Of a stretch of DNA of 42,115 bases, positions 1 to 42,115 are shown piece by piece. The first letter of the stretch is position 1; each line of letters opens with the position of its first letter. The DNA comes from Balneolales bacterium (GTDB lineage: Bacteria > Bacteroidota > Rhodothermia > Balneolales > Natronogracilivirgulaceae). Both the position numbers and the translations under genes were made by a program. The notes below the pieces were generated by a model, which did no database searches, was not told the DNA's origin, and saw only the letters and a list, made by a program, of their open reading frames with translations. The stretch lies in NCBI GenBank assembly GCA_007128425.1, contig SKXL01000103.1, positions 1-42,115 of the forward strand, written 5' to 3'.

Positions 1-564
1 CGCACACATTTTGAATCCGTCAGGATGCTTCTCGACAAAATGGGCATTTCTTACGAAGTGGATCCGTTTCTGGTGCGCGGTCTCGATTACTACACCGAGA
101 CCGCTTTCGAGCTCACCAGCCCGGATCTGGGATCACAGGATGCCCTTGGAGGCGGTGGTCGTTACGATCTTTTGATAGAAGAGGTCGGCGGTCTGCCCAC
201 ACCCGCTGTCGGTTTTGCCTGCGGCATGGAGCGGCTCATGATTGCATGCGAAGCCCTGGGTATTCGTCTCGCCGATCCAGCCGGACCTGATATCTACTTT
301 GTCACCCGAGGACAGCAAGCTGCCCAGTGGGCACTGGAAAAAATGCCGGAGTTGCGAAATAACGGTCTGGTTTGTACTATGGATTATTCCGGCCGCTCTC
401 TAAAGGCGCAGATGAAGGATGCCAATCGTAAGCAGGCCCGTTTTGCAGTAATTGTAGGGGAACAGGAACTTCAAACCAATCTGTTCACCTTCCGTGATAT
501 GGTAAAAAGCGAAGAATTTCAGATTTCCAGCAGTGAAATCACAGAGCGGGCTCTCTCCTCGTAG
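1..564 (+). CDS. hisS: Histidyl-tRNA synthetase, C-terminal part (5' end outside window)
   Basis: This is the 3' part (188 codons visible) of a class II aminoacyl-tRNA synthetase that charges tRNA-His in the cytoplasm. The HisRS-specific motif LVRGLDYYTETAFE lies near visible residues 25-38, followed by the glycine-rich GGGGRYD segment and class II motif 3 (VGFACGMERL), whose arginine contacts ATP. The last 90 or so residues form the alpha/beta anticodon-binding domain typical of HisRS (PDIYFVTRG at its start). The frame is open to the window edge, so the gene starts upstream. A hairpin followed by a T-run just after the stop codon looks like its terminator. Identity is secure from the HisRS-specific motif. 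Confidence 0.97.
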   Translation, partial: RTHFESVRMLLDKMGISYEVDPFLVRGLDYYTETAFELTSPDLGSQDALGGGGRYDLLIEEVGGLPTPAVGFACGMERLMIACEALGIRLADPAGPDIYFVTRGQQAAQWALEKMPELRNNGLVCTMDYSGRSLKAQMKDANRKQARFAVIVGEQELQTNLFTFRDMVKSEEFQISSSEITERALSS

Positions 565-608
565 AGAGACACTGTACAGCATCTCAATGTTGTCTCTGTA
601 GTTTTTTT
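565..608 (+). terminator. Probable rho-independent terminator after hisS
   Basis: The arms agagaca (565-571) and tgtctct (591-597) are perfectly complementary. They enclose a 19-nt loop that itself holds the palindrome ctgtacag. A run of seven T follows at 602-608. It begins at the base after the hisS stop codon. The stem is short (7 bp), so termination may be incomplete. Confidence 0.55.
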
Positions 609-633
609 GCCGGTTTTCTGTCTTATTAATATA

Positions 634-2019
634 ATGGCCAGGCGTTCAGATATGAGAACCAAGCTGATCATCATCGTTCTTCTGCTGTTCGGATTACTGT
701 TTTTTCTGAACTGGGCAGGCGGACGTTATCTCGCCGGGCTGGTAACAAAAGAGTTTGACCGTCTCGCTTCAAAAGACGACCAGGTGGAATACCGATATGA
801 CAAATTGACGGTCAATCCTGCATTTGGATCCCTGACAATAAAAAACCTCGTTTTCCACCACCATGGAAACCTGATCAAAGCACGCAGGATTTCGGGATCT
901 CTAACCCATGCCGATATTTGGAGAATGTTGCGCAAGGGCTCCAGTGAACCACTGGCAAAGATCCAGTCATTCCGTATCATGATGGAAGATCTTGAATTTC
1001 ATGATCCTCCCACCGGCATATCAGGCATATCGCAACGTGAAAACGACCCATTTCAGTGGCTTTTTGGAGAGAGTATGACGACCGGCAACCTTAGCCTGTA
1101 CTATAACGGACGCCTGGACGAACTTCTTCAGATCACAGCAAACAGTCAGCCGCCCCGATACAACCATCGCATCAGCTTGAGCATGGATGATATCAGGTTC
1201 CATGAGGAGATTCCGGAGCAACTCATGACATTGCCTGTATTTTCCGGTTATTTTTTCCCGGAGTACCTTGAGCAGCTATCACTACAGATTCGTTACCAAG
1301 CGGAGAGCAAAACCGCCAAACTCAACTCACTTCGCATTCAATCACACAGTATAGCCCTGCGAACTTCCGGCGATTTGAGTTACGGCGACCATGGCTGGCC
1401 CTCTCATCCTGAATCCTGGAATCTGAACTACATGCTTCACGCTGCAACACATGAGTTCGCCCGATTGCCGCTGCCGGGAAAACTGGGTGGTTTTTCAATG
1501 GATACACTATCGGTCTCCAGCACGGTATCATTTGACGATTCACAGCGGGACCGCCATCCATTTACTTTGCCCGGCGAAACCTCTGCCTATTTGGGTGACA
1601 TTTGGTGGTATCCCTCTTTAACACTCACAGATCAATACGGCCTGGTGTTTGGAATGTTCGGTATTTCGGATAAAGAGTTGCCCATACAGTCGATTCAGGC
1701 CCAATGGAAAAACACAGGTGACACTCTTCGAATCCATGACGCCGTACTATCCACCGACCTATTTGATGCAAAGATCAAAAGCACCATTACCATCCCTTCC
1801 GGACATCGGGCAGACATTTTGGAAGGTTCCATCCGGTTTACCAGGACCAGCGCTGCGTTCAACGATTTTGTTGATGGTTTTGAAGGATTGTTTCGCATTG
1901 AACTTCCCCGTAAAGATGGCCAGCTCCATATTGAATTCTCCGGCGATCCAAGATCCCCGCGTTTCAATTTTATGGATCAGTTGAACACTCCGGCAACAGC
2001 TCCGCCACGGCTTGAATAA
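634..2019 (+). CDS. AsmA/DUF748-like membrane-anchored envelope protein
   Basis: A 461-aa protein with one N-terminal transmembrane segment (about residues 8-28, TKLIIIVLLLFGLLFFL) and a large, presumably periplasmic, beta-rich region. The pattern 'YDKLTVNPAFGSLTIKNLVF ... ARRISGSLTHADIWRML' resembles the start of AsmA/DUF748 proteins, which in better-known members form long beta structures that bridge the envelope and move lipids. I recognise only the general layout, so the function is inferred. The open frame extends to a TTG at 607, but that codon lies inside the T-run of the hisS terminator. ATG 634, with an AT-rich leader, or ATG 652 is more credible. It is convergent with the acyltransferase gene downstream. 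Confidence 0.6.
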   Translation: MARRSDMRTKLIIIVLLLFGLLFFLNWAGGRYLAGLVTKEFDRLASKDDQVEYRYDKLTVNPAFGSLTIKNLVFHHHGNLIKARRISGSLTHADIWRMLRKGSSEPLAKIQSFRIMMEDLEFHDPPTGISGISQRENDPFQWLFGESMTTGNLSLYYNGRLDELLQITANSQPPRYNHRISLSMDDIRFHEEIPEQLMTLPVFSGYFFPEYLEQLSLQIRYQAESKTAKLNSLRIQSHSIALRTSGDLSYGDHGWPSHPESWNLNYMLHAATHEFARLPLPGKLGGFSMDTLSVSSTVSFDDSQRDRHPFTLPGETSAYLGDIWWYPSLTLTDQYGLVFGMFGISDKELPIQSIQAQWKNTGDTLRIHDAVLSTDLFDAKIKSTITIPSGHRADILEGSIRFTRTSAAFNDFVDGFEGLFRIELPRKDGQLHIEFSGDPRSPRFNFMDQLNTPATAPPRLE

Positions 2020-2101
2020 TTTAATTATCCTGACCAAATCCAACCCCTGCGAAAAAACTCGCGCAATGATCTTCCGTTGATTGGCTTCAAGGATCACAGA
2101 T

Positions 2102-3943
2102 TCATGCAGGAAGCTCTTCTTTTTTCTGTCCGCTGTGGTACTCGTAAAACGATTTCAATCCCTTATCGCCCATGTACCGTTTCAGGATTTTGGGATCTGT
2201 TTTGGTAAGATCGACCAGGATCAATCCATCCAGAACATCACTAAAATCGGGATCTACATTGAATCCAAGCAATTTTCCACCAAGCTTCAGATATTGTTTC
2301 AGCAGGATCGGAACACCCTTGTTATCGCTTTCAAATTCCGAAATCAGCTCGGATACATCTTCCAGGCTTCGGATCATAGTACGGTTTTTGGGATCCATGC
2401 CCTTGACACGCCGGCCACGATAGGGTATTTTCGGCTTGACCATGCGGGCCATATCCGGCAGATAGTTATGCAGCTTGAGAAATGTCACCATCAGGTGTCG
2501 CGACATAGAATGGTACTCGCTGCTGATACTGACCGGACCAAAAAGTACTTTGTATTTAGGGTATTTAACTACATAGTGTCCGATTCCCTTCCAAAGTAAC
2601 ATTAGCGGTGCAAAACTCCGCTGATACTCCGGTCGCACAAATGAGCGTCCCATTTCGAGTGCCGGGCTGACCTGATCAAACAATGAGCTCTTGATATCAA
2701 ATAACGTTGTGGTGTAGAGGCCTTTTTTACCAAAACGCTTGATCACATTGTCGGTCCGGCCGATACGATATGCCCCAACAAGCTCTTTCTTCTCCCTGTT
2801 CCAGACAAAAAGGTGAACGTAATAATCATCAAAACGGTCCAGATCTATTGATTTTCCGGTTCCTTCATAGGTCCCCCGGAAGGTAACTTCACGAAGACGT
2901 CCGATTTCATGCAACAGCTTCGGTGCCTGTTTTTTTACCACGTGGTATACCTCATACTCATTGTTTTCCAAAAGCTTCTGGGTGTCCGGCAACGAAGCAA
3001 TCTCCTGTTCCACCTCTTCAGGCGGTATCGGATCGACAATCGGCTCCATGGTTTCGCCGGTTATACTCACAGAAATGGAAGCCTCGGCCTCGGCCTCAGC
3101 TTCCCTGGCGCTACGATTTTGCAGCATGAATGTTCTCTGGCGCAGGTAGCTCACCATCTCCTTGTCGCTTTCAAATGCAGAAAGCTTGTTGAAGGTAATC
3201 ACTTTGCCTATGCAAATATCAATATCCCTGTCTTTTTTATTCAGCAACTCCCTGGGCAGAAATGCTGTGCGAAGGCGCGGATGAATAAGTCCCATCAACT
3301 GAAACAACGGACCGTTGAAACCATCAAAATAAATGGGGAGCACGGGAGATTCGGTTTTGCGGATAATGCCGGCTATGGATTGGCTCCATTCCGACTCAAC
3401 AACTTTCCGCTTGCTAATTGAAAAATGGGCAACCTCTCCTGCAGGAAATATTCCCAGCATATGTTCATCACGCAGCCACTGGATGGCTTTTTTCATTGAT
3501 GCCAGGTTGGCCCGCGCGGCATCTTCACCTCCAAACGGATCCACAAAAAAGAATACATCGCGCAGTTCCGGAATACATTCCAGAATATAATTTGCCAGGA
3601 TTTTGGAGTCTGATCGGGTTGAACGAAGTACCGAAGCAAGAATAATCCCTTCGATACCCCCAAACGGATGATTGGCAACCACTACGACACGCCCTTTGTC
3701 AGGGATATTCTCCATATCCCGCTCAGAAATGTGATAGTTGACATTCATCCTTTCAAGCAGCTTGTCATAAAAAGCCTGATCGGTCTCATACGTCAGAGCG
3801 TCGTAATAAAGAGTGTTGAGTCCATTGAAGGATAAAAGCCTCTCAAGGGGTCTGCGGGCAACACGAAGAAGATTCCGGCGTACCGGTCCCTCGACCTCGA
3901 AGTCAAGTTTAAAAATTTTTTCCGGCTTATTTGATTCATTCAT
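2102..3943 (-). CDS. Two-domain acyltransferase: PlsC-like plus OlsB-like GNAT domain (OlsF-type)
   Basis: A 613-aa protein with two acyltransferase modules. The N-terminal half is lysophospholipid-acyltransferase-like: ANHPFGGIEG at 90-99 matches the NHxx block of the PlsC family in its 'HPFGGLD/E' variant, FPAGEVA at about 166-172 matches the FPEG block, and PVLPIYFDGFNG at about 200-211 is the next block. The C-terminal half (about 340-570) has the OlsB/hemolysin-type N-acyltransferase pattern (REVTFRGTYEGTGKSIDLD, then LVGAYRIG and ALEMGRSFVRPEYQRS). In Serratia and Flavobacterium the bifunctional OlsF makes ornithine lipid from an amino acid and two acyl-ACPs, with the GNAT half doing N-acylation and the PlsC half O-acylation. 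A similar aminolipid synthase is likely here; the amino acid (ornithine, glycine or another) cannot be read from sequence. The two halves are joined by a linker with an (EA)n run. Confidence 0.8.
   Translation of the reverse strand: MNESNKPEKIFKLDFEVEGPVRRNLLRVARRPLERLLSFNGLNTLYYDALTYETDQAFYDKLLERMNVNYHISERDMENIPDKGRVVVVANHPFGGIEGIILASVLRSTRSDSKILANYILECIPELRDVFFFVDPFGGEDAARANLASMKKAIQWLRDEHMLGIFPAGEVAHFSISKRKVVESEWSQSIAGIIRKTESPVLPIYFDGFNGPLFQLMGLIHPRLRTAFLPRELLNKKDRDIDICIGKVITFNKLSAFESDKEMVSYLRQRTFMLQNRSAREAEAEAEASISVSITGETMEPIVDPIPPEEVEQEIASLPDTQKLLENNEYEVYHVVKKQAPKLLHEIGRLREVTFRGTYEGTGKSIDLDRFDDYYVHLFVWNREKKELVGAYRIGRTDNVIKRFGKKGLYTTTLFDIKSSLFDQVSPALEMGRSFVRPEYQRSFAPLMLLWKGIGHYVVKYPKYKVLFGPVSISSEYHSMSRHLMVTFLKLHNYLPDMARMVKPKIPYRGRRVKGMDPKNRTMIRSLEDVSELISEFESDNKGVPILLKQYLKLGGKLLGFNVDPDFSDVLDGLILVDLTKTDPKILKRYMGDKGLKSFYEYHSGQKKEELPA
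3081..3098. repeat. Hexanucleotide tandem repeat (gcctcg)x3 inside the acyltransferase gene
   Basis: Three units, gcctcg gcctcg gcctca, encode on the minus strand the EAEAEAEA stretch in the linker between the two acyltransferase domains. Similar short hexamer runs occur in the L,D-transpeptidase-like gene and in nuoI. Confidence 0.7.
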
Positions 3944-3978
3944 ACAATCAAATCATTGCATTTTGTTTATTGTAGTAC

Positions 3979-3993
3979 GAACGATTATCGTTC
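3979..3993. promoter_or_regulatory. 15-bp palindrome between divergent acyltransferase and clpS genes
   Basis: gaacgat-t-atcgttc is a perfect inverted repeat in the 233-bp intergenic region, 36 bp before the acyltransferase start. Its size and place suit a dimeric regulator's operator. No regulator is encoded nearby and no promoter elements could be assigned with confidence. A half-site-like aacgata recurs near 4108. Confidence 0.3.
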
Positions 3994-4176
3994 TTCGTAG
4001 CCCTGAACATAAAAAAATCCAGCGGGATCAATAATATAACACAATTGCATCAAGTGAAAATACACGATAAGCGAAGGGGTATTCACTCTTGCAACGTGCA
4101 TACCTAAACGATAATTTTACAAGACACGCAGACGTTTGAGGATTGCCGGAATATAATAAACAAAGTACTGTATACC

Positions 4177-4491
4177 ATGTCTGAAATTGAATTCCAGAAA
4201 CAGGCTTCCACCAGCACAAAAAAGAAACAAAAAGTGGATGAACCACCTCTGTATAAAGTCATTTTACTTAACGATGATTATACCACTTTTGATTTTGTAG
4301 TGAGTGTGTTGACCGGTATTTTTGGTAAATCTGTTCCCGAAGCGGTTACTATCACCACCGATGTCCACAAGAAGGGATCCGGTGTGTGCGGAATTTTCCC
4401 ACGCGATATAGCCGAAACCAAGGTGGATATGGTCACCCGTAGCAGTAAGGAGGCCGGTTTTCCGCTTCGATGCACTCTGGAATTGGCGTAA
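4177..4491 (+). CDS. clpS: ATP-dependent Clp protease adaptor ClpS
   Basis: A 104-aa cytoplasmic adaptor that delivers N-degron substrates to ClpA-ClpP. A disordered, lysine-rich N-terminal tail (1-22) precedes the ClpS core. The core has the substrate-pocket residues of the family: LLNDDYTTFDFV at 30-41 (N32, D33, D34) and the histidine of HKKGSGVCG (H64). Length matches E. coli ClpS (106 aa). It sits 21 bp upstream of clpA on the same strand, so the pair is very likely one operon. Confidence 0.97.
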   Translation: MSEIEFQKQASTSTKKKQKVDEPPLYKVILLNDDYTTFDFVVSVLTGIFGKSVPEAVTITTDVHKKGSGVCGIFPRDIAETKVDMVTRSSKEAGFPLRCTLELA

Positions 4492-4512
4492 TCATCACCA
4501 CCATCAAATCAC

Positions 4513-6897
4513 ATGATCAGCAAAACACTGGATCAGGTTCTCAGAAGCTCGTTTCTAATGGCAACACATCTCAAACACGAGATGGTGACACTGGAACACC
4601 TGCTTCACGCTGTTGCTAATGAAGCCACCGGAAGCCGGATTCTGAGAAGCTGTGGCCTGGATTTGGAGTTGCTTGAAGCAGATCTGAAAGATTACTACAA
4701 AAAAATTCCGAGACGCCATGATGACGCGATGGATCCCATTCACACAATCGGGTTCCGTCGAACGCTTCAGCGTGCGCTTATCCACAGCCGTTCAGCTGAA
4801 CAAGAAGAAACAGGAGTCGGTGACCTGCTTGTCTCCATGTTTGCAGAAGAAGGTAGCCACGCTATTTATTTTCTCGAAAAACAGGACGTAACACGTCTGG
4901 ATGTACTGAATTTTGTCGCTCACCGGATTTCAAAGCCCGGATTCGAACAACCTGACGACCATCCCGACCAGACGGATGACAATTATTCAGATTTCGACCA
5001 CGATTCACGGGAGGATGCCGAAGAGGATGACACATCGGATATGAATTCCGGCATGCCGGGCGATACACAGCCAGACGAATTATCAGGGCGGCAGCCCGGA
5101 CAACCTGGAGGCCAAAAACAGAAGGCCGATTTGCTGGAACTCTACACCGAAGAGTGGACCGCCAGGGCAAGCGACGGTCAGTTTGACAAGGTGATCGGAC
5201 GTAGTCTTGAAATCGGTCGCTGCATTGAAATACTCTGCAGACGACAAAAGAACAATCCGATTTTTGTCGGGGATCCCGGTGTCGGCAAAACGGCCATAAC
5301 ACAAGGTCTGGCACAAAAAATTGTTGAAAACCAGGTTCCGGAGCGCATTCAGGACTTCCGGATCTATGCTCTTGATCTTGGAGCACTACTGGCCGGCACC
5401 AAGTTTCGCGGTGATTTTGAAGCACGGCTCAAGGGCGTACTCAAAGCACTTCAAAAACAAAAAAACGTAATTCTTTTCATAGATGAAATCCACACCATCA
5501 TTGGTGCGGGTGCAGCGGGGTCTAGTACACTGGATGCTTCCAACATGCTCAAGCCCCTTCTGGCCGATGGCAAAATCAGGTGTATCGGTGCCACAACGTT
5601 TGAGGAGTATAAAAATCTGTTTGAAAAGGACCGGGCGCTGTCTCGAAGATTTCAGAAAATTGAAATCGAGGAACCGGATATTCCCACTACTTTAGAAATA
5701 CTGAAAGGATTGAAAAATGTTTACGAAGATTATCACGGCCTGAAAATCACTAATTCGGCCCTGGAGTCAGCAGCCCGGCTTTCCGCCAAATACCTGACAG
5801 AACGTCGGCTTCCCGACAAGGCCATAGATGTTATCGATGAGGCCTGCTCACAGGTATCGCTTCAGTCCGAAAAGCGCAAGCAACTGGCACCCAAAGACAT
5901 TGAAATCCTCATTTCAAAGATGGCACGGGTTCCGGTGCATCAACTTGCCGGGGTGGAAAAGGAAAGCCTGCGCGACCTGGAGGATGCTCTTAACAGAAAT
6001 GTCTATGGTCAAGGAAATGCCGTCAAGGCGCTCGTGACGGCAGTCAAACGCAGCCGTGCCGGACTCGGCAACGAAACCAAGCCGGTCGGGTCATTCCTGT
6101 TTTCTGGCCCCACGGGTGTCGGGAAAACCGAGTTATGCCGACAGGCGGCAGAGCAGCTGGGCATACCGCTGGTCCGGTTCGACATGAGCGAGTATATGGA
6201 GAAACACACCGTATCAAGACTGATTGGCGCTCCGGCCGGTTATGTCGGTTTCGAGCAGGGCGGACTGCTTACAGACGCCATTCGTCGTCAACCGAACTCG
6301 GTACTGCTACTGGATGAAATTGAAAAAGCCCATCCTGACATATTCAACATACTGCTGCAAATCATGGATTACGCGACGGCCACCGATAACACCGGGCGCA
6401 AAGCAGATTTCCGCAATGTTCTGCTCATCATGACCTCCAATGTCGGCTCACGTGAGATGAGCAGCTCACGTATCGGTTTTAGTGGAGATCCTTCCAAAAA
6501 ACTCGGCGGTGACCCCAAAAAAGCCATCGAAAACCATTTCAGCCCTGAGTTCCGAAACCGGCTTGATGATATCGTCATTTTCCGACATCTGGATCGAACT
6601 GTCGTCGAAAGTATAGTTTACAAATTCATACGTGAACTGGAATACCAGCTTAAAGGCAAAAACGTAACCATCCGACTGACAAAAAAAGCGGCAAACTGGC
6701 TGGCTGACAAAGGATACGATCCGGCCTTCGGTGCTCGCCCAATGGCCAGGGTCATTCAGGAATCCATAAAAAACAGGCTGGTCGACGAGCTGCTGTTTGG
6801 AAAACTTCAACATGGTGGCAATGTTACGCTCTCTGAAAAAGATGGAGAACTGACATTCAGCTTCGGGCGCACTAAAAACAAGCCACAGATACGTTAG
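4513..6897 (+). CDS. clpA: ATP-dependent Clp protease ATP-binding subunit ClpA
   Basis: A 794-aa HSP100 AAA+ unfoldase that partners ClpP. In order: the N-terminal Clp repeat domain that binds ClpS (1-140), an unusually Asp/Gln/Gly-rich linker (about 146-197), AAA module 1 with Walker A GDPGVGKT (about 253-260) and Walker B ILFIDEIH, then AAA module 2 with GPTGVGKTE (about 532-540), Walker B VLLLDEIEKA and a C-terminal D2-small domain. The loop RIGFSG (about residues 653-658) carries an IGF tripeptide, the ClpP-docking signature, which separates ClpA from ClpB. There is no ClpB coiled-coil M domain. clpP is not in this window. Confidence 0.97.
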   Translation: MISKTLDQVLRSSFLMATHLKHEMVTLEHLLHAVANEATGSRILRSCGLDLELLEADLKDYYKKIPRRHDDAMDPIHTIGFRRTLQRALIHSRSAEQEETGVGDLLVSMFAEEGSHAIYFLEKQDVTRLDVLNFVAHRISKPGFEQPDDHPDQTDDNYSDFDHDSREDAEEDDTSDMNSGMPGDTQPDELSGRQPGQPGGQKQKADLLELYTEEWTARASDGQFDKVIGRSLEIGRCIEILCRRQKNNPIFVGDPGVGKTAITQGLAQKIVENQVPERIQDFRIYALDLGALLAGTKFRGDFEARLKGVLKALQKQKNVILFIDEIHTIIGAGAAGSSTLDASNMLKPLLADGKIRCIGATTFEEYKNLFEKDRALSRRFQKIEIEEPDIPTTLEILKGLKNVYEDYHGLKITNSALESAARLSAKYLTERRLPDKAIDVIDEACSQVSLQSEKRKQLAPKDIEILISKMARVPVHQLAGVEKESLRDLEDALNRNVYGQGNAVKALVTAVKRSRAGLGNETKPVGSFLFSGPTGVGKTELCRQAAEQLGIPLVRFDMSEYMEKHTVSRLIGAPAGYVGFEQGGLLTDAIRRQPNSVLLLDEIEKAHPDIFNILLQIMDYATATDNTGRKADFRNVLLIMTSNVGSREMSSSRIGFSGDPSKKLGGDPKKAIENHFSPEFRNRLDDIVIFRHLDRTVVESIVYKFIRELEYQLKGKNVTIRLTKKAANWLADKGYDPAFGARPMARVIQESIKNRLVDELLFGKLQHGGNVTLSEKDGELTFSFGRTKNKPQIR

Positions 6898-6962
6898 CAT
6901 CCATGGCCTGGAATTGAAGCTGTTGCGTTCCGTTCTACGGAATCACTATCATACATTGCCGA

Positions 6963-7868
6963 TTATTCCGACGGCGGAAGCAGAACCTGGTCGATAATGT
7001 GAATGACACCATTGACGCCCTGGATATCCACTGTGGTAATCGCAGCGCTGCCGTTAACAGTTGCTCCGCTTCCTGATACTTCTATGAGAATCGAATCACC
7101 ATTCAACGTCGGAACTTCCTGACTTGCCTGCAGATCAGAGGAAAGAACTTCACCCTGAACTACATGATAGAGCAGAACATCAGCAAGCTCTTCAGCTGTC
7201 AGATCAGATGCAACACCAGCGATAGCAGCAAAAGCGGAGTTGACCGGGGCAAAAACGGTGAAGGGGCCTTCGCCACTTAATGCACCGGCAAGTTCAGCCT
7301 GTAGAACGGCATCCACCAGAGAGGACAGAAAGTACCGCTTGACGGCATTGTCAACAATGGTACCATAGGCATCCGGAAGAATAACGTTGTCTATCACGTG
7401 AATTACACCGTTTCGCGCCTCTATATCGACTGAGGTTACGGAGGCGGTTCCGTTTACAGCCACCCCGGCGCTTCCGGAAGTGATGAACATATTCTCGCCG
7501 CCAAGTGTCTCAACGGTTTGCTCTGATCCGAGCTGTCCGGAAAGCACTTGTGCTCCCAAAACATGGTAGAGAAGTATTCCCTCGAGCTGCTCGCTAGTGA
7601 GTGATTCGAGCGTTCCTTCCGGAAGTGCAGCAAAAGCCTCATCGGTTGGAGCAAATACAGTGAACTCTCCGTCGCCATTGAGCGCTTCATCCAGGCCGGT
7701 TGCTTCTAAAGCACCTGACAGCGTTGAAAATTGAGCATTGGTCGCGGCAATTTCTGCGATGCCGGGTTCTTCCATGTCAGCTCTCGATGGGGAATCGTCC
7801 GAACAGGCATTTAGAACAATCGCAATGGAAAGCAGGGAGAAAAGGGAAATCAGGTTGTTTTTTTTCAT
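6963..7868 (-). CDS. Lipoprotein with two fasciclin (FAS1) domains
   Basis: A 301-aa secreted lipoprotein. The signal peptide ends in the lipobox IVLNAC (Cys22), followed by an acidic SDDSPSRAD stretch. Two FAS1 adhesion-type domains follow, at about 38-165 and 175-300. Each has the H1 block (FTVFAPTDEAFAALPEG; FTVFAPVNSAFAAI), a central LLYHV motif (LLYHVLGAQVLSG; LLYHVVQGEVLSS) and the H2 block ending NGVIHVIDNVILP / NGVIHIIDQVLLP. FAS1 proteins usually mediate adhesion or polysaccharide/matrix binding; the ligand here is unknown. The frame opens 28 codons further upstream, but ATG 7868 places the signal peptide correctly. It is convergent with clpA. Confidence 0.93.
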   Translation of the reverse strand: MKKNNLISLFSLLSIAIVLNACSDDSPSRADMEEPGIAEIAATNAQFSTLSGALEATGLDEALNGDGEFTVFAPTDEAFAALPEGTLESLTSEQLEGILLYHVLGAQVLSGQLGSEQTVETLGGENMFITSGSAGVAVNGTASVTSVDIEARNGVIHVIDNVILPDAYGTIVDNAVKRYFLSSLVDAVLQAELAGALSGEGPFTVFAPVNSAFAAIAGVASDLTAEELADVLLYHVVQGEVLSSDLQASQEVPTLNGDSILIEVSGSGATVNGSAAITTVDIQGVNGVIHIIDQVLLPPSE

Positions 7869-8087
7869 GATAACGGTATTTGGTTGTTGATTGATTGCAG
7901 GTAAAACAAGTGTTGTTGTTGTCTGTGACACCCTGCAAAAGGTAATTATCAAGCCATACGTTCCCCGTGATCCAAATAATTTTCAAGCAAACGATACCTG
8001 ATGCTATTGCACAACCATCACTGTACTTCTATTATCCCATTGTGCTGTAATCGATAAAGAATTTTTGCACGAATTTTCAATCCCTCC
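7869..8087. other. Intergenic region upstream of the FAS1 lipoprotein gene
   Basis: Together with the terminator at 8088-8129 this makes a 313-bp gene-free stretch. It should hold the promoter and leader of the minus-strand FAS1 gene. I see no conserved RNA structure and no coding potential, and no clear -33/-7 Bacteroidota promoter could be fixed by eye. Confidence 0.5.
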
Positions 8088-8129
8088 AAAAAAAGCATCG
8101 ATGCAATTTCTTGCACGATGCTTTTTTTT
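8088..8129 (-). terminator. Strong rho-independent terminator after the tricorn-like protease gene
   Basis: The stem gcatcg(a)tgca / tgcacgatgc spans 8095-8121 with loop atttct and one bulged A. It is flanked by A7 on the left (8088-8094) and T8 on the right (8122-8129), so it is U-tailed in either direction. It lies 53 bp beyond the stop codon of the minus-strand protease gene, which it most likely serves. Confidence 0.85.
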
Positions 8130-8181
8130 GATTGTTCCTTAAGTGATTCAACTGAAATCAGTATGATCCCGTAGTATTGAA

Positions 8182-11100
8182 CTACCTTTTTACAGGATAA
8201 TCCGGAGGCTCCGGCAGACTCACATCCATCTCCTCCAAAAGCTCAAGCAGATGTCCGACAGCCGCATTCAACTGCTCATCAACACCCGAATACTCTTTGG
8301 CAGGATCGTTATCGACCGATATATCAGGTTCAACACCATGGCCTTCGATAATCCATTCTTTGCCCTCTGTGTCGTACGAGGCAAATTCCGGCCGATTGAG
8401 GAATCCGCCATCCACAAACGGCAGACTCTGCCTGATACCGACGACACCACCCCAGGTCCGCTGACCGATCAACTTACCCAATCCATGCTTTCGAAAACGG
8501 TAAGGGAACAGGTCACCGTCCGATGCAGAAAAGGGATCGATGAGTGTCACCATCGGTCCCATCATCATGGCCGATGGATCAGGTGTCGGAACGGCATTAC
8601 GTGCCTTATCCACCATGGCCAGTTCACGGCGCAGCCGCTCGATGATCATCGGTGATACGTTGCCTCCGCCATTGCCGCGCACATCAATAATCAGTGCCTC
8701 CTTTCGCAGCTGCGGGTAGAAGTGCTTGACAAATTCGTTGAGTCCGCCCGGACCCATATCCGGAATATGCAGATAACCAATTCTTCCATCTGAGACTTCA
8801 TTGACTTTTCGAATATTTTCCCGTACCCAGTTGTAGTAATACAAATCGGCCTCATCCGCAATGGGTTTGACCAAAATATCCCTTGCACCGGATGCCGATG
8901 GCGATTCATTCACACTGAGAATGACCGGCTTTTCTGCCTTGTCTATCAGCGATTCATAAATATTTGCCATTTCGGATGTAAGCTGGTCATTGACACGAAC
9001 GATATACATGCCTTCGGTCACGTTTACACCAACCTCGGTAAGTGGCGACCTGCGCGAATCCACCCAGTTTTCTCCCTTGAGGATGCGGTTGATCCGGTAG
9101 AACCCGGAATCCTCATCACGCTCAAGCCCGGCACCCAGCCGGCCCATTTGAATGCGATCGGGCTGTGGCCGGTCACCCCCACCGACATAAGCGTGTCCCA
9201 CATTCAGTTCACCAATCATCTCGCCAATGACATAGGTCAGATCATTGCGATGTGCAACGTGATCTACCAATGGACGATAGGTTTCGCGCACAGTCTCCCA
9301 GTCAACACCATGCAGATTGGGTGCATACAGGAAATCACGCATCTGCCGCCAGCTTTCATTGAAAATCTGAATCCATTCGGCGGTGCGATTCAGTCGCACT
9401 TTCATATTGGACAGATCCAGTTTGGGATCCGGTTCGGTTTCCTGTGCCGGAAGGTCAACAATGGCGTAATCGCTGCCTCTTGCGAGCATCATCTTCTCAC
9501 CGTTATGTGATATCCTGTAACCGGAATACGCTCCAATCATCTGCTCTTTTTCCTCATCAAGATCATAGTAAAGCAGCATGGTCTGGCGGTCGGACATGCC
9601 ATTGCGCTGGTAGTAAATGCGGGATCCGGCCGATTGCAGATTACCGTAGTTGGATGGTTGTACCGGCAGGTCGATAATGCGGCTGGACAAATTTTCTGTA
9701 TCTATACGAATACGTTCAGAGGGATCCGGTTCATCCTCTGCGTCGCTATTCTCGTCATTGCCATTTATGGCAACTTCATCATTTTTGGCCTTGAAGGGTG
9801 ATTTGAGGTCATCCCGCAGCGTCACAAAATAGATTCGCTGCATGTCTGCATACGCATGATTCCATTCGGTCTGACTGTAAATCGGATTGAAATCCCGATT
9901 CGAGACGAAGAAAAGGTACTTTCCGTCACGACTGAATTCAGGGTTTCCTGCTGAATACCAGCCGTCCGTCACCTTGAAGCGCTCTTCGTCGTCTACAGAG
10001 TACAACCATATGCGTTGCATTGTTTTAACTTCCGGAAGCGTATAGGCTATCCACCTGCTGTCGGGTGACCATGCATATTGTGACATTTCCCATGCCTCTG
10101 CCTGATGCACCACCGTTATTTCGCCGCTTGCCACATCTACCATGTTCAGTCGGAGTTTCTTGTCGGCCCAAAGTATTTTTTTGCTATCGGGTGACCATAC
10201 GATGCGGTATTTGTATGTATCAGCATCTGTAGTAAGTTGTCGCATTGTACCGGAGCCATCCTGGGAAATCACATAAATCTCATCCTCCCCGCTTTTGTCC
10301 GATATGAATGCGATAAATTCCCCATTTGGCGACCAGACCGGATTTCGGTCATGAACACCGGACGAACCGGTCAGATTTCTAGTGATGCCGCTTCGGGCGG
10401 GTACGGTAAAAATATCCCCCCTGGCACCAAACAAGGCCCGGTTTCCATCCGGTGCCACATCAAAGGTATGGATAAACTCTTTTGCGTCGACAAGTCCGCC
10501 CCGGCCGGTAAGTCTGTCGTCTTTCACCCGGATCGGTACCCGGCTATACTCTTCTGTGGCAAGATTGAAGCGGTAGACATATCCTCCGTTTTCGAAGACG
10601 ATAAATCGTTGACCGATCGACGGAAATTTGATGTCAAATTCGATAAAATTTGTAAGCTTTCGAGTCTCATTTGATTCCAGATCATGGACATACAGGTTCA
10701 TGCGACCGCTCTCCTCACGGTCTGAGATAAAATAGATTTTATTCCCGTACCACATGGGAATGATATCCTGGGCGTCGGTGTCGGTGATCCGGACGGTTTC
10801 CCTGGTTTCGAAGTCGTACACCCAAATATCGTCGGCCATGCCACCACGATATCGTTTCCAGGTACGAAACTCTCGGAAAATCCGATTGTACGCCAGTTTT
10901 GAACCGTCTGGGGAGTAGGAGGCGAAGCCACCGCGCGGCAGGGGAAGCTGTTCGGCGATATCACCTTCCGGGTGTGTCAGGTACAGATGTCCCTTGAAGG
11001 AGTTGAATTCGCGTTTTCGGGAACGAAACAGCACCCGTTCTCCGTCAGGAGTCCAATTCATGACGATATTATTGGGTCCCATGCGGTCGGCCACGTCATC

Positions 11101-11469
11101 ACGCTCCAGTGTCGGGGTGAAGGTCATGCGAACGGGTTCTCCGCCACCGGCCGGAATCCGGTACACCTCTGTGTTACCGTCGTACTGGCCTGTAAACGCG
11201 ATCCAGCGTCCATCCGGTGAATAGCGAGGAAACATTTCATACCCGTCATGCCCGGTTAGTCTGCGAGCTGTTCCACCATGAACCGGAACCGTATACAAAT
11301 TGCCGGAATAGGAAAAAACAATCTGGTTTTCATGGATGTCGGGAAAGCGCAACAGACGGGTTTCATCGGATGCCCGGGCATCATAACTGATAAATGCTGA
11401 AAGCAGAAAACCTGTCAAGAACAGGAAAGATATCATCGATATTTTTTTTCTGTTGATAATACTGTTCAT
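8182..11469 (-). CDS. Tricorn-type protease homolog (S41 peptidase), exported
   Basis: A 1095-aa protein with an N-terminal signal peptide (hydrophobic 12-28, ending near DARAS). Two beta-propellers follow: a TolB/WD-like one at about 40-340 (repeats such as YSPDGRWIAFTG, NWTPDGERVLF, YSPDGSKLAY) and a second at about 350-660 (WSPNGEFIAFIS, WSPDSKKILWA, WSPDSRWIAYT). Then come a helical C1-like region (WIQIFNESWRQMRDFLY, about 705), a PDZ-like domain (about 780-870) and a C-terminal S41 peptidase domain. The nucleophile region is LIDPFSASDGDLFPY (about residue 975-990). Archaeal tricorn degrades peptides in the cytosol; this one is predicted to be exported and probably processes peptides in the periplasm. 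An acidic DENSDAEDEPD insert lies before residue 600. Confidence 0.93.
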   Translation of the reverse strand: MNSIINRKKISMISFLFLTGFLLSAFISYDARASDETRLLRFPDIHENQIVFSYSGNLYTVPVHGGTARRLTGHDGYEMFPRYSPDGRWIAFTGQYDGNTEVYRIPAGGGEPVRMTFTPTLERDDVADRMGPNNIVMNWTPDGERVLFRSRKREFNSFKGHLYLTHPEGDIAEQLPLPRGGFASYSPDGSKLAYNRIFREFRTWKRYRGGMADDIWVYDFETRETVRITDTDAQDIIPMWYGNKIYFISDREESGRMNLYVHDLESNETRKLTNFIEFDIKFPSIGQRFIVFENGGYVYRFNLATEEYSRVPIRVKDDRLTGRGGLVDAKEFIHTFDVAPDGNRALFGARGDIFTVPARSGITRNLTGSSGVHDRNPVWSPNGEFIAFISDKSGEDEIYVISQDGSGTMRQLTTDADTYKYRIVWSPDSKKILWADKKLRLNMVDVASGEITVVHQAEAWEMSQYAWSPDSRWIAYTLPEVKTMQRIWLYSVDDEERFKVTDGWYSAGNPEFSRDGKYLFFVSNRDFNPIYSQTEWNHAYADMQRIYFVTLRDDLKSPFKAKNDEVAINGNDENSDAEDEPDPSERIRIDTENLSSRIIDLPVQPSNYGNLQSAGSRIYYQRNGMSDRQTMLLYYDLDEEKEQMIGAYSGYRISHNGEKMMLARGSDYAIVDLPAQETEPDPKLDLSNMKVRLNRTAEWIQIFNESWRQMRDFLYAPNLHGVDWETVRETYRPLVDHVAHRNDLTYVIGEMIGELNVGHAYVGGGDRPQPDRIQMGRLGAGLERDEDSGFYRINRILKGENWVDSRRSPLTEVGVNVTEGMYIVRVNDQLTSEMANIYESLIDKAEKPVILSVNESPSASGARDILVKPIADEADLYYYNWVRENIRKVNEVSDGRIGYLHIPDMGPGGLNEFVKHFYPQLRKEALIIDVRGNGGGNVSPMIIERLRRELAMVDKARNAVPTPDPSAMMMGPMVTLIDPFSASDGDLFPYRFRKHGLGKLIGQRTWGGVVGIRQSLPFVDGGFLNRPEFASYDTEGKEWIIEGHGVEPDISVDNDPAKEYSGVDEQLNAAVGHLLELLEEMDVSLPEPPDYPVKR

Positions 11470-11519
11470 GTTTATTTACAGTTTGGTTTGAAATCATTGA
11501 GGGTATTCAGGATACCATT

Positions 11520-11540
11520 TGCACCGGCGAATCTGGTGCA
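11520..11540. promoter_or_regulatory. Inverted repeat upstream of the tricorn-like gene
   Basis: tgcacc (11520-11525) and ggtgca (11535-11540) surround ggcgaatct, about 50 bp upstream of the protease start codon on the minus strand. It could be an operator or a leader hairpin. No supporting promoter was identified. Confidence 0.25.
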
Positions 11541-11701
11541 GTCATCCCTGTATTATGTGCCTGGATGCGATAAATAAATACCCTGGACCTGAATGATGAT
11601 GATTGCAGGAAATAGTTGCTTAATCTTGTTTCACTCTTGCAAGATAAATACAATGAGAATGGAAAATAACTTTTTTCGAAAGCAAGGCTTCTCCCCCTTC
11701 G

Positions 11702-11718
11702 GAACGCAAGTTGCGTTC
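11702..11718. promoter_or_regulatory. 17-bp perfect palindrome downstream of the DUF3347 gene
   Basis: gaacgcaa-g-ttgcgttc is a perfect inverted repeat with one central base. A protein-binding site is more likely than a hairpin because the loop would be too small. If it folds as a 6-bp stem, no T-run follows on the minus strand, so terminator function for the DUF3347 gene is doubtful. Confidence 0.3.
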
Positions 11719-11788
11719 AAAGCCAATTCAAGAAAATGGGCGATTATCCTGAAAAAAATGGCGACAGGCCATGGTGTGAGTCTTGCAG

Positions 11789-12310
11789 TTACAGCTCACC
11801 AATGACCTCACCGCAATTAATTTTCTCGGGTCCGTGATACGGATTGGCAACCCGGTCGGTGCGATGCAGCCAGATAGCATCCATATCTTCGAAATACTCG
11901 CAGCGCATTACATATATTGTTTCTCCCGGATTCCCGAATTGCTCTATCACTTCTTTCAATCCATTGGAAAGCTGGGCCAGTGCCTTTCTCTGATCGTCAA
12001 TAGACCCGGCATCAACAATTTCGCCTGCAGCATGCGCCAACATGCCTCGAAAACCGTGCCAGTCGGGAATCTCGTCCTCATGAAAAATGGCATCCGGGGT
12101 AGTACGGATTGATGTTTCAAGCCGTTCGGCCCATGCCTTGGCTAAATCCTGACGATTATGCACCAGGCCGTCTTTCGTGTTCATATATTGCTCAAAAATA
12201 CGCCCGAACCGGTCTGAATATGTTTCATCGCTATGAGCGGCAATTCCGGTACTCAGGCTTAAAAGCAGCAGGAAGGATAAAAATAAGGAAACGGTCTTAT
12301 TCATATTCAC
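11789..12310 (-). CDS. Secreted DUF3347-domain protein
   Basis: A 173-aa protein with a signal peptide (hydrophobic residues 6-22, cleavage near IAAHS). The mature part fits DUF3347, found alone or at the C-terminus of CusB-type metal efflux adaptors in Bacteroidota. The visible pattern is YMNTKDGLVHNR near the start, QRKALAQLSNGLKEVIEQFG in the middle, and the C-terminal WLHRTDRVANPYHGPEKINCGEV, which corresponds to the family block 'WL...I.NPYFG..M..CG.V'. The usual 'CPMA' copper-site-like motif is replaced by MRCEYFED, so metal binding is uncertain. It is divergent from the amidohydrolase gene with 156 bp between starts. Two Met residues (1 and 3) could each start translation. Confidence 0.8.
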   Translation of the reverse strand: MNMNKTVSLFLSFLLLLSLSTGIAAHSDETYSDRFGRIFEQYMNTKDGLVHNRQDLAKAWAERLETSIRTTPDAIFHEDEIPDWHGFRGMLAHAAGEIVDAGSIDDQRKALAQLSNGLKEVIEQFGNPGETIYVMRCEYFEDMDAIWLHRTDRVANPYHGPEKINCGEVIGEL

Positions 12311-12466
12311 CTCTCCGTTTGGGGTTTCCGGTGAAACAAAATGACTATCTCAAGATGTATAGATTCTAATGAAAAGGAAAGCTTTTATCATTGAAAAATG
12401 TATTTTTACTCAAGTACTTCCACTTTCCAGCAAACCCATTGCCATGTGTATGCGTCCCGTTGTTTC

Positions 12467-14209
12467 ATGGACAGAATTCTGTTGATCATGAGTCTATTGT
12501 GTTGTTCACCCGAACGTTATTTATCCAGGGGTTTATTATTGCTGCCCCTCCTGTTTACAGCATGCCTTCTTTTCACAACCTGCGATCGCTATACCCATGA
12601 CATCATCATCAACAACGGAGTCATTTTTGATGGTTCCGGTTCGGAACCGGTGACCGGTGGCATTGCCGTACGCGCAGGACGCATCACCCATGTCGGTGAG
12701 CTTCCGGAATATATTACTGCTCCGGATTACATTGACGCCCGCGGACTGGCAGTTTCACCCGGATTCATCAATATGCTGAGCTGGGCGGGTGTGCCGCTGC
12801 TGCATGATGGACGTTCCATGAGCAACATCAAACAGGGAGTTACCCTTGAAGTTATGGGCGAAGGCTGGTCCATGGGACCACTCTCCGAACAGATGGTGCG
12901 TGAAAGGGAGCAGGACCAGGGTGATATCACCTATAACATTACCTGGCGCACACTTGGCGGATTTCTCGAACACCTTGAGGAACGCGGAGTTTCAACCAAT
13001 GTGGCATCCTTTGTCGGTGCGACCACTGTACGCATCCATGTCATTGGCCGGGATGACCGCGCGCCTGCACCCGCCGAACTTGCCCGAATGCAGGAGCTGG
13101 TAGGTGAGGCGATGGAGGAAGGTGCCATGGGAGTGAGCACCTCGCTCATTTACGCTCCGGCCTGGTATGCCGATACTGACGAACTCATAGCACTCTCGGC
13201 GGTGGCAGCCGGGCATGATGGCTTGTACGCCACCCATTTACGCAGTGAGGGTGACCGCTTTCTCGAAGCCATAGACGAGATGCTGCAGATTGCCGAGGAG
13301 ACCGGCATCGCTGTACACATCCATCATCTCAAAGCTGCCGGTACCGAAAACTGGCATAAAATTGATGACGCTATTGCACGCATTGAGGAGGCGCAGCGCG
13401 AGGGATTCCATGTTTCCGCCAACATGTATATGTATACAGCGGCATCTACACAGTTGTCGGCTGTCGTGCCACCTTGGGCGCGGGAAGGCGGACGGCGGGC
13501 CATGATCGAACGGTTTGAGAATCCTGTCATCCGATCTGAAATTATTCAGGATATGGAGCAACCGAACCCCGACTGGGAGAACTTTCTCCAGATGGTCGCT
13601 TCCCCTGATGACATCACCCTTGTCGGATTTCGCAATGAAGAGTTGCAACGGTTTATCGGCTGGTCTCTTCAGGAAGTGGCCGATTTACGGGACACTGCCC
13701 CATCAGAAGCCGTTCTGGATCTGATTACGGAAGACAATTCCGGAGTCAGCGCAGTGTACCATCTTATGTCGGAAGAAAATGTGGAAAAACAGGTACAACT
13801 CCCCTGGATGGCATTCGGTTCTGATGGCGGCTCCATTGCAGCAGAAGGCGTCTTTCTCAACCGGAATCCGCATCCACGCACCTACGGCAATTTTGCCAGA
13901 CTGCTGGGCCATTATGTGCGCGATCGTGGCCTCATCACATTGGAAGATGCCATCCAACGGCTCACTGCCTTCCCGGCGGCACTCCTGGGCATAGATGACG
14001 AACGCGGACATCTGGCTGAAGGATATTACGCTGATATTGCGATTTTCGATCCGGAGGAGATTCGGGACCATGCCACCTATGATAACCCGCATCAGTACGC
14101 GACCGGGGTTGTTCATGTTCTGGTTAATGGTGTTCCAGTGCTACGCAACGGAGAGCATACGGGCGCAATGCCCGGCAGGTTTATACGCGGACCCGGATGG
14201 AATGATTGA
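12467..14209 (+). CDS. D-aminoacylase-type amidohydrolase (COG3653 family), probable lipoprotein
   Basis: A 580-aa amidohydrolase-superfamily protein. A hydrophobic N-terminus (22-37) ends in candidate lipoboxes LFTAC (Cys33) and LFTTC (Cys39), suggesting outer-membrane or periplasmic attachment. The small beta domain starts at about 45 (IIINNGVIFDGSG) and ends in VLVNGVPVLRNGEHTGAMPGRFIRG. Of the metal-site residues, THLRSEGD (about 256), HHLKAAG (about 285) and FGSDGG (about 451) are present. The usual HxH of PGFIDxHxH is LSW (SPGFINMLSWAG), and the Cys of GNCG is replaced in MGEGWSMG. This matches a subgroup of N-acyl-D-amino-acid deacylase relatives that lacks HxH. Substrate is likely an N-acyl amino acid or related amide. 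ATG 12467 was chosen over an in-frame start at 12398, which would put an extra tail before the signal. Confidence 0.82.
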   Translation: MDRILLIMSLLCCSPERYLSRGLLLLPLLFTACLLFTTCDRYTHDIIINNGVIFDGSGSEPVTGGIAVRAGRITHVGELPEYITAPDYIDARGLAVSPGFINMLSWAGVPLLHDGRSMSNIKQGVTLEVMGEGWSMGPLSEQMVREREQDQGDITYNITWRTLGGFLEHLEERGVSTNVASFVGATTVRIHVIGRDDRAPAPAELARMQELVGEAMEEGAMGVSTSLIYAPAWYADTDELIALSAVAAGHDGLYATHLRSEGDRFLEAIDEMLQIAEETGIAVHIHHLKAAGTENWHKIDDAIARIEEAQREGFHVSANMYMYTAASTQLSAVVPPWAREGGRRAMIERFENPVIRSEIIQDMEQPNPDWENFLQMVASPDDITLVGFRNEELQRFIGWSLQEVADLRDTAPSEAVLDLITEDNSGVSAVYHLMSEENVEKQVQLPWMAFGSDGGSIAAEGVFLNRNPHPRTYGNFARLLGHYVRDRGLITLEDAIQRLTAFPAALLGIDDERGHLAEGYYADIAIFDPEEIRDHATYDNPHQYATGVVHVLVNGVPVLRNGEHTGAMPGRFIRGPGWND

Positions 14210-14266
14210 CAACCGCTACTTTATTTGCTCTTGCAGTCCTATGTAACCCGATGAATGGGTCATACA

Positions 14267-14654
14267 CGAAAACCGGGATTCATATTCTTCAGGATGAGCT
14301 ATGTAATGGTCAAGATCAAAACTCATCCCATCTTGTGGACCATGTAATCTGCCGGAGTGAGGTTTATCTTGTACAACTTGCCGGGTTTCAGATCCAGCCT
14401 GCTTCTCCGATTCGCCAGGCTCGGTTTCGATGCCGGAATCTCCTCCATCGGGAGCAGATCCAGGATTTCAAGGACACCCCTGGCAACGTTACCATCACCT
14501 GTGGCTCCGAAAACGACCGGCCCGGTTTCGACGATGACTCCACGCAGACGGAAAAGCCGTGCTCACTCACAAGCTTGCGAATGTCATCGGGTACCAGTGG
14601 AGTACGCCACTCCGATGCGTATTTGTTTTCATGACGTATGCCGATGGTATGCAT
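14267..14654 (-). pseudogene. Remnant of a saccharopine dehydrogenase / LKR-type gene (frameshifts and internal deletion)
   Basis: Minus-strand translation gives three collinear pieces of an AlaDh/PNT-fold saccharopine-dehydrogenase-like protein in different frames. Piece 1, from ATG 14654, is IGIRHENKYASEWRTPLVP...SEHGFSVCVES (family start 'IGIRRE.K..WE.R.PLTP'). Piece 2, after a frame change near 14540, is GPVVFGATGDGNVARGVLEIL...DLKPGKLYKINLTPADYMVHKM, the nucleotide-binding region. Piece 3, after another frame change near 14320, is SFDLDHYIAHPEEYESRF. Intact relatives have well over 100 residues between pieces 1 and 2 and a long C-terminal part after piece 3; both are missing. So the gene lost its middle and 3' end and then decayed. 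The long open frames on the opposite strand here are fortuitous. Confidence 0.82.
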
Positions 14655-14760
14655 GTGGCCACTCAATTAATGATATCAATAGTAATTTCGCTTGTTGCAA
14701 ACCTCGGAATCCTCCTGCCTGCAATGGCATGACAGGTCGGATAGTTACAGGTGTTGCGGG

Positions 14761-15795
14761 TCACAACACTATTTGCAATTGAAGTGTAAGAAGGTTGCCG
14801 AGGTCATTGTTTTCACCCGGCCGCCGATCGCTTCGCACTTCATAATTAAGTGACACTCGGGTATGACCCTGCAGATAATAATTAAAACCGGCTGCAAGTA
14901 TGGTCAAAGCGGAATCGGAAAAATCGAAATCCGTATCCGGCCGGTGCATCTCCAGTCTCATTATTCCCTGCAGTTCATCAGTGAAGTGATAACCGCCGAG
15001 AACATATCCTCCATGCTGGTTCTGGTCGTTCGTTTCAGGCTGCTCATCTTTTCGATAGATGTATTCACCACGGATCAGGAACGGAGCAGCCTGCCAGGTT
15101 GCATCAACACCAAGCTGAAAGCGGTCAGGTTCTTCGGGTGGATGCGGTGATTTGCCAACATGAAATGAGACCCCCAGCGCCAGTTCATCCGAAGCCTGAT
15201 AACCGATGCGGCCAAGCAGATCTTTTGCATCAATACGCTCAGGAACATTTGCACCGGTTCCGTTAACAAGTGCGATTGCATAGCTGACTCCCTCCTGGGA
15301 ACCGCTTGCCTGTATTCCGACATCCCTGAACATCGAAAAATAGTTCATACGCCGGATGGCCAGTGAACGTTCAACAGCCGGGTTGAGAAAAACCGGTTCC
15401 GAACCTTCGAGTCCGAAAGGCAGCAAAAACTGCCCGGTTCGAAGCCGGAACATGGGATGAATATCAAAATCGACATAACCGTTTACAAGCTGCGCCGTAC
15501 GACGTTGGGTCAGTGGGTCCCTTTCCAATGCACCGGCAATGATATTGACTGAAATCATCTTGTTCAGACTGCCGGCAAGTCCGACTCTCGCCCTGTAGAT
15601 TGAAAATGCCAGAGGATCATCAGAGTCCTGTTCAAGTGTCGCGTTTTGCTCCATGAACCCAACTACCCGAAATGCTGGATAGGAATCATCTGATCCTTCC
15701 TGAGCCAGACTTTCGGAAAAACTGAGTGCAGGACCGTAAAACACCACGAGAGCAGATATTACTGTCAAAAATCGAAAGGAAATAATTGTTTTCAT
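14761..15795 (-). CDS. Outer-membrane porin, OprO/OprP-like
   Basis: A 344-aa predicted beta-barrel. A signal peptide (hydrophobic about 6-24, cleavage near SLAQE) precedes amphipathic strands throughout. The pattern is that of phosphate-selective porin O/P relatives: IYRARVGLAGSLNKMISVNI, then VNGYVDFDIHPMFRLRTGQFLLPFGLEG and NPAVERSLAIRRMNYFSMFRDVGIQASG, the region with the 'G.fk.PFg.E...S' block. It ends in an aromatic/aliphatic C-terminal strand (LLTLQLQIVL). Substrate cannot be read; many family members in Bacteroidota are general or uncharacterised. ATG 15795 is preferred to 15801 by signal-peptide placement. A short repeat gtgttg/caacac overlaps the stop codon. It is divergent from the MscS-type gene with about 70 bp between. 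Confidence 0.8.
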   Translation of the reverse strand: MKTIISFRFLTVISALVVFYGPALSFSESLAQEGSDDSYPAFRVVGFMEQNATLEQDSDDPLAFSIYRARVGLAGSLNKMISVNIIAGALERDPLTQRRTAQLVNGYVDFDIHPMFRLRTGQFLLPFGLEGSEPVFLNPAVERSLAIRRMNYFSMFRDVGIQASGSQEGVSYAIALVNGTGANVPERIDAKDLLGRIGYQASDELALGVSFHVGKSPHPPEEPDRFQLGVDATWQAAPFLIRGEYIYRKDEQPETNDQNQHGGYVLGGYHFTDELQGIMRLEMHRPDTDFDFSDSALTILAAGFNYYLQGHTRVSLNYEVRSDRRPGENNDLGNLLTLQLQIVL

Positions 15796-15867
15796 ATGCA
15801 CGCTCCATTCGCTACTTTAAGAAATATTTTCTATGGATGACAGTATGATAACACAAGAAAAGGATTA

Positions 15868-17136
15868 ATGGAAGAGTCCGGCCAAAAACTCATACGCTGG
15901 GTGGTTTCCCATCTGCCCGAGCAGCTGCATTTTACATATATCGACTCCATTGTAGGAGTGTTACTGTTGGGCTTGCTGGTAGCTTTTTTACACCTGCTGG
16001 TGCGCCAGTGGCTGATCAAGCTGTTTACGAAACTCGGGAAAAAAGCGAATCACCCGTGGTACAATGCCCTGATGCAGCACCGGGTACCGCAACGTGCTCT
16101 TTTCATCCTTCCGCTTCTGATATTTTACATTGGCTTCGCCTGGGTGTCCGACCTGCCTGAAGAACCGCTTGATTTTTTCATGCGGCTCATAAACTCCCTG
16201 ATGATCCTTGTTATTGCGCGAACTGTGGATGCCTTTTTATCCACCCTGCACACCATCTACATGCTTCGCCCGACAGAGCAACGCCGTCCGATTAAAAGCT
16301 ACGTTCAGCTTGCCAAGGTCATCGTATATATCATCGCTGTGATACTGATCATAGCACAGCTTGCCAATCAGTCGCCCTGGTACTTCCTCAGCGGTATAGG
16401 AGCGATGACGGCCATATTCATGCTTGTTTTTCGGGACACGATGCTGTCGCTGGTGGCCAGTATCCAGATGACCAACAACGATGTTATCCGTGTTGGCGAC
16501 TGGATTCAGATGGAACAATTCGGAGCAGATGGCGATGTAATCGATATTGCTCTGAACAATGTGCGCGTGCAGAACTGGGACAAAACCATCACTGTGATAC
16601 CTACTCACAAGTTTTTGGAGCACAGCTTTTTGAACTGGCGGGGGATGAGGGATAGCGGTGGTCGCAGGATACGGCGATCGCTGCTCATTGATATCGAAAG
16701 CATCCGTTTTCTGACGCTCCGTGAAGTGGAACAGCTGAAGGACTCCTACCTTCTGCACGACTATATCACAGACAAGCTGGCTGAAGTGAGTGAGTACAAC
16801 ATGAAGCATCTAAACAAAAGCCAGGTTACTACAAACGGGCGCTGGCTGACAAATATCGGTACATTTCGAATTTACATTTTTGAGTACCTTAAACATCATC
16901 CCAATACGCACAAGGAGCTTCTTACATTGGTACGGCAGCATGAACCGACGTCACAAGGGCTCCCGCTGGAGGTATATACCTTTGTCAACAGTACGCAATG
17001 GGTGGTTTATGAGCATGTCCAGGCCGAGATATTTGATCATCTGCTTGCCATATTACCTGAATTCGGATTGCGTCATTACCAACGACCATCCGGATGGGAT
17101 TTCATGCATATGCTCGATGGCAACAGGAGGCTATAA
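15868..17136 (+). CDS. MscS-family mechanosensitive ion channel (YbdG-like)
   Basis: A 422-aa inner-membrane protein. Predicted membrane segments lie at about 27-49, 75-95, 108-125, 148-165 and the pore helix at about 170-200 (SGIGAMTAIFMLVFRDTMLSLVASIQM). The beta domain follows directly (DVIRVGDWIQMEQFGADGDVIDIALNNVRVQNWDKTITVIPTHKFL), the usual MscS layout. The length and the long C-terminal alpha/beta region (HHPNTHKELLTLVRQHEPTSQGLPLEVYTF) match the YbdG/MscM branch (E. coli YbdG is 415 aa) rather than small MscS. Its role is release of solutes on hypo-osmotic shock. Confidence 0.92.
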   Translation: MEESGQKLIRWVVSHLPEQLHFTYIDSIVGVLLLGLLVAFLHLLVRQWLIKLFTKLGKKANHPWYNALMQHRVPQRALFILPLLIFYIGFAWVSDLPEEPLDFFMRLINSLMILVIARTVDAFLSTLHTIYMLRPTEQRRPIKSYVQLAKVIVYIIAVILIIAQLANQSPWYFLSGIGAMTAIFMLVFRDTMLSLVASIQMTNNDVIRVGDWIQMEQFGADGDVIDIALNNVRVQNWDKTITVIPTHKFLEHSFLNWRGMRDSGGRRIRRSLLIDIESIRFLTLREVEQLKDSYLLHDYITDKLAEVSEYNMKHLNKSQVTTNGRWLTNIGTFRIYIFEYLKHHPNTHKELLTLVRQHEPTSQGLPLEVYTFVNSTQWVVYEHVQAEIFDHLLAILPEFGLRHYQRPSGWDFMHMLDGNRRL

Positions 17137-17270
17137 AGCAAAATAAATGCCTTGTCATCTCTTTAATCCGGTTTCTTACTTGCGATAATGACAGATAAAC
17201 AGTAGCTTTCCCAGTCAGTTTTGCCCCACATCGCCAGAGCCTTTTTTTTAAACTCGTCAAACATTTACAG

Positions 17271-18263
17271 ATGGCTGCCAGGTATCTCCTTACGGGACTT
17301 ATATTGCTATTAATATCCTGTGAGAGCACTCTTGAAAGAGAGTTCAATCAAGCAATGAGCGGGAATGACATTCGCTCGGCTGCCGAGCATGTCGAGAGAG
17401 CACTTACGGCCAATCCACAAGATCCTGAGGCCAACTATTTGATGGGCAAGATCAAAGCGGAACAGAGGCTCTATCCAGCTGCCAGGGAGTATTTTAACCG
17501 AGCGCTGGTTGCAGCACCGACTTATCATGACAAGATTGACCATCTCCTGGAAACGCACTATCGCAACGAATTCAACAACGCCACGAGTGCATGGGAACAG
17601 GGCCGTTACGAGATGACCATAACTCATTTTGATGCAGCCATTCAAATCTATCCCGACAGATGGGAGAAATATCCGATAAAGGGCGAGGCACACAAAAATC
17701 TCGGGCAATACGAATCTGCACAACAAGCCTTTGCAAAATGCATAACGGTGTCGCGCTTGCAACGTTTTTGCGGCACAAATCTGGCTCTTTCCTATTTCAG
17801 GAATGGACAGTTTGAGCAAGCCAAAAGCGTTTCGGAGCAGTATCTGGAGCATTATCCCACAGATCGGAACCTGCTGAAAATCGCTGCTTATGCTTATCTG
17901 GAAACCGGCGGAATTGAGGATGCGGACTATTACTTCACGAGGTATGTAGATGCAGGTTTTACTTACGAGGCACTCAGGCAGTTTGCTACGGAACTGAATA
18001 ACATGGGTGAGATTTATGCAGCCGAGCGATTTTTCACTCTTTGCCTGAGGGTTAACCCGTCAGATCCCGAAGTATTGGCCGCTCTTTCATCCATCTATCT
18101 GGAAACCGGCAACTATGATCTGATGGTGCAGGCCAACGAACGTCTGCATTCACTTGAGCCGGACACTCCGGAGCACATGAAGCGACTCATGCTGGCGTAT
18201 GAGCTTGCCGGTGAAATTGAAAAGTTCAGATCCATTCAGTCCGAGCTGGGTATTAACGATTAA
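17271..18263 (+). CDS. TPR-repeat lipoprotein (first gene of the envelope cluster)
   Basis: A 330-aa protein. The signal peptide ends in lipobox LLISC (Cys17). The rest is a string of tetratricopeptide repeats: A-x-N-P-x-x-P-E-A-N-Y-L-M-G-K at about 46-60, YPAARE YFNRALVAAP (about 67), ALSYFRNGQFEQAKS, AYLETGGIEDADYYFTRYV, AERFFTLCLRVNPSDPEVLAALSSIYLETGNYDLM and a final helix pair to the end. TPR lipoproteins act as scaffolds for multi-protein complexes at the outer membrane. Its stop TAA overlaps the ATG of the next gene by one base (TAATG), so the two are translationally coupled and belong to the same operon. The lipoprotein probably faces the periplasm. Confidence 0.85.
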   Translation: MAARYLLTGLILLLISCESTLEREFNQAMSGNDIRSAAEHVERALTANPQDPEANYLMGKIKAEQRLYPAAREYFNRALVAAPTYHDKIDHLLETHYRNEFNNATSAWEQGRYEMTITHFDAAIQIYPDRWEKYPIKGEAHKNLGQYESAQQAFAKCITVSRLQRFCGTNLALSYFRNGQFEQAKSVSEQYLEHYPTDRNLLKIAAYAYLETGGIEDADYYFTRYVDAGFTYEALRQFATELNNMGEIYAAERFFTLCLRVNPSDPEVLAALSSIYLETGNYDLMVQANERLHSLEPDTPEHMKRLMLAYELAGEIEKFRSIQSELGIND

Positions 18264-18754
18264 TGACCTGTATATATAAAATGATTAACAGGAACCATAC
18301 CTCACGTTACTTTGATTGCAAGATGGTTATCATCAGTGTCGCACTACTTCTGGCTGTTTCGGGTCTTTCACAGGCCGTGTCTGCTCAAATAAGTAATTCC
18401 GAAATCTCCCTTTCTCCCGGCTTTTCAGAGCCGTCTATGCACCCGGGTTCTTCTACAGAAGCAGACAAGGACGGCATACGGGTGGGACCTAACCCATTCA
18501 CTCCTAACAATAACGGATTCAATGACTTTGTTACATTTGACTTTTCCAATTCAGGCACAGGATCCGGTTTTATTGTCAGAATTTTCGATATGAATGGAAA
18601 ACACGTTCGCACACTCAGGACCAATGGCAGATCGGATATCACCTGGAATGGCAGTGATAGCGGCGGTACGGTACTGAAACCCGGTATCTATCTTTACATC
18701 ATTGAATCTAACAACAGCGTTGTTCGCCGCGGATCGGTAACACTTGCATTGTAA
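18263..18754 (+). CDS. Small secreted protein with FlgD/CHU_C-like Ig module
   Basis: A 163-aa protein. A hydrophobic segment at about 21-40 (MVIISVALLLAVSGLSQAVSAQ) acts as signal peptide. Translation may start at 18263 (coupled TAATG), 18281 or 18323. The last 90 residues are one FlgD-like/CHU_C-like Ig domain: VGPNPFTPNNNGFNDFVTFDF, then IVRIFDMNGKHVRTLR, ITWNGSDSGG and LKPGIYLYIIES. The 'PNPFTPNNNGFND' block is close to the 'PN.FTPNGDG.ND' start of type IX secretion type B C-terminal domains, but this domain forms most of the mature protein rather than a tail. It is directly followed by a PorP/SprF gene, and such pairs are common in type IX secretion contexts. It could be a secreted adhesin, a filament subunit or a structural partner of the barrel. 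Confidence 0.75.
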   Translation: MTCIYKMINRNHTSRYFDCKMVIISVALLLAVSGLSQAVSAQISNSEISLSPGFSEPSMHPGSSTEADKDGIRVGPNPFTPNNNGFNDFVTFDFSNSGTGSGFIVRIFDMNGKHVRTLRTNGRSDITWNGSDSGGTVLKPGIYLYIIESNNSVVRRGSVTLAL

Positions 18755-20547
18755 TGACCAGAAAGAACATTCTCATTTGCATAATACTCATTATTCTGAT
18801 GCTTGCGTCCGGCAGTACGGTCCATGCACAAGAGGGTATAAGCGGACCGGCCACCGGCTCGCTTGACAGCAAGGGAATTTTTGCCAATCCGTCGCTCATA
18901 TCATTTCAGCGTCCCCACGTATCCATCGGGGTAAAATCACACCATGCGGGTTTTTCCGATGATTCGGAATCGGGTTTTCGTCAGGGGTACTTCGTCGCAT
19001 CCCTGCCTGCCATATACGGCAGCAGATTCGGTGCCGGTGTTCATGCCCGTTATTTCAATAGTCCGGTTTTAACCCGCAGCCAGCTCAGTGCTTCGGTCTC
19101 TGCACAACTTTTTCACAGGGTATCCCTGGGATTCACCGCTTCACTGCTTCATCTCGGTTATAACCGCGACAACTTCTCTGACGATTTTGATTTTGGCGAT
19201 CCCGTTTTTCAGAACGGCTATTCGCGCAACGCATTCAACTCCACGACAGGCATTTACGCCAGACCGACATCCGGACTGGAACTGGCGGTCGGCGCCCGAA
19301 ATCTCAATAAACCGGACATCTCTCTGTCGGGTGATGGTGTGAGTGAGCCCCTGGAGTTATTTGGTGCTGCCAGTTACAGCTACAGTTATTTCAAAGGTAC
19401 TGTTGAACTTGTGAATGGACGGTATGGTCTTGATACCAGAGTTCATACCGAACTTTTTTCAACCCGCGGATATTATGCCAGAATAGGCACCAATACTACG
19501 TTTGACAGAGGGTATCTTGAAGCCCAGATGCATGTGTACGGCGGTGCAAGTATAAATTATCAATTTGAACTTCCTTTCAATGACCTGATTTCGGAAACGC
19601 ATGGCTCACACATGTTTTCTCTGGTATATGAATTCAACAGAGTTCCGCCGCTACCGGAAAGAAGAACAGCCGGAGTTGTCATTCCCGAAGTGAAGCGCAC
19701 AAGAACAGTCGCTGAGCTTCCTTCAGCGGTAGTGCTGACATCTACAACCGACCATCTGGAATATAAAGAGGTCAACCTTACCCGCAGGATTGATGAACGG
19801 ACCATAACCGATGAGGATTTGAGCCACTTGTCGGCTTACGATGTCGGAAACCTGGAGAGCAGCCAGGATTACTACCGTATGCCTTACCGGGGACGACATC
19901 CTGAAACCGCACCTCTGCCTGCAACCATTGAGCCCGAGCAGGTGATCACAGACCACTATCGACAGACACTCAACTTCATTCGTGATTATATCATAAACCG
20001 GAGTAACGAAATGGAACTGGTTATTGAGGATGGTACCCAGATACGTGCGGCCGGCCTTCGTAACCGGTTTCGTAACGAAAGCGGTCGCGAATTACCCATT
20101 TCGGTTACCTACCGCGCCGACGAAATTGACTCCGCCAGGTACGCTACTCCGGTCAGCCGTGACCTGCTTCGGGACCAGCAGGTGATTGTTCTTACACCGG
20201 AAACAGCCCGAATCAGGCCCATAAAAGCAGGGGAAGTCACTGCAAATGGATGGATTTTGCGTATCTATTCCGGAAATGGCGATATTGTTGCAGAAGTAAG
20301 TGAGGAATCTGACTTTCCCGAGATAATTGAGTGGAACTGGCGACTCGATGACGGATCCATCATTGACCCGGGTCTGTACACTTACAGCGTTCACTGGATG
20401 AACGAAACCGGATCATGGCAGGAAACCGGCAGACGCTATCTTTATGTACAGAAAATCACTCGCAACATTACCATCGACATCACCAGGGACCTCGAGAAAA
20501 TTCAATCTGATCCTGACAGAATCGAATTAATTTTAAAAAACAAATAA
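18754..20547 (+). CDS. PorP/SprF-family outer-membrane protein with C-terminal FlgD-like domain
   Basis: A 597-aa protein. A signal peptide (hydrophobic 5-22, cleavage near VHAQE) is followed by a PorP/SprF-type barrel at about 30-295. The family's start is recognisable (GIFANPSLISFQRPHVSIGVKSHHAGF), then strands with G/aromatic alternation up to HMFSLVYEFNRVPPLPERR. A charged linker (300-420) leads to a FlgD-like Ig module at about 490-575 (NGWILRIYSGNGDIVAEV, IEWNWRLDDGSIIDPGLYTYSVHW). PorP/SprF proteins in Bacteroidota attach or transport type IX secretion substrates at the cell surface. A fused FlgD-like domain is unusual. It overlaps the previous gene by one base (TAATG) and precedes the ExbB-like gene by 12 bp, so it is probably the outer-membrane part of the system. 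Confidence 0.8.
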   Translation: MTRKNILICIILIILMLASGSTVHAQEGISGPATGSLDSKGIFANPSLISFQRPHVSIGVKSHHAGFSDDSESGFRQGYFVASLPAIYGSRFGAGVHARYFNSPVLTRSQLSASVSAQLFHRVSLGFTASLLHLGYNRDNFSDDFDFGDPVFQNGYSRNAFNSTTGIYARPTSGLELAVGARNLNKPDISLSGDGVSEPLELFGAASYSYSYFKGTVELVNGRYGLDTRVHTELFSTRGYYARIGTNTTFDRGYLEAQMHVYGGASINYQFELPFNDLISETHGSHMFSLVYEFNRVPPLPERRTAGVVIPEVKRTRTVAELPSAVVLTSTTDHLEYKEVNLTRRIDERTITDEDLSHLSAYDVGNLESSQDYYRMPYRGRHPETAPLPATIEPEQVITDHYRQTLNFIRDYIINRSNEMELVIEDGTQIRAAGLRNRFRNESGRELPISVTYRADEIDSARYATPVSRDLLRDQQVIVLTPETARIRPIKAGEVTANGWILRIYSGNGDIVAEVSEESDFPEIIEWNWRLDDGSIIDPGLYTYSVHWMNETGSWQETGRRYLYVQKITRNITIDITRDLEKIQSDPDRIELILKNK

Positions 20548-20559
20548 ACGATAAGCAAA

Positions 20560-21417
20560 ATGACTACCTATAAAAATGCTGTCACACGACTGGTGCAGGC
20601 AATTATACTTTCAACAATTCCGGTTGCTGCCGGAGCTCAGGGAAACGATCTAAATGCAACTGCTACCGGTGTGGAAGGTCTGCAGGGATTATCCGACATC
20701 TCCACCGCGAACCTTTGGGATTTGATCGGTCAGGCCGGTGTAATGCAATATCCCATATTTGGTGTGCTTATCGTCGGTGTCTTTCTGATCAGTTTCAAGG
20801 TTTTTGAACTGTTCAGCGATAAGCGACTCACCAGGAATCTGCAAGGGACCGCATTTCAGCAATTGACCATAAAAGACATCAGAAAAAGGGTGTCCAATGA
20901 ACCGGATCACATGCTCTCAAGGCTTATGGCTAAACTGCTCAATGTTTTTATAACCAACAGGAATGCGGATTATCTGCATGATGAGATTTCCAATTATCAC
21001 TCCAACGAGCAGCATAAATACAATACCTTCAAGAACCGGATTGACTTCCTGTCCGATACGGCAGGGGCGTTGGGACTTCTCGGTACCGTTTGGGGTATGT
21101 TTATCGTTTTCTCATCGGGCGCGCTGGAAAAGGACGTTATTCTTGCCGGTATGGGTCTTGCGTTGATGTCCACCTTGCTGGGTCTGGTTGTCAGTATTAC
21201 TCTTAACTTTTTTTCAACCATAACCGAGGGGTATTTCGCAAGGCATCTTGAAAGCATATCCTCCAAAGCCGATGAACTTCGGTTCCGTCTGATTGAACTG
21301 GGTGAAAACTCAAGTTTTGATACGGCCGGCAACTACAGCAGCCGGTCCGCATCCGCCCAATCCTACACCCGACCCGGTGATGCTGTTGAGGATCAAAAAA
21401 AAAAGTTTAGCATATGA
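20560..21417 (+). CDS. MotA/TolQ/ExbB proton-channel family protein
   Basis: A 285-aa inner-membrane motor subunit. A cleavable-looking signal sequence (1-26, ending VAAGAQG) precedes TM1 (about 63-83), a cytoplasmic domain (84-163), TM2 (165-185, LGLLGTVWGMFIVF) and TM3 (193-217, ILAGMGLALMSTLLGLVVSITLNFF). The LGLLGTVWGM and ALMST..GL blocks are the ExbB/TolQ channel signature; the Thr residues in them face the ion path in characterised members. With ExbD-type partners it converts proton-motive force into movement. The cytoplasmic tail ends at an A10 run (21395-21404) that overlaps an Ig-like reading frame in the +1 frame. Two exbD-like genes follow. Confidence 0.92.
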   Translation: MTTYKNAVTRLVQAIILSTIPVAAGAQGNDLNATATGVEGLQGLSDISTANLWDLIGQAGVMQYPIFGVLIVGVFLISFKVFELFSDKRLTRNLQGTAFQQLTIKDIRKRVSNEPDHMLSRLMAKLLNVFITNRNADYLHDEISNYHSNEQHKYNTFKNRIDFLSDTAGALGLLGTVWGMFIVFSSGALEKDVILAGMGLALMSTLLGLVVSITLNFFSTITEGYFARHLESISSKADELRFRLIELGENSSFDTAGNYSSRSASAQSYTRPGDAVEDQKKKFSI

Positions 21418-22123
21418 TTCCGGTATCACTGAAAAGAAACCTGCTGTAAAAAAGTTTCCCGAAACTGCCAAACCAAATCCGGAAGCGATCACACCAAAGC
21501 CGGACAAACTCACACTGAAGGATTACGACGAAGAAATACAGGCATTTGAAACGCAGAAAAACATACGTGTTCAGTTGATCGGCACAGACAAGAAGCCAAT
21601 GTCTGACCAGCCAATTTTAGTAACCCTGATTGGAAACGGAGAAATCAATAGTCATCCTGAAAAAACAGCAATAAAAACTGACGATAATGGCACTGCGTAT
21701 TTTGACCTGAAAGCCGGAAAGAAAATCGGAGACCTGAAGGTCGTCCTGCGATGCCAGAATCCAGAATTCAAACACATAAAAACCGAACTTGACAGCACTA
21801 TCATCCCGAACGAACCTGAAAAGCTGGAGATACAAAACAATCTGCAGGCTTATCCGGCAGGAAAAAAACTTCTCAAGCCGATCAAGGTACTCGTACATGA
21901 CCGGTTTGGAAATCCGATAAACGGAAGATCTGTCAATTTCCAGGTTACCATGGGCGATGGCATGTTGGAAAACAACCAGAAAACAGCAACCGCAGCCACC
22001 AATGAAAATGGCGAAATCACAATGGACTTCACGCTTGGAAAAGAGCCCGGTTTCAACGCTGTTAACATCAAAGTTGATGGAACCGGACTTGAAAAAGCAT
22101 TTCAGGCTGTCGGACAAGACTAA
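21380..22123 (+). CDS. Ig-like (Big_1/invasin-type) two-domain protein without signal peptide
   Basis: A 247-aa frame from ATG 21380 that overlaps the end of the ExbB-like gene by 38 bp in the +1 frame. A K/P/E-rich segment (about 8-50) is followed by two Ig-like repeats: IRVQLIGTDKKPMSDQPILV...DDNGTAYFDLKAGKKIG (about 63-125) and PIKVLVHDRFGNPINGRSVNFQV...NENGEITMDFTLG (about 160-240). The 'D..G.P..g..V.f' and 'T...G.a...l' pattern is that of Big_1/invasin domains, which are normally extracytoplasmic. Neither ATG 21380 nor any other in-frame start gives a signal peptide, and ribosome-binding sequence is weak. The A10 run at 21395-21404 lies just inside the overlap, so the domain may be made as a frameshifted extension of the ExbB protein. 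The alternative is an ordinary overlapping start. Confidence 0.6.
   Translation: MLLRIKKKSLAYDSGITEKKPAVKKFPETAKPNPEAITPKPDKLTLKDYDEEIQAFETQKNIRVQLIGTDKKPMSDQPILVTLIGNGEINSHPEKTAIKTDDNGTAYFDLKAGKKIGDLKVVLRCQNPEFKHIKTELDSTIIPNEPEKLEIQNNLQAYPAGKKLLKPIKVLVHDRFGNPINGRSVNFQVTMGDGMLENNQKTATAATNENGEITMDFTLGKEPGFNAVNIKVDGTGLEKAFQAVGQD
21395..21404 (+). repeat. A10 homopolymer at the ExbB-like / Ig-like overlap
   Basis: Ten consecutive A residues read as Q-K-K-K in the ExbB frame, four codons before its stop. A transcript with one A fewer (or two more) joins the ExbB frame to the Ig-like frame, which is open for another 239 or so codons. Long A-runs are known sites of RNA polymerase slippage and of ribosomal frameshifting. 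Confidence 0.8.
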
Positions 22124-22135
22124 TTCCACGAATTT

Positions 22136-22528
22136 ATGAGAAGAGGGCGATTCCTTTTACGATTTGTTGATGTTGTTCTGATTCTGTTATTCGGATTCAT
22201 CGTGATTTCGGATTTGGATGAAGATTCCATGATAGTGCTCCCGGCCAGCAGCGAAACAGAACTGCCGCCACCCGGCCCGGAGGTAGTTCTATACATTGGA
22301 ATAACCTCTGATGGCGAGTTCATTGATGAGCGCGAAAGTGTTCACCTGCAGGATACGGTTCAGCTGCGACAGTATATTCAGAATCACCAGAGCCGGTTTG
22401 GTGAATTGTCCAAAGTGCGAATCAGGGCCAATTACGACACCAGGGCCAAATACACGATACAGGTTGCAGAGATCTGCGATGACCTGAACATCAGCAAAGC
22501 TATTGACGTCAGATTACTTGGTAATTAG
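22136..22528 (+). CDS. ExbD/TolR-like biopolymer transport protein, first copy
   Basis: A 130-aa protein with a short cytoplasmic N-terminus, one membrane helix (about 9-26, RFVDVVLILLFGFIVIS) and a periplasmic domain. Asp12 at the start of the helix is in the place of the essential membrane Asp of ExbD/TolR/MotB. The periplasmic part has a proline-rich neck (ETELPPPGPEV) and then an alpha/beta fold (VVLYIGITSDGEFIDE..., LSKVRIRANYDTRAKYTIQVAEICDDLNI), recognisably ExbD-like. It should form the rotor/plug with the ExbB-like subunit. It lies 12 bp after the Ig-like gene and 3 bp before the second exbD-like gene. Confidence 0.88.
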   Translation: MRRGRFLLRFVDVVLILLFGFIVISDLDEDSMIVLPASSETELPPPGPEVVLYIGITSDGEFIDERESVHLQDTVQLRQYIQNHQSRFGELSKVRIRANYDTRAKYTIQVAEICDDLNISKAIDVRLLGN

Positions 22529-22531
22529 ATC

Positions 22532-22954
22532 ATGAAGAATAGTTCGTTTCTTATACGGTTTATCGATATCGGGCTGATTATTCTGTTCGGCTTTGTGATC
22601 ATCAGTGACATAACCGTGCGGTCACATATTGAACTTCCATCATCGGATCCTGACGAGCAGGAAGCTCCGGAGGAGAGTGAAATGTCTTTAATTGTGATCA
22701 ATATCGATCCGGACAATGTCTACCGGCTGTCGGACTATCATACCTCCACCTTTTGGGGGGAATACCAGGATGTTCAGATATTGGAAATGGTGCTGCGTGA
22801 TTTGAACCAGCATCTGATTGATGAAGGTGAATCACCCGTAGCGCTGATTGAACCCCATGAAGATATAACGATGCAAAGGCTTATTGATGTGATGGATCTT
22901 TGTGACCGACTGGGCATACTCAAAAACATCAATGTCAAATCGATGTCGCTTTAG
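22532..22954 (+). CDS. ExbD/TolR-like biopolymer transport protein, second copy
   Basis: A 140-aa paralog of the preceding protein. The helix RFIDIGLIILFGFVIISD (9-26) aligns with it, including Asp12. After an acidic neck (SSDPDEQEAPEESEM) the periplasmic part diverges: VINIDPDNVYRLSDYHTSTFWG, then LRDLNQHLIDEGESPVALIEPHEDITMQRLIDVMDLCDRLGI. Each ExbB5 pentamer houses an ExbD dimer in known systems, so two unlike ExbD chains suggest a heterodimer with one-sided outputs. The stop codon abuts the ATG of the next gene with no gap. Confidence 0.87.
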   Translation: MKNSSFLIRFIDIGLIILFGFVIISDITVRSHIELPSSDPDEQEAPEESEMSLIVINIDPDNVYRLSDYHTSTFWGEYQDVQILEMVLRDLNQHLIDEGESPVALIEPHEDITMQRLIDVMDLCDRLGILKNINVKSMSL

Positions 22955-24019
22955 ATGATTATCCCTCCGAAAAAAAAGGATCCCGCCAAGGGCATTTTCT
23001 CCCTGCTGTTTACGGCTGTGTTTTGTGCTGTCGCTTATCTGATAATGGTAACCTCAACCATATCGGATCCGGACAGCACCCAGATAGCGATGCGCGAGTT
23101 GGCTCAGATCAACCTGACCCGTTTCCAGCCGCCTGTTGAACAGCCGCAAGCAGAAGAACCCCGAACCGAAGAGCCGGAGGTTGAGGAAGAGCCCGTTCAG
23201 GAGGTGGAGGTGGAAGAGCGTGTGCCGGCTCGTGTTGATATTAGTGAAATATTGCCGGATGGATTCCGACTTGCAGAAGCCGAAGAAAGAGCACCAGAGC
23301 CTCGTACCCAGCGCACACCGGATGCAGACGACTCCCCCGGTCTTGCCATGGATGATGCCGATATTGCACTTCGGGACCGTTCACGCAGCTTGTCGGCAGG
23401 CGATCTTTCCGGAATCGCAGCCAGGCGTTCCGGACTTGGTGATGATCTGGGTCCTCGCATCGGGATGGATGACCGTTCCGAAATTGCTATCGGTCGCAGA
23501 GGCATCTCTGACGATGGTGATGCAGGCAGCTTGCTGGGCGGACCAAGGGCCCGGGAAGAAGACCCCGGTCCAACCCGGGTAGATATCAGGGATCTTGAGG
23601 ATTTCGGCGCTGATTACTCTGATCTCGGCACACTCTATTTTCCGCTTGCCGATTGGATGAAGCAAAATGAAACCGAGCTACCTGTTGCTGTCCGCAGACT
23701 GATGACGGATGGTCGCTGGGACGACAACTACCTCACATCCCGGACTTCATTTCAAGTTGGCGACAGAGAATACAAACTACTTCTGATGACCAAGGAACAG
23801 TTGAGGGAAGTGCACATCGTGCTAGTCCAGGGCAATGATGCCATCTATCTGATTGACCGCGGTTTTCAACAGGAATCCAATTATCTCCGGGTGGGTCAGG
23901 TCGGGTTCCGCGGAGATGAAATTGCCGAAGTGGACTCCGAGATGAGAGATGCAGGCAGGGAGCACACTGAGCAATTCTACCAGATTTTTCTGAGCTGGTG
24001 GAACAGCATGGATATGTGA
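22955..24019 (+). CDS. TonB/TolA-like anchored protein with P/E-rich spacer, unknown C-terminal domain
   Basis: A 354-aa protein. A basic N-terminus (PPKKKDPAKG) and one transmembrane helix (about 14-34, FSLLFTAVFCAVAYLIMV) put the rest in the periplasm. A proline/glutamate-rich spacer at about 58-95 (EQPQAEEPRTEEPEVEEEP) is like that of TonB. Then comes a low-complexity, Asp/Arg/Gly-rich region (about 110-210) with repeats such as SGIAARRSGLGDDLGPRIGMDDRSEIAIGRRGISDDG. The last 140 residues form a folded domain (YFPLADWMKQNETELPVAVRRLMTDGRWDD...FYQIFLSWWNS) that I do not recognise. It is not the TonB C-terminal domain. Position after ExbB and two ExbD genes suggests it is the force-transmitting arm to the outer membrane. 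Confidence 0.65.
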   Translation: MIIPPKKKDPAKGIFSLLFTAVFCAVAYLIMVTSTISDPDSTQIAMRELAQINLTRFQPPVEQPQAEEPRTEEPEVEEEPVQEVEVEERVPARVDISEILPDGFRLAEAEERAPEPRTQRTPDADDSPGLAMDDADIALRDRSRSLSAGDLSGIAARRSGLGDDLGPRIGMDDRSEIAIGRRGISDDGDAGSLLGGPRAREEDPGPTRVDIRDLEDFGADYSDLGTLYFPLADWMKQNETELPVAVRRLMTDGRWDDNYLTSRTSFQVGDREYKLLLMTKEQLREVHIVLVQGNDAIYLIDRGFQQESNYLRVGQVGFRGDEIAEVDSEMRDAGREHTEQFYQIFLSWWNSMDM

Positions 24020-24082
24020 CCCGGTGGAGATGTAATGGATGTGATATCCAACCCATTTTAATCAAATAATTATAACCGGAAT

Positions 24083-25582
24083 ATGAGACATTTCACCTTT
24101 CCACTTTTACTTCTGATAGCTCTGCTGGCTTATGCCTGCTCACCAACCCGCCCTGCTGTTGAACCAGGAGTGGAGGAGACCCTTACGGTTCCCGCCGGAG
24201 TGGACAGCTTGACGGCTGCCGAAGCAAAAAAGCTGGCAGATGAATCATTTGTCTCGGTTGATGCAGAGTTGCGGGCAGAGCGTCTCAAAGAGCAGGCACA
24301 GGCATATCGAGCTGAAAGCGACACCCTATGGCACTATCTGGAACTGGAACATGCCGATGAGCACGATGTCTCCGAACGGGATAACCTGGAAGCGATTGAA
24401 GCATTTAATGAAGCTGCGGAATACATTCGCGATATTGATGAACTCCAGCGCACAGCCGATGTCGAAGATGGTCGGATGCTGCGCGAGTATGGCAGATTGG
24501 TCGATCAGGCGATCAACAGCTTTGAAGAAGCCCTTCGGCTCAATCCTTTTGACAGCGAAGTGAGGCTCTGGCTCGGTCAGCTGTACGGCATCAAAGCATC
24601 CAGACTTAACGAGCAGCAAGAGCACAAAAAAGCGATCGAAGTGCTGGAAAAACTGGTGCGACTGGAAAAAGGAGAACATGTTGTCTACTATGCGCTTGCA
24701 GAAAACTACTTCAGCCTTGAAAACTACAAGATAGCCGCCGAAAATTTCGACCGTGCCATTCAGACATTGCGTGATGTCGTTACCCTAAGCGATTATTATG
24801 CCGAACACGGCGCGATGAGCCGTCGCGACTCTACCAATCTCTTTATCTACACTTACTATAAAGGTGTATCTCATCTTAATCTGTATGACACACCCTCCGC
24901 CCTGGTGATATTTGATGAGGCGATGACACTAGCCCTCACGGAAGAGGACAAGCAGTCGGTTCAAAGTGAAATTGATTTCATTAACTGGGACAGCGGCAAC
25001 ATCCGGGCCAGCATGGAAAGGGAGTACATCGTAAACGAACTGGTAAACCAGGGGCGTCTTGAAGAGGCGGAGCGGCGATTCTCGGAACTAATGCGAAATC
25101 TGCGTTCACAAAAAGCACGCGATGAAATCGACTGGCGCCTTGGTGTGGTGGAATACCAGAATGGCAAAGAAGCCCAGGCCGCAGAACGGCTTTTTCAATT
25201 GGTCAAACGCTCTGAGACAAATCATGAAGGTCTTCCGGTTGATCCGGACTACATGCGTTATTTCAATGATTATGGACTGATTTGCTTCAACCTGGGGCAG
25301 AGCTATCTTGCTGATCGGGACAGGCGCAACGCCCTCAAATACTTTATGCAAAGCTCAAAAATAAGCTGGCGAAACCGGGCCAGAGCCAATCTCCAGATTG
25401 CCAATATTCTTAGCAACAATGTTGAGGAGTCCATCACGTACGCTTATCTGGCAGAAGAAGAGAGCAACTCACTAAATGAGCAAGACCGCCGCGCACTTTA
25501 CAGTCTGCTTACCGATTTGCACCGCAGAAACGGTGACATGGATCAGGCCCGGAGATATCACCAAATCTGGAGAGGGATTTAA
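24083..25582 (+). CDS. TPR-repeat lipoprotein, second of the envelope cluster
   Basis: A 499-aa protein with lipobox LLAYAC (Cys19), an acidic low-complexity stretch and then tetratricopeptide repeats to the end: INSFEEALRLNPFDSEVRLWLGQLYGIKASRL (about 152), AIEVLEKLVRLEKGEHVVYYALAENYFSLENYKIAAENFDRAI (about 184), GRLEEAERRFSELMRNLRSQ and LGQSYLADRDRRNALKYFMQSSKIS near 410. It is larger than the first TPR lipoprotein and not obviously a duplicate. It probably scaffolds the outer part of the complex. It starts 63 bp after the TonB-like gene and its stop codon directly abuts the start of the next gene. Confidence 0.85.
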   Translation: MRHFTFPLLLLIALLAYACSPTRPAVEPGVEETLTVPAGVDSLTAAEAKKLADESFVSVDAELRAERLKEQAQAYRAESDTLWHYLELEHADEHDVSERDNLEAIEAFNEAAEYIRDIDELQRTADVEDGRMLREYGRLVDQAINSFEEALRLNPFDSEVRLWLGQLYGIKASRLNEQQEHKKAIEVLEKLVRLEKGEHVVYYALAENYFSLENYKIAAENFDRAIQTLRDVVTLSDYYAEHGAMSRRDSTNLFIYTYYKGVSHLNLYDTPSALVIFDEAMTLALTEEDKQSVQSEIDFINWDSGNIRASMEREYIVNELVNQGRLEEAERRFSELMRNLRSQKARDEIDWRLGVVEYQNGKEAQAAERLFQLVKRSETNHEGLPVDPDYMRYFNDYGLICFNLGQSYLADRDRRNALKYFMQSSKISWRNRARANLQIANILSNNVEESITYAYLAEEESNSLNEQDRRALYSLLTDLHRRNGDMDQARRYHQIWRGI

Positions 25583-26377
25583 ATGAACAGAATGACAAGT
25601 ACACCCATGTCCATCTTTTTCATCTTTCTCATCCTACTCATCCTGCCGGCTTTTTCATCCATCAGTCAGGACAGACCTTCCATTGCCGAACCGGAGGTGT
25701 CACAAATATTCCGAAACATTGCTGATATAAACGACAGGGCTTCCATTGCGTTAATTCTTGAAGATTTTCTGATACCGGAAGATGTCGACCAGGTGGAGCG
25801 AATTGAAGTTATTGATGTCAGTAATATCGGATTTGGCAGAGACGACATTGTCGTTGTTTATCCGTCTATGAATGTGTATATCGTGGAACAGCCTTCCCGG
25901 GAGCTGGCTGAAGTCATGCGATCCTGGGGCATTCAGGAGCAGCGCAGAGACGCCAGCAATGAACTGGAGCCTGATTACTTCTATCCGGCTTTTGCCGATA
26001 CACTCACAGAAAACGAGATTCAGGAAAGACAGCTTGAGCTGGTCCAGGGCTCTATTATAGCTGACCTGCTGGAGTCCGTGAACAGGAACTATGCTGACAT
26101 GCCGCTCAGCCTGCGCTTTGAACGTGATCAGGAGGGTTTTACATTTCAGCTCTGGAATTATGAGCAGGATGCATTTGCCTTCAAGCCAAGACCTCCGGCG
26201 GTGCCCGATTCGGTCGGAGTTTATGATTTCATATATATGATTACAGCAGACACCACGGTCATATCCGATACGGTAATGTACGATATCATGTATATCAGCA
26301 AGTCCGTTCAGGAGATCATAGAGCTGCCCCCCCAGCCGGCAGACAGACAGGAGATCCGCACCACCACCCTTCCCTGA
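25583..26377 (+). CDS. Periplasmic protein of unknown family, last gene of the envelope cluster
   Basis: A 264-aa protein with a signal peptide (hydrophobic 10-27, SIFFIFLILLILPAFSSIS). The mature part is mixed: an N-terminal helical region (SQIFRNIADINDRASIALILEDFL), a beta-rich piece (ERIEVIDVSNIGFGRDDIVVVYPSMNVYIVEQPS), and near the C-terminus an aromatic stretch with DFIYMITADTTVISDTVMYDIMYISKS. I do not recognise the family. It abuts the TPR lipoprotein gene (TAA then ATG, no gap), so it is part of the operon. Confidence 0.75.
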   Translation: MNRMTSTPMSIFFIFLILLILPAFSSISQDRPSIAEPEVSQIFRNIADINDRASIALILEDFLIPEDVDQVERIEVIDVSNIGFGRDDIVVVYPSMNVYIVEQPSRELAEVMRSWGIQEQRRDASNELEPDYFYPAFADTLTENEIQERQLELVQGSIIADLLESVNRNYADMPLSLRFERDQEGFTFQLWNYEQDAFAFKPRPPAVPDSVGVYDFIYMITADTTVISDTVMYDIMYISKSVQEIIELPPQPADRQEIRTTTLP

Positions 26378-26425
26378 TATTGCCACTCGATCAGCGGATA
26401 AGCAAAAAACACCACCAGCCACAAC

Positions 26426-26460
26426 CGAAAATTCCGGATTCACTATACGAAAATTCCGGA
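26426..26460. repeat. 13-bp direct repeat in the convergent intergenic region
   Basis: cgaaaattccgga occurs at 26426-26438 and 26448-26460, 22 bp apart, between the last gene of the envelope cluster and the radical SAM gene. No terminator hairpin with T-run is visible in this 95-bp stretch. Confidence 0.5.
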
Positions 26461-26472
26461 GCTGCAGACCGT

Positions 26473-27474
26473 TCAGCTGTCAAAACGGTACAATCCGGCT
26501 TCCCGGGCAACCCGAATTGCTTCGATGTATTCTTCCGTTGTTATTCTGCGATTGATACTTGTGAACTTTTCCGGTTTTCGCAAAACCATTCCATCGGGAT
26601 GATACTGATCCATAATATTGACCCAGGTATGCCTCGAGATTTCATCTGCAATAAAGCGGAATATATTTTGAGTATCTGAAATTTCTCCGGGCATAACCAG
26701 GTGCCGGACCAGCAATCCGCGTCTTGCCAGACCATGGCTGTCAAAACGGAGTGGCCCGACCTGTCTTTGCATCTCTATTATAATGGTGCGTGCCACCTCC
26801 GGATAATCTTCGGCTCCCAGATAACGACGTGATTTCCCGGCGTCCCAGAACTTGAAATCCGGCATATAAATATCCACGATGCCATCCATAAGCTTGAGTG
26901 AATGCATGGAGTCGTACGCGCTTGTGTTATAGACTATCGGAATTCGCAGTCCCAGTTCAATGGCTTCAGGGATTGCTTCAATTAGCTGGGGTACCACATG
27001 CTCGGGGGTTACAAAATTGATATTGTGGCATCCCTGTTCCTGAAGCGAATACATCATTCTTGCAAGCTCACCGGCATTCTGAACCGTTCCCTGACCGCGC
27101 CATGAAAGTTCATGATTCTGACAAAAAACACATTTCAGATTGCAATAGGAGAAGAAAATTGTCCCGGATCCAGCCCATCCTCGCAAACCATCCTCTTCGC
27201 CAAGATGAGGAAATGCACTGCATACCGCGGCATATCGACCTGATCTGCATATTCCGTGATGATTGTTCAGACGGTCTACACTGCAATTGCGGGGACAAAC
27301 GGAACAGGATGCAAGCAGTTTCATCGCCTTATCCACCCGATCGGAAAAAGTTTTTCGATCCTGCTCATAAAGCCTCAGATAAGCCGGAACAAACTCACTC
27401 TTCGGCATCACCCACTCTTCGCCACCGACATAATCCGGAAGATCGTCAATGGCCCTGCGCTGCCACATCTTCAT
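26473..27474 (-). CDS. Radical SAM protein, PflX/COG1313 type
   Basis: A 333-aa protein. The radical SAM cluster motif is C111-N-L-K-C115-V-F-C118 (FSYCNLKCVFCQN), the CxxxCxxC that binds the SAM-coordinating 4Fe-4S cluster. An extra N-terminal cysteine set (C57, C60, C64, C76; ASCSVCPRNCSVDRL...GIC) is typical of COG1313, the 'PflX' relatives of pyruvate-formate-lyase activating enzyme, and may hold a second metal or cluster. Other family blocks are NINFVTPEHV (position of the SAM-binding region), VDIYMPDFKFWD and RHLVMPGE. Its function in this family is not established; a glycyl-radical enzyme partner is not seen nearby. It is convergent with the envelope cluster. Confidence 0.88.
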   Translation of the reverse strand: MKMWQRRAIDDLPDYVGGEEWVMPKSEFVPAYLRLYEQDRKTFSDRVDKAMKLLASCSVCPRNCSVDRLNNHHGICRSGRYAAVCSAFPHLGEEDGLRGWAGSGTIFFSYCNLKCVFCQNHELSWRGQGTVQNAGELARMMYSLQEQGCHNINFVTPEHVVPQLIEAIPEAIELGLRIPIVYNTSAYDSMHSLKLMDGIVDIYMPDFKFWDAGKSRRYLGAEDYPEVARTIIIEMQRQVGPLRFDSHGLARRGLLVRHLVMPGEISDTQNIFRFIADEISRHTWVNIMDQYHPDGMVLRKPEKFTSINRRITTEEYIEAIRVAREAGLYRFDS

Positions 27475-27614
27475 GGTACAAAATCCGGTTAAACAGCATG
27501 ATTATGCATTCAAATTATTTCTGACTCTCCATCAATAACGATGTTGTACCTGTTCTTAGTTGATTTCACTGAACAAACTTTATTTACACATTCAAAAAGG
27601 ATTGAGGGGCGGGA

Positions 27615-28295
27615 TCATCTGCCGTGATACACCCTGATGGGAATTTTTTTGTCAAGGTGGATCCGGACATTTCTGCTCCTGTCGGTCTGAACTTCTTCAT
27701 ACCACTCTTCATTGTAAATAATTCCCGTGGACTCCATAACCAGTCTTGCCAGCTTCATGGCCACCTCATTGGTCACGCGGATGGAACCGTGGGATACCGC
27801 TTTGCCAATCGAAGAAGGCTCAACAGTTCCATGAATGGAGCGCGGTGCATCATAGATAAGCTGTGCCCTGCCCAGGGGATTATCCGGATCACCGGGTGCC
27901 ATGATGGCCCTGTACCAGGCCCATTCCTCATCAGGGGGATGCCACCACGGATTCCATACCACTTCATAGATGGCCCAGTTACCGGTACGGGTTGGCCAGT
28001 CTGGTTTCCCGATAGCTACAGGATAGGTTGCCACTTTTTCACTCCCATTCAACACAAAGAGCTCACGCTTTCCGATATTCACCTCTATTCTCATATCCTG
28101 CAGTGCAAAAGAAGGACTTAGATGAACAGGGTCAGATAAAAGAACCGAAACCGTATCGACATCCATATCATCATCACCAAATATATTGGTGATGCGCATG
28201 GTGTCCGCCTTGATACCGCCATTGCTTGCGCTTGCGCTTGCGTCAAGCAGTATGCATAACAGCAGTCCGAAAAATATCACAAATCGCTTTAACAT
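27615..28295 (-). CDS. L,D-transpeptidase-fold (YkuD) protein with Ser in place of the catalytic Cys
   Basis: A 226-aa exported protein. A signal peptide (hydrophobic, ending near LLDASASAS, which is encoded by a hexamer repeat) precedes a YkuD domain at about 65-220. Visible are IEVNIGKRELFVLNG, TRTGNWAIYEVVWNPWW, NPLGRAQLIYD and the active-site block HGTVEP (His155) ... SHGSIRVTNEVA. The canonical block is SHGChR/N: here the nucleophile Cys is Ser171 (codon at 27783-27785, TCC in coding sense). L,D-transpeptidases crosslink peptidoglycan or anchor lipoproteins through that Cys, so this protein is either catalytically altered, a non-catalytic peptidoglycan binder, or a serine variant. ATG 28295 is preferred to TTG 28310. 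Confidence 0.85.
   Translation of the reverse strand: MLKRFVIFFGLLLCILLDASASASNGGIKADTMRITNIFGDDDMDVDTVSVLLSDPVHLSPSFALQDMRIEVNIGKRELFVLNGSEKVATYPVAIGKPDWPTRTGNWAIYEVVWNPWWHPPDEEWAWYRAIMAPGDPDNPLGRAQLIYDAPRSIHGTVEPSSIGKAVSHGSIRVTNEVAMKLARLVMESTGIIYNEEWYEEVQTDRSRNVRIHLDKKIPIRVYHGR
28224..28241. repeat. Hexanucleotide tandem repeat (gcttgc)x3 in the L,D-transpeptidase-like gene
   Basis: Three exact gcttgc units encode the alternating Ala-Ser run at the end of the signal peptide. Slippage here would change the signal peptide length in two-residue steps without a frameshift. Confidence 0.75.
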
Positions 28296-28503
28296 CGCTT
28301 TAATTATCAATTAAGCTTCTGCATTAAAAATAATAGAATTCAGGATTTTTGTAAATTGATACAGTTTTGTCATGGCATATAACAATGCACTAATTAACTT
28401 TCACACGGCGTTATCCTTCTTCCACATAAACGTGTGTATAAATCCGGCACACTTGACCTGAAACCGTGGTTGCCATTGCTTTTCCGTGTAATCAAATCTT
28501 GTC

Positions 28504-28968
28504 ATGAAATTTTATATCATCCCGTTATTTGTTGTTCTGTTTTTTTCAGGTGGATGCATATCAGAAAATTCTATTGATTTTGATAACACAGCAGATCTTG
28601 TCTTTCTGGAAGAATATGCCGGGCGTGAGGGTGTAATCATCACCCAGAGTGGCCTTCTGTACCGTATAATCGAAGAGGGTGAAGGCGAGATACCGGAGTC
28701 GGGTTCCCGTGTTAAAATACACTATATCCTATCACTCGTAGATGGAACCATCCTGCAAAATACGTATGAGCAAGATGAACCTTTCGAATTCGAAATTAAT
28801 CAGGTAATAGACGGTCTGGCAGAAGGAGTCATGCTGATGCAGGAAGGAGCAATATACGAGTTGGTTATTCCCGCAGATTTGGCATATGGCGTTCAACCCC
28901 CGCCTGGCAGCAACATACACCTGGGAGCCACCTTGATATTCGAAGTGGAGCTTCTCGAGATCCTGTGA
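28504..28968 (+). CDS. FKBP-type peptidyl-prolyl isomerase lipoprotein
   Basis: A 154-aa protein with lipobox FSGGC (Cys18). The FKBP domain occupies about 45-154: ITQSGLLYRIIEEGEGEIPESGSRVKIHY, DGTILQNTYEQDEPFEFEINQVIDGLAEGVMLMQEG, YELVIPADLAYGVQPPPGSNIHLGATLIFEVELLEI. This matches the FKBP blocks 'V.VHY.g.L.dG...ds', 'vI.g..eg...m..G' and 'iP..laYG......ip....L.F.veLl.i'. As a lipoprotein it probably helps fold envelope proteins. It is divergent from the L,D-transpeptidase-like gene over a 208-bp spacer. Confidence 0.95.
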   Translation: MKFYIIPLFVVLFFSGGCISENSIDFDNTADLVFLEEYAGREGVIITQSGLLYRIIEEGEGEIPESGSRVKIHYILSLVDGTILQNTYEQDEPFEFEINQVIDGLAEGVMLMQEGAIYELVIPADLAYGVQPPPGSNIHLGATLIFEVELLEIL

Positions 28969-29041
28969 GGCTTAAACCCAAACCACAAACGCCGGATCGC
29001 TCCAATAGGCTCTTTCAACTCTGTCACCAATCTGACATCAA

Positions 29042-29470
29042 TCAACTGTAGACAATTTTGCGCATCTGCTCAGCCAGACTCTTGCAGCTGGTTACCTTGT
29101 CGACGTCATTGCAGAAGAAAACCTCTTCGTCTTCAAGAACATCCGACTTGCTGCAATGCATCCCTTCAAAATCGATTTTCTCAATCATTTTATCGAATTT
29201 GGCGCAATATTCAGCCATCTCCATTATCGTCAAATCATGAGGTGATTTGTCTGCTCCGGGACCATCAAATTTCTTGTAGTAGTAGTACAGATAATGATGC
29301 AGCGCGCGGCGGGCATAGAAGCACGCCGAATAAAGTACCACATCCGTTGACGGACGATACAGCTCCTGCTGGGACCGGTCAAAATCCACTTCGGCCTGCT
29401 TGAGAATCTCCTGAAGTTCGTCATTCATATCGGGTGATTGATGGGATCCCTGTCCATTTGCCTGTGCCAT
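29042..29470 (-). CDS. HEPN-domain-like protein
   Basis: A 142-aa cytoplasmic protein. The all-helical pattern DELQEILKQAEVDFDRSQQEL ... DVVLYSACFYARRALHHYLYYYYKKF followed by SPHDLTIMEMAEYCAKFD resembles HEPN domains ('A..dl..A........A.f..qqAaEKalKa.l......hdL..Ll'). The R-x4-6-H RNase motif of toxin HEPN proteins is not clearly present, and no nucleotidyltransferase (MNT) partner gene lies next to it. A housekeeping or substrate-binding role is therefore as likely as a toxin. Three clustered cysteines (HCSKSD, FFCNDV, TSCKS) are in the last 40 residues. It lies 123 bp downstream of nuoN on the same strand. Confidence 0.6.
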   Translation of the reverse strand: MAQANGQGSHQSPDMNDELQEILKQAEVDFDRSQQELYRPSTDVVLYSACFYARRALHHYLYYYYKKFDGPGADKSPHDLTIMEMAEYCAKFDKMIEKIDFEGMHCSKSDVLEDEEVFFCNDVDKVTSCKSLAEQMRKIVYS

Positions 29471-29593
29471 AATCTTGTCTGTTAAAAGTGAATCAAGGAA
29501 AATACTGAGATTAGTATAACGATATTCGCACTAAAACGGTCTCTTTACTTCAATAAACAGATATCATGTAAGTTTTTTATGAAGCCGGGAAAA

Positions 29594-31084
29594 TTACGTA
29601 CCAAACATGGTGACCGCATTTTTTGCCCAGGCGACAATCGGTGAAAAGTATACTCCAAGAAGAAGAACCGGTATGAGCAACAACACCATTATCAAAATGG
29701 ATGCCGAGTCAAAAGTAACCGGACCTTGAGATTCCAATGGTTCCACCAGGAACATATTCCGTACAACACGGATGTAATAAAAGAGAGAAACAACGGTCGC
29801 TAATCCGGCTATAGCCACCAGCCAGATCATGCCGGCGCTGATTGTCGCCCCGAAGATATACACTTTGGCTATGAATCCGGCTGTGGGTGGGAAACCGGCG
29901 AGTGCCACGAGAAATATGGCCATGGAGACTCCAAGAAATGGTGATCTGTGCCCCAGTCCCTGGTAATCTGCGATCGCTTCGGTTCCGAGTTGGTTGGCAA
30001 CAAGCATCACAACGTAGAATGCCCCCAGGTTCATGAACAGATAAATTGCAAGGTAAATCATCATGGCACTGATGCCTTCATCGGTCGCCAAAGCAAGGCC
30101 CATTAAAATAAAGCCGGCATGAGCAATACTGGAGTAGGCAAGAAGCCGCTTAATGTTCTCCTGCCAGAGCGCCATCAGGTTTGCAGCAAGCATGGTGATC
30201 GCAGCCAGGACCGCAAGAATCATACTCCACGGAAGGGTCGCTGCAAGGCCATCAAATCCGTGCGTTGCAAGTGCTCCCGAGTCCATGAACGATACACGGA
30301 AAAAACGGATCATCATCGCAAAACCGGCAACTTTGGACGCCGTAGCCAGAAAGGCCGTAATGGTTACCGGTGCACCTTCATAAACGTCAGGAGCCCAAAA
30401 ATGGAATGGTACCACCGTTATCTTGTAGCTGAACCCGACTATGATCATCACCACCGCAACATAGAGTGCCGCAGTCTGCTCCACTCCGGCCTGTAGCGCA
30501 TCCCTGACCCCATAGATATCTATTGCGCCGGTTACACCAACCAGCAACGAAATTCCATAGATGAGGAATCCGGAGGAGACCGCTCCGAAGATAATGTATT
30601 TCATGGAGGCTTCGGCTGACTTCCGCAGGGATTTTGTGAAACCGGCCAATACGTATGAACTGATGCTGGTCAGCTCGAAAGCCAAATACATCAACAGGAG
30701 ATTGGTCGCTCCAACCATAAGGAACATGCCGAAAATCACCCCTGTGATGAGCATGTAGTACTCTCCGATCCGGGTGCTGTTGTGTTCCAGTTCCCGGCTT
30801 TTCATCGAAAAAAGCACAATCAGCAATCCAGCTGCCAGCAGAACGGCCTTGAAGAAGACCGCAAACGGATCCACCGCCACCATATCGCTGAAAATGGAAA
30901 CATTCCAGCCGGACTGTCCCGCCACAAGAACCGCGGTTACCCCCAGACCTGCCAGCACGACCCAGGACACATTTCGGTTGCGCTCCTTTAATACAAGATC
31001 GGCAACTATGGCCGCTACCAGCGTCACCGTCAGGGCTATCTCCGGTAGAAATCGATAAATACTTTCAATGATGTGTTCAGCCAT
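29594..31084 (-). CDS. nuoN: NADH-quinone oxidoreductase subunit N
   Basis: A 496-aa antiporter-like membrane subunit of complex I with about 14 predicted helices. It is one of three Mrp-related subunits (L, M, N) that form the proton-pumping arm. Family blocks are MYLAFELTSISSYVLAGF (with the conserved helix-5 Glu) and FWAPDVYEGAPVTITAFLATASKVAGFAMMIR (helix 7-8 region with Lys), and the loop WQENIKRLLAYSSIAHAGF. Length fits NuoN (about 485). It is the last nuo gene, 55 bp after nuoM. No T-tailed hairpin was seen after the stop codon. Confidence 0.97.
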   Translation of the reverse strand: MAEHIIESIYRFLPEIALTVTLVAAIVADLVLKERNRNVSWVVLAGLGVTAVLVAGQSGWNVSIFSDMVAVDPFAVFFKAVLLAAGLLIVLFSMKSRELEHNSTRIGEYYMLITGVIFGMFLMVGATNLLLMYLAFELTSISSYVLAGFTKSLRKSAEASMKYIIFGAVSSGFLIYGISLLVGVTGAIDIYGVRDALQAGVEQTAALYVAVVMIIVGFSYKITVVPFHFWAPDVYEGAPVTITAFLATASKVAGFAMMIRFFRVSFMDSGALATHGFDGLAATLPWSMILAVLAAITMLAANLMALWQENIKRLLAYSSIAHAGFILMGLALATDEGISAMMIYLAIYLFMNLGAFYVVMLVANQLGTEAIADYQGLGHRSPFLGVSMAIFLVALAGFPPTAGFIAKVYIFGATISAGMIWLVAIAGLATVVSLFYYIRVVRNMFLVEPLESQGPVTFDSASILIMVLLLIPVLLLGVYFSPIVAWAKNAVTMFGT

Positions 31085-31139
31085 ACTATGTTCGGATTAA
31101 CAAAAAACCTTGTTATTTACTATTAACATGATACATGTA

Positions 31140-32723
31140 TCATCGTCCGGTGATGTTCACAAATTCGACGAGATGACTCAGCGAAGCATTCATCAGCTCG
31201 ATAGCGGGACCCGGATAGACGCCCAGGAAAATCACGATGAGCATCAGCGGGACAAACATCAGCATTTCGCGGGCGGTCAGGTCGGTCAGGCTCTTGTGCT
31301 CTTCGCCCAGCTCACCCAGAAAGACACGCTGGATGGTCCAAAGGATGTAGGCCGCCGTGAAGATGATGCCGGTCACCGAGATGATGGTGATCACCCGGAA
31401 GGAGTCAAAGGCCCCAAGGAAGGAGAACAGCTCGCTGACGAAACCACTGAGCCCCGGCAGTCCGAGTGCCGCGAACATGGCCACCATGGCGATACCGGTG
31501 TATTTCGGCATCTGGTTGGCGATGCCACCGAAGTCGTACAGACCGCGTTTGTGGGTACGGTCGTAGAGCACGCCCACGATAAGGAAAAGCATGGCGGTGA
31601 TGGTGCCGTGGTTGAACATCTGCAGAACAGCGCCCACGGTGCCCTGGTTGGTCAGCGATGCCATACCGAGCATCACGATACCCATGTGGCTGATGGATGA
31701 GTAGGCGATGAGTTTCTTGAAGTCATCCTGGGCCATGGCACAGAGCGCACCGTAGATGATGCTGATCATACCCAGTGCCGCCATGAGATACATGAAGTAG
31801 ACGGTGCCGTCCGGCAGGATCGGGTACATGATCCGCAGCATGCCGTAGGTGCCGAGCTTTAGGAGCACACCGGCCAGGATCACACTGATCGGAGTGGGAG
31901 CCTCCACATGGGCATCGGGAAGCCAGGTATGGAACGGGAAAAGCGGCACCTTGATGGCAAAACTGATGAACAGGGCCACCCAGGCGATGTAACGCCAGGT
32001 CGTATCCACCCCGTAGAAAATCGACCCTTCCACGAAGTTGGCGGAATTCATCATGTGCAGCAGGTTGAACGTGTGCACCTGCTCACCGGCACCGTTGGTG
32101 TAGGCAACACTGAAATAGAGACCGAGCATGACAAGCAGCATCAGAACCCCGCCTACAAAGGTGTAGATGAAGAACTTGATGGCGGCATATTCGCGTCGCG
32201 GACCACCCCAGATCCCGATCAGGAAATACATCGGCAGCAGCATCACTTCCCAGAAGATGAAGAAAAGGAAGAAATCGAGTGCTACGAAAACGCCCATCAT
32301 ACCGGTAACCAGCAGCAGGTAGAGTGCGAAATAGCCCTTGACCATCTTTTCGATGCTCCAGGATGAGATCACACCGATCACACTGATCAGCGCCGTAAGC
32401 AGCACCATCAGTACGCTCAATCCATCGATACCGAGGAAATAGAGGATCTCGATCTTTCCGACCCACGGGACCGCCTCAACGATAATCCAGTCAAACTGCT
32501 CCACAAACTGGAAGCTGCCTGGATCATTTATGCCCAGTGCGGTTCGGTCGAACAGACCAAGCAAGATGACCGCCAGCAGGAGCTGCAAGCCGGTGGCCCC
32601 TGCCGCGGTCCATCGCATGGCATTTTTATTTTCATTCGGGATGAGCAGGACGATGAGCATCCCGACAATGGGAAGGAATACAATCCATGTGAGAATGCCG
32701 ATGCCTAATATTTGAAATTCCAT
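31140..32723 (-). CDS. nuoM: NADH-quinone oxidoreductase subunit M
   Basis: A 527-aa antiporter-like complex I subunit with about 14 predicted helices. Recognisable blocks are FFIFWEVMLLPMYFLIGIWGG (helix-5 Glu), FHTWLPDAHVEAPTPISVILAGVLLKLGTYGMLRI and DFKKLIAYSSISHMGIVMLGM, the helix-8/9 region. FHTWLPDAHVEAPT marks NuoM rather than NuoL or NuoN. It lies between nuoL and nuoN on the minus strand. A 104-bp gap before it holds a hairpin and a 13-bp direct repeat. Confidence 0.97.
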   Translation of the reverse strand: MEFQILGIGILTWIVFLPIVGMLIVLLIPNENKNAMRWTAAGATGLQLLLAVILLGLFDRTALGINDPGSFQFVEQFDWIIVEAVPWVGKIEILYFLGIDGLSVLMVLLTALISVIGVISSWSIEKMVKGYFALYLLLVTGMMGVFVALDFFLFFIFWEVMLLPMYFLIGIWGGPRREYAAIKFFIYTFVGGVLMLLVMLGLYFSVAYTNGAGEQVHTFNLLHMMNSANFVEGSIFYGVDTTWRYIAWVALFISFAIKVPLFPFHTWLPDAHVEAPTPISVILAGVLLKLGTYGMLRIMYPILPDGTVYFMYLMAALGMISIIYGALCAMAQDDFKKLIAYSSISHMGIVMLGMASLTNQGTVGAVLQMFNHGTITAMLFLIVGVLYDRTHKRGLYDFGGIANQMPKYTGIAMVAMFAALGLPGLSGFVSELFSFLGAFDSFRVITIISVTGIIFTAAYILWTIQRVFLGELGEEHKSLTDLTAREMLMFVPLMLIVIFLGVYPGPAIELMNASLSHLVEFVNITGR

Positions 32724-32770
32724 ACCGTTTCGTTTCTAATTATGATTTTGCTGCCGGAATATTTGAAATT
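32707..32770. repeat. 13-bp direct repeat around the nuoM start
   Basis: aatatttgaaatt occurs at 32707-32719, inside the first codons of nuoM, and at 32758-32770 in the leader. Chance is possible in this AT-rich stretch. Confidence 0.4.
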
Positions 32771-32783
32771 GGTGATATATTGA

Positions 32784-32802
32784 ATTCGCCGTTAATGCGA
32801 AT
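32784..32802 (-). promoter_or_regulatory. Hairpin in the nuoL-nuoM intergenic region
   Basis: attcgc (32784-32789) and gcgaat (32797-32802) flank a 7-nt loop, about 60-80 bp upstream of the nuoM start. No T-run follows, so mRNA processing or stability is more likely than termination. Confidence 0.3.
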
Positions 32803-32827
32803 CCGAGTTTCATTTTTCAGATTGTCA

Positions 32828-34894
32828 TCAAAATGTCAAAATAACAATGGTGATGATCAGGAAACCGAATACGGCAAAGACCAGATAGGTCTGGATGTTG
32901 CCGGTCTGGATTTTGCGGAGACGCATACCGATCGCTCCTGTGAAATTGGCCAGGAAATTGACCAGGCCGTCGATAAAGGTATTGTCGATCCACCCGCTTA
33001 TGCGCGAAACGACGTGCGTCACCGATCCCGCACCGTTCACGATGCCGTCGATGATGCGCGCATCGAACCAGTTGGATATGCGGGTCAGTGCGAGCGTTCC
33101 GTTTACAAACACCGCATCATACACCTCATCGAAGTACCACTTGTTGCTGGAACCGCGGTAAAGCGGCCCCATGGCAGCGGCCATCTTGTCCGCGCTGAAT
33201 ATCTTCTTCTGATAGACCAGCCACGCAAATGCGAGTCCGGCCACGGCGATGACAATCGACAGGATCATGACCAAAGTGTGAACCCGGCTGATCGCCTCAT
33301 ACAGGACTGGCCAGGTGTTCGGGGCAATAGCTTCAGGCACCACGCTCATCGGACGCTCAAGCGCTTGGAACAGCCATCCGGATGACGCGCCGAACGGATT
33401 GAAACTGTAGAAAACGAACAGCGAGAGCGCCGCAAGCACCATAAGGGGGATGCCCATGACGCCCGGAACTTCGTTGATGAGCGGAAGGCGCTCCGACCGG
33501 GCATGTTTGCCGTGGAACGTGAGGATCAGCAGCCGGAACATGTAGAACGCGGTCATTCCGGCCACGGTGAAAGCGATCAGCGGGAGCACCCAGTGCCCGT
33601 TCAGCGTGCTGAAGGCCAGCGTACCGGCCAGGATCTCGTCCTTGCTGAGGAACCCGGAGGTCAGCGGGATGCCGGAGATGGCCAGGGTGAAGATGAAGAA
33701 CGTCCAGTAGGTGACCGGCATGCGCGATTTGAGTCCGCCCATGTTGCGGATGTCCTGCGCGTCGGTGTCATGGTCGTGCTGCTTGTGAAGCGCGGCGTGC
33801 ATCGCATAGATCACGGCACCGGAACCCAGGAAAAGACCGGCCTTGAACGCCGCATGGGTAACCAGGTGCATGAAACCGGCCGCATAGGCCCCCACCCCAA
33901 GCGCCATAACCATATAGCCGAGCTGGCTGATGGTGGACCAGGCCAGCACTTTTTTGATGTCATATTGTGTAATGGCGATGGTAGCTGCAAACAGGGCCGT
34001 GATGGCGCCGATGTAGGCGATCACCAGCAGCGCGTCGGCCGTAAAGAGCGGGAAGAGCCGGGCGACCATGAACACCCCGGCGGCCACCATGGTGGCGGCG
34101 TGGATGAGGGCGCTGACCGGCGTAGGGCCCTCCATCGCGTCCGGAAGCCAGACATGCAGCGGGAACTGGGCGGACTTGCCGATGGCCCCGCAGAAGATCA
34201 GGATGCCGGCTGCGGTCAGCCAGGCCTGGCTCTCAAACGGCAGGTTGCCGGCGGACAGTGCCCCGAAGATGGCGTCAAATGAGAACGTGGAATAGTGCAC
34301 GAAGATGATCATGATGCCGATGAACATGCCGGCATCGCCGATACGGTTGACGATAAACGCCTTCATTGCGGCATTGGAAGCCGACTTTTTCTCATACCAG
34401 TGACCAATGAGCAGGTATGAGCTCAATCCAACCAGCTCCCAGAAGATGTACATCATGAGCAGGTTGTGCGTGAGCACGATGCCGAGCATCGAGAAAGTAA
34501 ACAGTCCCAGATAGGCGAAATAACGGGAATAGCGCACATCCCCCTCGAGATAGCCCATCGAGAAGAAATGCACCAGCATGCTGATCAGCAAAACAACCAC
34601 CAGCATGACCGCCGACAGATTATCGATCAGAATACCGAGTTCAATCGTAACTTCACCAACACCCGATATACCGCCAAATGTAGCCCAGGTCCAGCCGGCC
34701 GATACCGATTCAGGCACCGTCAGCTTTACGAACATAATGAACAGGGAGGCCGCAAATGCGACACTGACCATGGCGGTACCGAGCCAGTCACCCTGCCTGG
34801 GCAGGCGCTTGCCGAAAAAGATCAACAGCAGAAAGCCGGCCAGCGGAAGAAAAAGGGTGATGAGTGATAACTGTATCAGGGATTCCAATGCCAT
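32828..34894 (-). CDS. nuoL: NADH-quinone oxidoreductase subunit L
   Basis: A 688-aa complex I subunit at the distal end of the membrane arm. Key blocks are MYIFWELVGLSSYLLIGHWYEKK (helix-5 Glu), FPLHVWLPDAMEGPTPVSALIHAATMVAAGVFMVAR and DIKKVLAWSTISQLGYMVMALG, which are the NuoL signatures. The C-terminal third contains the long lateral-helix region and ends in a transmembrane anchor (VFAVFGFLIITIVIL). The gene reads visibly richer in G and C than most of the window, especially between 33.4 and 34.3 kb, and therefore carries a long fortuitous frame on the opposite strand. It starts 27 bp after nuoK. Confidence 0.97.
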   Translation of the reverse strand: MALESLIQLSLITLFLPLAGFLLLIFFGKRLPRQGDWLGTAMVSVAFAASLFIMFVKLTVPESVSAGWTWATFGGISGVGEVTIELGILIDNLSAVMLVVVLLISMLVHFFSMGYLEGDVRYSRYFAYLGLFTFSMLGIVLTHNLLMMYIFWELVGLSSYLLIGHWYEKKSASNAAMKAFIVNRIGDAGMFIGIMIIFVHYSTFSFDAIFGALSAGNLPFESQAWLTAAGILIFCGAIGKSAQFPLHVWLPDAMEGPTPVSALIHAATMVAAGVFMVARLFPLFTADALLVIAYIGAITALFAATIAITQYDIKKVLAWSTISQLGYMVMALGVGAYAAGFMHLVTHAAFKAGLFLGSGAVIYAMHAALHKQHDHDTDAQDIRNMGGLKSRMPVTYWTFFIFTLAISGIPLTSGFLSKDEILAGTLAFSTLNGHWVLPLIAFTVAGMTAFYMFRLLILTFHGKHARSERLPLINEVPGVMGIPLMVLAALSLFVFYSFNPFGASSGWLFQALERPMSVVPEAIAPNTWPVLYEAISRVHTLVMILSIVIAVAGLAFAWLVYQKKIFSADKMAAAMGPLYRGSSNKWYFDEVYDAVFVNGTLALTRISNWFDARIIDGIVNGAGSVTHVVSRISGWIDNTFIDGLVNFLANFTGAIGMRLRKIQTGNIQTYLVFAVFGFLIITIVILTF

Positions 34895-34921
34895 AATGTC
34901 TCAGATTCAATAAATGGTGTT

Positions 34922-35257
34922 CTAATCCTTCAATTCGCTTATTTGCTCGACATCAACCGACCCAAAACGGTTGTAGATATTCAGTACGATCGCCAGGGCA
35001 ACCGCCGCTTCTGCTGCCGCAATTATGATCACAAAAAGGGCGATCATGTGTCCGTCCAACGAAAGTGAGCCATACCGGCTGAATGCCACAAAATTGAGGT
35101 TGGCGGAGTTGAGTATCAGTTCGATGCCCATAAGTACCATAATGATATTTCTGCGGGAGATCACAGCCAGCAGACCCAGTGAAAACAAGATGGCTCCGAC
35201 CACAAGGAAATGATTGAGTCCGGGTTCTGCCAGCCATTCAGGTAAGACCATGTCCAA
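34922..35257 (-). CDS. nuoK: NADH-quinone oxidoreductase subunit K
   Basis: A 111-aa protein with three membrane helices (about 16-34, 40-60, 69-92). The conserved blocks are RRNIIMVLMGIELILNSANLNFVAF, with the membrane Glu of helix 2, and MIALFVIIIAAAEAAVALAIVLNIY, with the helix-3 Glu. Both Glu residues are needed for coupling in E. coli NuoK. Translation may start at Met1 or Met3. Located between nuoJ (56 bp) and nuoL (27 bp). Confidence 0.97.
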   Translation of the reverse strand: MDMVLPEWLAEPGLNHFLVVGAILFSLGLLAVISRRNIIMVLMGIELILNSANLNFVAFSRYGSLSLDGHMIALFVIIIAAAEAAVALAIVLNIYNRFGSVDVEQISELKD

Positions 35258-35313
35258 ATCGGTTATTGGTTAATGTGAGTAGTACTTCCGGTTCTACAGT
35301 ATATGTTCGGTTG

Positions 35314-35865
35314 TTATTCCTTTTGGGATTCCGGCCCGGCTTTCGGAGCCGGTTGCGAAGCCTGCAGTGGCGGGCGTGTGCGTGCGGCCATAAGAACAGC
35401 TCCGATAATGGCCAGCAGTAGCAGCACCCCGGTTACCTGGAATGGCAGCATAAAGTCGGTGAGAAGCAGTTCTCCGAGGCCGGTCAATGTCACCTCCCCA
35501 TCCTCAAGCGGATTAAGCGTCCAGTCCGTCGACAAATAGACAAAAATGAGCAGAATTCCGATGATCGCCGCAAAAATAGTGGCCGGAAGCAGGTTGACTG
35601 TGCGTGTCTGAACTTTATCGAAATATCCCTGCGTGGTGAGCATCACCCCGAACAGAATGAGCACCAGGATGCCGCCGACGTATACCAGCAACTGGGTAAC
35701 CGCTACGAAACCGGCATAAAGCAGTGCATAAAAAACAGCCAGTCCTCCCAAAGTGAACATCAGTGCAAACGCCGAATGTATGATGTTTTTAGAGAACACC
35801 ATAATGGCTGCACAGCCGACTATCAGGATCGCAAACGCATAAAATGCTAGAGCAAACAGATCCAT
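35314..35865 (-). CDS. nuoJ: NADH-quinone oxidoreductase subunit J
   Basis: A 183-aa protein with five predicted helices. Family pattern includes IIHSAFALMFTLGGLAVFYALLYAGFVAVTQLLVYVGGILVLILFGVML, the segment around helix 3 whose pi-bulge helix takes part in coupling. The C-terminus is charged and proline-rich (RTRPPLQASQPAPKAGPES). It follows nuoI after 93 bp, the longest gap apart from nuoL-nuoM, and precedes nuoK. Confidence 0.96.
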   Translation of the reverse strand: MDLFALAFYAFAILIVGCAAIMVFSKNIIHSAFALMFTLGGLAVFYALLYAGFVAVTQLLVYVGGILVLILFGVMLTTQGYFDKVQTRTVNLLPATIFAAIIGILLIFVYLSTDWTLNPLEDGEVTLTGLGELLLTDFMLPFQVTGVLLLLAIIGAVLMAARTRPPLQASQPAPKAGPESQKE

Positions 35866-35958
35866 AATACATCCATACCAGTAAAGTTGAAATTAATTAC
35901 GTTCAATACGTTGTTTGTACCTCGCATGCATGTCGGGTGCAAAAAATTGACCATTTCT

Positions 35959-36696
35959 TTATTCACCCGACCTCTTCTTTGCTTCACGCTCCGCTTTTCG
36001 TGCTGCTCGACGCGCTTCGCGTGCCGCCCGGCGTGCTTCCCGATCGGCATCGGCATCGGCATCGCCTGAAGCCCCGGCTTCTGTGCGAGTGCCTCCCGCA
36101 TCATCCGAAGCGTTACCGGGTGAAGTCGCGTCGTCACCGGCTTCCGCCTTCTGCGCAGCTTTTTTCTCCCGGGCCCGCCTTGCTTCCTCCTTCTTCCTGC
36201 GCTTCTCCTCCTCTTCTTCTTCGAGTTTTCGATTTGCCCGCTCAATCTGCTCTGGTGTCATATCGGCAAAGGAGAAGATCAGGTCATTGCGATCATAGGC
36301 TGAATACTCGTATTCCTCGACCATGGTGATGCAGTCTGTCGGACAAGGATGCACACAAAGTTCACAGTAGCAGCATTTGGCCATGTCTATATCGAATGTA
36401 TCCACCCATAGCTTTTTCTTGTGTCCGGTGGAGGTCTCCCCCAGATCATCATCATCGGTGGATTTTATCGTGCCGATATCGATGCACTCCACGGGACAGG
36501 CGCGTTCACACAGCCGGCAGCCGATGCAATCATCGATATTGACATGCAGTTTCAGACGGACCCGTTCCGGCAATTTATCACGAACTTCCGGATACTGAAC
36601 GGTAACCGATCTTTTGAAGAGATGGCGCATGGTAATGCCCATTCCGGTGAAGATGGATTTGAATGTGGTGTAGGTATCAGTCAGTGCCTTAACCAT
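35959..36696 (-). CDS. nuoI: NADH-quinone oxidoreductase subunit I, with long charged C-terminal tail
   Basis: A 245-aa ferredoxin-like subunit that carries clusters N6a and N6b and hands electrons to NuoB. The two motifs are C57-IGC-RLC-ERAC67 and C108-CYC-ELC-VHPC118, each followed by Pro. The ferredoxin core ends near residue 145. The remaining 100 residues are an unusual tail: a Glu/Arg/Lys helix likely to be coiled coil (EQIERANRKLEEEEEEKRR), a Gly/Ala/Asp spacer with an (Asp-Ala)n run, then Arg/Ala repeats (REARRAAREARRAARK). Typical bacterial NuoI ends soon after the second cluster (about 150-180 aa). The tail is absent from the known structures I recall; it may bind a partner or an acidic surface. 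It lies 18 bp after nuoH. Confidence 0.95.
   Translation of the reverse strand: MVKALTDTYTTFKSIFTGMGITMRHLFKRSVTVQYPEVRDKLPERVRLKLHVNIDDCIGCRLCERACPVECIDIGTIKSTDDDDLGETSTGHKKKLWVDTFDIDMAKCCYCELCVHPCPTDCITMVEEYEYSAYDRNDLIFSFADMTPEQIERANRKLEEEEEEKRRKKEEARRAREKKAAQKAEAGDDATSPGNASDDAGGTRTEAGASGDADADADREARRAAREARRAARKAEREAKKRSGE
36043..36066. repeat. Hexanucleotide tandem repeat (atcggc)x3 plus one variant in nuoI
   Basis: Units atcggc at 36043-36060 and atcgcc at 36061-36066 encode the alternating Asp-Ala run in the NuoI tail. Length change would be in frame. Confidence 0.75.
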
Positions 36697-36714
36697 GGGT
36701 ATAAAAATGTTAAA

Positions 36715-37749
36715 TTAGAATATCATTTCCCAAAGTGCGATAAGCACCAGGTTAACAAACGAAAGCGGGATGAGGTACTTCCAGCAGAGATTCATCAGCT
36801 GATCCACGCGAAGCCGCGGCAGTGTCCAGCGGAGCCACATCATCACAAAAACCAGGATCATCCCTTTAAGCAGCATCCAGAAAGCTCCCCAGAGCGGACC
36901 GTCCAGATATGATCCGAACGGACTGTTCCAGCCCCCGAAAAAGAGCGCTGCACCCAGCAATGACAGCAGCAGCATGTCGGCGTACTCGGTGAGCATGAAG
37001 AGCCCCCAGCGCATGCCGGAATATTCGGTCTGGTAGCCGCCGACAAGTTCGGATTCCGATTCCGGCAGGTCAAACGGTACACGGTGTGCTTCAGCCAGGG
37101 TTGCAATGAAAAAAAGTACAAACGCGATCACCATGAAAGGGCTGTGAAAAATCAGCCAGCCGGGAAGGAAACCCAGGAACGTGTTGCCTGACTGCAGCTC
37201 CGTTATTTCCATCAAATTGAGCGTTCCGGTTACAATGATCACGGACAGAATGGTCACAACGGTCGGAATTTCGTAGCTGACTGTCTGGGCAGCAGTTCGC
37301 ATGGCTCCCAGCAGCGACCATTTGTTGTTGGATGCCCATCCCGCCATGATGATGCTTACCGAAAGCAGTGAGGTGATGGCCACAATGTAGAAAACACCCA
37401 CATCGATCATGCTCCCGATATAGCCGCTGCTAAAAGGAATGGCAACAAATGCGGCATAGGATGCGGCAAATGCGATAAATGGTGCCATTTTGAAGAGAAA
37501 ACGATCGGCCTTGGCCGGAACGATATCCTCTTTCTGGATCATTTTCACTAGATCGGCGATGGTCTGCGCCCAGCCATGCCAGCCGCCGGTGCGCATCGGA
37601 CCAAGCCGGTCCTGCATATGCCCGGCCACCTTGCGCTCCAGCCAGATCGCAAAAAGGGCATAGACCAGTATGATCATCAGGGGAATGATGGAAAAGACAA
37701 AGACGACCAGGGGTCCGGCCGGCAAAAAACTTTCCAGAAACTGCTGCAT
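36715..37749 (-). CDS. nuoH: NADH-quinone oxidoreductase subunit H
   Basis: A 344-aa membrane subunit that anchors the peripheral arm and forms part of the quinone chamber. Family blocks: GPMRTGGWHGWAQTIADLVKMIQKEDIVP (cytoplasmic loop 1), ERKVAGHMQDR and AHRVPFDLPESESELVGGYQTEYSGMRW (quinone-site loop). About eight helices. It follows nuoD directly (66 bp), with no nuoE, nuoF or nuoG in between. Confidence 0.97.
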   Translation of the reverse strand: MQQFLESFLPAGPLVVFVFSIIPLMIILVYALFAIWLERKVAGHMQDRLGPMRTGGWHGWAQTIADLVKMIQKEDIVPAKADRFLFKMAPFIAFAASYAAFVAIPFSSGYIGSMIDVGVFYIVAITSLLSVSIIMAGWASNNKWSLLGAMRTAAQTVSYEIPTVVTILSVIIVTGTLNLMEITELQSGNTFLGFLPGWLIFHSPFMVIAFVLFFIATLAEAHRVPFDLPESESELVGGYQTEYSGMRWGLFMLTEYADMLLLSLLGAALFFGGWNSPFGSYLDGPLWGAFWMLLKGMILVFVMMWLRWTLPRLRVDQLMNLCWKYLIPLSFVNLVLIALWEMIF

Positions 37750-37815
37750 AATTATGTCATATTTAAATGGTCAAGGCTGTGTTAGTCAGGCCTGTGTCTG
37801 ACGGCAGAGCATCCG

Positions 37816-38997
37816 CTAACGATCCACCTCGCCGAGTACAATATCAATGCTTCCGATAATTGCCACCATATCGGCCACCATGGCACCGATGGAGATGGCG
37901 GGTAATACACTTAAATTCACAAAACTGGGCGCACGCGCCTTCACCCGGAACGGTGATGTCGACTTGTCACTGATGATGTAATATCCCAGCTCGCCCCGTG
38001 GTGTTTCGGTACGGCAGTAAATCTCGCCGGCAGGCGGACGGATTTTCTTTGGTACCGCCTCATGGACATCGCCTTCTTCCGGCATCTGATCCAGTGCCTG
38101 TTCGATAATCTTCAGGCTTTCCTCCATTTCCCGGACACGCACGATATACCGGTCCCAGCAGTCGCCAAGGGTCCCCATCTCCCCTTTTCCCACTATGACA
38201 TCAAAATCAAAGCGGTCATAGATTGAATAGGGGTCATCCCGGCGCAAATCCCAATGTACACCAGATCCCCGCAGGCTCGGACCGGAAACACCGTAATTGA
38301 TCGCCACTTTCTCCGGCAGCACTCCGATATTCGCTGTACGATCGATAAAAATCTTGTTCATCGACAACAGGTCATTCAGCTCTTTAATTTTAGGCCGGAA
38401 TGATTTAACAAATTCTGCGGTGTCGGACTTGAAATCTGCCGGCACATCGTTCATGAGACCGCCGATCCAGATATAGTTGTAGAGCAGGCGCGCTCCGCTG
38501 GCTTTTTCAAAAATATCAAGGACTTTCTCACGTTCGATGAAGCAGTACAGGAACGGGGTAAAGGCACCGATATCGAGTCCGAATGTGCCAATGGCAAGAA
38601 GGTGGCTTGCAATGCGCTGCAATTCCGACATGATGATCCGGATGTATTCAACCCGGTCATTAACCCGGATATCCATCAGCCGTTCCATGGCTATCGCGTA
38701 ACCCAGCTCATTATTCATGGCAGCGACATAATCCATGCGATCGACATACGGGATCACCTTGGCATAGTCATTCATCGCCTCGCTGTGCTTCTCAAAACAG
38801 CGATGCAGATATCCGATGTGCGGAATGGCATTGGTGACAATTTCACCATCGAGCGTCAGCTCCATGCGAAGCACACCATGTGTGGATGGATGCTGCGGCC
38901 CCATATTAATGACCATTTCCTGGGTCTTGAGTCCTTTACCGGTATCTCTTGGCGGTGTCAGAGTGACTTCCGGTCCCTTTTCTTTCACATTCGTCAT
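37816..38997 (-). CDS. nuoD: NADH-quinone oxidoreductase subunit D
   Basis: A 393-aa 49-kDa-type subunit, related to the large subunit of NiFe hydrogenases but without the metal-binding cysteines. It lines the quinone pocket with NuoB. Visible blocks are [22 protein letters not shown] (the loop with the quinone-binding His), [52 protein letters not shown] and the C-terminal [23 protein letters not shown]. It is separate from NuoC (no NuoCD fusion), 4 bp after it. Confidence 0.98.
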
Positions 38998-39001
38998 CTT
39001 C

Positions 39002-39487
39002 CTAGTACTCCACTTTCATTCCGCGATAGAATTCCTGAACCTGGTAGTCTTTCCGCAATGGGTATCCCTCCCAGTCGTCGGGACAGAGGATGCGCCGCGG
39101 ATCGGGGTGCCCGTCAAACCGGATCCCAAACATATCATAGGCTTCACGCTCGTGCCAGTCGGCTGTTTTCCAGATCTGTTCAACCGTGGGAAGATGCGCA
39201 TCGTCCTCCGGCATAATGACTTTGAGTGTCAGTTTATGCTTTTCGGTGGTAGAATACAGATGGTAGGTCACACCAAGTTCGTTCTCTTTCTGGTAGTGTA
39301 CGCCGCTCAGACACATGAGGCTGTCGAATCTGAGACCTTTCTCATCGCGAAGGTATTTCGCTATATCGCGGATGAGATCCGGCTTCACGATGATCCAGGG
39401 GGCCACTTTTTCGTCAGCCTTCAGCTCACAAGCCTCTTCGCCGAATTGGCCGGACAGGATCTGGTGCAGCTCTTCCGTGGTTTTCAT
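39002..39487 (-). CDS. nuoC: NADH-quinone oxidoreductase subunit C
   Basis: A 161-aa 30-kDa-type subunit of the peripheral arm. The diagnostic block is [42 protein letters not shown], as in all NuoC/Nqo5 proteins. It overlaps nuoB by one base (TGATG), indicating coupled translation. Confidence 0.97.
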
Positions 39488-40113
39488 CAGGCCCCCTCCT
39501 TTTTGCTTTTCACATCCTGCTGAGGGAATTCGATTTGTGCCGTTTTGTGCTCATCCGTCTCATCTACATTTTTGATGTCGATCTGATCACCGCCCTTGTC
39601 CTGAATGACGACCGGCTTGTCGGGATTGATACCTTCCACCAGTGTTTCATTCATAATCTTGTTCTGGAGGTGCAGAAAGCCCTGGAGCAACGCTTCCGGC
39701 CTTGGGGGGCATCCGGGTACATAGACATCTACAGGCACCACACGGTCAACGCCCTTGAGCACATGATAGCCGTGCTCCCAGTAGGGTCCGCCGCAGTTGG
39801 AGCATGAACCCATGCTTATTACATAGCGGGGCTCGGACATCTGCTCATACAGGCGTTTGATGCGCGTTGCCATCTTGAGCGTGACGGTGCCGGCGACAAT
39901 CATTACGTCAGCCTGGCGCGGGGAGGATCGCGGAATAATGCCGAACCGGTCGAAGTCGTAACGCGAAGCGGCTGTGGCCATCATTTCAATAGCGCAACAC
40001 GCAAGTCCGAACTGCATATACCACAGGGATGATTTTCTTGCCCAGTTGAGTGCTTTCTCAAGCGATACGACTATGATATTGCTGTCCTGATACTTTTTGT
40101 CGAGTAAACCCAT
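39487..40113 (-). CDS. nuoB: NADH-quinone oxidoreductase subunit B
   Basis: A 208-aa subunit that carries cluster N2 next to the quinone site. Ligands are C39-C40 ([11 protein letters not shown]), C104 ([11 protein letters not shown]) and C135 ([12 protein letters not shown]). The basic block [15 protein letters not shown] is present. The C-terminal 35-40 residues are an acidic/charged extension ([19 protein letters not shown]...) beyond the usual end of NuoB. It lies 57 bp after nuoA. Confidence 0.98.
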
Positions 40114-40170
40114 GACTAATTTTTACTGATATATGATGACAATCTTCCGGATTTAAGATGCAGATGCGAC

Positions 40171-40704
40171 CTATTTTGTTCCATCGTCCTTATCCGGAGA
40201 CCTGACCTCTGCTGTTACACTGACCTGATCTGTTTCCCGGCTTGCTTCATATTCCGGACTGCCATTTCCGTTCGCCGCCATCTCCTCTTTCCAATTCGGG
40301 ATAACGACGCCCACTCCTTCTACATAACGCGGAACAACGGGCTGAGGCTTATCCCACTGCAGATCCCCTTTGCCAAGTTCGTACAAAAAACCGACAAAGA
40401 TGAGTGAAACAAAAACGATCATCGCCCAGAAGGCGTACCAGCCCATGCTCTGAAAGACAGTTGCCCAGGGAAACAACAGAACAACCTCAACCTCAAAAAT
40501 CAGAAACATAAGAGCTATGACATAGAATCGGTTATTGAATTGAATCCAGGCATTTCCAACAGGATCTTCTCCGCACTCGTATGTAGACAGTTTTTCCGGA
40601 CTGGGGCGATTGGGACGCAACATCCAGGCAACAAGCAGCGTGATTCCGGCAAATACGGCGCCGTTAATCAAAAATAGTAACACGTACCCATAATCAGCAA
40701 GCAT
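40171..40704 (-). CDS. nuoA: NADH-quinone oxidoreductase subunit A
   Basis: A 177-aa protein with three helices (about 6-27, 61-81, 90-110). Conserved blocks are KLSTYECGEDPVGNAWIQFNNRFYVIALMFLIFEVEVVLLFPWA and GFLYELGKGDLQW. The segment after about residue 125 (to 177) is an extra hydrophilic tail (NWKEEMAANGNGSPEYEASRETDQ...). It is first of the nuo genes. The 68-bp region before it lies behind the dihydroorotate-dehydrogenase-like gene on the same strand, so it may be part of a longer operon or have its own promoter. Confidence 0.97.
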   Translation of the reverse strand: MLADYGYVLLFLINGAVFAGITLLVAWMLRPNRPSPEKLSTYECGEDPVGNAWIQFNNRFYVIALMFLIFEVEVVLLFPWATVFQSMGWYAFWAMIVFVSLIFVGFLYELGKGDLQWDKPQPVVPRYVEGVGVVIPNWKEEMAANGNGSPEYEASRETDQVSVTAEVRSPDKDDGTK

Positions 40705-40772
40705 ACAGCGCTATCAATTAGGTTCAGTAATAATTATATGATGCGTAAAAATAACGAATAACAGGCTGAATG

Positions 40773-41780
40773 TCACCCTAGATTATCGAGTCTGAAACTC
40801 TGAAGGATGCGAATATAGTTGGCCCGTTCGAAGGAGGTGGGGTCAGCTACCGATGCGGAACTCATGGCGCCTTTCATCTCTTCAACGGACTCGTATTCAT
40901 TCTGTTCCATCCAGATCTTCATCTCTTCGGTTATGGTGAACAGCTTGTCACACCCTTCGCGAAGCAGCGTGGAGGCCATCTGGGTCACATCGGCACCAAC
41001 CAGGATCATCTTAATGACATCCTCTGCAGAATGGATACCGGTGGTTGCAGCAAGACTGCATTTCAGGTGTGGTCGAAGCATGGCAATCCAGCGCAGGGGC
41101 AACCGCTTTTCAAACGAGTTGCTGAGTTCCAGGCTGGGAGACACTTCCTTGGTTTCCAGATCGATATCCGGCTGATAGAATCTGTTGAACAGTACGAGTC
41201 CATCTGCACCCGCTTTCTCAAGCTTTTTGGCCATATTGGCAAACGCACTGAAATAGGGACCGAGCTTGATGGAGACCGGGATCGATACCGATTTCTTGAC
41301 TGCCATCAGGTCATTGATATACATCTCCTCAACCTTGTCGGATGTCATTTCAGGATCGGCGGCGATGTAATATATGTTCAGTTCCAGAGCATCAGCTCCG
41401 GCTTCCTGCATTTTTTTCGCGTAGCTGGTCCAGCCACCTTCAGACACTCCGTTGAGACTGGCAATAACGGGGATGTCAACAGCCTCCTTGAGTTTGTGAA
41501 TGTGCTCCAGGTAGTCTTCGGCTTCCAGATTGTGATACTGCTCGGGCTCGGGAAAATAACTCAATGCTTCCGCGTAGCTTTCCGATCCAATGTTGGTGAA
41601 ATGGTCAAGCGCCTGGCTTTCTTTGGATATCTGCTCTTCAAAGAGGGAGTACATGACTATTGCCGCGGCGCCGGCATCTTCCAGCCGCTTCACTTTTGCG
41701 ATATCGCTGCTCATGGGGGAAGCTGACGGGACCATTGGGTTTTTCAGCTTTAGGCCTAAATAATTGGTTTCCAGATTCAT
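40773..41780 (-). CDS. Dihydroorotate dehydrogenase-like flavoprotein
   Basis: A 335-aa TIM-barrel protein of the COG0167 family. Visible: LKNPMVPSASPMSSDIAKVKRLEDAGAAAIVMYS at the start (the class-1 DHOD 'kNP...asg......v..l...G'), PVIASLNGVSEGGWTSYAKKMQEAGADALELNIY, PVSIKLGPYFSAFANMAKKLEKAGADGLVLFNRFY and LAATTGIHSAEDVIKMILVGADVTQMAS (phosphate-binding end of the FMN site). This branch commonly sits next to pyruvate:ferredoxin oxidoreductase, as here, and its members need not be pyrimidine enzymes. Role unknown; a flavin/ferredoxin redox link is an inference. Confidence 0.88.
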   Translation of the reverse strand: MNLETNYLGLKLKNPMVPSASPMSSDIAKVKRLEDAGAAAIVMYSLFEEQISKESQALDHFTNIGSESYAEALSYFPEPEQYHNLEAEDYLEHIHKLKEAVDIPVIASLNGVSEGGWTSYAKKMQEAGADALELNIYYIAADPEMTSDKVEEMYINDLMAVKKSVSIPVSIKLGPYFSAFANMAKKLEKAGADGLVLFNRFYQPDIDLETKEVSPSLELSNSFEKRLPLRWIAMLRPHLKCSLAATTGIHSAEDVIKMILVGADVTQMASTLLREGCDKLFTITEEMKIWMEQNEYESVEEMKGAMSSASVADPTSFERANYIRILQSFRLDNLG

Positions 41781-41818
41781 AACTGATAGGGTTTAAATAG
41801 TTTCTAAATGAGGGTTGC

Positions 41819-41858
41819 AATCAGCCCCCCGGCATTACCTGCAACGGGGGGTCTGATT
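41819..41858 (-). promoter_or_regulatory. Stable hairpin between nifJ and the DHOD-like gene
   Basis: aatcag-ccccccg (41819-41831) pairs with cgggggg-t-ctgatt (41845-41858), one bulged base, 13-nt loop. It begins 11 bp past the nifJ stop. The downstream sequence on the minus strand has no T-run, so a complete terminator is unlikely; an mRNA-processing or 3'-protecting element fits better, allowing different expression of the two genes. Confidence 0.55.
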
Positions 41859-41869
41859 CAAATAATTGC

Positions 41870-42115
41870 TTATGACTCCTGTTTCGCAACAGGTTCGTAC
41901 ATTTTCTCCAGCTCAACGTACTGGCGCCAGCGCTCATTCACAAACTGCTGTGCCTGCTTCATATACTGCGAGGCAACGGCGGGATGTGATTTCGAGAGCA
42001 TCAGATAACGCATCTCGTTGTAGGCGTAATCCTTGAACGGCACCTTCGGATCCCTGGAATCAAGCGAGAAGGGGTTCTTGCCATCTTTTACCATTAACGG
42101 ATTGAAGCGGAACAG
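41870..42115 (-). CDS. nifJ: Pyruvate:ferredoxin (flavodoxin) oxidoreductase, C-terminal end (rest outside window)
   Basis: The last 81 codons of a minus-strand gene open to the window edge. RFNPLMVKDGKNPFSLDS and KVPFKDYAYNEMRYLMLSK match the conserved C-terminus of single-chain NifJ/PFOR ('RFNP.L...GKNPF.LDSK.P..p...Y...E.RY..L'). The enzyme oxidises pyruvate to acetyl-CoA and CO2 with reduction of ferredoxin or flavodoxin. Next to the DHOD-like gene and an EFG-less nuo cluster, this suggests a ferredoxin-linked electron path. Confidence 0.9.
   Translation of the reverse strand: MFRFNPLMVKDGKNPFSLDSRDPKVPFKDYAYNEMRYLMLSKSHPAVASQYMKQAQQFVNERWRQYVELEKMYEPVAKQES

Follow-up and report, generated by a model that had tools for sequence, protein, structure and literature searches.

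The window, a stretch of 42,115 nucleotides, encodes a YkuD-fold protein in which a serine takes the place of the catalytic cysteine of L,D-transpeptidases. The same serine is present in the close homologues of five genera, and the alignments suggest a lasting redesign and not the wreck of a former gene. We read the members of this Ser clade as putative secreted enzymes that act on peptidoglycan stem peptides through a serine nucleophile, a reading to which we give a probability of about one half.

The gene lies on the minus strand (27615..28295). Its reading frame extends from a TTG at 28310 to the stop codon at 27615-27617, and the ATG at 28295 is favored as the start because the closest homologues begin there in the alignment, giving a product of 226 aa. 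Residues are numbered here with the TTG at 28310 as residue 1; subtracting 5 gives the numbering from the ATG. The product consists of a hydrophobic N-terminus, a variable linker and a single YkuD domain. Judged by eye from the translation MLKRFVIFFGLLLCILLDASASAS, the N-terminal stretch (28221..28295, minus strand, boundary approximate) is a probable Sec signal peptide. The domain is matched by the Pfam family YkuD (PF03734) with E = 6e-17 and 63-64.2 bits, against a gathering cut-off of 23.4.

The codon at 27783-27785 is GGA on the plus strand and thus TCC on the minus strand, which places Ser176 within VSHGSIRV. The initial annotation had described an SHGC motif that reads SHGS, with the partner His and the rest of the block kept and with a single base between TCC and TGC, and the sequence bears this out. 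His160, which occupies the catalytic-base site (27831..27833, minus strand), is invariant in the 12 Ser sequences and in 20 of 20 Cys sequences. His174 of the SHG(C/S) motif (27789..27791, minus strand) is shared by all 12 Ser and 16 of the 20 Cys sequences, and Arg178 of the same motif (27777..27779, minus strand) by all 12 and by 19 of the 20. Gly161, Thr162, Ser173, Gly175 and Ile177 are likewise intact in the window protein, and the first four of these, together with His160, His174 and Arg178, do not vary across the Ser clade.

The motif of the window protein thus reads SIHGT-(10 residues)-SHGSIRV. The published consensus for L,D-transpeptidases is phi-G-phi-HG(S/T)-X10-(S/T)XGC-phi-R(M/L) (PMC12729407). 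The canonical base His and the SHG turn are present (His160, Ser173, His174 and Gly175, all invariant), and the window protein departs from the consensus at three positions, C to S, G to S and M/L to V. The last of these, at the end of the motif, is Val in 11 of the 12 Ser proteins as against Met or Leu in L,D-transpeptidases. By profile and fold the protein belongs to YkuD, but we do not class it with the canonical L,D-transpeptidases, whose motif it breaks at the nucleophile.

Homologues were found at E up to 1e-5 in 13 of 59 related genomes (window included), and 12 of the 13, from five genera of one family, carry SHGSIR. Their nucleophile codon is TCC in 11 cases and TCA in one. The initial annotation had called for an alignment of close homologues at this site and had named Cys in all close relatives as the opposing outcome; every one of the 12 close sequences (window included) has Ser. 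The thirteenth homologue, L014, comes from the same family, is 35% identical and reads SYGC, with Cys. It may be foreign to its source genome, for which contamination is about 7%. Eight of the 12 Ser proteins were also recovered as named records, labeled Balneolales or Balneolaceae MAGs and including two different series, CSSed and DLM2. Such record names suggest that the MAGs were recovered from sediments and mats of soda lakes, and the family is presumably that of Cyclonatronum. A haloalkaliphilic isolate of the Balneolaeota from a soda lake has been described under this name (PMC6243061).

Beyond the clade, we find no YkuD protein with Ser at this site, and every motif read there has Cys. 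Across the order, PF03734 finds a match in 30 of 128 genomes. The Ser protein accounts for 12 of them, and the remaining 18, which span several YkuD subfamilies, have Cys. The search of the class matched 15 of 244 genomes, three of them with Cys (L014, L052 and L053), and the profile search of the phylum matched three of 395, two with Cys (L055 and L056). PF03734 itself matches in 301 of the 395 phylum genomes, and the best-scoring 30 loci, a choice biased to canonical members, all have Cys. We also scanned at the DNA level for two motif blocks, HGT and xHG-(Cys/Ser)-[IV]-R, set ten residues apart. This pattern takes Cys or a TCN serine at the nucleophile and one spacing, with AGY serine codons outside it. 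The window contains a single match to it, as against zero in 100 shuffles. Across the 395 phylum genomes it gives nine matches, eight with Cys plus the window, and in viral contigs 47 stretches, all with Cys (TGT 27, TGC 20, TCN 0). A viral scan with alignment A2 yielded no confirmed relative, and the four plasmid records read, of 150, have Cys.

In a tree of 39 sequences, the 12 Ser proteins form one group with support of 97/97, nested among 27 Cys sequences. The tree includes 19 of the 47 viral loci, with L069 (SNGC) left out. Mapping Ser and Cys onto it takes one label change, and 96% of 200 bootstrap trees recover the Ser clade. Which Cys sequence is its exact sister is unsure, as the closest Cys relatives are long-branched and L055, L115, L014, L120, L133 and L145 were flagged for long branches. 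The parsimonious reading of this topology would be a single Cys-to-Ser change that occurred before the five genera diverged.

The Ser proteins have evolved under strong purifying selection, with pairwise dN/dS of 0.03-0.18 in the 28 pairs with dS < 2.5, out of 42 of 66 pairs for which it could be computed. No reversion to Cys is seen among the 12, although TCC is one base from TGC and many synonymous sites are saturated. Their domains are 64-94% identical to one another, and 73 of 160 alignment columns do not vary. Invariant columns make up 46 of 60 in the pocket and 27 of 100 elsewhere, a purely descriptive comparison, as the boundaries were drawn after viewing the alignment.

These data bear on the possibility that a single genome carries a fresh inactivating point mutation or a sequencing error, which the single-base distance between TCC and TGC would allow. 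The initial annotation had already judged recent inactivation less likely than a functional Ser variant or a binder, and the evidence points the same way. Ser in 12 of 12 homologues, from five genera and 12 assemblies including the CSSed and DLM2 series, a monophyletic nested clade and low dN/dS rule out a recent event, whose probability we regard as negligible. Relocation of the nucleophile to another Cys in the domain is ruled out as well. From residue 70 onward, 11 of the 12 Ser proteins have no Cys at all and the twelfth, L007, has a single unshared one; with no shared Cys in the domain, the nucleophile has not simply moved.

Several other residues were fixed together with the Ser. Position 158, two residues before the catalytic His (27837..27839, minus strand), is Ser in 12 of 12 proteins. 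In two overlapping sets of Cys sequences it is Gly 18, Arg 1 and Leu 1 (n = 20), and Ala 16, Gly 16 and Met 1 (n = 33); YcbB-like proteins, with Tyr at this position, lie outside both sets. Arg108 (27987..27989, minus strand) replaces the Pro of the TPxG motif in all 12, while Pro is kept in 20 of 20 and 33 of 33 Cys sequences. Tyr153 (27852..27854, minus strand), near the active-site hairpin, is fixed in the clade, where the 20 Cys sequences have Leu, Ile or Val and the wider Cys set mostly Phe or Leu. The full set of residues fixed in the Ser clade is W105, R108, W112, Q150, Y153, R157 and S158. Because Arg108, Tyr153 and Ser158 are specific to the clade, these alignments indicate an active site reworked by more than one single hit. 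The co-fixed changes are not mutually independent, since all fall on the same stem branch.

Position 158 corresponds to Tyr507 of YcbB (His509 minus two). According to PMC6478713, the main-chain NH of Tyr507 lines the oxyanion hole, and its side chain has been suggested as the proton donor to the leaving group, a role akin to that of the serine of the SXN motif in penicillin-binding proteins (PBPs). By this correspondence, we propose that Ser158 assists the Ser nucleophile.

The AlphaFold2 model of residues 62-231 has a mean pLDDT of 92.8 and a pTM of 0.88. It was built on an alignment of 42 rows, comprising nine Ser proteins and 33 of 37 distinct viral Cys domains; a nine-row model with a mean pLDDT of 61.6 was set aside. 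Among 573 aligned PDB chains, the best structural matches are L,D-transpeptidases, in agreement with Foldseek: LdtA of V. cholerae (7aj9; Z 17.9, rmsd 2.3, 150 residues aligned), YcbB (7kgm; Z 17.9) and YkuD of B. subtilis (1y7m; Z 17.4). The mutant structures LdtMt2 C354S (Z 14.9) and Ldtfm C442S (Z 13.8) are also matched. By this predicted model, the window protein is of the YkuD fold, which itself says nothing on activity.

The comparison with YkuD-family L,D-transpeptidases (LdtA 7aj9, YcbB/LdtD 7kgm and 6ntw, YkuD 1y7m) therefore shows both likeness and departure. The predicted fold, the base His, the oxyanion turn, the Arg after the nucleophile and the ten-residue spacing from HGT to SHG are the same. 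In contrast, where these enzymes have Cys, the Gly of phi-G-phi-H-G and the Pro of TPxG, the Ser clade has Ser, Ser and Arg.

The identical substitution at the same position has been engineered in LdtMt2 C354S (8pxy), Ldtfm C442S (2hkl) and LdtJ C390S. LdtMt2 C354S is reported not to be acylated by beta-lactams (PMC6391942) and LdtJ C390S to be inactive (PMC12548408). These papers agree with the initial annotation, in which the Cys was regarded as essential for cross-linking and for the reaction with carbapenems. However, the engineered variants are laboratory changes in Cys-adapted proteins, whereas in the Ser clade the residue is of natural and ancient origin and goes together with further fixed differences.

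A different use of serine is reported for Lpg1514, a YafK-family protein that hydrolyses beta-lactams via Ser132, its canonical Cys174 being kept and dispensable for that activity (PMC13400389). Like the Ser clade, it belongs to the YkuD superfamily, and a Ser is reported to be important for its reactivity. It is not the same solution, since in that account Ser132 lies away from the nucleophile position and Cys174 is retained, whereas the Ser clade has its Ser at the nucleophile position and, in 11 of 12 proteins, lacks any Cys from residue 70 onward.

In the enzyme that we propose, His160 would deprotonate Ser176, its own ND1 being fixed by a main-chain carbonyl in the way known from other YkuD enzymes. 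Ser176 would then attack the L-center carbonyl of the third residue (mDAP) in a tetrapeptide stem, releasing D-Ala and leaving an oxygen ester in place of the usual thioester. The backbone NH groups of the SHGS turn would form the oxyanion hole, and Ser158, at the YcbB Tyr507 position, would pass on a proton in the manner of the SXN serine of PBPs. The ester would be resolved by the amine of mDAP, giving a cross-link, by a D-amino acid or by water. This proposed chemistry, with a Ser ester acyl-enzyme and a relay serine, resembles that of the PBPs (D,D-transpeptidases), whose fold and motifs are unrelated to YkuD and which have three separate PF00905 matches in the window genome.

The window assembly (2.93 Mb, 90.8% complete) contains one PF03734 match beside these three PF00905 transpeptidase matches, and no match to PF13645. 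To the extent that the assembly covers the genome, PBPs are retained and no Cys YkuD protein is available as a fallback. The YkuD protein is dispensable in the family, because seven of 20 genomes have no YkuD match, including two that are 94% (G014) and 92% (G015) complete.

The gene is followed by a radical SAM protein (26473-27474, minus strand; PF04055, E = 1.4e-10, in the range of PflA-like activases) with no NCBIfam model above cut-off. On its other side lies a divergently oriented FKBP-type peptidyl-prolyl isomerase, probably a lipoprotein (28504-28968, plus strand; PF00254). Further out, a 264-aa protein with a signal-like N-terminus (25583-26377, plus strand), without a Pfam family above cut-off, is conserved and adjoins a TPR protein in relatives, and a small protein of 142 aa (29042-29470, minus strand), without a Pfam match at E up to 1, lies beside a nuoN-like gene and is kept in same-genus loci. 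Among the loci listed, most of those from the same genus, as well as that of genome G013, have the radical SAM, divergent FKBP and nuoN-like genes around the YkuD gene, and none of the window neighbors is matched at the locus in G012 (L022). We rejected a functional link drawn from the neighborhood, given the lack of matches in G012, and read the conserved surroundings as shared ancestry of the region.

Fixation of the Ser, its single origin, purifying selection, the predicted fold with the partner residues kept, and the joint fixation of positions 108, 153 and 158 all count for a putative Ser enzyme. The favored, putative reading is a naturally occurring YkuD enzyme whose nucleophile is serine, with Ser158 perhaps relaying a proton. 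Against it stand the unreactive or inactive engineered Cys-to-Ser variants and the dispensability in the family. The same mutants favor a YkuD protein that has lost catalysis and is maintained as a binder or protector of peptidoglycan stem peptides, whose cleft would stay to bind mDAP stems or to act as a scaffold. Retention of the His residues is also expected of a binder, since His336 and His352 of LdtMt2 contact mDAP (PMC11410929). The structure of LdtMt2 C354S with natural substrate (8pxy, by its PDB title) and the report that a catalytically dead form of LdtJ still upheld growth and shape (PMC12548408) fit this picture as well. A mere binder, however, should tolerate Ala, Gly or Thr where we find Ser in 12 of 12 proteins, the base His160 never drifts, and other changes around the site were fixed in the same clade. 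We consider such a binder a close and plausible rival, with the odds somewhat against it.

The most specific form of the Ser enzyme would be a naturally evolved serine L,D-transpeptidase, combining PBP-like ester chemistry on a YkuD fold, Ser176 as nucleophile and Ser158 as SXN-like relay. It would cross-link or trim the peptidoglycan of its clade, and its reaction with carbapenems would probably differ greatly from that of the Cys enzymes. In this complete form the proposal is tentative and somewhat less likely than not. A Ser-dependent hydrolase acting on another substrate, such as beta-lactams, an ester or an envelope lipoprotein link, appears improbable. The reported hydrolysis of beta-lactams by Lpg1514 gives it a precedent, and the clade-fixed residues from W105 to S158 could mean a new substrate; however, Lpg1514 is reported to use Ser132 and to keep Cys174 (PMC13400389), and the core motif of the Ser clade is otherwise that of L,D-transpeptidases.

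According to PMC6391942, it is not understood what makes one enzyme rely on Ser and another on Cys, and PBPs (Ser) and L,D-transpeptidases (Cys) are given there as the example. Within the open-access literature, our search (with subscription journals and preprints outside its scope) found no report of a natural Ser at the nucleophile position of an L,D-transpeptidase. A natural Ser clade makes the question of why L,D-transpeptidases use Cys testable and, with only a few co-fixed residues, offers a direct comparison of which residues Ser chemistry needs on the YkuD fold. If the clade no longer catalyses, it would show what such a protein does, so that either answer would be informative.
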